64,000 nt of DNA from NCBI RefSeq assembly GCF_024171565.1, contig NZ_JALJZZ010000005.1, forward strand, positions 124,001-188,000, read 5' to 3'. The DNA is from Okibacterium sp. HSC-33S16 (GTDB lineage: Bacteria > Actinomycetota > Actinomycetes > Actinomycetales > Microbacteriaceae). This document shows positions 1 to 64,000 of the stretch, in pieces. A program made the translations under genes and the position numbers. Position 1 is the stretch's first letter. Each line of letters begins with the position of its first letter. Below the pieces are notes generated by a model, which made no database searches, was not told the DNA's origin, and saw only the letters and a list, made by a program, of their open reading frames with translations.

Positions 1-3
1 GGC

Positions 4-1293
4 TTAGGGACGCCGCCAGCGTCTCGCCACGAGACGACCCGCAAGGCCGATAAACAGCACGACCGCGCCGGCCGCCACCCCGGTGAGCGGGAGCGTCGCG
101 ACCAGCACCAGACACCCCACCATGCCCAGCACCTGCAGCCAACGGGGAAATCGTCGGTCAGGTCGCTGCTGCGTGAAGGCAGCAAGGTTGGCCACGAAGT
201 AGTACAGCAGCACCCCGAACGACGAGAAAGCGATGGCGCCACGCACGTCGGCCAGCAGCACGACCACAATCACAATCAGCCCGAGGACGACTTCGGCCCG
301 GTGCGGGACCTTATAACGCGGATGCACCGTCGCAAGAGCACGCGGCAGGTCGCCCTCGCGCGCCATGGCCAGGCTCGTACGCCCGATGCCCGCGATGAGG
401 GCCAGCAGCGCTCCCAGGGACGCGGCGGCAGCGCCAAAGCGGACCACCGGGGACGTCCAGCTGAACCCGCTCGCTGCCGCCACGTCGACAAGAGGCACGG
501 GAGAACCAGCCAGCGCGTCAGCGCCGAGGGTGCGAAGCGCGACAACGCCGACGACCAGATAGACCGCAACGACGAGCCCGAGTGCAAGAAGGATGGCCCG
601 CGGGATGGTGCGCGCAGGGTCCCGCACCTCCTCCCCCATCGTCGCAATACGGGCATAGCCGGCGAACGCGAAGAACAGCAGACCGGCCGACTGGAGGATC
701 CCGTAGAGTCCGATCGAGGACACTCCGCCGACCGAGAATCCCGTTGTGAACGACGGACCGGCCACGACCGCGAAGCTGGTCGGCGCAACTGGGGCAGAGA
801 GACCCACTGCCACCACAATGGCGAGCACGAGGAGCGAGGCGACGACGAGCATCCGGGTCGCAAATGCTGTTCGGGTGACGCCGAAGTAATTGACCAGGAC
901 GAGCGCGGCTACAGCAAGACCAGCGAGTGGTTTTTCGAACCCGGCCGGTGCAGCGTATGCCGCGAAGGTGAGTGCCATGGCGGCGCAGCTCGCGGTCTTG
1001 CCGACGACGAAGCTCCAGCCGGCCGCGAAGCCCCACCACTCGCCGAGTCGCTCACGGCCATAGACATAAGTGCCGCCGGAGGACGGGTATTGGGCAGCGA
1101 GTTGTGCGGAGGCCGAGGCGTTGCAGTAGGCGATGATCGCGGCGAGGGCGAGGCCGGCGAGCAGCCCCCAACCGGCTGCGGCTGCGGCGGGCCCAAAGAC
1201 CGCGAAGACGCCCGCGCCGATCATCGAGCCCATGCCGATGAACACGGCGTCGCCGAGTCCCAGACGTCGGGCCAGGTGATGCTGATCAGTCAC
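4..1293 (-). CDS. APC family amino acid/amine permease
   Basis: 429-residue integral membrane protein with about twelve hydrophobic segments, the usual size for the APC superfamily. The first helix carries the typical motif GMGSMIGAGVFAVFGPAA (residues about 20-37), which in this family helps form the substrate site by helix unwinding. It starts with GTG; the stop TAA is only three bases from the window edge, so the gene is complete. It is more distant from the other two APC permeases of the window (513 and 519 residues), which resemble each other. It lies downstream of the putrescine/GABA genes on the same strand but is separated from them by a long inverted repeat, so co-transcription is uncertain. 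The substrate is not determined; an amino acid or polyamine is the family expectation. Confidence 0.85.
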   Translation of the reverse strand: MTDQHHLARRLGLGDAVFIGMGSMIGAGVFAVFGPAAAAAGWGLLAGLALAAIIAYCNASASAQLAAQYPSSGGTYVYGRERLGEWWGFAAGWSFVVGKTASCAAMALTFAAYAAPAGFEKPLAGLAVAALVLVNYFGVTRTAFATRMLVVASLLVLAIVVAVGLSAPVAPTSFAVVAGPSFTTGFSVGGVSSIGLYGILQSAGLLFFAFAGYARIATMGEEVRDPARTIPRAILLALGLVVAVYLVVGVVALRTLGADALAGSPVPLVDVAAASGFSWTSPVVRFGAAAASLGALLALIAGIGRTSLAMAREGDLPRALATVHPRYKVPHRAEVVLGLIVIVVVLLADVRGAIAFSSFGVLLYYFVANLAAFTQQRPDRRFPRWLQVLGMVGCLVLVATLPLTGVAAGAVVLFIGLAGRLVARRWRRP

Positions 1294-1310
1294 GCGTCAA
1301 CTCAAGCACA

Positions 1311-1393
1311 CCCGCGTGAACGCGAGGTGCTGACAACGCAGGTTCACGACACGGTGAATCGCCGCAAAGTCAGCACCTCGCGTTCGCCGCGGG
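1311..1393. repeat. Long inverted repeat between two permease genes
   Basis: A perfect 17-bp inverted repeat, GAACGCGAGGTGCTGAC at 1318-1334 against its complement at 1369-1385, is extended outward by CCCGCG (1311-1316) pairing with CGCGGG (1388-1393) across a one/two-base internal loop. The 34-base loop has a smaller dyad, TTCAC-N6-GTGAA. It fills the gap between the two permease genes and starts one base after the upstream stop codon. It has no U tract. It could be a strong terminator/processing hairpin or a dispersed palindromic repeat; I found no second copy in this window. Confidence 0.8.
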
Positions 1394-2935
1394 CTACACG
1401 GGAAGCTCGTCGAGCTCCTCGTCTTCCTTGCCGTCGGATACTCCGCGTTCGAGGGTTTCACCTCGGAAGAACGCCGGGCGACGGATGGCCTGGACGATCA
1501 TGATGACGATGCCGGACACGATGACCGCCATGCCGAGGATGAAGACGAGACCGACACCGCCGATGTTGGAACCCGAGCCATAGTCCGGGTCCATGCTGTC
1601 GATGATCGTCGTGAAGAACAGTACGGCGAGGATGACGCCACCGACGAGCGGGAACAACAGCATGAAAAAGAAGTTCCGCGCCGAGGCGAAGAGCTGCTTG
1701 CGGAAGTACCAGACCGCCGCGAACGCGGTGAGCCCGTAGTAGAAGCAGATCATCATGCCGAGAGCCGTGATCGTGTCCCAGAGAACGTCTTCCGAGATGA
1801 ACCGCATGATCGCGTAGAACGCGGAGGCAGCGATACTCGAAACGATGGTGGCGTAGCCCGGTGTGAGGAACCGCGGGCTGACACGAGAGAACTTCTCCGG
1901 CAGTGCCCCGTAGTGTCCCATCGCGAGCAGGGTTCGCGCGGGCGACACGAACGTCGACTGCAGCGACGCCGCCGAGCTCGAGAGCACGGCGATCGAGACG
2001 AGGATCGCGAGCGGTCCGAGGACCGGACCCGCGAGGGCGAAGAACACATTGCCCTGGATGTCCTCGTTACCGAGCCCGAACTCACCGGTCCCCGTGCCCG
2101 CGAAGCTGATCGACGCCGTGGCGATGAGCAGGTACAGCACAACGATGATCAACACCGTCAGTGTGGCTGCACGACCCGGGGTGGAGCGCGACCCCTTCGT
2201 CTCCTCGTTCATGGTCAGGGTCACGTCCCAACCCCAGAAGATGAAGATCGAGAGCGAGAGACCGGCCGCGAACGAACTGAATGACTCAACGGCGAAGGGG
2301 TTGAACCACTCCAGGCTGACGGGCACCGCGTCGAACGCCGACCCGTTGCTGACGTGGAAGAACGCGACGACCCCGAAGAGCACGAGGACAATCAGCTGGA
2401 AACCGACGAGAACGTACTGCACCTTCTGCGTCGTCTGCATGTCACGGTACGAGATCGCCGTTGCCGCCAACATGAACGCCAGACAGGTCACCACATTGAT
2501 CACGGGGTTGAGGGCGAGGTCGGCAATGCTCGGGTTGCTGAAGATCTGCGCGAGCATGAGGTAGAAGAAGTCCACCGCGATCCCGGCGAGGTTCGACAAC
2601 ACGAGGATGGTCGCTGCGATGAGTCCCCAGCCGGCCATCCAGCCGATCCACGGGCCGAATGCGCGGGTCGCCCAAGTGAATGATGTGCCGCTGTCAGGCA
2701 TCGCCCGGTTGAGTTCCCGGTATCCGAAGGCAACGAGCAGCATGGGGATGAACCCGACGAGGATGATCGCCGGAACCTGCAGCCCCACCTCGGATACGGT
2801 CGGGCCGAGTGCGGCCGTCATCGTGTACGCGGGTGCGATGCAGGAGATGCCGATAACGACGGCGCCGACGAGGCCCACCGAGCCGGCACTGAGGCCCTTT
2901 TTCGACAGGCCGCGCTCGGTCTTTTCCGTGGTCAT
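1394..2935 (-). CDS. APC family permease (probable putrescine or amino acid importer)
   Basis: 513-residue polytopic membrane protein of the APC superfamily, with an N-terminal cytoplasmic tail and the helix-1 region GISCIAPAYTMTAALGP (about residues 28-44). The segment PMLLVAFGYRELNRAMPDSG is very close to the equivalent segment of the permease at 16784-18343 (PMLFIAFAYRELNRAVPDCG), so the two are paralogues. It is the gene just after the universal stress protein (4-base gap) in the same direction as the putrescine oxidase and GABA genes; import of putrescine or GABA is the natural inference, not shown by sequence. Confidence 0.87.
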   Translation of the reverse strand: MTTEKTERGLSKKGLSAGSVGLVGAVVIGISCIAPAYTMTAALGPTVSEVGLQVPAIILVGFIPMLLVAFGYRELNRAMPDSGTSFTWATRAFGPWIGWMAGWGLIAATILVLSNLAGIAVDFFYLMLAQIFSNPSIADLALNPVINVVTCLAFMLAATAISYRDMQTTQKVQYVLVGFQLIVLVLFGVVAFFHVSNGSAFDAVPVSLEWFNPFAVESFSSFAAGLSLSIFIFWGWDVTLTMNEETKGSRSTPGRAATLTVLIIVVLYLLIATASISFAGTGTGEFGLGNEDIQGNVFFALAGPVLGPLAILVSIAVLSSSAASLQSTFVSPARTLLAMGHYGALPEKFSRVSPRFLTPGYATIVSSIAASAFYAIMRFISEDVLWDTITALGMMICFYYGLTAFAAVWYFRKQLFASARNFFFMLLFPLVGGVILAVLFFTTIIDSMDPDYGSGSNIGGVGLVFILGMAVIVSGIVIMIVQAIRRPAFFRGETLERGVSDGKEDEELDELPV

Positions 2936-2939
2936 GGCC

Positions 2940-3818
2940 TCAGTCCTCTACCGTCAGAATGGAATCGCGCGGGACAACAATCATGGGAACCGGCAGTTCA
3001 CGCAGCATCTTGGCTGCCGTGGTGCCGAGGAAGATCTGGCGCGGCTGCGCGAGCCGGCTGGATCCCACAAAAACAACCTCGCCCGGATCCCAGTCGAGTG
3101 CGGCGACCGCGTCTTCAACCCGATTTCCGGATGCCGTCAGTACGGTGACCTCAATATCGTCCGGCAGATGCTCTGCCGCATACGCGAGAGTTTCGGCAGC
3201 GTGCTCCTCGGCGCGAGCCTGAACCTCGGGCGGAGTGTCGACGCCCTCCGCGTCGAGGGCGACCAGGGACACCAGCCGCAGCGAGACCCCGGCCGCACGG
3301 GCGGCCAGGATGCCAGCGTCGACCAATTCCTTCGCGCCCGACCGGGTGCCGACCGCACACGTGACTCGCGAGATTCCTTCCATCCCGACCTCGGCGATTG
3401 AGCCTTCCGGGGCCAGCGCCACCGGAACAACGGCGGAGTGCAGCAGGGCGTTGGCGACGCTTCCGACGGTGAACCGACCGAGCAGTCCGCCGCGAGCCGC
3501 ACCGACCACGATCATCCGTGCTTCGAGGTCGCGGCTCGCGTCGAGCAGCCCCTGCGCAAACGACTCCGCGTACACAATGTGCCCGTTTACCTCCATGTCC
3601 CGCGGCACGAGGGTGAGTGCGTGGTGCAGCCACTCCTCCGCTGCCTGGTGCAGGTACTTTTCGTATCCGGCGTCGACCGGTACGAGGGTGGCGCGCGCTT
3701 CGCTCCGGAGCACGATGACGATGTCGAGGCTTCGCTTCATGGAACGAGCGAGCCTCACGGCGAGGTTAAGTGCATCCTCACCGGAGGGTGTATCGGTATA
3801 GCCCACGATGTATCGCAT
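2940..3818 (-). CDS. Universal stress protein, tandem Usp domains
   Basis: 292-residue cytoplasmic protein made of two Usp domains, roughly residues 1-145 and 150-290. The first domain ends with the ATP-binding signature VVGAARGGLLGRFTVGSV (G-x2-G-x9-G-S/T type); the second has FVGSSRLAQPRQIFLGTTA, in which the glycine pattern is weaker. The tandem form is common in actinobacteria, where it binds ATP and responds to energy or redox stress. It sits four bases before the downstream permease gene, and Usp domains fused to or encoded beside APC permeases are a known arrangement, so a role in tuning the transporter is plausible. Its own start is ATG. Confidence 0.88.
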   Translation of the reverse strand: MRYIVGYTDTPSGEDALNLAVRLARSMKRSLDIVIVLRSEARATLVPVDAGYEKYLHQAAEEWLHHALTLVPRDMEVNGHIVYAESFAQGLLDASRDLEARMIVVGAARGGLLGRFTVGSVANALLHSAVVPVALAPEGSIAEVGMEGISRVTCAVGTRSGAKELVDAGILAARAAGVSLRLVSLVALDAEGVDTPPEVQARAEEHAAETLAYAAEHLPDDIEVTVLTASGNRVEDAVAALDWDPGEVVFVGSSRLAQPRQIFLGTTAAKMLRELPVPMIVVPRDSILTVED

Positions 3819-3862
3819 CGAGTCGCTCCTTTGCGGTCGGGTACTGCGGGAATGCGCGGATG

Positions 3863-5212
3863 TTACTCGGACAGAATGGCTTGGGCGGTTTCACGGCCCA
3901 TTCGAATGGCCCCGTCGACGTGCTGGTACCCCTCGGCGGCGAGGTCGCTGCACGACCAGTGGATGGGTCCAACCGGCGTGCGCAGGTCGGCCCCGTATCG
4001 GTGCAGCCCGCCCATGTCGAAGCTCGCGGCATACGCGCCGCGGGTCCACTCCTCACTGCCCCAGTCGCTCTCGTAGTAGACAACGGGTGACAGGGCTTCC
4101 TCGCCGAAGTAGTGCGAGAGTGAGGTCAGGATGATGCGTTTGCGCTCATCGGCATCCAGGGCGAACAGCTGGTCGGCCTTCTGGTCAGAGACGAACCCGA
4201 CCAGGGTGCCGCGCGGGTCCTCGAAGTTCGTGTTGTCGTAGGCCTCGTGCACGATCTCGTACGGGCTGAACGAGGTGCCCGAGAGTCCCGCGTTGCGCCA
4301 GAACGGCGTTTCGTAGACGGCGTGCACTTTGATGACAAAGCCGAGCGAGAGGTGCTGGTGCATCTGCTGCTGGCGCCGGGGCAACGGCGGCTGGAAGTCG
4401 ATGCGGGAGTAGAGGTTCGGCGGAACGGCCACGATCGCGTGCCGGGCCGACACCGTCATTCCGTCGGCGACCGCACGCACGCTATCTGCGGTGTATTCGA
4501 GCCGCCTCACCGGTTGGGAGAGGAAAACGTCGTCGCCGAGTTTCTCGGCCAGCAGCAGTGGCACCTGCTGCAGCCCGCCCACTACGCGCTTGTCGAGGAT
4601 GAAGTCGGCGTCGACGAGGTGCGAGAAACTGCCAGCGGATGCCGCCATCAGGATTGCCTGCAACGCACTGAATGAGTGGGCCGGTTTGGTGATCATGGCC
4701 TCAGCGATGAACAACGCGATGTTGTCGCGGGCCTCTACGTCGTCGGTCTGGCTCTCGAGCCAGTCGATCCAGGTGACCGAGTCGAGTTCCTTGGCGCGCG
4801 GGTGCGCCCACGGCTCGCGCGGGCCGATTTCGGCCACGAGCTCGTCGAGCACCTCGATGAGGCGCTCCATCTCGTGCTGGGTGGACGCCTCGACCGGGAA
4901 GATTTCACCGGTGAACCGGGTGAGCGTCCCCGACGCGTTGATGTAGACGCTGTCGCCCTCACGGTAGCGGGAATACGTCTCGAGCCCGAGCTCGGCGAGG
5001 GTTTCGATGAGCGCGTCCTGGTCTGGCGACACCCACTGTCCGCCGATCTCGAGCGTCGCGCCCTCAATGTCGTTGGTCCACAAACGCCCGCCGACTCGAT
5101 CGCGAGCCTCGAGCACGGCGACGCTGAGGCCGGCCTCGCGCAGTTTGTGCGCGGCCGTCAGTCCGGACGCCCCGGCACCAATGATGACGACATCCCGCTG
5201 CAGTTCACTCAT
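3863..5212 (-). CDS. puo: Flavin monoamine oxidase, probable putrescine oxidase
   Basis: About 449-residue FAD-dependent amine oxidase. The N terminus has the dinucleotide fold VVIIGAGASGLTAAHKLREA followed by the ribose-binding E and the RVGGRLWT motif; the C terminus has the flavin-site block GPIHWSCSDLAAEGYQHVDG. The size and context fit putrescine oxidase, which oxidises putrescine to 4-aminobutanal with release of ammonia and H2O2. I use the ATG at 5212 because AGGGAG lies eight bases upstream; a GTG at 5239 would overlap the previous stop by four bases and is an alternative. The next genes upstream supply the dehydrogenases and transaminase for the rest of the route. Monoamine substrates cannot be excluded. 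Confidence 0.85.
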   Translation of the reverse strand: MSELQRDVVIIGAGASGLTAAHKLREAGLSVAVLEARDRVGGRLWTNDIEGATLEIGGQWVSPDQDALIETLAELGLETYSRYREGDSVYINASGTLTRFTGEIFPVEASTQHEMERLIEVLDELVAEIGPREPWAHPRAKELDSVTWIDWLESQTDDVEARDNIALFIAEAMITKPAHSFSALQAILMAASAGSFSHLVDADFILDKRVVGGLQQVPLLLAEKLGDDVFLSQPVRRLEYTADSVRAVADGMTVSARHAIVAVPPNLYSRIDFQPPLPRRQQQMHQHLSLGFVIKVHAVYETPFWRNAGLSGTSFSPYEIVHEAYDNTNFEDPRGTLVGFVSDQKADQLFALDADERKRIILTSLSHYFGEEALSPVVYYESDWGSEEWTRGAYAASFDMGGLHRYGADLRTPVGPIHWSCSDLAAEGYQHVDGAIRMGRETAQAILSE

Positions 5213-5235
5213 GCTCTGTTCTCCCTGATTCACAC

Positions 5236-6663
5236 TCACTCCTCGATCGCGCTCATGACGTGCTTGATGCGCGTGTAATCCTCGAGCCCATATGACGAGA
5301 GGTCCTTGCCGTATCCCGACATCTTGAATCCGCCGTGCGGCATCTCAGCCGCCAGCAGGATGTGCGTGTTGATCCACACCGCACCGAAGTCGAGGTCACG
5401 TGCCATCCGCATGGCCGTTCCGTGGTTCTTGGTCCAGACGCTCGACGCGAGTGCGTACTGCACGTCGTTGGCCATCTCGATGGCCTCCTCCTCAGAGGCG
5501 AAGCTCTGCACGGTGAGCACCGGGCCGAACGTCTCCTCCTGGACACACGCGTCGACCTGCGACACCCCGGTAATGACGGTGGGCGCGTAGTAGAAGCCCT
5601 TCTCGCCGACCCGGTGTCCGCCGGTGGCCACCGTCGCGTGCGCCGGCAGGTTCTCGATAACGCTCGACACCTTGTCGAAGTGCGAGGCGTTGTTGAGCGG
5701 GCCATAGTAAGCGTCCGGATCCTCAGCGTCACCGGTCGTTGTGGCTTCGGCTGCCTTGACCAGCTCGGCGACAAACTCATCGTGGATCGACTCGTGCACG
5801 AGCACGCGGGTGACCGCCGTGCAGTCCTGTCCGGCGTTGAAGTACCCGGCACCGGCGATGCCCTCGGCGGCCCCGGCAACGTCCGCATCTGCGAACACAA
5901 TGGCTGGCGCTTTTCCGCCCAGTTCGAGGTGCGCCCGGTGCAGATTCTTTGCAGCGGATGCCGCGACCGCCATCCCAGCGTGCACCGATCCGGTGATCGA
6001 CACGAGTCCGGGGACCGGATGTTCCGTCATCAGTTGTCCGGTTTTCCCGTTTCCCAACACCACATTGAGCACACCGTCGGGCAGGATGCCCTGGGTCAGC
6101 CGGGCCAGCACCAGAGTGGATTCCGGTGTTGTGTCGCTCGGCTTGAGCACGACGGTGTTTCCCGCGGCGAGAGCCGGGGCAATCTTCCAGATTGCCATCA
6201 TGATCGGGTAGTTCCACGGGGTGACCTGTGCGACAACGCCGATCGGCTCGCGTCGGATGAACGAGGTGTGGTTCTCGAGGTACTCCCCCGCGCTCTTGCC
6301 CTCGAGCACGCGTGCCGCTCCGGCGAAGAACCTCAAGTGGTCGGCGCCGGTGATCACTTCTTCCACGCGAATCGCCTCCCGTGGCTGCCCGGTGTTGCGG
6401 TGCTGCGCCTCAACGAGTTCGTCGGCGTTCGCCTCCATGGCGTCGGCGATTTTCAGGAGCATCGCCTGCCGCTGGCTCGGCGTTGTGCGCCGCCAGCTGG
6501 CAAATGCCGTCTGTGCCTCGGCGAACGCCGTGTCGACGTCGGTTTCGTTCGACACGGGTGAGGTCGCAACGACGTCACCCGTCGCCGGGTTCACGACGTC
6601 GATCGTCTCTGTCCCGACAGCGTCGACGAACCGGCCGCGAATGTAGTTTTGAAGCAACGTCAC
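5236..6663 (-). CDS. Aminobutyraldehyde dehydrogenase (aldehyde dehydrogenase family)
   Basis: 475-residue NAD(P)-dependent aldehyde dehydrogenase. It has the cofactor-binding block [22 protein letters not shown], the general-base motif LELGGKAP and the catalytic cysteine motif FNAGQDCTA. It resembles gamma-aminobutyraldehyde dehydrogenases (PatD/YdcW type), which convert 4-aminobutanal to GABA, and it sits between the putrescine oxidase and the succinate semialdehyde dehydrogenase, exactly the missing step. It starts with GTG. The exact aldehyde is inferred from context; betaine-aldehyde-type substrates are possible in this subfamily. Confidence 0.87.
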   Translation of the reverse strand: MTLLQNYIRGRFVDAVGTETIDVVNPATGDVVATSPVSNETDVDTAFAEAQTAFASWRRTTPSQRQAMLLKIADAMEANADELVEAQHRNTGQPREAIRVEEVITGADHLRFFAGAARVLEGKSAGEYLENHTSFIRREPIGVVAQVTPWNYPIMMAIWKIAPALAAGNTVVLKPSDTTPESTLVLARLTQGILPDGVLNVVLGNGKTGQLMTEHPVPGLVSITGSVHAGMAVAASAAKNLHRAHLELGGKAPAIVFADADVAGAAEGIAGAGYFNAGQDCTAVTRVLVHESIHDEFVAELVKAAEATTTGDAEDPDAYYGPLNNASHFDKVSSVIENLPAHATVATGGHRVGEKGFYYAPTVITGVSQVDACVQEETFGPVLTVQSFASEEEAIEMANDVQYALASSVWTKNHGTAMRMARDLDFGAVWINTHILLAAEMPHGGFKMSGYGKDLSSYGLEDYTRIKHVMSAIEE

Positions 6664-6692
6664 TGTTCTTCCTTACTCTCGGTGCTCGGCGC

Positions 6693-8147
6693 CTACGCCA
6701 CCGGCGTCATGGTGTACTTCGTGGAGAGGTATTCGTGGATCCCTTCGAATCCGCCCTCGCGGCCGATACCCGATTGCTTCACTCCGCCGAACGGAGCCGA
6801 TGCGTTCGAAATCACGCCGACGTTGAGACCCATCATGCCGGTCTCGAGCTTGTCGATCATCCGCTGCCCGCGAGCGAGGTCTTTCGTGAAAACGTAACTG
6901 ACGAGTCCGTACTCCGTGTCGTTGGCGAGCCGAATGGCATCCGCTTCATCGCTGAACGGAACGATCGCGAGAACCGGGCCGAAGATCTCTTCACGAAGGA
7001 TCTGTGAACCGGTTTTCACGTCGGTGATCACGGTCGGCTCGAAGAAGCTGCCTTCGCCGTCGACGGCGGAACCGCCGGTAAGGAGCGTTGCGCCCTTCGA
7101 GACGGCGTCGTCGACGAGTTCACCGGCCTTCTTCACGGCGCGACCGTCGATGAGTGGACCGATGGTGACGCCCTCTTCGGTGCCGCGACCGATGCGGAAT
7201 CCCTGCACCCGTTCGGTCACCCGGCGAGCGAACTCGTCGGCGACCGACTCTTGCACGATAAAGCGGTTGGCGGCCGTGCAGGCCTGGCCGATGTTGCGGA
7301 ACTTCGCGGCCATCGCACCGTCGACGGCAGCGTCAAGGTCGGCGTCATCAAAGACGACAAACGGGGCGTTTCCGCCGAGTTCCATCGAAGTGCGCAGCAC
7401 GTTCGTGGCGGCCTGTTGCATGAGCTTCTGGCCGACCGGGGTGGAACCGGTAAAGCTCAGTTTGCGCAGGCGCGAGTCGGTGAGCAGAGGTTCGGTGACG
7501 GCGCTCGACGAGCTTGTGGTGAGCACGTTGACGACGCCAGCCGGCAGTCCCGCCTCTTCAAGCAGCTTCACGAAGTAAAGGGTGGTCAGCGGGGTGAGCG
7601 ACGCGGGCTTGACGATGACCGTGCAACCGGCGGCAAGTGCCGGCGCGATCTTGCGGGTAGCCATGGCGAGCGGAAAGTTCCACGGGGTGATGAGGTAGCA
7701 CGGCCCGACCGGGTGCTGGGAAACGATGGTACGGCCGGTGCCCTCGGGGTTAACCCCGTAACGACCGGTAATGCGCACGGCTTCTTCGCTGAACCAGCGC
7801 AGGAACTCGCCACCGTAGGTGACCTCGCCCTGCGCTTCGGCGAGCGGCTTGCCCATCTCGAGCGTCATGAGCAGCGCGAACTCGTCACGGCGTTCCTGCA
7901 TAAGGTCGAATGCCTTACGGAGAATGTTGGAGCGCGTGCGCGGGGCCGTTGCGGCCCACTCGTCCTGCACGGCGACCGCGGCGTCCAGCGCGGCTGTTGC
8001 ATCGTCAGCGGATGCATCGGCAATTGACACGAGGACCGCTCCCGTTGCGGGGTCGGTCACGTCGATCGTTTTCTCCGTCGACCGCCATTCACCGCCGATG
8101 AACAGGCCCGTGGGTACCTTCGCGAGCAGGTCGGATTCGGAAATCAT
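6693..8147 (-). CDS. gabD: Succinate-semialdehyde dehydrogenase
   Basis: 484-residue aldehyde dehydrogenase with [23 protein letters not shown] (cofactor site), [16 protein letters not shown] (base) and the catalytic motif [11 protein letters not shown]. The sequence resembles NAD(P)-dependent succinate-semialdehyde dehydrogenases of the GabD type, which send GABA-derived succinate semialdehyde into the TCA cycle. Its ATG overlaps the gabT stop by four bases (ATGA), a sign of translational coupling, and the C terminus [11 protein letters not shown] is typical for the family. Both neighbours belong to the same pathway, which supports the call. Confidence 0.92.
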
Positions 8148-9490
8148 GCGTTCTCCAATGCGGACAGGACGACGTCGATGCCTTCGGACAGCAACGCGTC
8201 GGGTATGGACAGCGGGGGCAGGAAGCGGATGACGTTGCCGTAGGTTCCGCAGGTCAGGACGATGACACCCTCTCGAGCGGCAGCTTTGGCGATCGCCGCC
8301 GTCAGGGCAGCATCCGGTTCATTGGTTTCTGGATCGACGAACTCGACGGCCATCATGGCACCGCGGCCACGAATGTCACCAATGCGCTTGTCGGTCTTCT
8401 GCGCCTCGGTGAAGCGAGCCGCAATGGTTTCACCAATCGTGCGGGCCGCGCCGACCAGGTCGTCTTCGAGGTAGGTCTCGATGGCGGCGAGAGCGGCCAC
8501 GCAAGCCAGCGGGTTGCCGCCGTAGGTGCCGCCGAGACCGCCGGTGTGGGTGGCGTCGAGGATCTCGGCGCGACCGGTGATCGCAGAGAGCGGCAGCCCA
8601 CCGGCGATGCCCTTGGCCGTGACCACGACGTCGGGAACCAGGCCCTCGTTCTCACTGGCGAACAGGTCACCGGTTCGAGCGAAGCCCGTCTGCACCTCGT
8701 CGGCAATGAACACGACATCGTTCGCGCGTGCCCACTCGGCGAGCGCCGGCAGGAAACCGGGTGCCGGAACGATGAAACCGCCCTCACCCTGGATGGGTTC
8801 AATGATGATGGCGGCCAGATTGGCGGCACCGATCTGCTTCTCGATCATCGAGATCGCCCGCTTCGCGGCCTCTGCGCCCGACAGGCCGTCGCGGAACGGG
8901 TAGGACATCGGCGCACGGTAGATCTCGGACGCGAAGGGACCGAAGCCGCTCTTGTACGGCATCGACTTGGCGGTGAGGGCCATGGTGAGGTTGGTGCGCC
9001 CGTGGTAGGCGTGGTCGAACGCAACGACGGCCTGCTTACCGGTGTAGCTGCGCGCCACCTTGATGGCGTTCTCCACGGCTTCGGCGCCGGAGTTGAAGAG
9101 TGCGCTGCGCTTCTCGTGATCGCCGGGGGTGAGTTCGTTGAGCTTTTCGGCCACCGCGACGTAGGAGTCGTACGGCGTCACCATGAAACAGGTGTGGGTG
9201 AACTGCGCGACTTGCGCCTGAACGGCTTCAACGACGCGCGGGGCACTGTTGCCCACTCCGGTGACCGCGATGCCCGACCCCAGGTCGATGAACGAGTTGC
9301 CGTCAACGTCGACGATCACTCCGCCGCCGGCCGCCTCAGCGAACACTGGCATCGTGGTGCCAACGGCACCGGCAACAGCGTTTCGCTTGCGGGCCATGAG
9401 CTCCTGCGAGCGCGGGCCGGGGATGGCCGTGACGATCCGCCGCTCCTGGGCGAGCGTCGGGCCTCCGGTGATCGGGGTGGTGAGTGTCAT
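8144..9490 (-). CDS. gabT: 4-aminobutyrate aminotransferase
   Basis: 448-residue class III PLP aminotransferase. Visible motifs are the phosphate-binding NSGAEAVENAIKVAR, the cofactor aspartate in FIADEVQTGFARTG and the Schiff-base lysine in VVTAKGIAGGLPLSA. It moves the amino group of GABA to 2-oxoglutarate. The reading frame stays open to 9811, but the conserved N terminus begins at the ATG at 9490 (MTLTTPITGGPTLAQ), which has GGGAG upstream; the longer version would run into the divergent pucR gene. It is the first gene of the minus-strand catabolic operon gabT-gabD-aldehyde dehydrogenase-puo-usp-permease. Confidence 0.94.
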   Translation of the reverse strand: MTLTTPITGGPTLAQERRIVTAIPGPRSQELMARKRNAVAGAVGTTMPVFAEAAGGGVIVDVDGNSFIDLGSGIAVTGVGNSAPRVVEAVQAQVAQFTHTCFMVTPYDSYVAVAEKLNELTPGDHEKRSALFNSGAEAVENAIKVARSYTGKQAVVAFDHAYHGRTNLTMALTAKSMPYKSGFGPFASEIYRAPMSYPFRDGLSGAEAAKRAISMIEKQIGAANLAAIIIEPIQGEGGFIVPAPGFLPALAEWARANDVVFIADEVQTGFARTGDLFASENEGLVPDVVVTAKGIAGGLPLSAITGRAEILDATHTGGLGGTYGGNPLACVAALAAIETYLEDDLVGAARTIGETIAARFTEAQKTDKRIGDIRGRGAMMAVEFVDPETNEPDAALTAAIAKAAAREGVIVLTCGTYGNVIRFLPPLSIPDALLSEGIDVVLSALENA

Positions 9491-9576
9491 GTGTGGTGCT
9501 CCCTGTTGGTGTTGCCAGCGTAGGAGGGAACAAGGCCGGCGGAAACTGACAAAGTGGCCACAGGCATCCGCTCTTT

Positions 9577-9589
9577 TGCCAATCTGGCA
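9577..9589. promoter_or_regulatory. Candidate PucR operator
   Basis: Perfect dyad TGCCA-ATC-TGGCA in the gap between the divergent gabT and pucR genes. It lies 7 bases before the pucR -10 box and about 90 bases before the gabT start, a place from which one regulator could control both directions. No experimental motif for this regulator is known to me; the assignment rests on symmetry and position only. Confidence 0.4.
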
Positions 9590-9596
9590 TTCCCCG

Positions 9597-9602
9597 TACG
9601 CT
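9597..9602 (+). promoter_or_regulatory. -10 box of pucR, leaderless
   Basis: TACGCT lies six bases before the ATG at 9609, so the transcript would start at or next to the start codon. This supports the ATG at 9609 rather than a longer upstream frame. Confidence 0.5.
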
Positions 9603-9608
9603 GAGGCC

Positions 9609-11132
9609 ATGCAACCCACTGTGAATGGCCTGCTCCGCACCTCCAGCCTGAGCCTGCGCCTGATCGCCGGCGGCGGTTCTGATCGGCTCACGGCACCGGT
9701 GTCATGGATCCACAGCTCTGACCTCGCCGACCCGACACCGTTTCTCGACGCCGGACAGCTCGTGCTCACGACCGGCACCCAGTTCGACCCAGACACGGCC
9801 ACCCGCGACACCTTTGAGCGTTACGTGGCCCGGCTCGCTGACCACGGGCTGAACGGCATTGGCTTCGGTACCGAGGTCATTCGGGCTGGCACCCCTGACG
9901 AGCTCATCGCGGCCTGCGACCGCTTCGACATGCCTCTGTTCGAAGTGCCCTACCGTGTGCCGTTCATCGCGGTCATCCGATCGGTCGCCGACCTCATCGC
10001 CGAATCCGCGCATGCCCGCGACACCTGGGCGCTGAACGCACAGCGTGCCATTTCTTTTGCTGCATTGAAGCCGGATGCTGTCAGCTCGGTTCTGCAGGAA
10101 CTGTCACGTCAGCTCGGTCGTTGGGTGGCGCTCTACGACTCACGTGGCGTGCGAGCCGCGACGTTCGACGAGACCTCGACGCTGTCACAGCCGGAACTTG
10201 TCGAGCGCGTGAACGCCGAGGCGAAACGGCTGGTCACCCGTGGACAGCGCTCCAGCTCGACGATCAGTGACCCGGCCGGACACGTGTCGCTGCAGACGCT
10301 CGGCCGGCGCGGGGCGTTGCGCGGGGTGCTTGTCACGGCGGGCGCCGGCCCGCTCGACGCGGCAGACCAGACCGTGGTGACGAGCGTCGTTGCTCTCGCC
10401 GGGCTCGCACTCGAGCAAAACCGTGAACTCGGGCGGGCTCGCGGGCAGTTGCGAAGTGGCCTGTTCCAGACGCTGCTTGAGGGCAACGTGGCGCTTGTCC
10501 GCCGAATCGTGCAGCAAATGGGTGGCACCCTCCCGGCCGAGCCGGTGCGTTTTGTCGTGTTGCGGCCTGCCGTTGCGGCGAGGGATGCGCTGTCGACTGA
10601 CCTTGAGGGCAGGGACACCGAATTCGCCGGTGAGGTGTTCTTCGCGACCGGCGAGGGCCGTGTGGTGGTCTGTGCTCCGGCCGACGCGGCGGCTTCACTC
10701 GCGGCCGAGTTGACCGCGAGCCATGGCGTGGCGGCGGGTGTCTCAGAACCGATGCCGTGGGCCGAGACAGCGACAGGCGTCTCGCAAGCCGTGCGGGCCC
10801 TCGAGAAGGCGCCAGAGGCATCCGTTCTCACCTTCTCTGAGATCGCGGAAGGCAACCTGTCCGGGCTACTGCGCGAGACCTCCGCACGGGAACTGGCGAT
10901 AGCGCTGCTACGGCCGGTACGCGAACACGATGCCACGACCGGGATGAACCTTCTCGAGAGCATGCGGGTGTGGCTGCAGCACAACGGGGCGTGGGATCCG
11001 GCCGCGAAGGAACTGGGCATTCACCGGCACACGTTGAAAAGCCGGGTCTCGCTCGTCGAGAAGCTCACCGGGCGCACGCTGTCGAGCTTTGAGGCACGTA
11101 CCAACCTGTGGCTTGCGCTCGAGCTCGAGTGA
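9609..11132 (+). CDS. PucR family transcriptional regulator of the putrescine/GABA operon
   Basis: 507-residue regulator. Residues about 1-125 form the PucR N-terminal sensory domain (MQPTVNGLLRTSSLSLRLIAG; DPTPFLDAGQLVLTTG), a GAF-like middle follows, and the C terminus has the PucR helix-turn-helix: LLESMRVWLQHNGAWDPAAKELGIHRHTLKSRVSLVEKLTGR. PucR proteins usually activate nitrogen-compound catabolic genes in response to a metabolite. The gene is divergent from gabT with a 118-base shared control region, so the neighbouring operon is its probable target. The frame is open upstream to 9249, but that extension is antisense to gabT and is not coding. Confidence 0.9.
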   Translation: MQPTVNGLLRTSSLSLRLIAGGGSDRLTAPVSWIHSSDLADPTPFLDAGQLVLTTGTQFDPDTATRDTFERYVARLADHGLNGIGFGTEVIRAGTPDELIAACDRFDMPLFEVPYRVPFIAVIRSVADLIAESAHARDTWALNAQRAISFAALKPDAVSSVLQELSRQLGRWVALYDSRGVRAATFDETSTLSQPELVERVNAEAKRLVTRGQRSSSTISDPAGHVSLQTLGRRGALRGVLVTAGAGPLDAADQTVVTSVVALAGLALEQNRELGRARGQLRSGLFQTLLEGNVALVRRIVQQMGGTLPAEPVRFVVLRPAVAARDALSTDLEGRDTEFAGEVFFATGEGRVVVCAPADAAASLAAELTASHGVAAGVSEPMPWAETATGVSQAVRALEKAPEASVLTFSEIAEGNLSGLLRETSARELAIALLRPVREHDATTGMNLLESMRVWLQHNGAWDPAAKELGIHRHTLKSRVSLVEKLTGRTLSSFEARTNLWLALELE

Positions 11133-11154
11133 TGTGGCGGGTGCCCGCATGACG

Positions 11155-12180
11155 TCAGCGCAGGTATGCCCTCGCCCACTGGGTGATCTGCCCATAGGCA
11201 TAGGCGCGTACGGGAGGCGCCGACAGCAAGACGTCGTGAATCGCACCCGCAATCTTCGCAACGGTCACCGTCGGCGCGAGCCTCAACGATTGCTCGGCGA
11301 TCTCGTCGACAACAAGCACCGAGTCGCTCGAGAGCATGTCATCCGACCAGGTGACGGAGAGCGTCGATTTCGCCGACACCATACTGAGCACGGGAATCTC
11401 GATCGAGAGCCCCGCCGCAACGCGCTGGTGGCCAGCGAACACTGCGGCGAGCCAGGCCGGGTGGGCTGGGAATCCACGCGCCGGCCGCCAGTCGGTGTTG
11501 TACTCCCATTCGCCGTCCATCGCCTTCGACACCGCCCGGGAGTAGAAGCCCAGGTCGACGTTGGGCAGTTGCACTCGCGGGTCAAGCCGAGCACCGATCG
11601 ACGCCAACGGCGCCAATGCTCGACGCCCGACCGCGCCGGCCTGGAATTCCAGCCACGGACTGTTGAGCACGAGAGCGTGCGCCCGCTCGGGGTGCCGGTC
11701 CGCCCACAATGACACGGTGAGTCCGCCGGTGGAGTGACCCATAATGAGCAATCGGCGCGACGACTGCATGCCGTGCCCATGACCCATCGCGGACAGCGCT
11801 GCCTCGATGTCCTCGTCGTAGTCGGCGAGGTTGGTGATGTAGCCCGGAGCCTGGTGATCCCGCAGCGATCGACCGTACTTCCGCAGATCGAGCGCAAAGA
11901 ACCGGGCGCCCTGGGAATGCCAATACTCGGCGAGCTCGGTCTGGAAGAAGTAATCTGACCAGCCGTGCACGTAGAGCACGTCCCAGCCGCGCGCCACAGC
12001 CTCGTCGTCAAAGAGCGATGCAAAGCGGCGCAGGGCTGACTCGCGTCGGCGAACCAGAGTAGCCACGACGGGACCCTGAAAGTCATCGGGAAGCTCGAGC
12101 GTCAGTTGCTCGAACGGCTCCCCGAGCACATCGGGTTGCCAGCTCGACCCGACGGACTCCGTGTGCTCGCTTGACGTCAC
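11155..12180 (-). CDS. Alpha/beta hydrolase, lysophospholipase/S33 type
   Basis: 341-residue alpha/beta hydrolase. The nucleophile elbow is LLIMGHSTGGLTVSLWADRHP (serine in GHSTG), preceded by a strand and the oxyanion region DVLYVHGWSDYFFQTELAEYW, which is characteristic of the Hydrolase_4 (monoglyceride lipase/serine aminopeptidase) group. The acid and histidine would be in the C-terminal third (for example GAIHDVLLS). No signal peptide is seen, so it is likely cytoplasmic. It begins six bases after the stop of the membrane protein gene and is probably co-transcribed with it. The substrate is unknown. Confidence 0.85.
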   Translation of the reverse strand: MTSSEHTESVGSSWQPDVLGEPFEQLTLELPDDFQGPVVATLVRRRESALRRFASLFDDEAVARGWDVLYVHGWSDYFFQTELAEYWHSQGARFFALDLRKYGRSLRDHQAPGYITNLADYDEDIEAALSAMGHGHGMQSSRRLLIMGHSTGGLTVSLWADRHPERAHALVLNSPWLEFQAGAVGRRALAPLASIGARLDPRVQLPNVDLGFYSRAVSKAMDGEWEYNTDWRPARGFPAHPAWLAAVFAGHQRVAAGLSIEIPVLSMVSAKSTLSVTWSDDMLSSDSVLVVDEIAEQSLRLAPTVTVAKIAGAIHDVLLSAPPVRAYAYGQITQWARAYLR

Positions 12181-12186
12181 CGCGAA

Positions 12187-12969
12187 TTACGGCTGCGGCG
12201 GCTGCTGCGGCTGCTGCGGCTGCTGCCCAGTCGGGAACTGCTGCTGCGGCTGCTGCCCAGTCGGAAACTGCTGCTGTGGCTGGTGCTGCTGGGGGTAGAC
12301 CTGTGGCCCCTGGCCCTGCTGCGGAGCAGCGTAGCCCTGTGGAGCCTGACCCTGCTGTTGCGGAGCGCCATACGCCTGCTGCGGAGCACCATACTGCGGG
12401 GCCGCAGCGCGCGGGCGCGGAGCGACGGTACGGGCGATGAGAACGCCGAGCGCGAAGAGCGCGGTATAGACGATGGCGGTGGAGATTGAACCGACGAAGC
12501 CCGAGCTGAAGATGGCCTGGCCGAGATACGAACCACCGGTCACGACGGCCCAAATGATGTTGATGACGATCAGACCGACGAGGCCGATAGCGCCGCCAAG
12601 AGCGAGCTTCTTGAGCACCTCGACCGTTCCCCGGGCCTTCTCGAGAGGGGCGATGTAGAGGGCGCTCACGAGGACCAGGCCAGCGAACACCGCAGCGGCG
12701 ACCACCGAGACGATGAAGTAACTGAACTGGGTGCCGTAGAAACCGTAAATCGCGTTGCTGAGGAGCCCGAGGATCCCCGTGACAATCTCGAAGCCAACGA
12801 CGAGAACCGCTCCGAAGATCAGCTGGCGCAGAATGCCCTTGTCGATCGGGCGCTTGGGCTGACCGGCTGGCACCGGAGCACCGAACTGCGGAGCGTGGCC
12901 CTGCGGCTGGTTCCCGGCGGGCGGTACCTGCTGGGAATACGGGTTCTGGGGAGGCTGCTGCATCGACAT
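12187..12969 (-). CDS. Membrane protein with Gln/Pro-rich tails
   Basis: 260-residue protein of no family I can name. Residues 1-45 are Gln/Pro-rich and polar, about 48-185 hold four or five hydrophobic segments, and about 186-260 are again a low-complexity Q/P/A/G tail built from PQQ-type units. The tail includes an exact tandem repeat (see 12211-12270). Polar tails of this kind are common in small actinobacterial membrane proteins linked to the envelope. A -10 box six bases upstream supports the ATG at 12969. It is followed after six bases by the hydrolase gene. Confidence 0.75.
   Translation of the reverse strand: MSMQQPPQNPYSQQVPPAGNQPQGHAPQFGAPVPAGQPKRPIDKGILRQLIFGAVLVVGFEIVTGILGLLSNAIYGFYGTQFSYFIVSVVAAAVFAGLVLVSALYIAPLEKARGTVEVLKKLALGGAIGLVGLIVINIIWAVVTGGSYLGQAIFSSGFVGSISTAIVYTALFALGVLIARTVAPRPRAAAPQYGAPQQAYGAPQQQGQAPQGYAAPQQGQGPQVYPQQHQPQQQFPTGQQPQQQFPTGQQPQQPQQPPQP
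12211..12270 (-). repeat. Two 30-bp tandem repeats in the Gln/Pro-rich tail
   Basis: The blocks 12211-12240 and 12241-12270 differ at one base. On the minus strand they encode two copies of a ten-residue unit of the QQFPTGQQPQ type. The surrounding sequence is a CTG/CGG-rich run of the same type, so copy number could vary by slippage. Confidence 0.85.
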
Positions 12970-12975
12970 GTCCCC

Positions 12976-12981
12976 ACCCTA
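12976..12981 (-). promoter_or_regulatory. -10 box, leaderless, for the Gln/Pro-rich membrane protein
   Basis: TAGGGT on the minus strand, six bases before the ATG at 12969. Confidence 0.45.
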
Positions 12982-13024
12982 TCGGGCGGTACAACACCGA
13001 GCTATGGGCACAACTGCCCGTCGA

Positions 13025-14395
13025 TTACGCCTCGACACTCTCCCCGCGCGAGATTGCGACCATGTCCTCACGAGGAACCACCTTGATCCGCGCGCGACCG
13101 TGCGGCTCGCCGAGCTTCATCTCGTGTTGGTCGAGGCTGTGCCAGCCGTCGAGGTCGGTGTACGCCACACCACGCTCGTCGAGCAGATCAACAACGCCCT
13201 GCTCGGTCGGGTCGACCGGCGTCCACCAGTTGCTCTCGCCGTTGATGACGTGCTTGATGGTCTCCATGGCGTCTGACTTGGTGTGCCCAATGAGCCCGAC
13301 CGGTCCGCGCTTGATCCAGCCCGTGGCGTACACGCCGGGGACGACGTCGTTGCTGCCCTTCTTGAGCGCCATGCCCTCCCGGTTCGGGATGACACCGTGC
13401 CTCTTGTCGAACGGGACACCCTCGAGCGGTGACCCGAAGTAGCCGACAGCCCGGTAGATCGCCTGAACGGGCACCTCGCGAATTTCGCCGGTGCCGACAA
13501 CGCCACCCTCGGCATCCGGCTTCGTCCGCTCATAACGGAATGCGGCGACCCGGCCCTCGTCGTCAGAGACAACCTCAAGCGGCTTAGCGTAAAAGTGCAA
13601 GTGCAGGCGGCGTGACGCCGTACCGACCTCACGCTCGCGCCACTTCTGCAGCACCTTATCGATGACCATGACCTGCTTGTTGGTGGCGATCGCGGCTTTC
13701 GACGCCTCGTCGTAGTCGAAGTCCTCGTCGTAGAGGATCATGTCGACGTCGTTGAGCTCACCGAGTTCACGCAGCTCGAGCGGGGTGAACTTGACCTGTG
13801 CCGGCCCGCGGCGTCCGAAGACGTGCACGTCGGTAACGGGAGACGCCTTGAGTCCCTCATAGACGTTCTCGGGAATCTCGGTGGACAACAGGTCTTCGGG
13901 GTGCTTCGCGAGCATGCGGGACACGTCGAGGGCGACGTTGCCGTTTCCGATCACCGCGATGGACTGTGCCTCGAGCGGCCAAATACGGGGCACGTCGGGG
14001 TGGCCGTCGAACCAGCTGACGAATTCGGCAGCACCGTACGAGCCCTTGAGGTCGATGCCGGGGATGTCGAGGTCGGCGTCGCGCACTGCGCCGGTCGCGA
14101 AGATGACGGCGTGATAGTGCTTCTTGAGGTCGTCGAGTGTGATGTCTGTGCCGAAGTTGACGTTACCGAAGACGCGAATGTCGCCACGGTCGAGCACGTC
14201 GCGGAGCGCGTTGACGATGCCCTTGATTCGCGGGTGGTCGGGGGCAACACCGTAGCGAACCAGCCCGTACGGAGCGGGCAGGCGGTCGAACAGGTCGATC
14301 GACACGTCGAAGTTGCGTTCGGCTTTGAGCAGGATGTCCGCTGCGTAGATACCTGCCGGGCCGGCGCCGACGATCGCGAGTCTCAACTTGGTCAT
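13025..14395 (-). CDS. fprA: Ferredoxin/adrenodoxin-type NADP+ reductase
   Basis: 456-residue flavoprotein of the FprA (adrenodoxin reductase-like) family. The FAD motif LAIVGAGPAGIYAADILLKA is at the N terminus, and the NADPH site VIGNGNVALDVSRML comes near residue 150. The family passes electrons between NADPH and ferredoxin. The C terminus (ATGWIKRGPVGLIGHTKSDAMETI) matches the family's conserved second FAD/NADP block. It starts 15 bases after the polyprenyl synthase stop and is probably expressed with it. A specific ferredoxin partner is not in the window. Confidence 0.92.
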   Translation of the reverse strand: MTKLRLAIVGAGPAGIYAADILLKAERNFDVSIDLFDRLPAPYGLVRYGVAPDHPRIKGIVNALRDVLDRGDIRVFGNVNFGTDITLDDLKKHYHAVIFATGAVRDADLDIPGIDLKGSYGAAEFVSWFDGHPDVPRIWPLEAQSIAVIGNGNVALDVSRMLAKHPEDLLSTEIPENVYEGLKASPVTDVHVFGRRGPAQVKFTPLELRELGELNDVDMILYDEDFDYDEASKAAIATNKQVMVIDKVLQKWREREVGTASRRLHLHFYAKPLEVVSDDEGRVAAFRYERTKPDAEGGVVGTGEIREVPVQAIYRAVGYFGSPLEGVPFDKRHGVIPNREGMALKKGSNDVVPGVYATGWIKRGPVGLIGHTKSDAMETIKHVINGESNWWTPVDPTEQGVVDLLDERGVAYTDLDGWHSLDQHEMKLGEPHGRARIKVVPREDMVAISRGESVEA

Positions 14396-14410
14396 ACGGG
14401 GATACGTTCC

Positions 14411-15478
14411 TTACTTGCTGCGGTCAACGATGGTGTCCGCAAAGCGGGTGAGAGCCTGTTTCACCGGGCCGTCGGGCAGTGGTGCGAGGGCCTCGACGGC
14501 CTCGCGGGCCCATTCGTGCGCTTCGGTGAGAGTGCGGGTGGTGACGTCATGCACGCGGAGCTCTGCGATGGCCGCATCGAAATCAGCGGATGCCGCGTCG
14601 CCGTCGGCGCCTGCGGCATCGGTTTCGATGCGGGCGACCAGCGCCGCTGCGGTCTCGTCGGTGGCCGCGAGTGCGCGAAGTCGGATGAGCGGGAGGGTGG
14701 CAACGCCCGCTCGCAGGTCGGTACCGGGGACCTTGCCGGTTTCCTCGGGCTGAGGCGACAGGTCGATGACGTCGTCGATGAGCTGGAACGCCACGCCGAT
14801 CTTCTCGCCATATTCGACGACCGGTGCCTCAAACTCGGCGGGGGCGCTGGAGAACACCAGTCCGGCCTGCGCGGCCAAGGCGATGAGCGAACCGGTCTTA
14901 TCTGCGAGCACCTGAATGTAGTGCGCTTCAGCGTCTTCGTCGTCCTGCGGCCCGACGGTTTCGTGCAACTGACCGAGAACGAGTCGCTCAAAGGTGTCGG
15001 CCTGCAGTTGGGTGGCACGTTCGCCGAGGCCGGCCATGAGCTGGCTGGCGCGGGCAAACAGCAGGTCACCGGTGAGAATCGCGACCGAGTTGCCGAAAAC
15101 GGCGTGCGCACTGGGCACTCCGCGGCGGCGGTCAGCGTCGTCCATGACGTCGTCGTGATACAGCGACGCCAGGTGGGTGATCTCGATCGCCTGGGCGGCC
15201 TGGATAACCTCGGGAGTGTTGCCCTCACCCAACTGTGCGGTGAGGAGCAGCAGCATGGGGCGCACGCGCTTGCCGCCCGCTTCAAGCAGGTAACGCGAGG
15301 TGGCGTCGGCCACGGAGTCGGTGAAACTCAGTTCGACTTCGAGAGCGTTCTCGATGAGCTGGAGTCCGTCGTCGACCGACGCGAGCAGCTTTTTGCTCTT
15401 GGGCGACGCGAAGATGCGGTCGGTCTGGCCCAGATGACTGGAAAGGCTCGTCGCACGCCGGATAGCACTCGGATTCAC
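14411..15478 (-). CDS. Long-chain polyprenyl diphosphate synthase (menaquinone side chain)
   Basis: 355-residue trans-isoprenyl diphosphate synthase. Both aspartate-rich motifs are present: LYHDDVMDDADRRRG (first) and FQLIDDVIDL (second), together with GGKRVRPMLLLL. The residue before the first motif and overall similarity suggest a long-chain (hepta- to deca-prenyl) enzyme that makes the menaquinone tail, which fits the menaquinone genes 12 kb away. It starts with GTG and has a -10 box seven bases upstream. Chain length cannot be read with certainty. Confidence 0.9.
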   Translation of the reverse strand: MNPSAIRRATSLSSHLGQTDRIFASPKSKKLLASVDDGLQLIENALEVELSFTDSVADATSRYLLEAGGKRVRPMLLLLTAQLGEGNTPEVIQAAQAIEITHLASLYHDDVMDDADRRRGVPSAHAVFGNSVAILTGDLLFARASQLMAGLGERATQLQADTFERLVLGQLHETVGPQDDEDAEAHYIQVLADKTGSLIALAAQAGLVFSSAPAEFEAPVVEYGEKIGVAFQLIDDVIDLSPQPEETGKVPGTDLRAGVATLPLIRLRALAATDETAAALVARIETDAAGADGDAASADFDAAIAELRVHDVTTRTLTEAHEWAREAVEALAPLPDGPVKQALTRFADTIVDRSK

Positions 15479-15485
15479 GAGGACT

Positions 15486-15491
15486 AGCCTA
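15486..15491 (-). promoter_or_regulatory. -10 box, leaderless, for polyprenyl synthase
   Basis: TAGGCT on the minus strand, seven bases before the GTG at 15478. Confidence 0.5.
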
Positions 15492-15510
15492 CCCGTGCCG
15501 GGCGCTGGCG

Positions 15511-16731
15511 CTATTTCTCCTCGATCCCCCAGGGCGACCCATAACCGCGCGGCGCTTCGGCAGCGAGGAGGTCGAGAAATGGGCGGGCATCGAACGCTTC
15601 GGGGCCGAGCACTCCGGTGCCGCTCCAGACTTCGGTTGCGAGCAGTTCAAGTGCGATCACGGGGTTCAGGGCCGTCTGCCAGACCACGGCCTGCGACCCG
15701 TACTCGGCCATCGACTGCTCGTTGTCTGCGACGTGATAGAGGTAGGTGGACCGAGGCTTCCCATCTTTTCCTGTGCCGCGCACCCACACGCCCGCGCAGG
15801 TCTTGCCGCGCATCCTGTCGCCGATGGTGGCGGGGTCGGGCAGGCTCGCGGCAACCACGTCACGCGGTGACACCGCCACACCGTTGACGATTACCGGGTC
15901 CGTCCTGTCGAGGCCGGTCTTGTGCAGGACCTGAAGCACCTGGATGAATTCGTCTCCGAGGCCGTATTTGAAGGTGACGCGCTTGGCTTTGGTCCAGCGC
16001 GGCATGAGGAGCACCTCTTCGTGTTCGACGTTGACGCACTCAACCGGTCCGATGCCATCGGGGAAATCAAAGACCTCTGGCTCACTGAACGGAGGCGTCG
16101 TGTACCAGCCGCGCTCCTTCTCGAAGATCACCGGTGGGTTGAGGCACTCCTCGATCGTGGTCCAAATCGAGAACGACGGTGCGAAGTCATACCCGTCGAC
16201 GACGAGGTTCGCGCCATCACGAACACCGATTTCGTCGATCTCACTGAAGAGTTCGTCTTCGGCGTATCGTGCGAAGACGTCCGAAAGACCGGGCTCAACG
16301 CCGATTCCGACCAGCGCAAGCCGACCGGCATCCGTCCACTTCTCCGCTTGGGCGAATTGCTCATCGCCGAGCTTCACTCCCGGGAACTCGTGCGGCTTCT
16401 CGGGGTGGGGGCGGGACAGGCTCATGGCCATGTCGAGGTAGGTGGCTCCGCCGGCGAACGCACCGTCGAAGATCGACATCACGAAGCGCGGGTCGACGGC
16501 ATTGAGGACATGGGTGAGGTCATGCGTACGGATCAGGTCGGCGACGGCATCGGCGCTGGATGCATCGACCTGTGCGGTGGTGATTCGCGCGTCGTCCAGT
16601 TCGGCGGCCAGCGCCTCCGGCCGAGCCGGGTCGTAGTCTGCGATCACGAGCGCCTCGAAGAAGTCGCGTCGAACCAGGATACGAGCGGCGGCCGAGCCGA
16701 CCCCTCCGGTGCCGATGATCAGGATGCGCAT
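15511..16731 (-). CDS. Saccharopine dehydrogenase family protein
   Basis: 406-residue oxidoreductase with the N-terminal NAD(P) fold MRILIIGTGGVGSAAARILV and the family core VGIGVEPGLSDVFARYAEDEL. The fold is shared by saccharopine dehydrogenase, carboxynorspermidine dehydrogenase and related enzymes; the length (about 400) fits the lysine/polyamine-type bacterial members. I use ATG at 16731 because the GxGxxG strand starts immediately after it; a TTG at 16755 would add eight residues. It follows the third APC permease gene by 52 bases on the same strand, which suggests a transport/catabolism pair for an amino acid such as lysine, or for a polyamine. The substrate is not resolved. Confidence 0.82.
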   Translation of the reverse strand: MRILIIGTGGVGSAAARILVRRDFFEALVIADYDPARPEALAAELDDARITTAQVDASSADAVADLIRTHDLTHVLNAVDPRFVMSIFDGAFAGGATYLDMAMSLSRPHPEKPHEFPGVKLGDEQFAQAEKWTDAGRLALVGIGVEPGLSDVFARYAEDELFSEIDEIGVRDGANLVVDGYDFAPSFSIWTTIEECLNPPVIFEKERGWYTTPPFSEPEVFDFPDGIGPVECVNVEHEEVLLMPRWTKAKRVTFKYGLGDEFIQVLQVLHKTGLDRTDPVIVNGVAVSPRDVVAASLPDPATIGDRMRGKTCAGVWVRGTGKDGKPRSTYLYHVADNEQSMAEYGSQAVVWQTALNPVIALELLATEVWSGTGVLGPEAFDARPFLDLLAAEAPRGYGSPWGIEEK

Positions 16732-16783
16732 GGATGAGCCTTTCTTCACGAACAAGGTCGAGGAAGCTGGGGTGATCGACGGA

Positions 16784-18343
16784 TCAGGTCAGGCCACCGT
16801 CAACGGAGCGACCGTAAACGTCGGGGCTGTCGGGAACCAGAACCTCGGTGTCGCGGTTGAGGCTCTCACCGCGGAAGAACGGCTTGGACCCCGGGAAGCT
16901 CCACCAGATCAGCATGAGCACCACGCCAAATGCAAGCGCGCCAACACCAACAACGAAGGTTCCGCCGATGCCCCAGATCACCGTATAGCCGTAGTCAACG
17001 TCGTACATGTCGATGCAGGACTGCACGAACGCGTAGCCGAGCATTAGTGCGCCGAGGAGTGGGAAGAGACCCTTGAAGAAAAAGTCCCGCGCCGAGCGGA
17101 GGAGGTCTTTGCGGAAGTACCAGACGCACGCGAAGCCGGTGATGCCGTAATAGAACGCGATGGCAAGGCCGAGCGACAGGATGGAGTCGGCGAGGATGTT
17201 CTCTGAAATGAACGTCATGCCGACGTAATAGACGATCGCGACGATGCCCATGACGAGTGTCGAGAACGAGGGCGTCTGGTATTTCGGGTGGACGCTGGCG
17301 AACCGCTTGGGCAACGCCTTGTACGCCGCCATGGAGAGCGTGCCGCGAGCGGTGGGAAGGATGGTGGTCTGCGTCGACGACACCGCGGACACTAGAACGG
17401 CGACGACGAGGATCCACGCCCATGGGCCCAAAATGAGGTCCTTCAACGCCAGGAACACGTCATTGGCGTTGTCTTCGTTTGCGAGCCCCGTTCCGTCGGT
17501 ACCGAGACCTGCGTATGACATGGCGGCGACCGTGACCGAGACATAGGTGACGAGGAGAATAACCGTCGTGACGAGGGCCGCGCGGCCCGGGATGCGCTTG
17601 GGGTCCTTTGTCTCCTCGTTGAGCGCGAGGCAGGTGTCCCAGCCCCAGTAGATGAAGAGCGCAAGCAACACAGCTTCGATGAAGCCCGAGTAATCAGTGA
17701 AGGCGAACGGATTGAACCAGTCGAGGCTCACCGGTGTCGGGTGAGGGGCGTCGCCGGTACCCACCTTGACGAACGCGACGACCGCGAACAGCGCGAGCGC
17801 GAGGTATTGAACGGCCAGAAGCACGTTCTGCACGCGTTCTCCGAGTTCGATACCGCGATAACTCACCCAGGTCATGAGCGCGATGAAGACAACGCCGGTG
17901 CCCGTGACGAGCGGCACATTCGACGCAAGTGAGCCGTCACCGATGAGCAGCCACAGGTACTGGCCGCCGATCTGCGCGAGGTTGGCGAGCACCACCATTC
18001 CGGCGACGGCAACACCCCAACCACCCATCCAGCCGACGAACGGACCGAAGGCTTTCGTTCCCCAGGTGAAGGTGGTGCCGCAGTCGGGAACGGCTCGGTT
18101 GAGTTCGCGATACGCGAAGGCGATGAAGAGCATCGGGATGAAGGCCACGATGAACGCGATCGGCGCCTGCGCTCCGACGGCGAGCACGACGAATCCGAGC
18201 GTCGCGACCAACGAATAGACGGGAGCGGTCGACGCGAGCCCGATCACCACGGATCCCCAGAGGCCCAGGGTTCCGGTGGCGAGGCCCTTGCCTTCGCCGC
18301 TTGAGGCTACCGGGCGCGAGGGTCCCGCCGACTGCGTTGTCAT
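16784..18343 (-). CDS. APC family permease, paralogue of the gene at 1394
   Basis: 519-residue APC transporter with about twelve hydrophobic segments. Helix 1 reads IGLASTAPVYSLVATLG and the conserved loop reads PMLFIAFAYRELNRAVPDCG, nearly the same as in the 513-residue permease at 1394-2935. The C-terminal tail ends in acidic and polar residues. The next gene on the same strand is the saccharopine-dehydrogenase-like enzyme, so an amino acid substrate handled by that enzyme is a reasonable inference. The first base after the start faces the divergent XRE regulator across a 130-base gap. Confidence 0.86.
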   Translation of the reverse strand: MTTQSAGPSRPVASSGEGKGLATGTLGLWGSVVIGLASTAPVYSLVATLGFVVLAVGAQAPIAFIVAFIPMLFIAFAYRELNRAVPDCGTTFTWGTKAFGPFVGWMGGWGVAVAGMVVLANLAQIGGQYLWLLIGDGSLASNVPLVTGTGVVFIALMTWVSYRGIELGERVQNVLLAVQYLALALFAVVAFVKVGTGDAPHPTPVSLDWFNPFAFTDYSGFIEAVLLALFIYWGWDTCLALNEETKDPKRIPGRAALVTTVILLVTYVSVTVAAMSYAGLGTDGTGLANEDNANDVFLALKDLILGPWAWILVVAVLVSAVSSTQTTILPTARGTLSMAAYKALPKRFASVHPKYQTPSFSTLVMGIVAIVYYVGMTFISENILADSILSLGLAIAFYYGITGFACVWYFRKDLLRSARDFFFKGLFPLLGALMLGYAFVQSCIDMYDVDYGYTVIWGIGGTFVVGVGALAFGVVLMLIWWSFPGSKPFFRGESLNRDTEVLVPDSPDVYGRSVDGGLT

Positions 18344-18421
18344 GAGCGAAAACTACTGCGACCTCGATGACTCGTCAATGCCCGTGGCTGGACTGACCGG
18401 CAGCGTGACATGAACTCATGG

Positions 18422-18467
18422 CAGGTAGTGCCAGTGCCTCCCAGCGGCCCGGCCCTTGGCTTAGCCT
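18422..18467 (+). promoter_or_regulatory. Promoter/operator block of the XRE regulator gene
   Basis: CAGGTA-N4-CAGTGCCTCCC (18422-18442) is followed after 19 bases by the -10 box TAGCCT (18462-18467), and ATG comes six bases later. The core AGGTAG-N5-GTGCCT (18423-18439) is an imperfect dyad. The same block with the same internal spacing occurs before the aldo/keto reductase at 21311, which points to a shared regulator, most simply the XRE protein itself. Confidence 0.6.
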
Positions 18468-18473
18468 GAAGCC

Positions 18474-19355
18474 ATGGCAGACACACGCGCAGAGATTCGG
18501 GAGTTCTTGAGCTCTCGACGGGCCCGCATCGCCCCCGAAGACGCTGGCCTACCGGCCTACGGGGGTAATCGCCGCGTCCCGGGCCTTCGCCGTGAAGAAG
18601 TCGCCATGCTTACCGGAGTGTCCGTCGACTACTACGTTCGTTTGGAACGCGGCAACCTCGCTGGCGCTTCGGAAAGTGTGTTGGATTCTTTGGCGAGAAC
18701 GCTTCGTTTGGACGACGCCGAACGCGAGTACCTCTTTGACCTTGCGCGCGCCTCTGCCCCGACCCTTCACAAGAAGAAGCGCACCACGACAACGGTTCGA
18801 CCTCCGGTGCAGCAGGTACTCGATGCCCTCGACACACCGGCGTGGGTGCGCAACAGTCGCCACGACATCTTGGCCGCCAACGCCATGGGCCGGGCTCTCT
18901 ATGCCCCGGTATTCGATGACCCCCGTCGACCGGTCAACACCACGAGGTTCACGTACCTCAACCCGGCGGCACGGGAATTCTGGCGCGACTACGACCAGAT
19001 CGCGAACGATGCGGCGGCCATGCTTCGTTTGGAAGCCGGCCGGAACCCGCACGATCCGGACCTCATCACGCTGATCGGCGAATTGTCGACTCAGAGTGAG
19101 CTGTTCCGAGAGCGCTGGGCGTCGCGCGATGTCATGCATCATCGCAGCGGGTTGAAACGACTGCATCACCCCATCGTCGGCAACCTCGACTTGAACTTCG
19201 AGTCCATGGAGCTTCCGAGCGAGCCGGGGCTCGTCATGAATGTGTACACAGCACCGGCCGGATCACCGACGGCCGATGCGTTGAAAGTCCTGGCGTCATG
19301 GGTTGCCTCACAAAAGATCAGCTCGGTCGCGGAGCCTCAGCCGCGACCGAGCTGA
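18474..19355 (+). CDS. XRE family regulator with MmyB-like ligand domain
   Basis: 293-residue transcription factor. Residues about 18-80 form a Cro/C1-type helix-turn-helix (VPGLRREEVAMLTGVSVDYY, then VRLERGN), and residues about 110-285 match the MmyB-like ligand-binding domain that binds a fatty acid-like ligand in structural homologues. Such regulators usually sit beside and control one oxidoreductase gene. Here the likely targets are its own promoter and the aldo/keto reductase operon at 21311. Its last codons form one arm of a perfect terminator hairpin with the convergent cupin gene. Confidence 0.9.
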   Translation: MADTRAEIREFLSSRRARIAPEDAGLPAYGGNRRVPGLRREEVAMLTGVSVDYYVRLERGNLAGASESVLDSLARTLRLDDAEREYLFDLARASAPTLHKKKRTTTTVRPPVQQVLDALDTPAWVRNSRHDILAANAMGRALYAPVFDDPRRPVNTTRFTYLNPAAREFWRDYDQIANDAAAMLRLEAGRNPHDPDLITLIGELSTQSELFRERWASRDVMHHRSGLKRLHHPIVGNLDLNFESMELPSEPGLVMNVYTAPAGSPTADALKVLASWVASQKISSVAEPQPRPS

Positions 19356-19357
19356 TC
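19316..19357. terminator. Perfect bidirectional hairpin at the end of the XRE gene
   Basis: Left arm GATCAGCTCGGTCGCGG (19316-19332), 8-base loop, and right arm fully complementary (19341-19357). The stem has 17 perfect pairs. It includes the last coding codons and stop (19353-19355) of the XRE gene and sits 11 bases before the stop of the convergent cupin gene. There is no long T tract, as is common in high-G+C actinobacteria. Confidence 0.8.
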
Positions 19358-19368
19358 GATTCACCGTT

Positions 19369-19773
19369 CTATGCGGACGGATATTGGCCTGGGCTGAGCT
19401 TCTCGCCCCAGGTGGTTTCAGGTTCGTCACTGGCGGGTGCTTCCCACATCGCCAGGTGGCAGAGGAAGTTGTCGGCTGTCGCGCCGTGCCAGTGCCATTC
19501 TCCTGCTGGTGTATATACGGTGTCACCGGGCTGCAGGATCAGGAGTTCCTCACCCCGCGATTGCACATAGCCCACCCCTTCAGTGACGTGCAGGGTCTGG
19601 CCGACCGCATGTTTGTGCCACGCGGTGTGAGCGCCAGGAGTGAACCTCACCAGATTGAGCCGAGAGCGGGACGGTTCTTCACCGCGGTAGTACACGTTGA
19701 AGTACACGTCACCCGTGAACCACTCATCGGGACCTTTAACTGTCGGCGTTTTGGGCTGTTTCTGCGTGCTCAT
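19369..19773 (-). CDS. Cupin domain protein
   Basis: 134-residue single-domain cupin. The first metal-binding motif is visible as VRFTPGAHTAWHKHAVGQTLHVTEGVGYVQ (G-x5-HxH-x3,4-E-x6-G type), and the second as PGDTVYTPAGEWHWHGAT. This small form resembles cupins of the (R)-mandelonitrile lyase/AhpD-neighbour type often found next to carboxymuconolactone-decarboxylase-like genes, as here (3-base gap). The reaction is unknown; a metal-dependent role in the same oxidoreductase group is likely. Confidence 0.85.
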   Translation of the reverse strand: MSTQKQPKTPTVKGPDEWFTGDVYFNVYYRGEEPSRSRLNLVRFTPGAHTAWHKHAVGQTLHVTEGVGYVQSRGEELLILQPGDTVYTPAGEWHWHGATADNFLCHLAMWEAPASDEPETTWGEKLSPGQYPSA

Positions 19774-19776
19774 CCG

Positions 19777-20097
19777 TTACTCCTCATCAAAGACGCCGCG
19801 GGCGATCTGGATCGCGGACATCGCTTTCGGCCAGCCCGCATAGAACGCGAGGTGGATGATCGTTTCGATAATCTCGTCCTTGCTGAGGCCGTTTGAGCGA
19901 GCCAGGCGAAGATGGCTACCCAACTGCTCGAACGCGCCCGAGGTGATCAGGCTGGAAATGGTGACGAGGCTGCGATCGCGCTTGGGGAGGGTGTCACGGT
20001 CCCACACGTCTCCGAAGAGAACCTCATCGGTGAGTTCAGCCAGCTTCGGGGCGATATCGCCCACCAGCCGTTGGGCTGCGGATTGTTGCTCTGTCAT
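19777..20097 (-). CDS. Carboxymuconolactone decarboxylase / AhpD-like protein
   Basis: 106-residue protein of the CMD family. Typical segments are RDRSLVTISSLITSG, LGSHLRLARSNGLSKDEIIETIIHLAFYAGWPKAMSAI. The CxxC pair of AhpD alkylhydroperoxidases is absent, so it is closer to the decarboxylase-like subgroup of unknown function. The ATG at 20097 gives the normal family length; the frame continues upstream to 20217 but that part lies between the genes and inside the end of the alcohol dehydrogenase. It pairs with the cupin gene three bases downstream. Confidence 0.85.
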   Translation of the reverse strand: MTEQQSAAQRLVGDIAPKLAELTDEVLFGDVWDRDTLPKRDRSLVTISSLITSGAFEQLGSHLRLARSNGLSKDEIIETIIHLAFYAGWPKAMSAIQIARGVFDEE

Positions 20098-20128
20098 TGC
20101 GTCGTGCTCCTTTTTCTCATGGGAATAC

Positions 20129-21169
20129 TCAGAAAGCGATCTGGACCTTGAGCGCCTCTCGGGCATCCATCGCTGCATAGGCCTCGGGCACCTGATCGAT
20201 GGTGACGGTACGGTCAAAAACTCTGCCCGGGTTGATCTCGCCGTTCAGTACCTGCTGGATCGCCGACTCGAGATAGGCGCGAACGGGTGCTGGGCCTCCG
20301 GTGAGAGTCGCGTTCTTGCCAAACAACGATCCGAACCCGATGGGCGCTTCCTCATACTGCGGAACGCCGACGCGAGAAATGATCCCGCCCGGTCGCACGA
20401 TGCCGAACGACTGCTCGTACGCGGGCATCAGTCCGACCGCTTCGAGCACGACGTGGGAGCCTTCGCCCTCGGTGAGTTCCATGACCTTTGCGATCCCCTC
20501 CGCACCGCGCTCGGCCACCACATCCGTCGCTCCGAATTCACGGCCGAGGTCGGTGCGCGACCGGTGGCGACCCATGAGGATGATCTGTTCGGCACCGAGT
20601 TGTTTGGCCGCAAGCACGGCAGAGAGCCCAACGGCACCGTCACCGATCACCGTCACCGTCTTGCCTGGTTCGACACGCCCCATGTGGGCAGCGTGGTAGC
20701 CGGTGAGGTAGACGTCCGACAGACTGAGAAGCGAAGGCAACAATTCGCTGGACTCATCGATGCCAGGAACCACAACGAGGCTTCCATCCGCCTGAGGAAT
20801 CCGCGCCAGTTCGGCCTGCAATCCACCGTTTTCTGGTGTGCCGTACCAACCACCGTGTGTGCATGCTGTCTGGAACCCGTCGCGACAGAACGAGCAGGTG
20901 TTGTCCGAAAACGCGAACGGCGCGACGACAAAATCGCCCTTTCTCAGCGTCGACACGGCCGACCCGATCTCTTCGACGACGCCGATGAGCTCGTGCCCCA
21001 TCGGGTTGCCACTCTCGGAGTGGGGCATCGAATGGTACGGGTGCAGGTCGCTGCCACAGACGCATGCGCGCACGACGCGCACAATGGCATCGGTTGTTTC
21101 CTTCAGAACCGGATCGGGAACGGTCTCGACGCGGACGTCACCTGCGCCGTACATAAATGTGGCTTTCAT
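20129..21169 (-). CDS. Zinc-dependent alcohol dehydrogenase family protein
   Basis: 346-residue medium-chain dehydrogenase. Catalytic zinc ligands are in CVCGSDLHPYHSM and the GHELIGVVEEIG motif; the structural zinc cysteines are in NTCSFCRDGFQTACTHGG; the nucleotide fold is VIGDGAVGLSAVLAAKQLGAEQIILMGRH, in which the basic residues suggest NADP. The ATG at 21169 starts the conserved MKATFMYGAGDVRVE terminus; an open frame to 21574 is antisense to the aldo/keto reductase. It is the first gene of the minus-strand set with the AhpD-like and cupin genes. The substrate alcohol is unknown. Confidence 0.9.
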   Translation of the reverse strand: MKATFMYGAGDVRVETVPDPVLKETTDAIVRVVRACVCGSDLHPYHSMPHSESGNPMGHELIGVVEEIGSAVSTLRKGDFVVAPFAFSDNTCSFCRDGFQTACTHGGWYGTPENGGLQAELARIPQADGSLVVVPGIDESSELLPSLLSLSDVYLTGYHAAHMGRVEPGKTVTVIGDGAVGLSAVLAAKQLGAEQIILMGRHRSRTDLGREFGATDVVAERGAEGIAKVMELTEGEGSHVVLEAVGLMPAYEQSFGIVRPGGIISRVGVPQYEEAPIGFGSLFGKNATLTGGPAPVRAYLESAIQQVLNGEINPGRVFDRTVTIDQVPEAYAAMDAREALKVQIAF

Positions 21170-21257
21170 GGAATCCTTTGGGTGAGAGAGAACGGCCGAG
21201 GGATCGGCCTCAACCATCACACCCTTCTTATCCTCGGTGCGGGAGGAACGGTTGTGA

Positions 21258-21303
21258 CAGGTACCAGCAGTGCCTCCCGGCGCGAGCGGAGCGGGCGTAG
21301 CGT
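21258..21303 (+). promoter_or_regulatory. Promoter/operator block of the aldo/keto reductase operon
   Basis: CAGGTA-N4-CAGTGCCTCCC (21258-21278) and, 19 bases on, the -10 box TAGCGT (21298-21303), with ATG seven bases later. The dyad core AGGTAC-N5-GTGCCT is at 21259-21275. It aligns without gaps with the block before the XRE regulator gene. Confidence 0.6.
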
Positions 21304-21310
21304 GCCTGAC

Positions 21311-22195
21311 ATGAACATTCCCTCGATCACGTTGAACAACGGCGTCGATATGCCCGCTCTGGGCTTCGGCGTCTTCCAATCCGCTCCGGAAGAGACGACG
21401 GATGCCGTCAGCGAAGCACTGAAGGTCGGCTATCGGCACATCGATACCGCGGCTGCCTACGGCAACGAGCGCGAGGTCGGCGAAGCGATCCGGCAGTCCG
21501 GCATCCCCCGCGACGAGATCTTCGTCGAAACCAAGGTGTGGATCAGCGACTATGGCTACGACGAAACGCTGCACGCATTCGAGAAGTCAGCGGGCAAGCT
21601 CGGGGTCGACCAGATCGACCTGTTCATCCTGCACCAGGCGTTGCCCTCCGAGTTCAGCAAAACGCTCGATGCCTATCGCGCACTCGAGACGCTGTACACC
21701 GACGGCAAGGTGCGCGCCATTGGCGTCAGCAACTTCATGCCGGAGCATCTCACCGAACTGCTGTCGGTCGCGACGATCGTGCCAGCGGTGAACCAGATCG
21801 AGATGCACCCGTATTTCCAGCAGAAAGAGCTGGTCGCTCTCGATGCGCAACACGGCATCGTCACCCAGGCCTGGTCACCCATCGGTGGCATCACGTTCTA
21901 CCGGGAGGGCGAAGGCGGCAGCACCCTGGATGACCCCACTATCACCGCGATCGCCGAGGCGCACGGCAAGTCTCCGGCGCAGGTCATGTTGCGCTGGCAC
22001 ATTCAGGAAGGCCGCAGCGCCATCCCGAAGTCAGTGAAGCCGCACCGTATTGCGGAGAACTTCGACGTTGCCAGTTTCGAGCTGAGCGACGCCGAGCTCG
22101 GGAGCATCGACGCACTCGACACCGGCGTTCGACGCGGACCGGAGCCCGAGGTCATCACCCTGGAGACCTTCGGGCGCGCTATCCCCGAAGCCTGA
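21311..22195 (+). CDS. Aldo/keto reductase, AKR5-like
   Basis: 294-residue NADPH-dependent carbonyl reductase with the (alpha/beta)8 barrel signatures. The catalytic tetrad is visible: Asp and Tyr in GYRHIDTAAAYGNE, Lys in ETKVWI, and His in LFILHQALP. The C-terminal block MLRWHIQEGRSAIPKSVKPHRIAENF binds NADPH. It is close to 2,5-diketo-D-gluconate reductase-like enzymes. The ATG at 21311 fits both the family and the promoter block; the long frame from 19856 is antisense to other genes. It is the first gene of a plus-strand group with a second aldo/keto reductase 43 bases on. Confidence 0.92.
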   Translation: MNIPSITLNNGVDMPALGFGVFQSAPEETTDAVSEALKVGYRHIDTAAAYGNEREVGEAIRQSGIPRDEIFVETKVWISDYGYDETLHAFEKSAGKLGVDQIDLFILHQALPSEFSKTLDAYRALETLYTDGKVRAIGVSNFMPEHLTELLSVATIVPAVNQIEMHPYFQQKELVALDAQHGIVTQAWSPIGGITFYREGEGGSTLDDPTITAIAEAHGKSPAQVMLRWHIQEGRSAIPKSVKPHRIAENFDVASFELSDAELGSIDALDTGVRRGPEPEVITLETFGRAIPEA

Positions 22196-22238
22196 TCTCA
22201 CATTGCTCACCCGATCACAACCGAACGGAAAACTCACG

Positions 22239-23255
22239 ATGGAATACCGACCCCTCGGACGCACCGGCGTCTCGGTCAGCTCCCTCTGCCTTGGCACCAT
22301 GATGTTCGGGCCGTGGGGCAATGAGGACAGGCAGGACTCGATTCGCATCATCCACGCTGCGCTCGACGCCGGCATCACCTTCGTTGACACCGCCGACGTC
22401 TACTCCGGCGGTGAGTCAGAGCGGATTGTGGGCGAAGCGTTGAAGGGTCGACGTGACGACGTGGTGCTCGCAACCAAGTTCTTCATGCCGATGAGCGACA
22501 ACCCCAACCACAGAGGCGGCAGCCGAAAGTGGATCATGCGAGCGGTCGAAGATTCCCTCCAGCGGCTCCAAACCGACTACATCGACCTCTACCAGGTGCA
22601 CCGCCCCTCGGCGGATACCGATGTGGAGGAGACCCTGGGAGCGCTCAGCGATCTCGTCGCGCAGGGCAAGGTTCGTTCGATCGGCTCGTCGTCGTATTCG
22701 GCCAGCCAGATCGTCGAAGCACAGTGGGCAGCGCGGGAGCGCCACCTCCAGCGGTTCGTCACGGAGCAGCCACCGTACTCGCTCCTCGTTCGTGGGATCG
22801 AGGAGGATGTGTTGCCGACCGCACGGCGGCACGGCATGGGTATCCTCACCTACAGCCCACTCGCCGGCGGCTGGCTGTCAGGACGCTGGCGCAAGGACGC
22901 CGCCGGATCCCCCACCTCGTCGGCACGACCACCGGCGCGATTCGACATGTCGAGTCCCGCAAACCAACGCAAACTCGATGCCGTTGAAGAACTCGCGCTC
23001 CTCGCCGAGGATGCAGGAATTTCATTGATCGAGCTTGCTCTGGCCTTCGTGATTCGCCACCCGGCGGTCACATCGGCAATCATCGGGCCGCGGACGATGG
23101 AACAGCTGGAGTCACAACTGTCCGCAGCAGACACAGTGCTGTCCGACGAGCTGCTCGACCGCATCGACGAGATCGTCGCGCCAGGAACAACAATCAACCC
23201 GGACGACAACAGCTACGGCGCCACCGAACTCGCTCCACGCGCACGACGACGCTGA
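22239..23255 (+). CDS. Aldo/keto reductase, YghZ/potassium-channel-beta-like group
   Basis: 338-residue aldo/keto reductase of a different subfamily from its neighbour. N-terminal MEYRPLGRTGVSVSSLCLGTMMFG; the tetrad is visible in FVDTADVYSGGESE, the Lys in VLATKF and the His in YQVHRPS; the C terminus has HPAVTSAIIGPRTMEQL for NADPH. I start it at ATG 22239; a TTG at 22203 would add twelve unconserved residues. Substrates of this group are small aldehydes and ketones. The pair of reductases beside a zinc alcohol dehydrogenase suggests a general carbonyl/electrophile response. Confidence 0.9.
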   Translation: MEYRPLGRTGVSVSSLCLGTMMFGPWGNEDRQDSIRIIHAALDAGITFVDTADVYSGGESERIVGEALKGRRDDVVLATKFFMPMSDNPNHRGGSRKWIMRAVEDSLQRLQTDYIDLYQVHRPSADTDVEETLGALSDLVAQGKVRSIGSSSYSASQIVEAQWAARERHLQRFVTEQPPYSLLVRGIEEDVLPTARRHGMGILTYSPLAGGWLSGRWRKDAAGSPTSSARPPARFDMSSPANQRKLDAVEELALLAEDAGISLIELALAFVIRHPAVTSAIIGPRTMEQLESQLSAADTVLSDELLDRIDEIVAPGTTINPDDNSYGATELAPRARRR

Positions 23256-23353
23256 ATTCTCCGATGCTGGAGGCCTAGACGGATGCCACGTGGCGCGACA
23301 CTATGGAAGCCTTCAGGTGTCGAACAACGTCGGTCACCGGAAGCGGAGCGATC

Positions 23354-23782
23354 ATGTTTTTGAGAGGCCTGGCCACGGTCAGCTTTTACGCTGACGACAT
23401 CGATGCGGCACGCGAGTGGTATACCGAGCTGCTCGGCATCGCACCGTACTTCGTGAGACCGGAGACCGGGCCGGCGGCATACATCGAGTTTCGGTTGGGC
23501 GACTTCGAACACGAGCTCGGCATCATCGACCGCCGGTACTCACCGAACCCGAGGACAGATCCGGGTGGAGCCGTGGTCTTCTGGCACGTCGACGATGTGG
23601 AGCAGGCGCTTGAGCGACTCCTCGCCCGCGGTGCGACCGAATACGAAGCGATCACGAAGCGTGAGGCCGGCTTTGTGACCGCATCCGTTGTTGACCCGTT
23701 CGGCAACATCCTCGGCGTTATGTACAACCCGCACTATCTGGACATCCTCGAGTTCCGCACCGGCGGAATGCTGGGCGAGTAA
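23354..23782 (+). CDS. VOC (glyoxalase/bleomycin resistance) family protein
   Basis: 142-residue vicinal-oxygen-chelate fold protein: MFLRGLATVSFYADDIDAAREWYTELLG at the N terminus and GNILGVMYNPHYLDILEF at the C terminus, two babb modules. Metal-binding His/Glu positions are only partly clear, so enzymatic class is not resolved (glyoxalase-like or binding protein). The ATG at 23354 is preferred to the in-frame start at 23303 because the family begins there. The TAA shares its last base with the ATG of the next gene (TAATG), so the two are translationally coupled. Confidence 0.85.
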   Translation: MFLRGLATVSFYADDIDAAREWYTELLGIAPYFVRPETGPAAYIEFRLGDFEHELGIIDRRYSPNPRTDPGGAVVFWHVDDVEQALERLLARGATEYEAITKREAGFVTASVVDPFGNILGVMYNPHYLDILEFRTGGMLGE

Positions 23783-24354
23783 TGGCGCTGGAGCAAGAAA
23801 CGCGGCGCTTCGATGGTCAAGCCGAGTTCCGAGCTTGGATCGAGGAGAACCAGCACTCATCTCCGGGCGTGTGGCTGGTGATGGCGAAGAAGGGATCAGG
23901 CCAGACAACGGTGACCTACGCCGAAGCTCTCGACGTCGCCCTCGCCTACGGCTGGATCGACGGGCAGGCTCGTCGGGTCGACGACGAGACCTACGTGCAG
24001 AAGTTCACACCCCGGCGGCCACAGAGCCCCTGGTCGATGCGCAATGTAAAGACCGCCGAGGCCATGATCGCGGACGGCCGGATGCAGGCGCGGGGTCTGG
24101 CAGAAGTGGAGCGTGCCCGGGCCGACGGCCGGTGGGAACGGGCATACGAGGGCTCAAAAAACGCGGAACCACACCCCGACTTCCTTGCGGCGCTGGAGAA
24201 GAACCCAGAGGCGGCGGCGTTCTACACGACGCTCAGCAGCCAGAACCGTTTCGCGATCTACTACCGGATTCAGGACGCCAAACGATCGGAAACCCGGGCG
24301 CGGCGAATCGAGGCGTTTGTGGAGAAACTCGGCCGGGGCGAGAAGTTCTATTGA
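23782..24354 (+). CDS. YdeI/OmpD-associated family protein
   Basis: 190-residue cytoplasmic protein of the YdeI/OmdA family. Recognisable parts are RAWIEENQHSSPGVWLVMAKKGSG, ALDVALAYGWIDGQ, FTPRRPQSPWSMRN and a C-terminal RIEAFVEKLGRGEKFY. The biochemical role of the family is unknown. It starts at the base shared with the stop of the VOC gene and its own stop overlaps the TTG of the next gene, so it is the middle of a tightly packed trio. Confidence 0.87.
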   Translation: MALEQETRRFDGQAEFRAWIEENQHSSPGVWLVMAKKGSGQTTVTYAEALDVALAYGWIDGQARRVDDETYVQKFTPRRPQSPWSMRNVKTAEAMIADGRMQARGLAEVERARADGRWERAYEGSKNAEPHPDFLAALEKNPEAAAFYTTLSSQNRFAIYYRIQDAKRSETRARRIEAFVEKLGRGEKFY

Positions 24355-25160
24355 GCAGTGCACCACGCGCCTCGGACCGTGTGAGCGACGTAGCCGACCG
24401 GCTACGCAGCGCCGGATCCGTCTTCGCCGAGGACGAAGCGCGGTTGCTGGTGGAGGCGACCTCCGATGCATTCCAACTTGAGCTGCTGATTCGACGACGC
24501 ATGGTGGGCGAACCGCTCGAGTACATCCTCGGTTGGGCAGAGTTCTGCGGACTCCGGATCCGGGTGGCTCCCGGAGTGTTCGTGCCCCGCCGACGCACCG
24601 AATTTCTTGTGCAACGTGCGGCCGAACTGCTGAGGCCGCACAGGCATCCGCTCGCCGTCGACGTCTGCTGCGGAACCGGTGCGATCGGGACCACACTGGC
24701 TGAGCGAACCCCAGCGTTGTCGCTGTTTGCGACGGACATTGACCCGCGGGCAGCGGAATGCGCTCGCGAGAACCTGCGCGGGCGCGGAACCGTTGTGATC
24801 GGCGACCTGTTTGACTCACTCCCTGCGGATCTTCGAGGACGAGTGGACCTGATCGTCGCGAACGCGCCGTATGTGCCGACCGCCGAGATCGCACTGATGC
24901 CTCGAGAAGCACGGCTGCACGAGACGCGAGCGACTCTTGACGGCGGCGACGACGGTCTTGACCTGCACCGACGGATCAGTGCCGCAGCTCCGGGGTGGCT
25001 CGCTACTGGCGGGTACCTGCTCATCGAGACCAGTGAGCGCCAGGCGGAGCGGACGGCGGACATCGTGGCGAACGCGGGGCTCAAGGCACGGATTGAGCGC
25101 GCGGATGACCTCGACGCGACGATTGTGAGTGGCACAGCGACTCAACCGAATCGGGGTTGA
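24351..25160 (+). CDS. HemK/PrmC-related N5-glutamine methyltransferase
   Basis: 269-residue SAM-dependent methyltransferase. An N-terminal helical domain (about 1-75) is followed by the Rossmann domain with VDVCCGTGAIGTTLA (motif I). The catalytic tetrapeptide, NPPY in PrmC, reads NAPY here (DLIVANAPYVPTAEI), which matches a known actinobacterial PrmC-related subfamily of unknown substrate. I place the start at the TTG at 24351, which overlaps the previous stop (TTGA); a GTG further in is possible. True PrmC, which modifies release factors, is expected elsewhere in the genome near prfA. Confidence 0.85.
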   Translation: MSSAPRASDRVSDVADRLRSAGSVFAEDEARLLVEATSDAFQLELLIRRRMVGEPLEYILGWAEFCGLRIRVAPGVFVPRRRTEFLVQRAAELLRPHRHPLAVDVCCGTGAIGTTLAERTPALSLFATDIDPRAAECARENLRGRGTVVIGDLFDSLPADLRGRVDLIVANAPYVPTAEIALMPREARLHETRATLDGGDDGLDLHRRISAAAPGWLATGGYLLIETSERQAERTADIVANAGLKARIERADDLDATIVSGTATQPNRG

Positions 25161-25228
25161 CGCGTGCAGTCGTTGGTCTGCCGGAAGCGGCTTACAGGAT
25201 CGGGCTGGTGACGAGCGGGTGGCCGCAG

Positions 25229-25693
25229 CTACCGCACGGGGATGCGCTCGTCGCGGTCATCCAGCACGAATGCCTCGCTCACGACCGCCAGGTACAGCCG
25301 GTGTCTTGCTGGATCCCTCAGTTTCGCCGGATCCCAGGCCTCGAGCCCTCGATCGAGCAATCGCTCGTTGTAGATCGCGAGCGCTTCGACGAATGTTGAC
25401 TCATCGGCGAGCGCTGCGACAGCAGACAGGTAGAGGGCGCTGCCGGCGCCGGGCGCCGCACTGGAGTTGAAGATCACCGCCGACACCTGGGGATTCTCTG
25501 CGATATGACGGGAATGCCGCGCACCCGGTTTCGATGCCCACACAAACAGGTCAAGCCCACGTGCCGCGAACCACACCGGCGAGGCCCACGGGTGCCCGCT
25601 CGCGTCGGCCGTGGCGAGGGTGAGGAATGAGTTCTCCGCGATGAGCGCCCGAGCGAGCCGCGCCGGGTCAGAGTGAGCATCATCGGCGGTCAT
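25229..25693 (-). CDS. Pyridoxamine 5'-phosphate oxidase family protein
   Basis: About 154-residue split-barrel flavin-binding protein: ARALIAENSFLTLATADASGHPWASPVWFAARGLDLFVWASKPGARHSRHIAENPQVSAVIF is the FMN/F420-binding half. Members include PNPOx-like and F420-dependent reductases; the specific cofactor and substrate cannot be called. An ATG at 25693 and a GTG at 25699 are both possible starts. It converges on the PrmC-related gene with a 68-base gap. Confidence 0.82.
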   Translation of the reverse strand: MTADDAHSDPARLARALIAENSFLTLATADASGHPWASPVWFAARGLDLFVWASKPGARHSRHIAENPQVSAVIFNSSAAPGAGSALYLSAVAALADESTFVEALAIYNERLLDRGLEAWDPAKLRDPARHRLYLAVVSEAFVLDDRDERIPVR

Positions 25694-25760
25694 GTTCACA
25701 CCGTATGAGTCGTGCCACCAAAGAACCAGCCCTGCACCGCGAGCACTCCCCGCGGTCGAG

Positions 25761-26414
25761 TCAGCCGCAGTCCGCGATCACGCACAGCGCGCGCTCGCCG
25801 AGCGGCGTCGCAACGAGCACCAGTACGGCGAGGTTTGCGACCACAGTGCCCGCGAAGGCGCTCATATACGACGACTTCCGAAGCTTATGCCGGAGCACCT
25901 GCTGCGCCACAAGTGCGCCGGGCCACCCGGCGATCAGACCAAGCCCCAGCAGTGTGCTCTCGGGGGTGCGCCAGCGACCGGCGACCGCTGCGGATTTATC
26001 CACACTGTAGACAATGAAGCACAGGATGCTCGTGGCCAGGTACCACACAGCAACCCACTGGGGCAGCGACCACCATTCGGTCTGGACGAGAAGCGCCGCG
26101 AAGAAGACAGCGGCGGACGCAAGGGCGGTAAGGACGCCCGCGGCCCTTGGCCGACTCGACGGTGCCCGCGGCGGGCGGGCAGCCGTGCTCGTCGTTCGAA
26201 CCAGTTCAACCCGAGTGGCTCGACGCTTGCCGTCCTCGGCGCGTTCGATGGAGTAGTTGAGGAGATCTCCCTGCTGCGGGCGAGCCGCCGTTCGAGGCAC
26301 AGCAGAGATGTGTAGGAACACGTCGGCACCACCATCGAGCGGCGTGATGAAACCAAATCCCCGGTCGTCCTCCCACCGGGTGAGTTGTCCGGTGAGTGTC
26401 GGGGTGGCTGCCAT
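25761..26414 (-). CDS. Cold-shock domain fused to DUF1294 membrane domain
   Basis: 217-residue fusion. Residues about 5-70 are a cold-shock domain with RNP motifs GFGFITPLDGG and VFLHISAVP; residues about 105-215 are a DUF1294 domain with three hydrophobic segments and the family block YSVDKSAAVAGRWRTPESTLLGLGLIAGWPGALVAQQVLRHK. This architecture is known in proteobacteria and actinobacteria; a nucleic-acid-binding domain tethered to the membrane is the inference. The ATG at 26414 has a -10 box seven bases upstream; the longer frame to 26450 is not supported. Confidence 0.87.
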   Translation of the reverse strand: MAATPTLTGQLTRWEDDRGFGFITPLDGGADVFLHISAVPRTAARPQQGDLLNYSIERAEDGKRRATRVELVRTTSTAARPPRAPSSRPRAAGVLTALASAAVFFAALLVQTEWWSLPQWVAVWYLATSILCFIVYSVDKSAAVAGRWRTPESTLLGLGLIAGWPGALVAQQVLRHKLRKSSYMSAFAGTVVANLAVLVLVATPLGERALCVIADCG

Positions 26415-26421
26415 TCTTCCG

Positions 26422-26427
26422 ATGCTA
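26422..26427 (-). promoter_or_regulatory. -10 box, leaderless, for the cold-shock/DUF1294 gene
   Basis: TAGCAT on the minus strand, seven bases before the ATG at 26414. Confidence 0.45.
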
Positions 26428-26455
26428 GTGGGACGACCGCGTGAGAGCATGACCC

Positions 26456-26833
26456 ATGGCCTCTGTCGACCCCACCGACGATTCGCTGTGGCGATGGGTG
26501 CTCTACGAGTACCGATTCGACCCCGAGCGCAATCAGAAGCGCAACGTCGTGGTCGCCGCGTTCGACAACGAAGACGAGTTCCGGCGGGCGTTCGACGATC
26601 ACCTCGGCCGCCTGCACGCGGAACTCGCAGCGGGCACTCGATCGAGCTTTGGGAGCGTCACCGGGCGGACGATGCCACCCGGCCACCTCGCGGCGCAGAA
26701 GCGCGGGCACGATGTCCGACGAGCCATCGAGCATGGTGTCGACCCGGCGCCTGTGCTTCGGCACGGGCCGCTCCCCGAAGGAATGGCTGTTCTTTCTCTC
26801 TCGTCTTTCGAACTCGACGAGCCGAGTGGGTGA
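26456..26833 (+). CDS. Hypothetical protein, 125 residues
   Basis: Not recognised. It is soluble, without signal peptide or membrane segment, with a mixed-charge N-terminal half (LWRWVLYEYRFDPERNQKRNVVVAAFDNEDEFRRAFDDHLGRLHAEL) and a basic, proline-containing C-terminal half. The divergent cold-shock gene is 41 bases away and menG converges 26 bases downstream. Its codon pattern is ordinary for the window (G/C in third positions), and it is placed in a clean gap between genes, so it is probably real. Confidence 0.65.
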   Translation: MASVDPTDDSLWRWVLYEYRFDPERNQKRNVVVAAFDNEDEFRRAFDDHLGRLHAELAAGTRSSFGSVTGRTMPPGHLAAQKRGHDVRRAIEHGVDPAPVLRHGPLPEGMAVLSLSSFELDEPSG

Positions 26834-26859
26834 CAGGTCGGAGAACCGATCGGCCGTCG

Positions 26860-27567
26860 CTATACCCGCGGCTTGGTTCCCCGGTGCAGCGCGACGATTC
26901 CGCCGGTGAGGTTGCGGTAGGCCACCTCAGTCCAGCCGGCCCCACGCAACCACGACGCCAGCTCGCGCTGTGCTGGCCACGCCTTGATCGAGTCGTTGAG
27001 GTAGTCATACGCGTCGGGGTTCGAGCTCGAGAACTTCACCATCACCGGTGTCACACGTTCGAGGTAGAAGTCGTAGAGGCTCTTCATCACGGCGTTCGGC
27101 GGGGTGGAGAACTCGCAAATGACAATGCGGCCACCCGGTTTGGTGACCCGGAACATCTCGGCGATGGCTTTTTTTGGTTCAACGACGTTCCGCAGTCCGA
27201 ACGAAATCGTGGTGGCGTCAAATTCGTCGTCGCCGAACGGGAGGTCCGTGGCATCCGCTTCAATAAATTGCAGGTTGCGCACGAGCGAGTACTTGCTGCG
27301 GCCGACCTCGATCATGCCTGGCGAGAAGTCAGCGGCAACGACCGTTGCGCCGGACTTGGCGAGCGACGCACTCGATGTTCCGGTACCGGCGGCGAGGTCG
27401 AGGATGCGGTCGCCGGGGTGGGGATCCACCGCGCGCGTGGTGGCGACGCGCCAGAGCAGGTCATTGCCGACGCTCATGACCGTGTTGGTGCGGTCATAGT
27501 GCGTCGAAACCTGATCGAACATGGCGGAGACCTGCGATGGTTGCTTGGAAAGATCTGCCTTGTTCAT
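26860..27567 (-). CDS. menG: Demethylmenaquinone methyltransferase
   Basis: 235-residue SAM-dependent C-methyltransferase (MenG/UbiE family), which makes the last step of menaquinone synthesis. Motif I is RILDLAAGTGTSSASLA; the family signatures YDRTNTVMSVGNDLLWR and ISFGLRNVVEPKKAIAEMFRVTKPGGR are clear. It is a single gene on the minus strand, head-to-head with the DUF1272 and menF genes. The -10 box lies six bases before its ATG. Confidence 0.95.
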   Translation of the reverse strand: MNKADLSKQPSQVSAMFDQVSTHYDRTNTVMSVGNDLLWRVATTRAVDPHPGDRILDLAAGTGTSSASLAKSGATVVAADFSPGMIEVGRSKYSLVRNLQFIEADATDLPFGDDEFDATTISFGLRNVVEPKKAIAEMFRVTKPGGRIVICEFSTPPNAVMKSLYDFYLERVTPVMVKFSSSNPDAYDYLNDSIKAWPAQRELASWLRGAGWTEVAYRNLTGGIVALHRGTKPRV

Positions 27568-27573
27568 GCTCCC

Positions 27574-27579
27574 AGTGTA
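27574..27579 (-). promoter_or_regulatory. -10 box, leaderless, for menG
   Basis: TACACT on the minus strand, six bases before the ATG at 27567. Confidence 0.5.
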
Positions 27580-27649
27580 CGACTGCGCCGCAGGCCCTCA
27601 GCCGCCGGTCGAGACCGATACTCTGGCAGGAATATAGCGAGGAGACCGA

Positions 27650-27895
27650 ATGCTCGACATGCGCCCGAACTGCGAATGCTGCGACCGCGACGTGTCGCCC
27701 GAGGACTCGACGGTTCTGATCTGCTCGTTCGAATGCACCTGGTGCGCCGACTGCGCTGCAACGTTCCGAGAGGGCCGGTGCCCGAACTGCGGCGGCGACC
27801 TGACGCGGCGGCCCACCCGCACGCCGGCGAAGCAGCTCGGCGCGCCGGTATCGACGATTCGTGTGCACAACCCGAACTGCCTCTCAAGTCGCTGA
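27650..27895 (+). CDS. DUF1272 zinc-ribbon-like protein
   Basis: 81-residue protein with a dense cysteine pattern typical of DUF1272: CECCDRDVSPED, ICSFECTWCADCA and RCPNCGG. The four cysteine pairs suggest two zinc sites. The C-terminal 25 residues are basic and unstructured. GAGGAG lies six bases before the ATG. It stands alone between menG (divergent) and menF (same strand, 51-base gap). The function of the family is not known. Confidence 0.85.
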   Translation: MLDMRPNCECCDRDVSPEDSTVLICSFECTWCADCAATFREGRCPNCGGDLTRRPTRTPAKQLGAPVSTIRVHNPNCLSSR

Positions 27896-27934
27896 GCACT
27901 GCTCCGCTCCCAGCCCGGCTTAAGCGCCGAGGCG

Positions 27935-27940
27935 TAGGCT
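27935..27940 (+). promoter_or_regulatory. -10 box, leaderless, for menF
   Basis: TAGGCT, six bases before the GTG at 27947. Confidence 0.5.
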
Positions 27941-27946
27941 GAGAGC

Positions 27947-29215
27947 GTGATTTCACCCGCAACAATCGCACAGCACCCCCGTGTGCAACACCTCACGGTT
28001 TCGACCCACAAGGTCGACGACGTTCGCTCACTGCTCCCCCTCGCTGACCCGCACGATCCACTGCTTTGGTTGCGCCAGGGCAATGGCCTCACCGGATTCG
28101 GCGAAGCGCTCCGGCTCGAATTCTCCGGACCGACCCGCATGCGTGACGCTGCACTGCTGTGGCGAGAGGTAGCGGCAGCGGCACGCGTTTCTGACGAGGT
28201 GCGGATGCCAGGGAGCGGCCTGGTTGCATTCGGCACGTTCGCGTTCGCTGATTCTTCGGCGAAGTCGAGCGTGCTGATCGTCCCGCGCACCATCATCGGT
28301 CGCCGCGACGGCGTCAGCTGGGTCACGCAGATCACGGAGGCCGACACGGACACGGCACCGGTCCCATCCCCTCTTCGATCGACGCCGTTCGGTGATGAGT
28401 ACCGCGTTTCGCTCACCCCGGGCGCCGAGAGCGTCGACGGTTTTCAGGGACATGTCGCCGACGCGGTCGAGCACATCGCCGCCGGTGACGTCGACAAGGT
28501 GGTGCTCTCGCGTGACCTCACCGGTCATCTTCCGGCCGGTGCCGACCTGAGGCGGGTGCTCGCTGACCTCGCTCTCGGTTACCCGAACTGCTGGACATAC
28601 TCGGTCGATGGTCTCGTCGGTTCCAGCCCGGAAACCCTCGTCACTGTCTCGAAGGGAACGGTCACCGCGCGCGTGCTGGCCGGAACGAGCTCGCGCGGTC
28701 GCGACGCCGAGAGCGACTCACAGGCCGCTGTCGATCTGCAGTCGAGCGCCAAGGATCAGGACGAGCACCAGTTCGCCGTGCAGAGTGTGCTCGACTCGCT
28801 CCGGCCGCATACCGAACACGTGATGACGAGCGAGATGCCGTTTACGCTCAAGCTGCCGAACCTCTGGCACCTGGCCACCGACGTCGAGGGAAGCCTCACC
28901 GACGACGCCACATCGCTCGACCTCATTGACGCCCTCCACCCGACAGCCGCAGTGGCCGGTGCACCAACCGATCGAGCCGTCGCCCTGATCGATGAGCTCG
29001 AGCCGTTCGATCGGGGTCGGTACGCCGGACCGGTTGGCTGGGTGAACGCCGCAGGTGACGGCGAATGGGCGATCGCTCTCCGCAGCGCGCAGGTGGAACC
29101 GAACGGCGATGTCACCGCATATGCCGGCTGCGGTATCGTCGCCGAGTCGGTTCCAGAGAAGGAACTTGCCGAGACCCGGATGAAGTTCCGGCCGATTCTC
29201 GACGCGTTCGCCTAG
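27947..29215 (+). CDS. menF: Isochorismate synthase
   Basis: 422-residue chorismate-utilising enzyme. The C-terminal catalytic domain (about 150-420) has DKVVLSRDL, GSSPETLVTV, RVLAGTSSRG and LHPTAAVAGAPTDRA, which hold the magnesium ligands and general acid of the family. It converts chorismate to isochorismate, the first committed step to menaquinone. It starts with GTG. The assignment to menaquinone rather than siderophore synthesis comes from the surrounding menG, menD, menA, menE, menB and menC. Its stop overlaps the end of the convergent PPK2 gene by four bases. Confidence 0.93.
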   Translation: MISPATIAQHPRVQHLTVSTHKVDDVRSLLPLADPHDPLLWLRQGNGLTGFGEALRLEFSGPTRMRDAALLWREVAAAARVSDEVRMPGSGLVAFGTFAFADSSAKSSVLIVPRTIIGRRDGVSWVTQITEADTDTAPVPSPLRSTPFGDEYRVSLTPGAESVDGFQGHVADAVEHIAAGDVDKVVLSRDLTGHLPAGADLRRVLADLALGYPNCWTYSVDGLVGSSPETLVTVSKGTVTARVLAGTSSRGRDAESDSQAAVDLQSSAKDQDEHQFAVQSVLDSLRPHTEHVMTSEMPFTLKLPNLWHLATDVEGSLTDDATSLDLIDALHPTAAVAGAPTDRAVALIDELEPFDRGRYAGPVGWVNAAGDGEWAIALRSAQVEPNGDVTAYAGCGIVAESVPEKELAETRMKFRPILDAFA

Positions 29216-30102
29216 GCGCGAACGGCCTCCACGCTCGACGCCTCGAGGCGCGCTTTCTGCTCTTCGACGTCGAAGTCCGCTGTTGGCCACTGCGGGTCGA
29301 TCGCGGTGAGCGCGTTGAGCAACAGGCGCTGCACCGCCACGCGCGCGTACCACTTGTGATTCGCCGGAACCACAAACCACGGCGCGGCCTCGGTCGATGT
29401 GCGTTCCAGAACGTCCTGATATGCGGCCTGGTAGTCGGGCCAGAGCTGCCGCTCGTCAATATCCCCCGTGTTGAACTTCCAGTGCTTGTCCGGCCGGTCG
29501 AGCCGCTCAGCCAACCGGCGCTTCTGCTCGTCCGGGCTGATCTGCAGCATCACTTTGACCACCCGGATCGAGCGGTCGACGAGCCGCGACTCGAAATCGA
29601 GGATCGCGTCGAACCGGCGCTCGATCTCTGCCTCCTCGGCGAGGTGGCGCACCTGGCCGATCAATACGTCCTCATAATGCGAGCGGTCAAAGACCCCGAT
29701 GAATCCCGGATCGGGAACGCGTCGCTCGATCCGCCACAGAAAGTCGTGGCTCAGTTCTTCCTCGGTTGGCGCCTTGAACGCCGTGAGCGCGACGCCTTGC
29801 GGGTCGACCGCTCCGACCACGTGTCGCACGATGCCACCCTTGCCCGCCGTGTCCATGGCCTGCAGCACGAGCAGAACTGCGTCTGGCGCTCCACCCTTCG
29901 ACGCCGCAAACAGGCGTTCCTGCTTGTCGCTCAACAGTTGGGCATCGGCGAGCAATTCGGCTTTCCCCTCGGCCTTTCCGCCGTCGAAGCCGGGCGGCGC
30001 ATCCGGATCCACATCGGCAAGCACGAAACCCTGCTCCACTCGAAGTAGAGCAGAGGGGTCTGCCCGCCATGCCGACGCTGGTCGAATCTTCTTGGGACTC
30101 AT
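29212..30102 (-). CDS. ppk2: Polyphosphate kinase 2 family protein
   Basis: 296-residue PPK2-type phosphotransferase that moves phosphate between polyphosphate and nucleotides. The P-loop-like motif QAMDTAGKGGIVRHVVG, the second motif FDRSHYEDVL and the lid RLAERLDRPDKHWKFNTGDIDERQLW are all present. The length is that of single-domain class I/III members; class III enzymes phosphorylate both AMP and ADP, but the class cannot be settled by eye. It sits between menF and menD without obvious operon linkage. Confidence 0.92.
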   Translation of the reverse strand: MSPKKIRPASAWRADPSALLRVEQGFVLADVDPDAPPGFDGGKAEGKAELLADAQLLSDKQERLFAASKGGAPDAVLLVLQAMDTAGKGGIVRHVVGAVDPQGVALTAFKAPTEEELSHDFLWRIERRVPDPGFIGVFDRSHYEDVLIGQVRHLAEEAEIERRFDAILDFESRLVDRSIRVVKVMLQISPDEQKRRLAERLDRPDKHWKFNTGDIDERQLWPDYQAAYQDVLERTSTEAAPWFVVPANHKWYARVAVQRLLLNALTAIDPQWPTADFDVEEQKARLEASSVEAVRA

Positions 30103-30164
30103 TCCGCCAGTGTGGTCCTTGCGGCCAGCGCTCTCAAGAGTGCGGGCCAGAAAAGCCTGCGGGG

Positions 30165-31868
30165 TCAGCGAGGAAGCGGAACCTCGATGAGAATCCCGGA
30201 TGCCGTCGGTGCCGTCAGCGCCTGATCGAGCGACGAGCGGGTGGTCGCCTTCACATAATCCCAGCCATAGGCTTCTGCGAGCGCTTCCAGGTTCACCGAC
30301 TGCGGGGTATAGAGCACCCGATCGATGTCCGCTTCGTCGGTGGACTGAGCTACCTCAAGCCCGTCAAAGATCGTTCCGCCACCGTCGTTTCCGACGATCA
30401 CCTGGATGCGCGGCATCCGCTCACCGGGTGAGCTCAACAACGCGCCAGCATCGTGGAGGAGGGTCAGATCACCGAGCAACACCCGGGTGATCCCTGCGCC
30501 GTCGTGCTGGCTCGCCGCGGCGATGCCGAGTGCCGTCGACACGGTTCCGTCGATCCCGGCCAGGCCGCGGTTCGAGTGCACGTGAATTTTCTTGCCGGGC
30601 ACCGCGGCGTCCACGTCGCGAATGAGGCGTGACGCGCCGAGCACGAGCCGGTCGTGCGGCCAGGTCGCTCCCCACACGGCGAGGGCGAGCGATCGGCGGT
30701 CGAGTGGTGCCCGCACGGCTTCGAACTCGCTCTTGACGTAGGCCAGGCGGGTGGCCGGGTCATGCGAGTGGGCCGCCTCGAGATCGGGTGCCTTGTCGGT
30801 CGAACGCGCGTCGACGAGTTGCCGCGACGCGGTGATCCACGAGCCGAGCCAGGCCCGGTCGATGCTTCCCTCAACAATATTGACCGCACCGACGATGTGC
30901 GCGGCTCGACGCCCGGGGTTGTACACCTCGTCACCCGTTGGCGCGACGACGATCACCTCGACTCCCTCGCGGGAGAGCAGTGCAGGAACCTGGCGGCTCA
31001 ACGTCGGGTGGCCAAACACCACGGCTCGCTCGACGCGGCCACCGAACTCGGGCTCACCGAGGAGCTCGCGGTACGCGACGACGAGGTTGCGACCGAAGCG
31101 CGAGCCGCTCGATACCTCGGCAATCAGGGGCCAGCCGCCGGCGTGCGCGAGCGCTTCGGCGATCGGCCCGGAGCCGTGCCCGGCGATCACGACGGTGCGC
31201 TTGCCGCGGTCGAGCAGCATGCCGGGTCGGGTGATTTGCGGCACTCGAGTCTCGTGCGCCGGAGCGTCCGCTGTCTCGGTTTCGCCCGCTGGCAGGCGAT
31301 CGGCGAGTGACCGCGACAACGGTTCGCGCAGCGGGAGGTTGACGTGCACGGGCCCCGCACTGGCGCGACCGGCACCTCGGGCGGCGGCGACCGCGCTACG
31401 GGCGAGCTCGGCCGCGTCGGCCCGTTCGCCCGGCGCACCGGTTGGCGCAACGACGTCGCGGGTGAACCGCACAGCCTCGCCGAAGATGCCGACCTGATGG
31501 GTGGTCTGGTTCGAGCGGATCCCCCGCAACTCAACCGGGCGGTCAGCGGTGATCAGCAACAGCGGAACGTCAGACGAGTGAGCCTCAAGAACCGCGGGGT
31601 GCAGGTTGGCGACGGCCGTGCCGCTCGTGACGATGACAACGGCGGGCTGACCGGTCTCAAGGGACAAGCCGAGCGCAAAGAAACCGGCTACCCGCTCATC
31701 GATGCGAACGTGCAGCCGCACCTCACCGGCGCGTTCCAGCGCCCGGGCAGCGAGCGCGAGTGCCTGCGACCGGGATCCGGGGCACACGACAATATCGGTG
31801 ACACCCTGCCGAATGCATTCCTCGAGAAGTGCGAGCGCGTAATCGGTTGCCGGACTGGCGTCAGGCAT
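30165..31868 (-). CDS. menD: SEPHCHC synthase
   Basis: 567-residue thiamine diphosphate enzyme that joins isochorismate and 2-oxoglutarate in menaquinone synthesis. The N terminus (SPATDYALALLEECIRQGVTDIVVCPGSRSQALALAA) carries the conserved ThDP-activating region; the cofactor-binding parts are HVHSNRGLAGIDGTVSTALG and IVGNDGGGTIFDGL. The ATG at 31868 overlaps the stop of the upstream PLDc_N gene by eight bases; the frame runs to 31937 inside that gene but the family begins at 31868. Probably translationally coupled. Confidence 0.95.
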   Translation of the reverse strand: MPDASPATDYALALLEECIRQGVTDIVVCPGSRSQALALAARALERAGEVRLHVRIDERVAGFFALGLSLETGQPAVVIVTSGTAVANLHPAVLEAHSSDVPLLLITADRPVELRGIRSNQTTHQVGIFGEAVRFTRDVVAPTGAPGERADAAELARSAVAAARGAGRASAGPVHVNLPLREPLSRSLADRLPAGETETADAPAHETRVPQITRPGMLLDRGKRTVVIAGHGSGPIAEALAHAGGWPLIAEVSSGSRFGRNLVVAYRELLGEPEFGGRVERAVVFGHPTLSRQVPALLSREGVEVIVVAPTGDEVYNPGRRAAHIVGAVNIVEGSIDRAWLGSWITASRQLVDARSTDKAPDLEAAHSHDPATRLAYVKSEFEAVRAPLDRRSLALAVWGATWPHDRLVLGASRLIRDVDAAVPGKKIHVHSNRGLAGIDGTVSTALGIAAASQHDGAGITRVLLGDLTLLHDAGALLSSPGERMPRIQVIVGNDGGGTIFDGLEVAQSTDEADIDRVLYTPQSVNLEALAEAYGWDYVKATTRSSLDQALTAPTASGILIEVPLPR

Positions 31869-32271
31869 CCGCCCTGCCCGTGTCATCAGGCTTGGGCTTC
31901 GGATCCGGGTGCTTATCCGGAGTCGGTTTCGACCCACCCGGTTCGTGCGGATCTACTCCGTCAGAGTCGAGCGACGCAAGCTCTTCCTCGAGTCGGCGGA
32001 TGCGCTCGTCCTGCTCCTTGTCGCGCCCCAGCGTTCCGATGAAGGCGGGATCGTCGTCCGGAGCGAGTCGCGGTCGTGCGACCTGACCGGCGCGGCCACG
32101 GCCAACGGTGAACCACAGAAGCAGTCCGAGAACCGGCAACAGCAGGATGATGACGAGCCAGACCGGCTTGGGGAGTCCGCGGACCCTGTCGTGCGCCATC
32201 ATGGCGCAATCGATCACCGCGTAGATCGTCGCAACAACGACCACGACCGCGAGAATGAGGAGCCAACGCAT
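31861..32271 (-). CDS. PLDc_N domain membrane protein
   Basis: 136-residue small membrane protein with two hydrophobic helices (about 3-22 and 38-60) joined by the basic loop DRVRGLPKPVWLVIILLLP, the PLDc_N pattern found in cardiolipin-synthase N termini and stand-alone actinobacterial proteins. The rest (65-136) is polar, acidic and disordered. The -10 box lies six bases upstream of the ATG, so this gene probably leads the transcript that includes menD. The role is unknown. Confidence 0.82.
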   Translation of the reverse strand: MRWLLILAVVVVVATIYAVIDCAMMAHDRVRGLPKPVWLVIILLLPVLGLLLWFTVGRGRAGQVARPRLAPDDDPAFIGTLGRDKEQDERIRRLEEELASLDSDGVDPHEPGGSKPTPDKHPDPKPKPDDTGRADA

Positions 32272-32277
32272 ACCCTC

Positions 32278-32283
32278 ATCGTA
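32278..32283 (-). promoter_or_regulatory. -10 box, leaderless, for PLDc_N-menD
   Basis: TACGAT on the minus strand, six bases before the ATG at 32271. Confidence 0.45.
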
Positions 32284-32374
32284 GCCTCAGCGACTGGGAA
32301 ATCCCCCGGCGATCACGAACCGCTGAGGCGTACTCACAGTTGATTCGTCCGCCGTCCTCCCAGACTCCGACGCA

Positions 32375-32380
32375 TACACT
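32375..32380 (+). promoter_or_regulatory. -10 box, leaderless, for the DUF4229 gene
   Basis: TACACT, seven bases before the GTG at 32388. Confidence 0.5.
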
Positions 32381-32387
32381 GGAAACC

Positions 32388-32705
32388 GTGAAACGCATTC
32401 CTCCGGTGGTGACCTACACGGTGCTTCGTCTCCTGACGTTTGCCGTTCCGCTTGCCCTTCTCCTGCTTCTCAACTTCGAGCCCTGGGTAGCAACGGTCCT
32501 CGCCGCGATCATCGGCTTGAGCGTGTCATACATCTTCCTGCGCTCCCCGCGCGAGCAGGTTGCCGCTGAGCTGTACGAACGCCGGCACGGCAACCGCGTT
32601 TCCGACACGCAGGATGAAGATGCGGAGGACGCCGTGACAGGCGATGTTTCGAAAACGGATGCCACAACATCCGTTCCCGAAACTCCTTCACCGACCGAGA
32701 AGTAG
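32388..32705 (+). CDS. DUF4229 membrane protein
   Basis: 105-residue protein with two hydrophobic helices (VLRLLTFAVPLALLLLLNF and WVATVLAAIIGLSVSYIFL) and the motif REQVAAELYERRHG, all typical of DUF4229, a family linked to menaquinone loci of actinobacteria. The GTG at 32388 follows a -10 box by seven bases; a TTG at 32340 would add 16 unconserved residues. Its stop codon is directly next to the stop of the convergent menA gene with no base between. Confidence 0.82.
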   Translation: MKRIPPVVTYTVLRLLTFAVPLALLLLLNFEPWVATVLAAIIGLSVSYIFLRSPREQVAAELYERRHGNRVSDTQDEDAEDAVTGDVSKTDATTSVPETPSPTEK

Positions 32706-33689
32706 CTACTTCCAGAACGCCAGAAACAGGGCGATGCCGTAGAGCAACTGGGTCAGACCGGTCAACTTGAGGGCGAGGATGTACTCCTTGGGAGTGCGCG
32801 CTGTTGCGACGATAATCGCCGCCGGCAGCGCCGCCAGCAGCGCGAAGAGCGCGAACCAGGCAACCGGGAACAGAATGGCAATCCACACCGCAATGCCGAA
32901 CGGTGCCAGCAGGCAGACGATGTAGAGCACGCGGCTCGGCACCGTCCCGAGGAACGTCGTCAATGTGCGCTTTCCGGCAACCCGGTCCTGCGCGATGTCA
33001 CGAATGTTATTCACGATGAGCGTCGCAACCGAGATGAGCCCAACGCCGATCGCGCCGAACCACGCCTCCTGCGTGACGTCGAGAATCTGCACGAAGGTTG
33101 TGCCGACCGTAGCGACAAGCCCGAAGAAGATGAAGACGAACAGCTCGCCAAGCGCGAGGTAGCCGTAGGGGCGCTTGCCACCGGTGTAGAACCAGGCGGC
33201 GACGATCGCGAGTGCACCGACGATCAGCAGCCACCACTGCGCCGTGAGGATGGTGAGGGCGAGGCCGGCGACGGCCGCGATACCGAAGAAGATCAGGGCG
33301 GCGGTGAGCACAGCCTTCGGGGTGGCCTTACCGCTGCCGACGAGGCGGAACGGGCCGACGCGGTCACGGTCGGTGCCACGGATGCCGTCGGAGTAGTCGT
33401 TGGCGTAGTTCACGGCGATCTGCAGGCTCACGGCCACGACGAGGCAGAGCAGGGCGCGCACCCAGTGGTACTGGCCCGGGTCGCTTGCGGCGATCGCCGC
33501 ACCGGTGCCCACAAGAACGGGAGAGATCGACATCGGCAGCGTCGGGATCCGAGCGCCGGCCACCCAGTCGCTGAACCGTGCTGGCCGCACCTCGTCGTAG
33601 ACGCGTGCCGCCGGGTTTCCGCTCTTGCCCTTGCGCTTGGCGGTGGTGGGCGCCTTCGGCGGTGTACGTCTCTGCTGCTGAGCTGCCAC
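32706..33689 (-). CDS. menA: 1,4-dihydroxy-2-naphthoate polyprenyltransferase
   Basis: 327-residue UbiA-superfamily membrane enzyme that attaches the polyprenyl tail to DHNA. The first aspartate-rich motif is NDYSDGIRGTDRD and the second is DIAQDRVAGKRTLTT. About eight or nine hydrophobic segments are visible, after a basic N-terminal extension of about 35 residues (AQQQRRTPPKAPTTAKRKGK). The polyprenyl donor would come from the synthase at 14411. It ends exactly where the convergent DUF4229 gene ends. Confidence 0.95.
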   Translation of the reverse strand: MAAQQQRRTPPKAPTTAKRKGKSGNPAARVYDEVRPARFSDWVAGARIPTLPMSISPVLVGTGAAIAASDPGQYHWVRALLCLVVAVSLQIAVNYANDYSDGIRGTDRDRVGPFRLVGSGKATPKAVLTAALIFFGIAAVAGLALTILTAQWWLLIVGALAIVAAWFYTGGKRPYGYLALGELFVFIFFGLVATVGTTFVQILDVTQEAWFGAIGVGLISVATLIVNNIRDIAQDRVAGKRTLTTFLGTVPSRVLYIVCLLAPFGIAVWIAILFPVAWFALFALLAALPAAIIVATARTPKEYILALKLTGLTQLLYGIALFLAFWK

Positions 33690-33772
33690 GCGGCAACCTC
33701 CCTCTGTTCCGGTGAGAGTTTACCGGGCGGCGTGCCTGCGAATCCGTTCGCTCAGGGCAAACGCCGGGCACT

Positions 33773-33801
33773 TTGAACTTTTTCGAGAGCGTGGCTACCA
33801 T
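33773..33801 (+). promoter_or_regulatory. Candidate hsp20 promoter
   Basis: TTGAAC (33773-33778), 17-base spacer, TACCAT (33796-33801). The HAIR operator begins ten bases downstream and would cover the transcription start. Confidence 0.4.
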
Positions 33802-33811
33802 AGATATCGAA

Positions 33812-33832
33812 GTTGAGTCACATCGACTCAAC
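33812..33832. promoter_or_regulatory. HspR operator (HAIR) before hsp20
   Basis: GTTGAGT-N7-ACTCAAC, a perfect 7+7 inverted repeat with a 7-base spacer. It matches the HAIR consensus CTTGAGT-N7-ACTCAAG bound by the heat-shock repressor HspR in actinobacteria, except for the outermost pair. It lies 40 bases before the hsp20 start. HspR itself is not in the window. Confidence 0.85.
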
Positions 33833-33872
33833 TCCACAGGTTAGACATAGTTGAGAGTAAAGGAGAGATCCT

Positions 33873-34319
33873 ATGGCACTGAACTTTGACCCCTTCCGCG
33901 ACCTCGACCGCATGACCGACTCCCTGCTTCGCCAGGGCCCGCGGCTGATGCCCGTCGACCTCTTCCGCGATGGTGACCACTACGTCCTGTCAGCCGACCT
34001 GCCCGGCGTCGACCCGGGATCCGTTGACATCGACGTCGATGGCCAGCTGCTGACGATCCGCGCCGAGCGCACACTCACCGCCGGCGAAGGCATGAAGTGG
34101 CTGTCCCGCGAGCGCATGACCGGTTCATTCCTCCGCCAGATCAGCCTCGGCCAGGGCATCGACACCGAGCGCATCGAGGCGAGCTACACCAACGGTGTGC
34201 TCACGGTCACCATTCCGGTGTCGGAGAAGGCGAAGCCACGCAAGATCGAGGTCTCGCTGGCGAACGAGCAGCCCGACACGCTGCGCGTACCTGAAACACA
34301 GGGGGCGGTCGAAAGCTGA
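33873..34319 (+). CDS. Hsp20/alpha-crystallin family small heat-shock protein
   Basis: 148-residue ATP-independent chaperone that holds unfolding proteins in solution. The alpha-crystallin domain runs about 38-130 (VLSADLPGVDPGSVDIDVDGQLLTIRAERTL, then ASYTNGVLTVTIPVSEKAKPRKIEV). AAGGAGAG lies just before the ATG. The upstream HAIR operator makes HspR-controlled heat induction very likely, and a strong shared terminator follows the stop. Confidence 0.95.
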   Translation: MALNFDPFRDLDRMTDSLLRQGPRLMPVDLFRDGDHYVLSADLPGVDPGSVDIDVDGQLLTIRAERTLTAGEGMKWLSRERMTGSFLRQISLGQGIDTERIEASYTNGVLTVTIPVSEKAKPRKIEVSLANEQPDTLRVPETQGAVES

Positions 34320-34328
34320 CCTCCCACA

Positions 34329-34359
34329 CGAAAGGCCGGGGCCCTGCTCCGGCCTTTCG
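34329..34359. terminator. Bidirectional terminator of hsp20 and menE
   Basis: Perfect 11-bp stem CGAAAGGCCGG (34329-34339) / CCGGCCTTTCG (34349-34359) with a 9-base loop. The A and T runs inside the stem would give U-rich ends in both directions. It lies in the 44-base gap between the convergent genes. Confidence 0.88.
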
Positions 34360-34363
34360 CTCG

Positions 34364-35542
34364 TTAAACGGATGCCTCCGGCTCGGTCACTCCGTTGTCG
34401 TTCGATCCCAGTTGAACGGCCACCACCGCAACAATGGCGAGCCGGTCGGGTTTGCCCGACGGTAAAACCGGCAGCGAATCGAGACGCACCACGTGAGCGG
34501 GCCGAGCGGGTTTGCCGAGAACGGAGGCGACCGCATCCGCAATCTCCGTCAATTCAGGATGACGGCCGACCGTCACGACGACAGGAACCTCGCCCCAGCG
34601 CTCATCGGCGGTCCGAACGACGACCGACTCGGCGAGGTCGGGCATGCCGCGCACGACGCGCTCGACCCGATCGAGCGAGACGTTCACTCCTCCCGAGATG
34701 ATGACGTTGTCGGCGCGCCCGGTGACCCTGAGCACCCCGTCGTCAAATTCACCGAGGTCGCCGGTGCGGTACCAGCGGAGCCCGTCGTCGACGACGAACG
34801 TCTTTGCGGTCAGTGCCTCATCGCCGAGGTAGCCCTCAGCGAGCATCGGACCGGCGAGTTCGACGGCGCCGTTCACGATGCGCACGTGCACCCCGGGCAG
34901 CGGTACACCGTTGTAGACGCAGCCGCCCGAGGTTTCGCTCGAGCCATAGGTGCGGTAGATCGGCAGGCCGAGCTGCTCGACCCGACTGAGGAGCGAGAGC
35001 GGCATTGCCTGGCCCCCGACGAGAATGCCGTCGAACCGGCGAAGCGCCATGAGTCCCGCTCGGGACTCGAGCAACCGAGACACCTGCAGCGGCACAAGCG
35101 ACGTGAAGCGCGCCTCACCGGTGAGCTGTTTCGACGCGTCGGCAAAGGCCAGGGGGTCGAAGTGGCCCGGCGGAAGAACGATCGGGGTGGTACCTGCCGC
35201 GATCGACCGCACGAGCACCTGGATGCCGGCGACGTAGTGCGCCGGAAGCGCGAGTACCCACTGCCCCTGCCCGTCGAGGACCGTGGCGGATGCGGCCGCA
35301 CTGGCCAGCAGGGCGTCGCAACTGAGGGCCACCCGCTTGGGCACACCGGTGGACCCCGAGGTTTCGACGACCACTCCGACGGGCTGCGGAACTGTGTCGT
35401 CGGTGGGCCCGAGCAACACGGTGCCCTCGCCGGTGTCGTCGACCGGAGTGACTGCCGGTCCCGAACGGTCGAGTGCACGCCGCAGCTCGACCATCAGTTC
35501 CAGCGGGTCTGCGGCCGACACCCGGGTGAGTGGCCTCGTCAT
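34364..35542 (-). CDS. menE: o-Succinylbenzoate-CoA ligase
   Basis: 392-residue ANL-superfamily adenylate-forming enzyme. The P-loop VETSGSTGVPKRVALS, YGSSETSGGCVYNG, and the hinge/C-terminal SGGVNVSLDRVERVV motifs are present; the lysine near the end is in LPSGKPDRLAI. The family activates o-succinylbenzoate with CoA; the short length (about 390) is normal for actinobacterial MenE. The ATG at 35542 follows a -10 box by six bases; the frame up to 35635 is not supported. Confidence 0.9.
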   Translation of the reverse strand: MTRPLTRVSAADPLELMVELRRALDRSGPAVTPVDDTGEGTVLLGPTDDTVPQPVGVVVETSGSTGVPKRVALSCDALLASAAASATVLDGQGQWVLALPAHYVAGIQVLVRSIAAGTTPIVLPPGHFDPLAFADASKQLTGEARFTSLVPLQVSRLLESRAGLMALRRFDGILVGGQAMPLSLLSRVEQLGLPIYRTYGSSETSGGCVYNGVPLPGVHVRIVNGAVELAGPMLAEGYLGDEALTAKTFVVDDGLRWYRTGDLGEFDDGVLRVTGRADNVIISGGVNVSLDRVERVVRGMPDLAESVVVRTADERWGEVPVVVTVGRHPELTEIADAVASVLGKPARPAHVVRLDSLPVLPSGKPDRLAIVAVVAVQLGSNDNGVTEPEASV

Positions 35543-35548
35543 GATGTC

Positions 35549-35554
35549 AGTGTA
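35549..35554 (-). promoter_or_regulatory. -10 box, leaderless, for menE
   Basis: TACACT on the minus strand, six bases before the ATG at 35542. Confidence 0.5.
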
Positions 35555-35641
35555 TGCGCGCAATCGCCGTGATTCCCCGATACCTGCCACGCAGGCTTTT
35601 TCGCGACGACGCATCCCGGTTGACAGCTTTGTCACTCGGCG

Positions 35642-35647
35642 TAACGT
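35642..35647 (+). promoter_or_regulatory. -10 box, leaderless, for ndh
   Basis: TAACGT, six bases before the ATG at 35654. Confidence 0.5.
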
Positions 35648-35653
35648 GAAGCC

Positions 35654-36901
35654 ATGTCAACCACAACGGAAGTGATCATCGTCGGTGGGGGTTTCGCCGG
35701 TGTCGCATGTGCTCGTGAACTGGGGCGACGGGGCATCCGGACCCTGCTGATCGACAAGAACAGTTACCACCAGTTCCAGCCGCTGCTCTATCAGGTCGCT
35801 GCGTCCCAAATCGGCGTCTCTGAGGTCACCCGGCCACTGCGGTCGATCTTTCATCGCACCCGTAACGTGAAAGTACTCACGGCGGAAGTGGCCTCAATCG
35901 ACCTCGACTCGCACAGCGTGACCACGACCGATGGGCACACGTATCCGGGCCGCATGCTCGTGCTCGCGAACGGCGCTGAGCCGAACTTCTTCAATACGCC
36001 GGGTGCGCAGGAGCACGCTTACCCGCTCTACTCGATTCGCGACGCAACCCGGCTGGGCACGGCACTCGTCGCGGCGCTCAACACGGCGAACACCGAACCG
36101 ACCATGGAACACGGCGTGCGAGTTGTCGTTGTGGGTGGCGGCCCGACCGGGGTGGAAATCTCGGGTGCGATCGCCGAGAACTTCAAGTACGTCGTGCCCG
36201 GTTACTTCTCACCCGAGCTCGCCGAGAAGTGCTCTGTGCACCTCGTCGACATGCTGCCCAACATCCTCACGCCGTTCGATGACAAGTCCAAGGCGTACGC
36301 GGAGAAGCAGCTCAGGAAGAAGGGCGTGCAGTTGAAACTCGGGTCAGGCGTCACCAACGTCACACCGGGGAGCGTGACCTTCGCTGACGACACGACGCTG
36401 CCCGCCGACATTGTGGTCTGGGCCGGTGGGCTCAAGGCGGGCCGGCTCATCGCCGAGTCGGGACTGCCCCTGGGGCGTGGGGGCCGGGTTGACGTGTCAC
36501 CCGACCTGAAGGCACCCGGATTGCAGGGCGTGTACGTGCTCGGCGACACCGCCAACATGACCGATGCGCAGGGCAACAAGTTGCCGCAGCTCGGCTCGTG
36601 CGCGCAACAGGCTGGAAAGTGGGCAGCGAAGAACATCGCGTCCGAGCTGACGGGGGGCGGAACCAAGCCGTTCGAATATCGTGACAAGGGCTACATGGCG
36701 ATGATCGGCCGCGGAGCCGCCGTTGCAGAGCTCGGGCGCAAGCGTCGCCTGGTGCACGGTCCGGTCGCGTTCGTCGCGTGGCTGGCCGTCCACCTGGTGC
36801 TGCTGTCCGGCGGACGGCAGCGGGCATCGGCATTGATCTCCTGGGCAGAGGACTACCTCAGCCACAGCCGCACGCACGTCGTGTTGGGACGCGCCGACTA
36901 A
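35654..36901 (+). CDS. ndh: Type II NADH dehydrogenase (NDH-2)
   Basis: 415-residue membrane-associated flavoprotein that moves electrons from NADH to menaquinone without pumping protons. The FAD fold EVIIVGGGFAGVACAREL is at the N terminus and the NADH fold VVVVGGGPTGVEISGAIAE comes near residue 160; AATYxxE-type quinone region is seen as LGSCAQQAGKWAAKN. The C-terminal amphipathic segment PVAFVAWLAVHLVLLSGG is the membrane anchor region. Location among menaquinone genes fits its electron acceptor. Confidence 0.9.
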   Translation: MSTTTEVIIVGGGFAGVACARELGRRGIRTLLIDKNSYHQFQPLLYQVAASQIGVSEVTRPLRSIFHRTRNVKVLTAEVASIDLDSHSVTTTDGHTYPGRMLVLANGAEPNFFNTPGAQEHAYPLYSIRDATRLGTALVAALNTANTEPTMEHGVRVVVVGGGPTGVEISGAIAENFKYVVPGYFSPELAEKCSVHLVDMLPNILTPFDDKSKAYAEKQLRKKGVQLKLGSGVTNVTPGSVTFADDTTLPADIVVWAGGLKAGRLIAESGLPLGRGGRVDVSPDLKAPGLQGVYVLGDTANMTDAQGNKLPQLGSCAQQAGKWAAKNIASELTGGGTKPFEYRDKGYMAMIGRGAAVAELGRKRRLVHGPVAFVAWLAVHLVLLSGGRQRASALISWAEDYLSHSRTHVVLGRAD

Positions 36902-36951
36902 GTTCGCGCAGGATGAAGCGCGACTCCGTGAACTCGCGGGCTTCTGAACAC

Positions 36952-37857
36952 CTAGTACTGCCAGGGGTATGGGCCCCAGTCGGGTTCGCGCTTCTCCAGG
37001 AAGGAGTCACGTCCTTCAACCGCTTCGTCGGTGCCGTACGCGAGCCGGGTCGCCTCACCAGCGAACACCTGCTGTCCGACCATTCCGTCGTCCACCGCAT
37101 TGAATGCGAACTTGAGCATGCGGATCGCGGTTGGAGACTTGGTGAGAATGGTGCGTGCCCACGCCAGGGCCGTGGATTCCAGTTCCTCGTGCGCGACGAC
37201 CGCGTTGACCGCTCCCATCTCGTATGCCCGCTCTGCCGAATACTCCTCGGCCAGGAAGAAGATCTCCCGAGCGAACTTCTGTCCGATCTGCCGCGCAAAA
37301 TAGGCACTGCCGTAACCGGCGTCGAACGAGCCGACGTCGGCATCCGTTTGTTTGAATTTTCCATGCTCACGACTGGCGATGGTGAGATCGCACACCACGT
37401 GGAGTGAGTGTCCACCGCCGGCCGCCCAGCCGGGAACGACCGCGATGACGACCTTGGGCATGAAACGGATCAGCCGTTGGACCTCGAGAATATGCAGGCG
37501 TCCGCCTCGAGCGGGGTCGACGCCGGTTGCCGAGTCCGTGTCGGAGTATTTGTAGCCGTCGCGCCCGCGAATGCGCTGGTCGCCACCGGAACAAAACGCC
37601 CACCCGCCGTCTTTCGGGCTGGGGCCGTTGCCCGTGAGCAGCACAACCCCAATGCGGGAGTTTGTTCGTGCATCTTCGAGCACACGGTAGAGCTCATCGA
37701 CGGTGTGCGGCCGGAAGGCATTGCGAACCTCTGGGCGGTTGAACGCCACGCGCGCGATGCGACCCGACAGGTCGTGGTGGTAGGTCACGTCGGTGAGCGA
37801 CGCGAACCCCGCAACGTCAGTCCACTGCGTCTCATCGAATATTTCTGACACGGTCAT
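36952..37857 (-). CDS. menB: 1,4-dihydroxy-2-naphthoyl-CoA synthase
   Basis: 301-residue crotonase-fold enzyme that cyclises o-succinylbenzoyl-CoA. Family hallmarks are VAFNRPEVRNAFRPHTVDELYRVLEDAR, FCSGGDQRIRGRDGY, VVPGWAAGGGHSLHVVCDLTIAS and the invariant C terminus FLEKREPDWGPYPWQY. It has a -10 box six bases before the ATG and is divergent from menC, 44 bases away. Confidence 0.96.
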   Translation of the reverse strand: MTVSEIFDETQWTDVAGFASLTDVTYHHDLSGRIARVAFNRPEVRNAFRPHTVDELYRVLEDARTNSRIGVVLLTGNGPSPKDGGWAFCSGGDQRIRGRDGYKYSDTDSATGVDPARGGRLHILEVQRLIRFMPKVVIAVVPGWAAGGGHSLHVVCDLTIASREHGKFKQTDADVGSFDAGYGSAYFARQIGQKFAREIFFLAEEYSAERAYEMGAVNAVVAHEELESTALAWARTILTKSPTAIRMLKFAFNAVDDGMVGQQVFAGEATRLAYGTDEAVEGRDSFLEKREPDWGPYPWQY

Positions 37858-37863
37858 GGCTCA

Positions 37864-37869
37864 AGCCTA
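37864..37869 (-). promoter_or_regulatory. -10 box, leaderless, for menB
   Basis: TAGGCT on the minus strand, six bases before the ATG at 37857. Confidence 0.5.
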
Positions 37870-37901
37870 ACGACGCTACCTACCGGTGCCAGACTGGGGG
37901 C

Positions 37902-38924
37902 ATGCGTCCGAAGTTGACTGACCTCCTCGACACCGCGCGCGTTGTCGCGTTGCCCCTTGCCACGCGATTCCGCGGCATTGAAGAGCGAGAAGCGCTGTTG
38001 TTTGAGGGGCCAAACGGCTGGAGTGAGTTTTCTCCCTTCCTCGAGTACGACGATGCCGAAAGCGCCACCTGGCTCCGGGCGGCCATCGAGTTCGCCTTTG
38101 GCGACCTGCCCGCTCCTCTCCGCTCGAGTATCCCCGTGAACGCAACGGTGCCGTCGGTCCACGTCGATCGTGTGGCTGGAATTCTCAAACGGTTTGACGG
38201 ATGCCGCACAGCGAAAGTGAAGGTCGCCGAACGCGGGCAGGGACTTGCCGAAGACATCGCACGCGTGCGTGCGGTACGCGACCTGCTCGGACCCGAAGCC
38301 CGCATTCGCATTGACGCGAACGGCGGCTGGAACGTTGACGAGGCCGAACACGCCATTCATGCCCTCGCGGAGTACGACCTTGAGTACGTTGAGCAGCCCT
38401 GCGCGACAGTCGATGAGCTTGTCGAGATTCGACGACGCACCAAATACATGGGCGTACCGATCGCCGCAGACGAGAGTGTGCGCAAGGCGGCCGATCCGCT
38501 CCTGGTTTCCCGGGCCGGTGCCGCTGACGTTCTCGTGTTGAAGGCCCAGCCGCTCGGTGGCATCCGCCGCTCGCTTGACATCATCGCCCAGGCGGGGCTT
38601 CCGGTTGTGGTGTCCAGTGCTCTGGACACCTCCGTCGGCCTGTCGATGGGTGCGTGGCTCGCCTCGGTCGTTCCCGAGCTCGACTACGACTGCGGCCTGG
38701 GGACGGCGTCATTGTTGTCTGCGGATGTGACGGATGCTCCGCTGAAAGCATCAGGTGGATCTGTCGACGTTCGCAGGGTTGCGCCTACCCCACGCATGCT
38801 CGACGGCTATGCAGCATCAGCTCAGCGCCGCCAGTGGTGGTTGGACCGCGTCTCCCGCTGCTACGCGCTGCTCGATGACACCGACGACACGCCGTCGACG
38901 GTGCCATCAGCGCACGCGGAGTAA
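37902..38924 (+). CDS. menC: o-Succinylbenzoate synthase
   Basis: 340-residue enolase-superfamily dehydratase. The catalytic lysine is in RTAKVKVAE, and the magnesium ligands are in RIDANGGW, LEYVEQPC and IAADESVRK. It turns SHCHC into o-succinylbenzoate. A GGGGG run lies just before the ATG. It completes, with menF, menD, menE, menB, menA and menG, the classical menaquinone route; the genes for MenH and the DHNA-CoA thioesterase are not in the window. It converges on ccsB with an 11-base gap. Confidence 0.92.
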   Translation: MRPKLTDLLDTARVVALPLATRFRGIEEREALLFEGPNGWSEFSPFLEYDDAESATWLRAAIEFAFGDLPAPLRSSIPVNATVPSVHVDRVAGILKRFDGCRTAKVKVAERGQGLAEDIARVRAVRDLLGPEARIRIDANGGWNVDEAEHAIHALAEYDLEYVEQPCATVDELVEIRRRTKYMGVPIAADESVRKAADPLLVSRAGAADVLVLKAQPLGGIRRSLDIIAQAGLPVVVSSALDTSVGLSMGAWLASVVPELDYDCGLGTASLLSADVTDAPLKASGGSVDVRRVAPTPRMLDGYAASAQRRQWWLDRVSRCYALLDDTDDTPSTVPSAHAE

Positions 38925-38929
38925 CGTGG

Positions 38930-38947
38930 TCGGGCTTAGAGGCCCGA
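38930..38947. terminator. Short hairpin between menC and ccsB
   Basis: TCGGGC / GCCCGA, six pairs with a 6-base loop, in the convergent gap and covering the ccsB stop codon. Weak and without a T tract. Confidence 0.4.
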
Positions 38948-39943
38948 GTAGGCGTGCAACCCCTTGAAGAAGAGATTCACCACGCTGAAGTTGAACAGTA
39001 CGGCAGCGAACCCAATGATCGACAACCAGGCCGATCGTGACCCACGCCACCCGCGCGTCGCACGAGCGTGAATGTATCCGGCGTAGATCACCCAGATGAT
39101 GAAAGTCCACACTTCCTTGGTGTCCCAGCCCCAGTAACGGCCCCACGCACGCTCAGCCCAGATCGCCCCGGCGATGAGGGTGAACGTCCAGAGAATGAAC
39201 GCCACAATGTTCGCCCGGTATGCGAGGTTCTCCAAGCGTGCAGACCCGGGCAGCGTCGCGACAAACTTGAGCTTGAGCTTGGACAGGTCGGCACCGATGG
39301 CCTGACGCCTGTACTGGATTAGCTGGAGGACGGACAGTGCAAAGCCGAGAGCGAAGAGGGCCGTGCCGGTGGACGCCACGAAGACGTGGATGACCAGCCA
39401 GGCTGACTGCAGCGCCGGCGGAAGCGGAACGATCTCAACGTAGAAGTTGACGGCAGCGATGCCGAGGAGGACGAGGACGAGTCCGACGATGAAGGTGCCG
39501 AGGAACCGCAGGTCGACCCGGGCGATCACAACGAGGAACGTGGCGATGATGAGCAGTGTGCCCGTCATGGCGAATTCGTACATGTTGGCCCACGGCACCC
39601 GCTCAGCGGCGACGCCTCGCGTGATTGCCGCGGTGAGGTGAAGCAGGAAACCGAGGACGGTCAGCGCAACGGCGACGCGAAGAACAGCCGACCGCTTCGG
39701 CTGGACCTGTGGGGCATCGGGGTCGGCGCGAGTGAGGGTCGTCGTTGACGCACGTGAGCCGCCAACGGACGCGTCGCTGGCCGCTTGCACCTTGGTCGCA
39801 GAGCTTTCGGATGCCGTCAGTTCCCCCGCTGCGGTCACCTCGGCGGAACGCTTGGCGAGGTCGATCGCGAAGGCGATGAACGCGAGCGCGTAGATTGCCA
39901 TGGCGGACCAGAGGGCAAGGACGGACAGTTCGTTGAGATCCAC
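38936..39943 (-). CDS. ccsB: Cytochrome c biogenesis protein CcsB (ResC)
   Basis: 335-residue membrane protein of the CcsA/CcsB heme-handling family. It has about eight hydrophobic segments, an N-terminal polar insertion (about 35-85), and the tryptophan-rich heme motif WAERAWGRYWGWDTKEVWTFIIW near the C terminus. With ResB it forms the System II heme lyase that delivers heme to the outer side of the membrane. It starts with GTG and is the last gene of the operon histidine phosphatase-TlpA-CcdA-ResB-DUF3054-CcsB. Confidence 0.93.
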   Translation of the reverse strand: MDLNELSVLALWSAMAIYALAFIAFAIDLAKRSAEVTAAGELTASESSATKVQAASDASVGGSRASTTTLTRADPDAPQVQPKRSAVLRVAVALTVLGFLLHLTAAITRGVAAERVPWANMYEFAMTGTLLIIATFLVVIARVDLRFLGTFIVGLVLVLLGIAAVNFYVEIVPLPPALQSAWLVIHVFVASTGTALFALGFALSVLQLIQYRRQAIGADLSKLKLKFVATLPGSARLENLAYRANIVAFILWTFTLIAGAIWAERAWGRYWGWDTKEVWTFIIWVIYAGYIHARATRGWRGSRSAWLSIIGFAAVLFNFSVVNLFFKGLHAYSGL

Positions 39944-39966
39944 GGTTTAACAGTACCTCTCGGGGT

Positions 39967-40356
39967 TCACGCTGAGGGCGTGCGGGTTCGGGAGCGACGA
40001 CGGATAAGTGCGGCGACGAGACGCCAGCCGACCACAAGAACGCCAACGGCGAGCGTGGCCACGATGATGAACGGCAGAGCGGTGCCCTGACCGGACAGTG
40101 TGCGGAAGAGCATTCCGCCGACGACGGTGATGGCCCAGAGCCCGAGGCCGGGCCACACCGGACCGAACGGACGACGCCAAGCAACAGTGACGATCCATCC
40201 GAGCACGAGCGCCGCCAGGAACGGCCACCAGGTCACGAAGAGACCCGCGAGTGTCGGGTCTTCGTTGTGACTTCCCCGCCCCACCACGACGAATACGAGT
40301 GTGGCGACGACGTCGATGGCGAATGCCGTAACGATCAAGCGCACCGGCGCCGTCAT
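39967..40356 (-). CDS. DUF3054 membrane protein
   Basis: 129-residue protein with four hydrophobic segments and the DUF3054 pattern (FAIDVVATLVFVVVGRGSHNEDPTLAGLFVTWWPFLAALVLGW). Its ATG overlaps the ResB stop by four bases and the ccsB gene follows after 23 bases, so it belongs to the cytochrome c operon by position; no role in that pathway is established. Confidence 0.82.
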   Translation of the reverse strand: MTAPVRLIVTAFAIDVVATLVFVVVGRGSHNEDPTLAGLFVTWWPFLAALVLGWIVTVAWRRPFGPVWPGLGLWAITVVGGMLFRTLSGQGTALPFIIVATLAVGVLVVGWRLVAALIRRRSRTRTPSA

Positions 40357-42068
40357 CGCTCAAGCCCGAGCGCTGTGCCGTGGCGGTAGGCAATCGCATC
40401 GACCGCTTCGATGAGACCGGGGTCTTCACCGCGGGCGAGACCCGCATACTGCACACGCACGGTCCCATCCGGGTTGTCGGTCGCCTTAACCCAGACCCGA
40501 CGTCGAGGGATGAAGAGTGAAGTGAGCAGACCGCCGAGGATGAGCATGGCGAACAGGAAGACCCAGCCCTGGGTGGGATCGTGGTGCACGTCGAATGACG
40601 CGAATCGCGGAACCGACGAGGCGAAGTCTGCGGTACTGACGGTGGCACCATCGTCGTCAGCCGACGCATCCGCTGCGATCGGTTCTGCGTCGGGATTCGC
40701 GTTCTCGAAGGTGATGCTTCCGTATCCACCGGGGAGCTCCTGGCTTTGGCCGGGCATCAGCTCGATCGAGTCAACACCGGTTTTGCCACCGGTGAGCTGC
40801 GTCATGTCGTCTGTGTTGAGTTCGTAGACCGACTTGGGTGCTCCGTCGTCGATACCGAGATCACCGGTGTAGACGTTGAGGGTAAGTACCGGGAAGACCA
40901 GGTCGGGATAGGTCGATGTATACGCGCCACTGTCGAGGAGTTGCGCTGTGGGGTAGAAGAACCCGATCATGCCGAGTTGTTTTTCGAGCCCGTCCGGAAT
41001 CTTCACGACGCCGAGCGAGGTGAGGTTGGCGTCCTGAGGCAGGAACGGAACGGAGTCTGTGAAGACGACGTTGCCGTCGGCATCACGGACGGTGATGGTC
41101 GGTGCGTATCCGTTGCCGAGGAGGTAGACGTCCGTGCCCTCGTATCGAAGCGGATCGTTGACTTTCACGGTGCGCTTTTCGGGCTCGCCGCCTGGGGTCC
41201 GCGTCGTAACGAAGGCGGTGAAGTCCGTCGGCTGTCCGTATGCGTCGAGGTTTTTCTGCTCGTAGGTCACGTCGAACCGGTCGAGCGAGAGCGCATAAGG
41301 GGTGAGGTCGTCGGGGTTATAGAAGCGACCGGGGTTGAACGAGTTGTAGTCGAGCAGGGTGTTCACAAAGGTCTGACCCTCGACAACAACGCGCTGACCG
41401 GCGTAACCGAGGCCACCACCGACTGCAACCGTGACGAGCATTCCCACCAGAGCGGAGTGGAACACGAGGTTGCCCGTTTCGCGTAGGTAGCCGCGCTCGG
41501 CAGAGACCGAGATGTCGCCCTTCTTGCCCTGGTACAGCTCGGTGCGGTAACCGGACTTCTTGAGCAGGGTGTGAGCGGCTGCGATCGCTGCTCCGGCGTC
41601 ACCGCCCTCGAGCGTTTGCTCGGTGTGGGCTGGAAGGCGCTCCAGCCGCGCCGGGGTGCGCGGCGGGCGTGCACGCATGGCGTCAAAGTGATGCTTGGTG
41701 CGTGGGATCACGCAGCCGATCAGCGAGATGAACAGCAGCAGGTAGATGCTCGAAAACCACACCGATCCGTACACGTCGAACATCTGGATGTTGTCGAGGA
41801 CCGGGGCCAGCTTCGGGTTGTCGGCGAAGTACTGAATCACACCGTTGGGGTCGGAGCTCCGCTGCGGTACGAGTGATCCGGGCACAGCGGCGACAGCGAG
41901 AAGGAGAAGAAGGAACAACGCTGTGCGCATACTCGTCAGCTGACGCCAGATGAACCGGAGTGTGCCAACGAAGCCGAGTTTCGGCTGCTGAATGTTCGGG
42001 TTCGACTCGGCGGGTTCTCGCTCGCTCAGCGGCGCGCCCGCGTCAACGTAATCAGATGGCCGGGACAA
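40353..42068 (-). CDS. resB: Cytochrome c biogenesis protein ResB
   Basis: 571-residue System II protein that works with CcsB. It has three hydrophobic segments in the N-terminal third (for example TALFLLLLLAVAAVPGSLVPQ and SIYLLLFISLIGCVIPR), a large extracytoplasmic domain (about 215-500) and a last helix WVFLFAMLILGGLLTSLFI. The family motif LVPQRSSDPNGV is present. It starts with TTG and overlaps the ccdA end by 17 bases. Confidence 0.92.
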   Translation of the reverse strand: MSRPSDYVDAGAPLSEREPAESNPNIQQPKLGFVGTLRFIWRQLTSMRTALFLLLLLAVAAVPGSLVPQRSSDPNGVIQYFADNPKLAPVLDNIQMFDVYGSVWFSSIYLLLFISLIGCVIPRTKHHFDAMRARPPRTPARLERLPAHTEQTLEGGDAGAAIAAAHTLLKKSGYRTELYQGKKGDISVSAERGYLRETGNLVFHSALVGMLVTVAVGGGLGYAGQRVVVEGQTFVNTLLDYNSFNPGRFYNPDDLTPYALSLDRFDVTYEQKNLDAYGQPTDFTAFVTTRTPGGEPEKRTVKVNDPLRYEGTDVYLLGNGYAPTITVRDADGNVVFTDSVPFLPQDANLTSLGVVKIPDGLEKQLGMIGFFYPTAQLLDSGAYTSTYPDLVFPVLTLNVYTGDLGIDDGAPKSVYELNTDDMTQLTGGKTGVDSIELMPGQSQELPGGYGSITFENANPDAEPIAADASADDDGATVSTADFASSVPRFASFDVHHDPTQGWVFLFAMLILGGLLTSLFIPRRRVWVKATDNPDGTVRVQYAGLARGEDPGLIEAVDAIAYRHGTALGLER

Positions 42069-42798
42069 ATCCGCTGATCACCACCCCGAGCTTCGACATG
42101 AGGATTCCCCAGACCCCGGTGACCATGAGCGCCCCAATAATTACGAGCAGGATGCCGCCTCCGATATTTATCGCACGAATATGCCGCTTCAAGAATGCGA
42201 CGGATCCCGTGACCCAGTTGAGGCCAGCCGCCACGAGCAAAAATGGAATGCCGAGCCCCAGGCAGTAGAACAGGGCAAGGATCGCACCTCGCCCGGTGGA
42301 GCCGGTGTCAAAGCTCAGCGCGTTGATGGCGATGAGTGTGGGTCCGAGGCACGGTGTCCAGCCGACAGCGAAGACGATGCCGAGGAGAGGAGCTCCGGCG
42401 AGGCCCGTCGCTGGTCGGAAGTTTGATTTCACCGTCCGCTGCAGGAATGAGAACTGCCCAATGAAGACGAGTCCCATCACGATCACCACCACTCCGAGAA
42501 CGCGGGTGATGATGTCTTCCCAGCGCACAACGAAGGCACCGACAGTGCCGGCAAAGGCGCCGATCAGGACGAAGACAAGTGAGAACCCGAGCACGAAGAG
42601 CACGGCACCGAGAAGGACTCGCGACCTGGCCGGAGTGGTCTTCGTCCGGGCACCATTGGACATTCCGCCGACATAGCCGAGGTAACCGGGGACCAGCGGA
42701 AGGACACAGGGTGACGCGAACGACACCAGCCCGGCGAGCAGTGCGATCGGGATGGCCGCCAGCAGCTGGCCGTTGAAGATGATTTCGCCGGGATTCAC
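42052..42798 (-). CDS. ccdA: Cytochrome c biogenesis protein CcdA
   Basis: 248-residue membrane thiol-transfer protein with six hydrophobic segments. The redox cysteines are in FASPCVLPLVPGYLGYVGG and in VGWTPCLGPTLIAIN, the two CcdA half-site motifs. It passes electrons from cytoplasmic thioredoxin to the extracytoplasmic TlpA/ResA protein. The GTG at 42798 is four bases after the TlpA stop; the frame upstream of it lies inside the TlpA gene and is not used. Confidence 0.93.
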   Translation of the reverse strand: MNPGEIIFNGQLLAAIPIALLAGLVSFASPCVLPLVPGYLGYVGGMSNGARTKTTPARSRVLLGAVLFVLGFSLVFVLIGAFAGTVGAFVVRWEDIITRVLGVVVIVMGLVFIGQFSFLQRTVKSNFRPATGLAGAPLLGIVFAVGWTPCLGPTLIAINALSFDTGSTGRGAILALFYCLGLGIPFLLVAAGLNWVTGSVAFLKRHIRAINIGGGILLVIIGALMVTGVWGILMSKLGVVISGFVPAI

Positions 42799-42802
42799 GG
42801 CG

Positions 42803-43390
42803 CTACTCGTCGATGGTGTCGCGAATAAGAGTGCCGAGAATCGACGCTTCCTGCACCTGGCCCAGAATGCGCGCAGCCACACGGCCTTCCTTATCGAGCA
42901 CGAGGGTGGTGGGCACGGCCTTGGGTGGAACGCTGCCGGTGAACGCGAGCTTCACCGCGCCGTCCTGCACATCCATGATCGATGGGTAGGTGATTCCGTA
43001 CTTGTCGTTGAACGACTTCGCTGTGTCGGCTTGGTCGTAAACGTTGACCCCGATGAACTGAGCGTTCTGACCGTCATATTCGGCGCTGAGTTCTTGCAAC
43101 ACCGGCGCCTCGGCGCGGCACGGAGCGCACGCGGCGTACCAGAAGTTGACCACAAGGACCTCTCCAGCGACGTCGTCCGAGGAGAACTTTTCGCCATTCT
43201 CGGTGACGCCGGAGAAACTGATCGACTCTCCGCGGTCGGACGCGTCGATTTCGGTCACACTGCCGTCACCGGCGATGTATCCCTTATTGCTGCCCTCTTT
43301 GTACTGTTCGGCCAGCGGGTCGCTGGCACAACCGGTCAGGGCGAGCGCCGAGGCGATCACCGCGGCAAGCACAGTCATCCGTCGTCTCAT
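42803..43390 (-). CDS. TlpA/ResA-like thiol-disulfide lipoprotein
   Basis: 195-residue exported thioredoxin-fold protein. Signal peptide MRRRMTVLAAVIASALALTGC ends in a lipobox (LTGC, lipidated Cys21); the active site is YAACAPCRAEAPVL (CxxC = CAPC). It reduces the cysteines of apocytochrome c before heme attachment, taking electrons from CcdA encoded just downstream. Its ATG overlaps the phosphatase stop by four bases. Confidence 0.92.
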   Translation of the reverse strand: MRRRMTVLAAVIASALALTGCASDPLAEQYKEGSNKGYIAGDGSVTEIDASDRGESISFSGVTENGEKFSSDDVAGEVLVVNFWYAACAPCRAEAPVLQELSAEYDGQNAQFIGVNVYDQADTAKSFNDKYGITYPSIMDVQDGAVKLAFTGSVPPKAVPTTLVLDKEGRVAARILGQVQEASILGTLIRDTIDE

Positions 43391-44022
43391 ACCGCTCCCA
43401 CATCTGTCGCACCCGACGCGAGACTAGCGGCAGGATCGGTGTAGCCCACCTCAACGAAGACACCATCGCGGTGCTCGAAGGTCGTAATGCTCGACAATCC
43501 GCACCGGCGTTGGCGAGGATCGTGCGGAAGCGGCGCACCGGTTAGAGACGAATGGACCATCCAGATCGGCAGCTGGTGGCTGACGAGAACAGCGTCTCCG
43601 CTTTCGGTCGACTCCCACGCGTCGCGGACGGCGTCGAGCATGCGCGCCACGATGGAAACGTATGGCTCACCCCAGCTGGGCTTGCGTGGGTTACGAACGG
43701 CAGGCCAGTTCACCGGATTGCGCAGGGCGATACGCATGACCTTGCCCTCGAAATGGTTGGTCGGCTCGATGATGCGATCGTCAGTGATGATGTCGAGACC
43801 GAATCGTTCGGAGAGCGGCGCGGCTGATTCCTGCGCGCGTTGCAGAGGGGATGCCACGAGGCGCGTGATCGATCGATCGCGAGACGCGAGATCATCTGCG
43901 GCGGCTCCCGCCATGCGGGTACCGAGTTCGGAGAGTCGGAAACCAGGGAGTCGACCATAGAGGACTCGCGACGGATTGTGCACTTCGCCGTGACGGACGA
44001 GGTGTATCTGGCTGGCTACCAC
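43387..44022 (-). CDS. Histidine phosphatase family protein
   Basis: 211-residue phosphoglycerate mutase-like phosphatase. The phosphohistidine motif is IHLVRHGEVHNP near residue 8; the second histidine is in AVLVSHQLPIWMV. Found at the head of the cytochrome c operon in many actinobacteria, but its substrate is unknown. It starts with GTG, seven bases after the -10 box. Confidence 0.88.
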   Translation of the reverse strand: MVASQIHLVRHGEVHNPSRVLYGRLPGFRLSELGTRMAGAAADDLASRDRSITRLVASPLQRAQESAAPLSERFGLDIITDDRIIEPTNHFEGKVMRIALRNPVNWPAVRNPRKPSWGEPYVSIVARMLDAVRDAWESTESGDAVLVSHQLPIWMVHSSLTGAPLPHDPRQRRCGLSSITTFEHRDGVFVEVGYTDPAASLASGATDVGAV

Positions 44023-44029
44023 ACCTCCC

Positions 44030-44035
44030 AGTCTA
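44030..44035 (-). promoter_or_regulatory. -10 box, leaderless, for the cytochrome c operon
   Basis: TAGACT on the minus strand, seven bases before the GTG at 44022. Confidence 0.5.
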
Positions 44036-44156
44036 CGTTCGGTAGAACTCGGAAAACGCCGAGAGCCGACCGGTGGGGAGTCACCGCGGTTATCTCGCTT
44101 CCGGGGGCTGAGTTGCGGCCCGGTTGGAGGTCAGGAGATGCGCAGCGCGACGCGGG

Positions 44157-44162
44157 TAAGCT
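44157..44162 (+). promoter_or_regulatory. -10 box of aspS
   Basis: TAAGCT, eight bases before the GTG at 44171. This position favours GTG 44171 over the in-frame upstream start at 44138. Confidence 0.45.
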
Positions 44163-44170
44163 TGACCCTC

Positions 44171-45511
44171 GTGACCACACGCGTATTGATCAAGAATTTG
44201 GCTGCCCTTCCCGAGGGTCCCGTCTCCGTATCTGGATGGGTCGAAACCGTCCGCGACCAGAAGAAGGTGCAGTTCATCGTCTTGCGCGATGAGTCCGGCG
44301 CTGCCCAGCTGGTTAATCCCGCGACTCGCGAACTGAACCCCGACGACGAGGGATCGGCCGCGAAGCTCGCCATCACCGAATCGATCTCAGGTCTCGCACA
44401 CGGCTCGTTTGTCACGGTGACCGGAACGCTGAAGCATGACGAGCGCGTGAAGCTCGGTGGGCTGGAGATCAAGCTCGAATCGCTCGAGGTCGTGGGAGAG
44501 GCATTGCCCGAGACGCCGATCGCGGCGGACTCAAGCCTCGACAAGCGGATGGACTGGCGTTTTCTCGACCTCCGTAACCCGAAGCAGAACCTGATCTTCC
44601 GCATCCAGACTACGTTCGAGCATGCGCTTCGCACCTACTGGATCGAGAACGACTTCATCGAGATCCACACCCCCAAGCTGATGGCATCGGCGAGCGAGTC
44701 TCGCGCCGAGCTGTTCGAAGTGGACTATTTCGACACCAAGGCTTACCTGGCGCAGAGCCCACAGTTCTTCAAGCAGATGGCTCAGCCGGCCGGTTTCGGC
44801 AAGGTCTTTGAGGTTGGGCCCGCATTCCGTGCCGACCCCTCATTTACCTCACGCCACGCCACCGAGTTCACCTCTATTGACTCTGAGGTCAGCTGGATCG
44901 AGTCGCACGAAGATGTCATGAAGCTGCACGAAGACCTGATCGTCGCTGGTTTCAGCGCCGTCAAGGACAAGCACGGCGACGAGATCAAGGCGCTGTTTGA
45001 CCTCGAGGTTGTCGTCCCCTCCAGCCCGTTCCCGCGCATCCCGCTCGCCGAGGCCAAGCAGATCGTTGCTGACCGCGGCTACGAGGTTCCTCGGGCAGAC
45101 GACGACATGGACCCCGAGGGTGAGCGCCAGATCGCAGCGTACGTCGCCGAGAAATTTGGGCACGAGTTCGTGTTCCTCACCGACTATGCGTCGAGCATCC
45201 GGCCGTTCTATCACATGCGTCACGAGGGTGACTCGTCGATCACCAAGAGCTACGACCTGATCTTCAACGGCGTTGAAATTTCGACCGGAGCACAGCGCGA
45301 GCACCGCGTCGACGTTCTGATCGAGCAGGCTAAGGAGAAGGGTCTCGACCCTGAGGAACTTGAGTTCTACCTCGATTTCTTCCGCTACGGGGTGCCCCCG
45401 CACGGTGGATTCGGTATGGGCCTTGCTCGCGTTCTCATGCTCATGCTGCACGAGACGTCGATCCGCGAGGTTACCTACCTCTTCCGCGGACCGACCCGTC
45501 TCCTGCCGTAA
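44171..45511 (+). CDS. aspS: Aspartyl-tRNA synthetase, archaeal-type (probably non-discriminating)
   Basis: 446-residue class II synthetase. The anticodon-binding OB fold (VSVSGWVETVRDQKKVQFIVLRDESG) is at the N terminus; motif 2 is VFEVGPAFRADPSFTSRHATEFTSID and motif 3 is GGFGMGLARVLMLML. The long GAD insertion of the normal bacterial enzyme (about 590 residues) is missing, so it is the short archaeal/eukaryal type. In genomes with this enzyme it often charges both tRNA-Asp and tRNA-Asn, and GatCAB then makes Asn-tRNA. GTG start. A strong terminator follows. Confidence 0.92.
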   Translation: MTTRVLIKNLAALPEGPVSVSGWVETVRDQKKVQFIVLRDESGAAQLVNPATRELNPDDEGSAAKLAITESISGLAHGSFVTVTGTLKHDERVKLGGLEIKLESLEVVGEALPETPIAADSSLDKRMDWRFLDLRNPKQNLIFRIQTTFEHALRTYWIENDFIEIHTPKLMASASESRAELFEVDYFDTKAYLAQSPQFFKQMAQPAGFGKVFEVGPAFRADPSFTSRHATEFTSIDSEVSWIESHEDVMKLHEDLIVAGFSAVKDKHGDEIKALFDLEVVVPSSPFPRIPLAEAKQIVADRGYEVPRADDDMDPEGERQIAAYVAEKFGHEFVFLTDYASSIRPFYHMRHEGDSSITKSYDLIFNGVEISTGAQREHRVDVLIEQAKEKGLDPEELEFYLDFFRYGVPPHGGFGMGLARVLMLMLHETSIREVTYLFRGPTRLLP

Positions 45512-45535
45512 ACCGCAGGGTTACAGCACAATCAG

Positions 45536-45587
45536 AGTCACTGGCTCAGCCAAGCCCCTTCGCGGGTAACCGGTTGAGCTAGTGACT
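45536..45587 (+). terminator. aspS terminator, long hairpin
   Basis: The 16-base arms 45536-45551 and 45572-45587 pair along their full length (two G-U pairs), and the loop holds a small inner hairpin, CCC-cTTCGc-GGG type. It starts 24 bases after the aspS stop and is followed by TTTGGTGT. A T-poor but very stable rho-independent terminator. Confidence 0.8.
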
Positions 45588-45662
45588 TTGGTGTATCTAC
45601 AGCAATAAGCTTCGTCCAGACGGCCGCGCTGCCGAGCTCGACCGCATCGGGAAGGAACCGCT

Positions 45663-46058
45663 GTGGAATTCGTTCGAAGCATCTGGGACCTCTTGTGGGT
45701 CTTTTTCTGGGCGTTCGCGTTTGTCGCCTACCTCGTCGCTCTCTTCTCGATCATTGGCGACATCTTCCGTGACCAGCATCTCAATGGCTTCCTCAAAGCC
45801 GTCTGGCTTCTCTTCTTAGTCTTTCTGCCATTTTTGACCGCGCTCGTTTATCTCATTGCGCGCGGCAAAGGCATGGCGGAGCGATCGGCCGAGAGAGCAC
45901 ACAGTTCGAAAGCTGCCGCCGACGCATACATCCGGGAAGCGGCTGGCAAGGCCACTCCCAGCGACGAAATTGTGACCGCAAAGGCGCTCCTCGATTCAGG
46001 AGCGATTACGCAAACGGAGTACGAGACCTTGAAGGCCAAGGCGCTGGCCCGCGCGTAG
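45663..46058 (+). CDS. PLDc_N and SHOCT domain protein
   Basis: 131-residue protein with two hydrophobic helices (about 5-30 and 42-66; LKAVWLLFLVFLPFLTALVYLIARGKGM is the PLDc_N pattern) and a C-terminal SHOCT motif (KALLDSGAITQTEYETLKAKAL). SHOCT peptides mark proteins of multimeric membrane assemblies. It starts with GTG behind AAGGAA. It is unrelated in sequence detail to the PLDc_N protein beside menD, which lacks SHOCT. Confidence 0.85.
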   Translation: MEFVRSIWDLLWVFFWAFAFVAYLVALFSIIGDIFRDQHLNGFLKAVWLLFLVFLPFLTALVYLIARGKGMAERSAERAHSSKAAADAYIREAAGKATPSDEIVTAKALLDSGAITQTEYETLKAKALARA

Positions 46059-46070
46059 CGAGTCAGGCTT

Positions 46071-46370
46071 CTAAACCTCGAAGTCGACGGCGATCCGGTC
46101 TGAGCGAACCTCACCGATGAACTTGCCGACCCGCTGGTGTTCGGGGTGCACGACGTACCGCTCGAGCGCTGCAGCGTCCTCGAAGTCAGCGATGAGGACG
46201 AGGTCCCAGTTGACTTCGGGATACAGGACGTTCGTACCGACCTGCAACGAAAGGATGTCAGGGATCAAAGCCGGGAGCTCGCCCATTTCGCGAGTGATTC
46301 GAGCAGCGTGCTCAGCTTTGGTGGCGTCGTCCGTCGCGGCGAGTTTCCAGCAAACGATGTGGCGAATCAT
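46071..46370 (-). CDS. Dabb (stress-responsive alpha/beta barrel) protein
   Basis: 99-residue ferredoxin-like barrel protein: MIRHIVCWKLAATDDATKAEHAARITREM at the start and LERYVVHPEHQRVGKFIG near the end match the Dabb family. Members form dimers and are of varied or unknown function. Its ATG overlaps the glutaredoxin stop by four bases, so the two form a unit. Confidence 0.85.
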   Translation of the reverse strand: MIRHIVCWKLAATDDATKAEHAARITREMGELPALIPDILSLQVGTNVLYPEVNWDLVLIADFEDAAALERYVVHPEHQRVGKFIGEVRSDRIAVDFEV

Positions 46371-46639
46371 GCGAGCTCCAGAAGTGCTGTTGTGAGGCGG
46401 GTCGGATCGATGCGCCAGTAATTGTGGACGCGTCCGTTGATAAGCAGCACCGGTATCTCTTCCGCATACCGGTCGTGCAGTTGGGCGTCGTCGAGAATCG
46501 AGACCTCGTCGAGAGTGACGTCGGGCGCCTCGGGACGTGCGCTGACCTCGGTCATGACACGCGTCACGACTTCACGGGCGTCATCACAGAGATGACAGCC
46601 CGGCTTGGAGATGAGGGTGAGGGATGCCGTTGCCACCAT
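46367..46639 (-). CDS. Glutaredoxin family protein
   Basis: 90-residue thioredoxin-fold protein with the redox pair in LTLISKPGCHLCDDAREVV (CxxC = CHLC) and the cis-proline region EEIPVLLINGRVHNYWRID. It resembles the small DUF836-type glutaredoxins. It is the first gene of a two-gene unit with the Dabb gene and lies 14 bases from the end of the broken SRPBCC gene on the same strand. Confidence 0.88.
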   Translation of the reverse strand: MVATASLTLISKPGCHLCDDAREVVTRVMTEVSARPEAPDVTLDEVSILDDAQLHDRYAEEIPVLLINGRVHNYWRIDPTRLTTALLELA

Positions 46640-46653
46640 CCCAGCCTAATCCG

Positions 46654-47073
46654 CTACGCGAAATGATTGACGAGTAGGTCGGTGACACTGTGCCAGTGAC
46701 CGAGCATCATCCGGCGTTCGTCGCGGTCGGCGAGTTCCTCGTGGCGGAACTCAACTGTCGCGCCTGCTCCCCGCGGAGCGTTGGCCACGGTGACCTGAAG
46801 CGTGGTGTCGTGGGGCCAATCTTCAGGTTACCAGGATAACCGAACCTGCTTGCCGGCCACGAAGGCACGAACCGTGCCTCGTACCCCATCACGCGTCTGG
46901 TATCGGACACCTTTTTTGGATGGGAGCGACTCGATGTCGCCGAGCCACGCCGGCAGACCCTCACCGACGAGGTACTTCCACACGGTCTCGGGTGAGGCGT
47001 CGATGGTCTTGCGTACGCCCACGTCCCAGCCGTTGTCGTTCTTCTGGCCGGGGGTGCTGCGCGATTCACTCAT
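46654..47073 (-). pseudogene. SRPBCC/AHSA1-like protein interrupted by one in-frame TAA
   Basis: The first 81 codons from ATG 47073 encode a START-fold protein (KTIDASPETVWKYLVGEGLPAWLGDIESL). The frame then has TAA at 46830-46828 after ...KQVRLSW and continues in the same frame without another stop for 57 codons: PEDWPHDTTLQVTVANAP and later EFRHEELADRDERRMMLGHW, ending at TAG 46656-46654. The continuation is exactly the expected C terminus of the family, so one base change (for example AAA to TAA) broke the gene. Either a recent nonsense mutation or a sequencing error. No selenocysteine-like or readthrough context is seen. Confidence 0.8.
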
Positions 47074-47220
47074 GAGGTCAAGAGTACGCGTCTGTGGGTG
47101 CGACGATTTCTCGCTGGAGCGAAGTCGTGGCGACCTCAAGCCCGTCGCCGCCAGGCGAGATTTCCCTTTCTCCATGCCGGCATTCGGTTAGCATCGGAAT
47201 GACACGACATCGAGGAACCG

Positions 47221-47514
47221 ATGACAGCTCTCCACAAGCACCTGGTGATGGTCCTGACCGTCTCCTTTGTCGTGCTCGCTGTCGCGCAGGCTGAACCGTC
47301 CTCGTTGCTCGTTGCCGGTGTCGCCGTGCTGGCGGCATCCGCTCTCCTGAGCGCTCGTTATCTCGCGGTCACCATCATCGCCCTGCGACTGATGGTCGGA
47401 TCGCGATCACGTGAGCATCGTGAATCGCTCACCCGCATTCCGGCGCCAAGTCATCCCACCACGGCCGGGCGTCCACAGCCCCGAGCGCCTGGCCTGTCAG
47501 AGGCGGTCGCGTAG
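47221..47514 (+). CDS. Small membrane protein before the YidC paralogue
   Basis: 97-residue protein with two hydrophobic helices (about 6-26 and 29-60) and a basic, proline-rich tail. It resembles, from memory, small proteins annotated DUF6412 that occur before actinobacterial YidC paralogues; I cannot verify the family. It is on the same strand as the insertase, 69 bases away, with a hairpin between. Function unknown; an accessory to membrane insertion is speculation. Confidence 0.65.
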   Translation: MTALHKHLVMVLTVSFVVLAVAQAEPSSLLVAGVAVLAASALLSARYLAVTIIALRLMVGSRSREHRESLTRIPAPSHPTTAGRPQPRAPGLSEAVA

Positions 47515-47532
47515 CCCTTCGGTAACCCAAGG

Positions 47533-47557
47533 AGGGCTCGCGATCATTCGCGACCCT
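47533..47557 (+). promoter_or_regulatory. Hairpin between the small membrane gene and yidC paralogue
   Basis: AGGG-c-TCGCGA / TCGCGACCCT with a TCAT loop: ten pairs and one bulged C. It lies 26 bases before the GTG of the insertase. It could be an attenuator, a processing site or a weak terminator; the sequence alone does not decide. Confidence 0.5.
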
Positions 47558-47583
47558 TCCCTCTGACCGTAAGGACTCCCCCT

Positions 47584-48336
47584 GTGGACATCTATTCGTT
47601 CGCGCCTATCGCGATCGTGCTCGACTTTGCTTATTCACTCGTTTCCAGCCTCGCCGACGTGCTCACGCCCTTCGCCGGTTCGCTCAGTACAGCAGCGGCC
47701 ATCGTCGCCATCACTCTGCTTGTGCGCACTCTTCTGATTCCCGTTGGCCGCTCGCAGGTGCGCGCCGAATTCACCCGACGTCGCCTCGCACCCCAGCTCA
47801 AGGAACTCCAGCAGCGCTACAAGAAGAAGCCCGAGCTGCTGCAACAGAAAACACTCGAGCTCTACACCGCCGAAAAGGCCTCACCGCTGGCCGGGTGCCT
47901 GCCGACACTGCTGCAGGCACCGGTCATCTCGACCGTGTACGGTCTCTTCATCCTGCAGGCCATCAACGGACACCCGAACGCGCTTCTGGGCCAGCACGTC
48001 TTCGGTGTGCAGCTCGGGACGCCACTTGTACGGTTCCTCACCGACGGCACCGTCTGGCCTGGGGTGCTCGTTTACGTTGTGCTGCTGTGCATCATCGCCA
48101 CGGTGGCAGGGCTGTCGCGTCGTGCGGCACTGCGCAACGCTCCCCCGCCCGCCGAAGGACTTCCCGCTGGCATGCAGAATCTGACCGGCATTGTGAGTTG
48201 GATGCCATTTCTCACGGTAGTTTTTGCGGCAATCGTTCCGCTCGCGGCAACCCTGTATCTCACGGTGACGACGAGCTGGACCCTCGTCGAGCGCGCGGTA
48301 CTTCGCCGACGCTACGAGAAGACGATGGCAACCTAA
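47584..48336 (+). CDS. YidC/Oxa1 family membrane insertase, short paralogue
   Basis: 250-residue insertase with five hydrophobic segments. The hydrophilic-groove arginine is in ITLLVRTLLIPVGRSQVRAEF, followed by the cytoplasmic coiled hairpin RLAPQLKELQQRYKKKPELLQQKTLELY and ASPLAGCLPTLLQAPVISTVYGLF. It is shorter than the usual actinobacterial YidC (over 300 residues), and it is not beside rpmH/rnpA, so it is probably a second, specialised copy. GTG start with AAGGA upstream. Confidence 0.88.
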   Translation: MDIYSFAPIAIVLDFAYSLVSSLADVLTPFAGSLSTAAAIVAITLLVRTLLIPVGRSQVRAEFTRRRLAPQLKELQQRYKKKPELLQQKTLELYTAEKASPLAGCLPTLLQAPVISTVYGLFILQAINGHPNALLGQHVFGVQLGTPLVRFLTDGTVWPGVLVYVVLLCIIATVAGLSRRAALRNAPPPAEGLPAGMQNLTGIVSWMPFLTVVFAAIVPLAATLYLTVTTSWTLVERAVLRRRYEKTMAT

Positions 48337-48362
48337 TCGAGCGACGGGCCCCCGGACACGCC

Positions 48363-48406
48363 AAAAAGCGCCAGTCCCGAGGGCCCGGCGCTTAACTGGC
48401 GCGTTT
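48363..48406. terminator. Terminator between the yidC paralogue and bS22 gene
   Basis: GCGCCAGT (48368-48375) / ACTGGCGC (48395-48402) with A5 before and TTT after, and a 19-base GC-rich loop. It serves both convergent genes. Confidence 0.75.
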
Positions 48407-48408
48407 CG

Positions 48409-48507
48409 CTACTTCTTGTTGCGACGCTGGTGACGAGTCTTGCGAAGCAACTTGCGGTGCTTCTTCTTCGCCATACGCTTGCGGCGCTTCTTGATTACAG
48501 AACCCAC
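48409..48507 (-). CDS. Small ribosomal subunit protein bS22 (AURKAIP1/COX24 domain)
   Basis: 32-residue, extremely basic protein MGSVIKKRRKRMAKKKHRK... ending in RKTRHQRRNKK, with a GTG start. It matches the AURKAIP1/COX24 domain peptides of actinobacteria, the additional small-subunit protein bS22 that is seen near the decoding/16S 3' region in mycobacterial ribosome structures. Too short for ordinary gene finding, but the sequence is nearly invariant in the phylum. Flanked by a terminator and, upstream, by the excisionase-like gene on the same strand. Confidence 0.9.
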   Translation of the reverse strand: MGSVIKKRRKRMAKKKHRKLLRKTRHQRRNKK

Positions 48508-48613
48508 TAATTACCTCACAAAGATCGGCTGTGGCCGCGGATGCCACGGCCGGCAGTAAAAAATGCCTCGGGACAGTCTACCCGATCCTGACGCCTCAAG
48601 CTCGCACGCCGAA

Positions 48614-48808
48614 TCAGGCGGTGTCGGCGACGTTCGAGCTGACCACATCGGCCACCGCAGATTCGGGAACTCGAAAAGAACGCCCGAATCGAATGGCTGG
48701 CAACTCTCCCGCGTGCACCATGCGATACACCGTCATTTTTGACACCCGCATCATGTCGGCGACCTCGGCAACCGTGAGGAAGCGAACGTCTTCCAATCCA
48801 CTTGCCAT
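48614..48808 (-). CDS. BldC-like helix-turn-helix protein
   Basis: 64-residue MerR/excisionase-type DNA-binding protein: FLTVAEVADMMRVSKMTVYRMVHAGELPAIRFGRSFRVPESAV is the winged helix-turn-helix. It is the size and pattern of BldC, a developmental and stress regulator kept across actinobacteria and next to the bS22 gene in many genomes. AGGAG is located before the ATG. No prophage or integrase gene is nearby, so a true excisionase is unlikely. Confidence 0.88.
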   Translation of the reverse strand: MASGLEDVRFLTVAEVADMMRVSKMTVYRMVHAGELPAIRFGRSFRVPESAVADVVSSNVADTA

Positions 48809-48892
48809 CGTGTCTCCTGATGCGAACCGGTCGAAGAAAGGGGTACAGCTTTCTCTGACTGTAGTGCTCGGGTTTCGGTGTGTCGAGGGTTG

Positions 48893-49327
48893 CTACTTAC
48901 CCAGCTTTTTGCTGACAGCCTGAACGGCGGATGTCACGCGATGCGTCGTATCTGCAACGGCGTGGCCGATCGCGTCGGCCATCTGCCTGGCCTGATCGGT
49001 CAGCGCGGGGTCGAGTCCGATGGCACCGGACACGTCGAAGTCGACACTCAGGAACGGAATGAGCCAATCCTCAATGGTCTCGAGCGGTGAACTCTCGAGA
49101 CGGTAATACCGGTGCTGCCCTTCTTCACGAACGGCGACCAGGCCAGCCTCACGGAGGACCTTCAGGTGCTTCGACACGGTGGGCTGGCTGAGGCCCAATG
49201 CGGTGACGATCTCTGACACACTCGTACCTCCGTGGGAGACCGACGAATCGCTCTCGTATCGGTCAAGGAGAATCTGCAGAATGTCGCGCCGGGTGGCGTC
49301 TGCGATCACGTCAAAAATGTCAGCCAT
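48893..49327 (-). CDS. ArsR/SmtB family regulator
   Basis: 144-residue winged helix protein (ADATRRDILQILLD, then SVSEIVTALGLSQPTVSKHLKVLREAGLVAVREEGQHRYYRLE). No clear metal-binding cysteines, so it belongs to the non-metal group. The C-terminal part (about 100-144) is a helical extension of unknown role. The -10 box lies six bases before the ATG. It is divergent from ktrB across a 72-base gap. Confidence 0.88.
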   Translation of the reverse strand: MADIFDVIADATRRDILQILLDRYESDSSVSHGGTSVSEIVTALGLSQPTVSKHLKVLREAGLVAVREEGQHRYYRLESSPLETIEDWLIPFLSVDFDVSGAIGLDPALTDQARQMADAIGHAVADTTHRVTSAVQAVSKKLGK

Positions 49328-49333
49328 GGCCCA

Positions 49334-49339
49334 AGGTTA
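49334..49339 (-). promoter_or_regulatory. -10 box, leaderless, for the ArsR gene
   Basis: TAACCT on the minus strand, six bases before the ATG at 49327. Confidence 0.5.
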
Positions 49340-49399
49340 GTGACTCTCAGCACGGAGTACCATGACAACGGTCCCAACAACGCGTAGAACGGGGGAACC

Positions 49400-50842
49400 G
49401 TGGCAGGCAGCACCGCTGAGCCGCGTCCGCATATCCTCGTCGCCACAGGATTCGCCCGGGTGCGCGAAGCGATGGAGGATTTCACCGGGCGCTCGCCGTC
49501 GCGATTCGCCATCCTCATCTTTACGGCCCTCATCCTTCTCTTCACCCTGCTGTTTTCGCTTCCCGTTGTGTCAGCGGATCGCACCGTAACGCCGCTGGCT
49601 GACGCATTCTTCACGGCCGTCTCGGTGATCTGCGTGACCGGTCTCTCCACGGTCGACATGGCCACACACTGGTCCCTGGGCGGCCACGTCCTGATCTACA
49701 TCGGTGTTCAGATCGGTGCGGTCGGTGTGCTGACGCTCGCCTCGATCCTCGGCATGGTCATCTCCCGCAAGCTCGGCCTGCGGGCCAAGCTGATGGCGGC
49801 GAGCGACACCAACCCGATGCGCGGGCACCGAGGGCCGGTCGCTGAGGGTCAGGCCGTGCGCCTCGGTGAGATCGGCAACCTGCTCGTGACGGTCGCCCTG
49901 AGCCTCATCGTGATCGAAGCGGCCATCGCCATTCTGTTGTTTCCGCGCATGGTGATTGATGGCATCCCGATTTGGGACGCCATCTGGAACAGCCTCTACT
50001 ACTCGGCCATGGCGTTCACGAACACCGGGTTCACGCCGAACGCCGAGGGGCTGGGAGCCTTCGCGAACGACTATTGGTTCCTCTCCATTCTCATGATCGG
50101 CGTGTTCCTGGGAGCCCTCGGCTTCCCGGTGATTTTCGCGCTCAAGCGGCACCTCTGGCACGTGCGCTACTGGTCGCTGCACGTCAAACTCACGATCGTC
50201 ACGACGCTGATCCTGCTGTTCCTCGGAGCACTGGCGATTTCCCTGCTCGAGTTCGACAATCCGAAAACATTCGGCTCCCTGAACGCGAGCGACACCATCT
50301 TCCAGTCGATCTTCTTCTCGATGATGACCAGGTCCGGTGGCTTCTCGACCATCGCGATCGGCGATATGAACGGATCGAGCCTGCTCGTCTCCGACATGCT
50401 CATGTTCATTGGTGGCGGTTCGGCGTCGACCGGCGGTGGAATCAAGGTCACGACGCTCGCCGTGATCTTCCTGGCCGCGGCCGCGGAGGCGAAGGGCAGT
50501 CCCGACATGGAAGCGTTTGGCCGCCGGGTGCCGCCGGACGTGTTGCGGGTCGCGCTGAGCGTTGTGCTCTGGGGTGCGACGATCGTGGCGCTGTCGACCA
50601 TCATTCTGCTGCAGATGACCAAGGCACCTCTTGACCACGTGCTCTTCGATGTCATTTCCGGGTTCGGCACGGTCGGCCTGTCCACCGGCCTGACCGAGAC
50701 GCTCGAGGATCCGGGGAAGTACGTGCTCGCCATGACGATGTTCCTCGGCCGTGTTGGTACAGTGACTCTCGCTGCGGCAGTCGCAGCGACCACCAGTTCC
50801 AAGTTGTTCCGCCGACCAGAAGAGAGGCCAATCGTTGGTTGA
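49400..50842 (+). CDS. ktrB: Potassium uptake protein, TrkH/KtrB family
   Basis: 480-residue K+ translocator with four pore repeats. The selectivity filter glycines are visible: VICVTGLSTVD, AMAFTNTGFTPN, SMMTRSGGFSTIA and ISGFGTVGLSTG. GTG start. The cytoplasmic partner KtrA is encoded next and its TTG overlaps this stop by eight bases. It imports K+ with Na+ or H+ coupling; regulation by nucleotide binding to KtrA. Confidence 0.93.
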   Translation: MAGSTAEPRPHILVATGFARVREAMEDFTGRSPSRFAILIFTALILLFTLLFSLPVVSADRTVTPLADAFFTAVSVICVTGLSTVDMATHWSLGGHVLIYIGVQIGAVGVLTLASILGMVISRKLGLRAKLMAASDTNPMRGHRGPVAEGQAVRLGEIGNLLVTVALSLIVIEAAIAILLFPRMVIDGIPIWDAIWNSLYYSAMAFTNTGFTPNAEGLGAFANDYWFLSILMIGVFLGALGFPVIFALKRHLWHVRYWSLHVKLTIVTTLILLFLGALAISLLEFDNPKTFGSLNASDTIFQSIFFSMMTRSGGFSTIAIGDMNGSSLLVSDMLMFIGGGSASTGGGIKVTTLAVIFLAAAAEAKGSPDMEAFGRRVPPDVLRVALSVVLWGATIVALSTIILLQMTKAPLDHVLFDVISGFGTVGLSTGLTETLEDPGKYVLAMTMFLGRVGTVTLAAAVAATTSSKLFRRPEERPIVG

Positions 50843-51506
50843 CCGAATCAAACACGATGCGCCGGTGCTCATTATCGGTCTCGGTCGCTTCGGCGCCGCG
50901 TGTGCCGGCGAACTCGACCGCCTCGACCGAGAAGTGCTCGCCATCGACGAGGGTGCCGACCTCGTACAGAAGTGGTCGGAGCGCATCACCCACACGGTGC
51001 AGGCCGACGCCCGCAACATTGAGGCGCTCAAGCAAATCGGCGCTCAGGACTTCTCGATCGCCGTTGTCGCCGTTGGCTCGTCAATTGAGGCCAGCGTGCT
51101 CATCACGGCTAACCTCGTCGACCTGAAGATTCCGCAGATCTGGGCGAAGGCCGTCTCTCAGTCACACGGCAAGATCCTCGCGCGCGTGGGTGCCAACCAC
51201 GTCATTTACCCGGAAGCCGAGGCCGGCGAGCGCGTCGCCCACCTGGTCAGCGGGCGGATGCTCGACTTCATCCAGTTCGACGACGACTTCGCCCTCGTGA
51301 AGATGTACCCGCCGAAGCCCATCCGGGGTAAGAACCTCACCGAGAGTGGTGTACGCAGCCGACACAACATCACCGTGGTCGGAGTGAAGAGCCCGGGCAA
51401 GCCGTTTACGTATGCGACGGCCGATACTGTCGTTTCCGACCACGACCTCATCATCGTGTCTGGCACCTCGGCCGACATCGAGAAGTTCGCGTCGCTGGGT
51501 AGCTAG
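50835..51506 (+). CDS. ktrA: Potassium uptake regulatory subunit, TrkA/KtrA family
   Basis: 223-residue RCK protein: N-terminal nucleotide fold APVLIIGLGRFGAACAGELDRLDREVLAIDEGAD and a C-terminal TrkA_C domain (about 140-220). It binds ATP/ADP or NAD(H) and gates KtrB. TTG start overlapping ktrB by eight bases. Its last eight codons (EKFASLGS and stop) occur again at 56413-56440 with one synonymous change, which marks the edge of the inserted nan cassette. Its stop overlaps the nanE stop by three bases. Confidence 0.93.
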   Translation: MVDRIKHDAPVLIIGLGRFGAACAGELDRLDREVLAIDEGADLVQKWSERITHTVQADARNIEALKQIGAQDFSIAVVAVGSSIEASVLITANLVDLKIPQIWAKAVSQSHGKILARVGANHVIYPEAEAGERVAHLVSGRMLDFIQFDDDFALVKMYPPKPIRGKNLTESGVRSRHNITVVGVKSPGKPFTYATADTVVSDHDLIIVSGTSADIEKFASLGS

Positions 51507-51507
51507 C
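51480..51507. repeat. Direct repeat, left copy (ktrA 3' end)
   Basis: 28 bases at the end of ktrA; 27 are identical to 56413-56440 in the same orientation. The copy contains the stop codons of both ktrA and nanE. It marks the left boundary of the amino-sugar cassette. Confidence 0.9.
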
Positions 51508-52183
51508 AAGCGACCGCGGCGGCAAACCACGACGTGATTGTTGTCGGGTGCGTGATCGCGGTTCCGACAACCACCGAGTAAGCCCCGGCCTCGATTGCGA
51601 GCCTCGCGTGCTCCGGCGTGTGTATCCGGCCTTCCGCAAAGACCGGGAGATCAAGCCGCGCTGCAAGCTGCTCAAGCAATTCGAGGTCGGGACCGTCAGT
51701 TTTCTCGCGCTCGGCCGTGTAACCAGCAAGAGTCGTTCCAACGATGTCCGCACCTGCATCCTGAGCCGCAATGCCGTCGTCGAAACTCCCCACATCCGCC
51801 ATGACCATGGCGTTGGTTCGTGCATGGATTTCAGCGATTGTCTGCTTCAGTGTGAGTCCGTCTGGGCGGTCCCGTCGGGTTCCATCGATGGCGACGACCT
51901 CGGAGCCAGCTTCGACCACATCGAGCGCGTCCTGCAGCGTCGGCGTGATGAACACTCCGCTCAAGCCCACTTTGAGCAAGCCGATTTGGGGAACCGTAAC
52001 GGCTTTCCGGATGAGCCGGATATCGTCAAGCCCCTGGGCCCGAATGGCTGCAGCGCCGCCCTCTACCGCCGCCTGCGCCATCAGCGCCATCGCCCGCGGG
52101 TCCCGAAGCGGCTCACCAGGGTAGGCCTGACAGGACACAACGAGACGACCCCTCAGATCCTTCAAAATTTCGGAGTTCCTCAT
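51503..52183 (-). CDS. nanE: N-acetylmannosamine-6-phosphate 2-epimerase
   Basis: 226-residue TIM-barrel epimerase of the NanE family. It changes ManNAc-6-P to GlcNAc-6-P. Likely catalytic residues are Lys71 (VPQIGLLKV) and Glu184 (LPVFAEGRIHTPE); the phosphate site is in AEGRIHTPEHARLAIEAGAYSVVVGTAI. Its ATG overlaps the GntR stop by four bases. The other genes needed for sialic acid or ManNAc use (nanA, nanK, nagA, nagB) are not in the window. Its stop codon lies inside the direct repeat. Confidence 0.92.
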   Translation of the reverse strand: MRNSEILKDLRGRLVVSCQAYPGEPLRDPRAMALMAQAAVEGGAAAIRAQGLDDIRLIRKAVTVPQIGLLKVGLSGVFITPTLQDALDVVEAGSEVVAIDGTRRDRPDGLTLKQTIAEIHARTNAMVMADVGSFDDGIAAQDAGADIVGTTLAGYTAEREKTDGPDLELLEQLAARLDLPVFAEGRIHTPEHARLAIEAGAYSVVVGTAITHPTTITSWFAAAVAC

Positions 52184-52908
52184 TTGTCGCCACTTTCTCG
52201 GCTCACGGCCATCTGGAAGCTGTACCGGTCGCCGCGATAAATCGTGCGCGCATACTCGACGGGATGGCCCCGACGATCTACCGCAACACGATCAATCTCG
52301 AGCGCCGCAGACCCCAGGGGGACCGCCAGCAGACCGCTCGCGTCCTCGTCGAGGGTGACGGCGTGTATCTCTTGTTCCGCTCGATGGATCTCATATCCAC
52401 GATCTGTCAATTGCCCATAGAGCGATGACTTCGCGTCGAACTCCTCCATGGGGAGGACTTCTCCCGGGAGGAAGACGGTTTCAAGCGCCATAGGGTTCCC
52501 GTCAGCGAGACGAAGTCGACGGATCTTCGTGCACTCCCCGCCGGGTGCAAGTCCGAGCCTCGTTGCAACAGCGGCGACGGCAGCGACTCGCGACACTTCA
52601 AGTACTCGAGAGGACGGCGCGTACCCCCTGCTCACCATGTCTTCGGTGAAGGAGGTGAGCTTCGGCGCCTTCGCGAACAAATCCGGAGACCCTACGTAAG
52701 TACCCGATCCGTGGACGTTGTAGACAAGTCCCTCGTCGGCGAGACGCGCAATTGCCGCCCGCACTGTCATTCGACTGACGTTGTAGATTTCCATCAGCTC
52801 GCGTTCCGACGGAAGAGCATCGTTGGGCCCAAGGGAGTCAGCGATTGTGGCTCGGATACCCGCAGCCACGATCTCGTACTTGTGACGCGTCTTACTTGCC
52901 GTACTCAT
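52180..52908 (-). CDS. GntR family regulator with UTRA domain
   Basis: 242-residue HutC-subfamily repressor. Residues about 10-75 are the winged helix (DALPSERELMEIYNVSRMTVRAAIARLADEGLVYNVHGSGTYV); about 95-235 are the UTRA ligand domain (TKIRRLRLADGNPMALETVFLP). It is the DasR/NagR type, which senses amino-sugar phosphates. The DasR-like operator at 56094-56111 before this operon's first gene is its probable target, so the operon would be self-regulated. Overlaps at both ends with its neighbours. Confidence 0.92.
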   Translation of the reverse strand: MSTASKTRHKYEIVAAGIRATIADSLGPNDALPSERELMEIYNVSRMTVRAAIARLADEGLVYNVHGSGTYVGSPDLFAKAPKLTSFTEDMVSRGYAPSSRVLEVSRVAAVAAVATRLGLAPGGECTKIRRLRLADGNPMALETVFLPGEVLPMEEFDAKSSLYGQLTDRGYEIHRAEQEIHAVTLDEDASGLLAVPLGSAALEIDRVAVDRRGHPVEYARTIYRGDRYSFQMAVSRESGDK

Positions 52909-53789
52909 CCCTTGACCGCTCCCGCCGAAAGTCCGCTCACGAGATACCGCTGGGCGAAGACCGCGAACAGCAGCGGCGGAATCGTCGAAAGGAATGATGC
53001 GGCCGAAATGTCACCCCATCGAATGCCGGTACTCGTTACGAAGTTGCTCGCACCAAGTGTGACAGGTGTGGCGTTGGACGATGAAAGCACAAGGGCGAAG
53101 AGATAGTCGTTCCACGTGAAGATGAAGACAAGCACGGAAACCGCGACGATGGTCGACGCCAGCATAGGCAAAACGATCGAGTGCAGAGTCCGAAAGACAC
53201 CGGCGCCATCGACCGATGCAGCTTCCTCGACCTCTTTCGGAATATCCCGCAAGCCCGCAGCGAGCAAAATGATCGCGAGCGGAAGGTTCAGGAAGGTGTT
53301 GGCGAGGATCAGTCCGGGAACTGAATCCTGCAGCCCAAGGTTCGAGAAGAGAATGAAGAACGGCACGACGAAAAAGATCGCGGGCAGCAGACGGAGCCCC
53401 GACGCCCCATCGATAATCCATCGTCCACCGAAACCGAGCCGAACAATTGCATACGTGGCGGGAACGGCTATGACGAGCACAAGAAGTACCGTGCCCACCG
53501 CAATCATCCCGGAGTTCAAGAAGAACTTTGGAAAGTCATATCCGGATGCGTAAAGGACGTTGGCATAGTGGTCAAGCGTGGCGTTTTGCGGGAGCCCGAT
53601 TGGGTTCCTGGCGATCTCGCCGTCCGGCTTGAAGCTGACCAGAATTGCGTTCAGCAGGGGAACGTTGATGAGGATCGCGATGATCCCAATCACGATTGTA
53701 AAAATCCAACGACGTGGATTGCGATCTTCTCGACCGAGGCTTTGTTTCGGCTTGGTTCGTCGACGCGTGGGGGCTTCAAGCGTTGTCAT
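52905..53789 (-). CDS. ABC sugar importer permease, MalG type
   Basis: 294-residue CUT1-family permease with six hydrophobic segments and the EAA loop EAASVDGAGVFRTLHSIVLPML that contacts the ATPase. The N-terminal tail is basic (about 1-28). It overlaps the regulator start by four bases and shares a base with the other permease's stop. No ATPase gene is in the operon, so a shared MsiK-type ATPase is expected. Confidence 0.92.
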   Translation of the reverse strand: MTTLEAPTRRRTKPKQSLGREDRNPRRWIFTIVIGIIAILINVPLLNAILVSFKPDGEIARNPIGLPQNATLDHYANVLYASGYDFPKFFLNSGMIAVGTVLLVLVIAVPATYAIVRLGFGGRWIIDGASGLRLLPAIFFVVPFFILFSNLGLQDSVPGLILANTFLNLPLAIILLAAGLRDIPKEVEEAASVDGAGVFRTLHSIVLPMLASTIVAVSVLVFIFTWNDYLFALVLSSSNATPVTLGASNFVTSTGIRWGDISAASFLSTIPPLLFAVFAQRYLVSGLSAGAVKG

Positions 53790-54673
53790 TATTTGCCCTC
53801 CATTCCGGAAGATGCGATTCGTTTCACGATGAACGGAACGAATGGCAGAAGACAGATCAGGACCACAACGGATGCGGCCGCGGCTTTACCGAAGTCGCCC
53901 TGCTCAAAAGCGACTTTGTAGATGAAGATGCTCAAGGTCGTCGTGCTCGTCCCCGGTCCCCCGGCGGTAAGCACATAGATCACGTCGAAGGTGCGGATGG
54001 CATCGATCGCGCGGAGGAAAAAGGCGGCGAATAGAACAGGCTTGAGGACCGGCAAGACGACATGCCAGAGCTGTCGGAGGAACGTGGCTCCGTCCACAGC
54101 AGACGCCTCGAGCAACTCCTTGGGAAACGACTGGAGTCCCGCATAAATGATGAGGAAGGTGAAGGGCGTCCACTGCAGGATATCGAGAACAACCAAGAGG
54201 GGGACGACAGAGCTGGGAGAGAAAAGAGAGACGCTCAATCCGAAACTCTGAAGGATGGCGGGGATCGCTCCGATATCTTCATTGAGCAACAGCCGAAACA
54301 TGATTCCGAGCAGGGCGGGGGCAATCATGATTGGCAAGAGCGTCAGGGTGAAGAAAAGCTTCTTACCGGGAAATTTGCGATCGAACAGCAGCGCAAGTCC
54401 GAATCCCAGAACCATCTCGCAGAGGACGACGATGGCCGCGAACGAAAGCGTGAACCCTGCTGCATTCAGGAAGGCGGGCTTCGTGAAGAGGCTCACGAAA
54501 TTGTCCACTCCGTTGAACGTATCCGTCGGATCGAGAAGCGACTTTGAGGTGAACGCCGTCATGGTTCCGCTTACAAGCGGATACGCAACAAAGAGAGCCG
54601 CGAAGATGATCAGCGGAGCGCTCAGGATGAGCGAAGCGCCGTGTTTCTTTTGACGTACAAATGTGGATGCCAT
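53789..54673 (-). CDS. ABC sugar importer permease, MalF type
   Basis: 294-residue CUT1 permease with six hydrophobic segments and the EAA loop EASAVDGATFLRQLWHVVLPVLKP. Its TAA shares one base with the next ATG (TAATG). It pairs with the MalG-type subunit to form the channel for the amino sugar bound by the lipoprotein encoded upstream. Confidence 0.92.
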   Translation of the reverse strand: MASTFVRQKKHGASLILSAPLIIFAALFVAYPLVSGTMTAFTSKSLLDPTDTFNGVDNFVSLFTKPAFLNAAGFTLSFAAIVVLCEMVLGFGLALLFDRKFPGKKLFFTLTLLPIMIAPALLGIMFRLLLNEDIGAIPAILQSFGLSVSLFSPSSVVPLLVVLDILQWTPFTFLIIYAGLQSFPKELLEASAVDGATFLRQLWHVVLPVLKPVLFAAFFLRAIDAIRTFDVIYVLTAGGPGTSTTTLSIFIYKVAFEQGDFGKAAAASVVVLICLLPFVPFIVKRIASSGMEGK

Positions 54674-54704
54674 GACAAACCGCCTCAGGTGGTACGAGAG
54701 CTGG

Positions 54705-54737
54705 GCGGTGGGGCCGCCGCCATGGCGACCCCACCGC
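54705..54737 (-). terminator. Intercistronic hairpin after the solute-binding gene
   Basis: GCGGTGGGG (54705-54713) / CCCCACCGC (54729-54737), a 9-bp perfect stem with a 15-base loop in the 82-base gap between binding protein and permease genes. A hairpin here is a common way to make more binding protein than permease. Confidence 0.65.
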
Positions 54738-54755
54738 AGGTGTGGTGTTGTGGTA

Positions 54756-56081
54756 CTAGTCGAGAAGCTCTTGCAGCGCCTCGTTGGCGTTCTTCACAGC
54801 GTCATTGACGGGCGTCTCACCCACCCACGCACCGCTGAGCGCTTCGGCAAGTGCGCTGTAGGCCTGGAACGTTTTCGGGAACACCGGCTCCGAGTATCCG
54901 TACTCTGAGATGGATTCGCTCACTCGCCCGAACGCGGGGTTGAGGTCTTCGTTCTGTGACAGGACCTCAGGCATGGCCGGAATTCCGCCCGCTTCCGCGT
55001 ATGCCGTCATCGCCTCCGTCGTGGCGAGGTAGCTCAGAAGCGTTTTCGCAGCCGCCTTGTTTTTGCTGTATTTGTTGAGCGAGACGGATAGAGCGTGCAC
55101 GTGGGTCTGGCCCCCGGGCACTGGAGCGATGCCGATCTTCCCGGCGATATCAGGGGACTGTTCAGGATCGTTCAGAGCAGCGTATGCGGCGGACCACTGC
55201 ATGGCGAAAGCGACGTTGCCTGACTGAAGCGCTGCCTGAGTTTCGGGGAACTCAGCCTGGGCGCTGTCGGGTGAGGTCCACTTGTTCTTGTAGATGTCAG
55301 CGTAAAGCTGAACGGCCTTCTTACCGGCGTCGCTATCAATCGTTGCCTTGCCATCCTCGGCCCAGTTTCCGCCGTAGCCCCAGAGCACGTCATTCCAGAT
55401 CATGGTGTTGTACAGGAGGTTTTTTGCTTGCAGGATGGTGCCGTATTGCGTCGGCGAGTCTGCATTGGTCGACTTTGAGAAGTACGCGGACATCGCCTTG
55501 TAGTCGTCCAGATCCCAGGACTGCGGGTCGACGGGCTCGCGCGGTTCTCCCAGAACGTCTGCGCTGATCGACTTGTATACCTCGACCGCTGCCGGGTCGT
55601 TGAGCAGACCATCGATGAGGTCCGTCCTATACAGCAGGAAGTGGTTGCTGACGTCGAGCGGAAGTGCGTAAAGCTTGTCGTTGTAGGTCAGTCCCTCGGT
55701 GGCGACGGGAAAGTAGTTCGAGGTGTCAATGTCGTCGAGCGGCTCAAGTGAGGGCGAGAACTGACCAACGTTGTACGAGGCAGTCCAATAAACGTCAACA
55801 TCGCTCGACTTGGACGACATCAGCGCCGTCTCCTTCGAGAACGTGTCCTGGCGTGAGAGGAGGACGAGTTCTACATTGATGTCGTCCTCCTTCCCCTGTC
55901 CTGCGTTGTACGCGTCGACGACTTCCTTCATCGCGTCGCCCTCGGGACCGGGCCACGCGACCATCTTCACGGTGCCGCTCCCCGAGCCGTCGCCGCCGGT
56001 GCTGCCACCGGTCGAACATCCAGTGAGCAAGGTTGCTGACACGAGGAGGGCGCCGACAGCGCCTAATTTCCTGCTGAGCAT
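54756..56081 (-). CDS. Extracellular sugar-binding lipoprotein
   Basis: 441-residue CUT1-type solute-binding protein. The signal peptide ends in the lipobox LLTGC (lipidated Cys22), followed by a Gly/Ser linker (STGGSTGGDGSGSG). I use ATG 56081, which has GGAG nine bases upstream; a TTG at 56093 is weaker. First gene of the operon with the two permeases, GntR and NanE, so the ligand is probably an amino sugar such as ManNAc or a GlcNAc/sialic acid derivative. The ligand cannot be read from the sequence. Confidence 0.9.
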   Translation of the reverse strand: MLSRKLGAVGALLVSATLLTGCSTGGSTGGDGSGSGTVKMVAWPGPEGDAMKEVVDAYNAGQGKEDDINVELVLLSRQDTFSKETALMSSKSSDVDVYWTASYNVGQFSPSLEPLDDIDTSNYFPVATEGLTYNDKLYALPLDVSNHFLLYRTDLIDGLLNDPAAVEVYKSISADVLGEPREPVDPQSWDLDDYKAMSAYFSKSTNADSPTQYGTILQAKNLLYNTMIWNDVLWGYGGNWAEDGKATIDSDAGKKAVQLYADIYKNKWTSPDSAQAEFPETQAALQSGNVAFAMQWSAAYAALNDPEQSPDIAGKIGIAPVPGGQTHVHALSVSLNKYSKNKAAAKTLLSYLATTEAMTAYAEAGGIPAMPEVLSQNEDLNPAFGRVSESISEYGYSEPVFPKTFQAYSALAEALSGAWVGETPVNDAVKNANEALQELLD

Positions 56082-56093
56082 GAGAATCTCCAA

Positions 56094-56111
56094 AATTGGT
56101 ATAGACCAGTT
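56094..56111. promoter_or_regulatory. DasR/NagR-like GntR operator
   Basis: On the minus strand AACTGGTCTATACCAATT, against the dre consensus ACTGGTCTAGACCACT bound by DasR-type GntR repressors. The core TGGTCTATACCA is nearly palindromic. It lies just downstream of the predicted transcription start, between promoter and Shine-Dalgarno, where a repressor would block elongation. Confidence 0.75.
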
Positions 56112-56121
56112 GTTGTGCGTC

Positions 56122-56151
56122 AGGCTAACTTCCCCCGAGATTGCCTGTCAA
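56122..56151 (-). promoter_or_regulatory. Promoter of the solute-binding/nan operon
   Basis: TTGACA (56151-56146 on the minus strand), 18-base spacer, TAGCCT (56127-56122). A perfect -35 hexamer. The predicted start is near 56115, just before the GntR operator. Confidence 0.7.
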
Positions 56152-56412
56152 TAGCTGATTTTGCCGACCCAATATGTCAAAGGTGTTACGGACCAGTTGC
56201 ATGCGCAATAAAGTAAAGGAACCTTGGTTGTCTTCCGCGCGCGAGAACCTCGCATCCGGTCGCCATTTCAAGGCAAAAGTCACGCCACAGTCGCCCGAAG
56301 ATGAAGGTAACGTCGCGCGAATCGGAGCGGCGGTTCGAGAAACTTCCGAGCTGGGTTCGCTCCACACGCGTGCAACGTCCTCAGTTCAGCGGGATACACC
56401 TCGGCTCGCGTT

Positions 56413-56440
56413 GAGAAGTTCGCGTCGCTGGGCAGCTAGC
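56413..56440. repeat. Direct repeat, right copy (ktrA 3' end remnant)
   Basis: 27 of 28 bases are equal to 51480-51507. In the ktrA frame it encodes EKFASLGS and TAG; the one change (GGT to GGC) is synonymous. Upstream the block CACCTCGG also matches ktrA at the same offset. It has no start codon or gene of its own. Confidence 0.9.
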
Positions 56441-56541
56441 TTTCACGAGTTGCTCACAATGCAGGGATGCCACACGTCTCAACCCCGCATAGTCAGCATC
56501 TCGCGAACGGCAGCCACCAGCCGACGAGCCGGAAACCCAGG

Positions 56542-57399
56542 TCAGGAACCGGCGGCGAGCTCTTTTGCGCGGTGGAGCGCAGCATCCGTCGCCTCATCAA
56601 ACGTGGCGGTGAGATTCGCCTGCTGCAAAACGGCGATCGCACGCTCGGTGGTGCCCTTGGGGCTGGTGACCTGGATGCGGAGCTCCTCGGGGGTCCGGCC
56701 AGACTGGGCGAGCAGCTCGGACGCGCCGCGGAACGTGCCGTTCACGAGCACGGCGGCCTGCTCGGGCGTGAACCCCTTGGCCACCGCCGTCTTCGTGAGC
56801 TCCTCGATGAGGAGGAAGACGTAGGCAGGGCCGGAACCGGAGATCGTACTGAGCGCGTCGAGCTGGTTCTCCGGCACCTCGACGACTGTGCCGACGGTCT
56901 CGAAGATCGCACGACCGACCGCGAGGTCGTCGCTGCGTGAGCGCGTGCCGGCGGAGAGGCCCGTCACCCCGCGCCCAACAACGCTCGGCGTGTTCGGCAT
57001 TGATCGCAACACGGGGATGGATGCGGGGAGAAGCGACTCGAAGGTCGCGACGGTCACCCCGGCCGCGACGCTGATCACGATCGTGCCCGGCTCGAGCGCG
57101 TCAGCGATCTCGCGCAGCAGGTCGGGCACCATGGCGGGCTTCACGGCTACGAGCACAACCGTGGCACCGGTGACCGCCGTGCGGTTGGCATCGGGCTGGT
57201 CTTCAAGGGCGAGCGAGGTGACGCCCGGGAGTTTCGCGAGCTCCTGGGCTTTCGCGCGCGTGCGGTTCGTCACACGGATGCCGCCCGTCACCGAGACGCC
57301 CGGCTGGAGCAGACCGGACAGGATGGCCGATCCCATCGAGCCGCTGCCCAGGATGGCAATCGAGGGGAGAGTGGTGTTGGGCTCGGTGTGGTCGCTCAC
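56542..57399 (-). CDS. proC: Pyrroline-5-carboxylate reductase
   Basis: 285-residue enzyme for the last step of proline synthesis. NAD(P) fold SIAILGSGSMGSAILSGLLQPG; the C-terminal dimer/substrate signature is visible as SGSGPAYVFLLIEELTKTAVAKGF and LAQSGRTPEELRIQVTSPKGTT. GTG start overlapping the LacI-like gene stop by four bases, so it is translated with that gene although the functions differ. Confidence 0.94.
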   Translation of the reverse strand: MSDHTEPNTTLPSIAILGSGSMGSAILSGLLQPGVSVTGGIRVTNRTRAKAQELAKLPGVTSLALEDQPDANRTAVTGATVVLVAVKPAMVPDLLREIADALEPGTIVISVAAGVTVATFESLLPASIPVLRSMPNTPSVVGRGVTGLSAGTRSRSDDLAVGRAIFETVGTVVEVPENQLDALSTISGSGPAYVFLLIEELTKTAVAKGFTPEQAAVLVNGTFRGASELLAQSGRTPEELRIQVTSPKGTTERAIAVLQQANLTATFDEATDAALHRAKELAAGS

Positions 57400-58298
57400 C
57401 CTTGTAAGTGTATGTCCGGGCGTGTGCCGGGCTGGTGATCGGGCACCGGCCGTGTGGACGCCCGGGCGACGAGGTGGGGTTGCTCAGCGACCCGGCTGGG
57501 GTCGGGCACCCCATCGAGCACATCCAGCAGCACACGCGCGGTGTCTGCGCCGTACGCCACGAGGTCGTGCATGAGCGCGGAGAGCGGCGGGGAGGCCAGT
57601 TGGCAGTGCACCGAGTCGTCCCAGGCGAGGAGCGCAATCTCGTCGGGAACGCTGAGCCCCGCCGACTGCACCACCTCAAGCCCGGCGAGAGCCATGAGGT
57701 CATTGTCGAAGATCAGCGCCGATGGTCGGGTGGGTCGGGCGAGCAGTTCGGCGGTCGCTTCGGCGCCGCCCTCCGCTGAGTAGTCGGAGGTGACCGACAC
57801 CGTCTCGATGCCCAGCCGCACGCCCGCTGCGTCGAACGCGTCGTCACGCACGAGCGTGTGCATGAACTCTTTCGGACCGGTCACCCGGCCGATCGTCCGG
57901 TGACCGCCAGCCGCGAGGTACTCAACGGCGTCGCGCATCGACCGCGCGTTGTCTGTCGAGATGGTGGCGAACCCCGGCGCGAGCAACGGCTGCGCCAGCA
58001 CGACGGCCGGCATACCGAGTTCCCGCAGAACCTCGAGCCGCGCATCGTCGGCGGCGAGGTCAGACACGATCACCCCGGTCACCTGCCCGGTGTCGTGCCA
58101 GCGCCGCAGCGTGGCGACTTCCTCGTCGAGGTCCGCGACCACCTGCAGCAGCAGGGTGCGTCCGCGCTCGGCGAGCACGTCTTCGGCGCCGCGCAGAAAC
58201 TGCATCCAGAACGGCTCGAGAGGTACCCGCCGCCGGGGCTGGTGCAAACAGAGCCCGACGACGTTCGATGCCCCCGCGTTAGCCGGTGACAAGGTCAT
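57396..58298 (-). CDS. LacI-type ligand-binding protein without DNA-binding domain
   Basis: 300-residue protein that matches only the periplasmic-binding-like sensor half of LacI/GalR regulators: VVGLCLHQPRRRVPLEPFWMQFLRGAEDVLAERGRTLLLQVV to the C terminus, with the usual ALIFDNDLMALAGLEVVQSAGLSVPDEIALLAWDD. The normal N-terminal 55-60 residues with the helix-turn-helix are absent: the start at 58298 lies 20 bases inside the end of the beta-mannosidase gene and the upstream sequence is that gene in another frame. No signal peptide. Either a natural sensor domain or a truncated regulator. Confidence 0.85.
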   Translation of the reverse strand: MTLSPANAGASNVVGLCLHQPRRRVPLEPFWMQFLRGAEDVLAERGRTLLLQVVADLDEEVATLRRWHDTGQVTGVIVSDLAADDARLEVLRELGMPAVVLAQPLLAPGFATISTDNARSMRDAVEYLAAGGHRTIGRVTGPKEFMHTLVRDDAFDAAGVRLGIETVSVTSDYSAEGGAEATAELLARPTRPSALIFDNDLMALAGLEVVQSAGLSVPDEIALLAWDDSVHCQLASPPLSALMHDLVAYGADTARVLLDVLDGVPDPSRVAEQPHLVARASTRPVPDHQPGTRPDIHLQG

Positions 58299-60729
58299 TG
58301 ACTGAACATAACACCGGGAATCCCCCCACGGCGGCCGGGTCAATGTCCCCAGTAAGAGTCAACGTGACGCTCGATCCTGCACTGAGAGTGATCAATCCCT
58401 GATCCACGGATGCCTGCGGGTGCAGTCGATCCGCCTGCAGAACGAGGTCCTTGACGAGCGACGTTGCCACAAGTCGCACTGTCGCGCCGCCCTCGATCGC
58501 GTTAACGGTGACGTCGAGCGCCGAACTCAGCGGCTCGAGCGCCAGCTCGGGATCTTCGGCGAAGTACCAGAACGCCGGCGGTGAATTGTCCGCGCGTGCG
58601 TCGATAAATTGCCCCGTGGCATCCGTCACCGTCAGAATTTCGCGATCGAGCGGCAGCAGGATGATGCCGCGCGGCTCCACGTCAATGTCGATCGACTGGC
58701 TGGCCAGGATGGCACCGGCAAACTCCTGGCGGGTCAGAATGACGGTCGTGCTCCAGCGCTCGGCGGAGTCGTTGTGTGCGACGAGAACCGGCACACCATC
58801 GCGCGGCTGAATGGTGAGCAACCGGTCGGCGTAGGCATGCTTCAACGCGTGCCAGAGCGGTTTGCGGTGACCAAAGTAGTCGACGGCAGCCCAGGAGATC
58901 ACCGGCCAGTCGTCATTGAGCTGCCAGACGATCGAACCGGTGTTGAGCGGCCAGAGCGACCGGAAGTGCTCAATGCCGAAGCGGATGGCGCGCGCCTGGT
59001 TGAGCTGGGTGGCCCAGTGCCACTGGGCGATAGACCGCGGCTGTGGAAGGTGTGCGCCGAGGCCGCGCTCGAGTTTGAGGTTGCCCTGGTCGGCCTTCTG
59101 GTGCACGAGCATCTGCGTGCCGTACGGCTCGAGCGGCTCGTCGTGCACGGCGCCGGTAAGCGTCGACCAGGCCGGCGGGCCCTGGAAGCCGAACTCACTC
59201 GCGAAACGGGGTTCGTAGTCGGCGTAGACGGTGTAGTCCTTGGAGTTCCAGACGTCCCAGATGTGCATGGTGCCGTTGCGTGGGTCGTTGGGGTGGGCGT
59301 ACTTCGTGAACGAGAACGGGCTGCCCGGAGAGTACGGGGTGCCAGGGGCGAGCTCAGCAACGAGGGACGGCAGCAGGTCGAGGTAGTAGCCCTCACCCCA
59401 GGTGCGGGAGCCAAGCTGGCGACGCCAGTCCCACTCGAGGTAGCCCCAGATGTTCTCGTTGCAGCCGTTCCACAAGGCCAGGCTCGGGTGAGCGGTCAGC
59501 CGGGTGATGTGCTGCCTGGCCTCGGCTTCGACCTCGCTTCTCAGCGGGTCTTCCTCGGCGTAGGCCGCGCAGGCGAAGAGAAAGTCCTGCCAGACCAGCA
59601 CGCCGAGTTCGTCGCACGCGTCGTAGAAGTCGTCTGACTCGTACATTCCGCCGCCCCAGACCCGAAGCAGGTTCATGTTCGCGTCGACCGCGTCGGTGAT
59701 GCGGGTGCGGTAACGCTCACGGGTGATGCGCGTGACGAAGGCGTCGTCTGGGATCCAGTTGGCGCCGCGGATGCCAATGAGCTGGCCGTTGACGAGGATC
59801 GAGAACGGTGACCCGTGGGCGTCCGGCGCCGTGTCGATCTCGACCGTGCGGAACCCGATGCGCCTCGCCCAGTGGGCATCGCCCGTGGTCACCGTCACGT
59901 CGTACAACGGCTGGTCGCCGTAGCCACGTGGCCACCAGAGATCGATCGTTCCGGCGTGGACCTGCACCGCAACATCCGTTTTCCCGCTCGTCAGGCGAAC
60001 GGTTTCGGTGACGCCGTTCACACTGACGGAAAGGTCGGTCTGAGTGTCGGAGAGTGATGCGGTGGCCCACTCGAGGTCGACGTGCGCGGTCACGTTACCC
60101 GTCGTGCCGTCGATACTTGTGAGTGGGCGGACCGACGCAATGCGAACGCCGGACCACGAGTCGATCCCGATGGTTTTGAGAATGCCGGAGCTCGAGACGT
60201 CGATGCCCCAGTCCCAGCCGAAGTTGGACGCAACCTTGCGGATGGCATTGAACGGGTGGTGCATGACGGTCGGTCGTGCGCCGAGGAGCTCCTCCTGCTC
60301 ACGGGCGAATTCGATCGGCGAACGGAAGCCAATGACGAGCTCGTTCTCACCATCCACCAGGAGTGCGGCGATGTCGAACCGGTAGCCGCGGTGCTGGTTC
60401 TGAGTGCGGCCAACTTCGGTGCCGTTGAGCGTGATGGTTGCGGCTGTGTCGAGCCCGTCGGCGACGAGGTCGTGACGGTCCGCGTCGTTCGGTGTCCAGT
60501 CGAAGCTCGTGCGGTACTGCCAGTCGCAGTAGCCGATCCAGGCCTGGACCTTCTCGTTGGCGCCGTCGAACGGGTCGGCGATGAGGCCGGCGGCCATCAG
60601 GTCGAGTTGCACTTCGCCGGGAACGGTCGCGGGGATGTCGAGGTTCGCGACCGAATCGTCGACGGGCCCGGCGGTCGCCCGGAGGGTCCAGGTCGAGCCT
60701 GCTGAAGTGGTGAGGGGTCGGAACGTCAC
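58279..60729 (-). CDS. Beta-mannosidase, glycoside hydrolase family 2
   Basis: 816-residue cytoplasmic GH2 enzyme: jelly-roll sugar-binding domain (about 1-190), Ig-like domain (about 200-300), TIM barrel (about 300-640) and C-terminal beta domains. The acid/base is Glu425 in SLALWNGCNENIWGY and the nucleophile is Glu512 in RFASEFGFQGP. It removes terminal beta-mannosyl residues from manno-oligosaccharides taken up by the neighbouring importer. GTG start. A related exo-glucosaminidase activity cannot be excluded. Confidence 0.9.
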   Translation of the reverse strand: MTFRPLTTSAGSTWTLRATAGPVDDSVANLDIPATVPGEVQLDLMAAGLIADPFDGANEKVQAWIGYCDWQYRTSFDWTPNDADRHDLVADGLDTAATITLNGTEVGRTQNQHRGYRFDIAALLVDGENELVIGFRSPIEFAREQEELLGARPTVMHHPFNAIRKVASNFGWDWGIDVSSSGILKTIGIDSWSGVRIASVRPLTSIDGTTGNVTAHVDLEWATASLSDTQTDLSVSVNGVTETVRLTSGKTDVAVQVHAGTIDLWWPRGYGDQPLYDVTVTTGDAHWARRIGFRTVEIDTAPDAHGSPFSILVNGQLIGIRGANWIPDDAFVTRITRERYRTRITDAVDANMNLLRVWGGGMYESDDFYDACDELGVLVWQDFLFACAAYAEEDPLRSEVEAEARQHITRLTAHPSLALWNGCNENIWGYLEWDWRRQLGSRTWGEGYYLDLLPSLVAELAPGTPYSPGSPFSFTKYAHPNDPRNGTMHIWDVWNSKDYTVYADYEPRFASEFGFQGPPAWSTLTGAVHDEPLEPYGTQMLVHQKADQGNLKLERGLGAHLPQPRSIAQWHWATQLNQARAIRFGIEHFRSLWPLNTGSIVWQLNDDWPVISWAAVDYFGHRKPLWHALKHAYADRLLTIQPRDGVPVLVAHNDSAERWSTTVILTRQEFAGAILASQSIDIDVEPRGIILLPLDREILTVTDATGQFIDARADNSPPAFWYFAEDPELALEPLSSALDVTVNAIEGGATVRLVATSLVKDLVLQADRLHPQASVDQGLITLSAGSSVTLTLTGDIDPAAVGGFPVLCSVNDLVTG

Positions 60730-60784
60730 GCGGGGGTTTCCTTCTCTGGTTGGTGCAATTATCGAGGGGCCGAGCCGACGCTGG

Positions 60785-62576
<1,792 letters not shown>

Positions 62577-62580
<4 letters not shown>

Positions 62581-63575
62581 CGTGTCCGCTCCTTCCGGCG
62601 AGCCGCCTTCGCGGCCACCTTTGTGCGCTTTTTGTGCTGGCGCACGTTCTTGAGTTTCGGGTTGATGATTTCGTCGATAGAGAAGTTCACGAGCGAGAGG
62701 CCCATTCCGAACAGAGCGATGATGAGCCCGGGAGGCCCGAACCACCACCAGGCACCGAGCGGCAGCGCGAATCCGTTCTGCGCGTAGAACAGCATGGTGC
62801 CGAGCGTCGAGGAGTTCGACGCCCCGAGGCCGAGGAATGACAGTCCGGCTTCGCCGAGGATCGCGGCGATGACCGCGAAGACGAACTGTGACGCGAGCAC
62901 GGGCAGCAGGTTCGGCAGGATCTCGACGGCGATCACTCGCCAGGCGCGCTCCCCGGCAACCCGAGAGGCCGAGACGTAGTCACGGCTGCGGATGGACAAC
63001 GTCTGCGCCCGGAGAACCCGGGCAGACCCGGCCCAGCTGGTGATGGCGAGAACGACGGCGATCGTCCAGAGTCCGCGTGACTCGGGCGGCACGAAGCCGG
63101 AGATGACGATGACGAGCGGAAGGCCGGGGATCACGAGGAAGACGTTGGAGAAGAGGGAGAACGCCTCGTCGGCGAAGCCGCCGATGTACGTGCCGAGAAT
63201 TCCGAAGATCGCGGAAAGGACCGTTGCGAGCACACCGACGATGAGGCCGATTTCAAGCGACCCTCGCGTGGCGAGCGCAAGCTGGGCAAAGACATCCTGA
63301 CCCGTTTGCGTTGTTCCGAGAATGTGCTCAGCTGATGGTCCGGTGAGACCGATGTTGCGGATTTCGGTCGGGTCCATGGTGAAATACGGACCGACGATGC
63401 CGAAGAGGGCGATGCCGCCGATCAGGGTGAGACCGGTGATGAGCCACGGCGTCGGGGTCGGGAGCATCAGCCGGAGGGCCGAGCGCGACTTTCTCGGTCC
63501 GCCGCCACGAATGGCTGCGAGCTGTGCCGTGCTGTCGACGGTGTCGACCCCAGCGGGTTGAACGATATTCGTCAT
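62577..63575 (-). CDS. Oligosaccharide/oligopeptide ABC importer permease (OppC type)
   Basis: 332-residue permease with an OppC N-terminal part and five or six hydrophobic segments; the EAA-like loop is VSASRVAGERAWRVIAVEILPNLLPV. The basic tail LKNVRQHKKRTKVAAKAARRKERTR is cytoplasmic. It is 5 bases after the OppB-type stop. The binding protein of this importer should lie beyond the right edge. Confidence 0.92.
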
Positions 63576-63580
63576 CGCGA

Positions 63581-64000
63581 TCAGCTCCGGGCTCGGGTAC
63601 GGGGATCGATGATCCCGTAGAACAAATCGACGACGAAGTTCGCGCCGAGAACTGCGAGGGTGATGTAGAGGAACAGGCCCTGCATCAGGGCGTAGTCGTT
63701 ATTCGTCACAGCGGTGAGCAACTTCGACCCGATCCCCGGGTAGGAGAACACCTGCTCGGTCACGATCGACCCGGAGACCACGAAACCGAGCGAGATGGCG
63801 AAGCCGGCCACCGAAGGAAGGACGGCGTTGCGTGCGGCGTAGGTGCGGAGAATCCTGCCGCTGCGTAGTCCCTTGGCCTGGGCGGTCACGATGTAGTCCT
63901 CAGAGAGCGTCGAGACCATCATGTTCCTCATGCCGAGCAGCCAGCCGCCGAGCGACGCAACCACAATGGTGAGCGCGGGCAGGAAACCGTAGGTGATCGC
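63581..64000 (-). CDS. Oligosaccharide/oligopeptide ABC importer permease (OppB type), partial
   Basis: The 5' part is outside the window. The visible 139 residues (from AITYGFLPALTIVVASLGGWLLGMRNMM) are the C-terminal part of an OppB-type permease; the EAA-like loop is YIVTAQAKGLRSGRILRTYAARNAVLPSVAG. The frame is open to base 64000. Confidence 0.9.
   Translation of the reverse strand, partial: AITYGFLPALTIVVASLGGWLLGMRNMMVSTLSEDYIVTAQAKGLRSGRILRTYAARNAVLPSVAGFAISLGFVVSGSIVTEQVFSYPGIGSKLLTAVTNNDYALMQGLFLYITLAVLGANFVVDLFYGIIDPRTRARS

Follow-up and report, generated by a model that had tools for sequence, protein, structure and literature searches.

A promoter block with a 17-bp dyad shared by an MmyB-like regulator gene and an aldo/keto reductase gene in Okibacterium sp. 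HSC-33S16

At the lambda promoter PRM, the CI protein occupies a dyad centred at about −42, over the −35 region, and exerts positive control of its own gene; CI acts through cooperating operators and possesses a RecA-cleaved domain. The C proteins of restriction-modification systems have a dyad before their own gene and leaderless transcripts, and Escherichia coli YqhC is an AraC-type regulator. With aldehydes present, YqhC raises yqhD-dkgA, encoding an alcohol/aldehyde oxidoreductase and a DkgA-type reductase (accessible text of PMC6115493). The MmyB-like regulators are numerous and little studied. According to the accessible part of PMC3406030, they are tied to antibiotic production, pseudo-palindromic B-boxes are the presumed binding sites of MmyB, and the recognition helices of the MltR dimer were proposed to lie about 34 Å apart, spanning about 10 bp. 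Literature searches, mostly without subscription papers, returned neither an operator sequence for the MmyB-like family nor an account of the dyad position; part of the promoter plan described below may already be in print, via the paper naming the MmyB B-boxes.

The window, a stretch of 64,000 nucleotides from Okibacterium sp. HSC-33S16, contains a gene (18474..19355, plus strand) for a transcription regulator of 293 aa that is a member of the MmyB-like (MltR-type) family. Its MLTR_LBD domain (PF17765) scored 176.7 bits (cut-off 26.3; E = 5.3e-52), and its N terminus carries an XRE-type HTH (HTH_31, 39 bits vs a cut-off of 27). Among solved chains, the top profile match was 3pxp (MltR, Caur_2278; E = 2.8e-12), covering columns 54-274 only; this structure was also the top Foldseek match (E = 2.2e-06), but the predicted model was modest (pTM 0.48) and the overall TM-score reached 0.23. 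Thiol sensing was rejected, as the regulator lacks any cysteine. The genome encodes four MLTR_LBD genes, and the other paralogs are preceded by different dyad sequences.

The sequence-only reading had reported two promoter blocks that align without a gap and are followed by a start codon after 6 or 7 bases. This was confirmed for 18422-18467, before the regulator gene, and 21258-21303, before the gene of the aldo/keto reductase AKR1 (21311..22195, plus strand). Both blocks read CAGGTA-N4-CAGTGCCTCCC, then 19 bases and a −10 hexamer, which is TAGCCT for the regulator (18462..18467, 19 bases past CCTCCC) and TAGCGT for AKR1 (21298..21303), both on the plus strand; their common form is AGGTA-N7-TGCCTCCC, 19 bases, TAGC[CG]T. 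The ATG comes 6 bases past the −10 at 18474 and 7 bases past it at 21311, and the regulator promoter is predicted to be leaderless. The core AGGTAS-N5-GTGCCT had been called dyad-like, which held, whereas its extent had to be corrected, the real arms being longer, with 8 bp on either side of one base. Operator 1 (18423..18439, plus strand, centre 18431) is an imperfect 17-bp dyad, AGGTAGTG-C-CAGTGCCT, with six of eight pairs and a conserved CCC next to it (18440-18442); operator 2 (21259..21275, plus strand, centre 21267) reads AGGTACCA-G-CAGTGCCT, with five of eight pairs and CCC at 21276-21278. Measured from the dyad centre, the −10 is 31 bases downstream and the start codon 43 (regulator) or 44 (AKR1). 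A simple scan at both sites found no sigma-70-type promoter with a −35 element.

Scanning the whole genome (3,231,809 bases), as the sequence-only reading had advised, recovered AGGTAS-N5-GTGCCT exactly twice, at the two reported sites, and never in the backwards control. A 45-base pattern of 16 fixed bases, with up to three mismatches allowed, gave 9 matches against 12 in the control: the two blocks with no mismatch and seven matches with three, these seven showing no excess over the control. On its own, the short core loses its rarity in the window once up to two mismatches are allowed (11 matches vs 4.48 expected; 2 of 100 shuffles reached 11). Two of these matches were inspected, at 25290 and 46863; being inside coding sequence and without the promoter block, they were taken as chance.

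Operator 2 is located between two divergent operons with five enzymes in all, since the cupin, CMD and ADH genes point leftward and two reductase genes rightward. The leftward operon starts with a zinc-type alcohol dehydrogenase (ADH, 20129..21169), continues with a carboxymuconolactone decarboxylase-family protein (CMD, 19777..20097) and ends with a cupin (19369..19773), all on the minus strand and with operon-like intergenic gaps of 31 and 3 bases, respectively. Past the cupin gene, a terminator-like hairpin (19316..19357, minus strand; 17 pairs, then TTTT), a pattern match only, overlaps the 3′ end of the regulator gene. To the right, AKR1 is probably co-transcribed with a second aldo/keto reductase, AKR2 (22239..23255, plus strand), judging from the 43-base gap. 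The cupin exceeded the cut-off of the NCBIfam (R)-mandelonitrile lyase model (154.5 vs 140 bits), whereas all NCBIfam models matched by the other enzymes stayed below their own cut-offs, including DkgA as top model for AKR1 (275.8 vs 425 bits); the top solved match of AKR1 was a prostaglandin F synthase chain.

Comparing the promoters before MmyB-like genes in related genomes, a further suggestion of that reading, showed that the block recurs: of 46 named loci, which had been found by protein similarity, 37 have it in frame upstream of the regulator gene. Here, at most 3 of 11 fixed positions were mismatched, the −10 followed after 17-21 bases and an in-frame start codon 4-9 bases further. The spacer measured 19 bases in 27 of these loci, 20 in nine and 17 in one, and the genera included Mycetocola, Herbiconiux, Cryobacterium, Agreia, Agromyces, Arthrobacter, Promicromonospora, Nonomuraea and Umezawaea. 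By the same criteria, nine loci were without the block: L012, L032 (operator present, but start found out of frame), L033, L036 (partial gene), L040, L041, L046, L047 and L048. Across the 639,596 bases of the 46 loci and the window, the block scan yielded 52 matches vs 3 on the reversed sequence and 4, 5 and 1 with block shuffles. A regulator homolog (E <= 1e-90), chosen blind to the operator, was present in 30 of 120 family genomes, our own included; the best locus of each had a leaderless-type −10 in 28 of the 30 cases and the operator in place in 24, the remaining six lacking it by these criteria. Two genomes of the same genus, G002 and G086, yielded no match to the regulator (E <= 1e-90) or to AKR1 (E <= 1e-105).

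We then searched 299 family and 394 class genomes, 679 of them distinct, with a strict pattern made up of operator, 19 bases, −10 and ATG. It returned 17 matches in 16 of the 679 genomes and none in the control; 15 precede a regulator homolog and two precede AKR1, namely the window's own and that of locus L065. A motif common before unrelated genes would have refuted the earlier reading, and this was not observed. Prevalence was judged from the loci scans, because the strict pattern misses most true sites; five same-genus genomes gave no strict match. One of the 15 regulator-side matches (L063) stands before a degenerate ORF of 87 aa.

In G132, the genome of L065, AKR1 (C1:1160802) and the regulator (C1:1842012) lie 0.68 Mb apart. 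This regulator, the sole match at E <= 1e-40 and 80% identical to that of the window, has the block upstream as well (AGGTACCCGCAGGCCCTCCC, 19 bases, TACCCT, 6 bases, ATG), so that the link between regulator and AKR1 holds in trans. Searching 120 genomes, we detected 28 AKR1 homologs in 26 of them, and operator plus −10 were identified by script before 11; several further homologs seem, by eye, to have diverged sites. All 11 block-bearing genes belong to the 25 AKR1 genes from genomes that also encode a regulator homolog (23 genomes; E <= 1e-50), the other 14 being without the block by script. None of the three AKR1 genes in the three genomes without a regulator homolog has it, a contrast too small to count alone.

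A third promoter of this kind precedes ADH. On the minus strand, the half-site CCGTTCCTCCC (21241..21251) is followed after 19 bases by the −10-like TGTGAT (21216..21221), giving the geometry of the other two promoters over 21251-21216 and a predicted start near 21209; the half-site has no clear left arm. Within the window, the half-site plus −10 pattern (CNGNNNCTCCC, 19 bases, [TG][AG]NNNT) matches exactly three times, at the two reported promoters and before ADH. Of 26 regions upstream of ADH, that of the window among them, 7 contain it, where the rate on reversed sequence (7 in 1,279,192 strand-bases) predicts 0.02, and 19 do not. The window ADH has a leader of about 40 bases after the −10; in L010, L011 and L021 the gene looks leaderless, as the ATG stands 7 bases past the −10, and in L014, L018 and L026 the block stands before a cupin gene. 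Control of the ADH promoter by the regulator is probable from its sequence. The autoregulated mini-regulon proposed by the sequence-only reading is supported by the strict matches, all 17 before the regulator or AKR1, and proved too narrow in one respect: the regulon probably includes the ADH-CMD-cupin operon, which has operator 2 in common with the reductase operon and, in addition, a promoter of similar geometry.

From the operator, its geometry, its specificity and its conservation, we infer, with a probability of about 0.7, that the regulator acts on these promoters as CI does at PRM. A dimer would bind the 17-bp dyad 43 or 44 bases upstream of its own and the AKR1 start codons, a site that an MltR-like dimer fits, as the arms are 10-11 bp apart. 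Placed where a −35 element usually lies, the HTH domain would touch sigma region 4 and, once the PAS-like domain holds the right ligand, raise transcription of the regulator gene, of AKR1-AKR2 and probably of the divergent ADH-CMD-cupin operon. Residue E41 of the regulator aligns with E34, the positive-control residue of CI. The ligand would be a small molecule; judging from the enzymes, it is perhaps a reactive carbonyl or a precursor of one. Class II activation is favoured by three features: the dyad centre at −43/−44 covers the −35 region, the simple scan recognised no −35 element, and the spacing is kept in the unrelated promoters of the regulator, AKR1, cupin and ADH genes. The earlier reading had noted neither the predicted leaderless start nor the −43 position; both argue in the same direction.

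Two points count against activation: a site over −35 would suit a repressor just as well, and actinobacterial promoters often have weak −35 elements. The regulator could cover the −35 region of its own and the reductase promoters, block RNA polymerase there and leave on ligand binding. Such behaviour has precedents: among the XRE regulators that PMC12565409 names, the majority bind the promoter of their own gene, and in C. glutamicum the XRE regulator MsrR represses itself (accessible text of PMC7532634). We consider autorepression unlikely here, as a roadblock does not need a −10 spacing that is exact to the base in unrelated promoters, no −35 is recognisable, and MmyB, the namesake of the family, is a positive regulator according to the accessible part of PMC10717218. 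Considerably less probable is that the site serves another regulator, for instance one of the three further MLTR_LBD proteins encoded in this genome, with the present regulator merely a target. The four MLTR_LBD genes and the occurrence of similar dyads at the same place before paralogs speak for it, as does the finding that covariation between recognition-helix residues and half-site bases did not exceed its null (raw best 0.535 vs permuted maximum 0.608; corrected, 0.210 vs 0.256). It is opposed by the strict sites, all of which precede this regulator subfamily or AKR1, and by the differing dyads of the other paralogs. Chance likeness or a functionless recent local duplication, suggested by two blocks within 3 kb of G+C-rich DNA, is refuted by controls near zero and by the block's presence before both genes in other genera, where the bases between the fixed positions vary.

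MLTR_LBD genes were present in 33 of 60 class genomes, with up to 18 matches in one genome. The promoters analysed numbered 146: 100 read from class-genome loci and 60 further regions among the matches listed, 45 named ones and that of the window. They include two repeated loci (L069 = L010, L086 = L072), both left out of a count of 144 promoters; start codons were set by script from the −10 rather than by annotation, with no regard to the dyad. When the 146 promoters were aligned at the −10, dyad pairing formed a single peak 31 bases upstream (3.97 of 8 pairs), compared with 2.41 and 2.19 pairs at the two adjacent offsets and no more than 2.86 anywhere else from −45 to −16. Anchored on the start codon, 82 distant paralogs reached 2.98 and 2.93 pairs at −43 and −44, where the maximum of 200 shuffles was 2.84. 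At the same offset, 53 other leaderless-type ORFs averaged 2.36 pairs. Five or more pairs occurred in 3 of these ORFs, compared with 60 of the 144 promoters of regulators and, among the distant ones, 30 of 85. The plan thus holds as a strong tendency rather than without exception. Weighting the 78 promoters that had at least 5 of 8 pairs gives the half-site GGKACTG, read from the outside inwards; its symmetry stems partly from selection, as promoters with fewer pairs were dropped.

We tentatively propose, with slightly less than even confidence, that actinobacterial MmyB-like regulators share one plan, a dyad of the type GGKACTG-N-CAGTMCC centred at −43 of their own leaderless start, from which they would act as class II activators much as CI does. 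The operator, and hence the targets, could then be read from the regulator's own promoter, which for the present locus predicts a five-enzyme carbonyl-redox regulon. The regulon itself is of an ordinary kind, and it exposes a useful family-wide rule: the same switch layout stands before many related sensors in other bacteria, offering a way of predicting their targets. With a fixed promoter plan, operators would become readable regulator by regulator, which would make targets, and then ligands, directly testable.

Compared with the known systems, the enzymes suggest carbonyl chemistry, in parallel to YqhC with yqhD-dkgA. The parallel is one of function only, because the regulator of the window is not an AraC-type sensor but combines HTH_31 with MLTR_LBD, and the alcohol dehydrogenases also differ in type. 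The C proteins C.BclI and C.Esp1396I share its XRE fold (Foldseek E 0.07-0.7); unlike it, they are small, lack a ligand domain and control endonuclease genes. Lambda CI at PRM resembles it in the XRE-type HTH and in the dyad position, which is −43/−44 in the window; here, in contrast to CI, there is one dyad, the ligand domain is PAS-like and activation is a prediction. With MltR and MmyB it has in common both the XRE-type HTH and the MLTR_LBD domain, and the difference lies in the surroundings, as MmyB serves an antibiotic cluster whereas the regulator described here adjoins reductases.

Upstream of five distant MLTR_LBD regulators, paralogs of the MmyB-like regulator at the loci L122, L123, L129, L154 and L103, different strong dyads were found at the same position as the operator in the window, for example CCAGGGAGGAGCTCTCCCTGG in L123. 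Such differing dyads at one position across the MLTR_LBD paralog groups possibly represent a family code of operators. The window itself contains a perfect dyad with the arm spacing of the operator, AGGCAC-N5-GTGCCT (46863–46879); it lies within coding sequence, is not associated with a promoter block and was taken as a chance occurrence.

The geometry of the regulator and AKR1 promoters recurs on the minus strand at 21216–21251, upstream of the divergent ADH gene, and ADH-side promoters with this geometry also exist in L010, L011, L021, L034 and L075. ADH appears leaderless in the first three of these loci, whereas in the window its start codon is preceded by a leader some 40 bases long. In L063, a perfect promoter block precedes a degenerate regulator ORF of 87 aa, which a cupin gene adjoins; searching the corresponding genome, G182, for the regulator gave zero matches at E <= 1e-40.

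Downstream of the cupin gene, a terminator-like hairpin of 17 pairs (19316–19357) extends into the 3′ end of the regulator gene, with which the cupin gene converges. The cupin (19369–19773) exceeds the cut-off of the NCBIfam (R)-mandelonitrile lyase model and, if truly a hydroxynitrile lyase, would be useful for biocatalysis.
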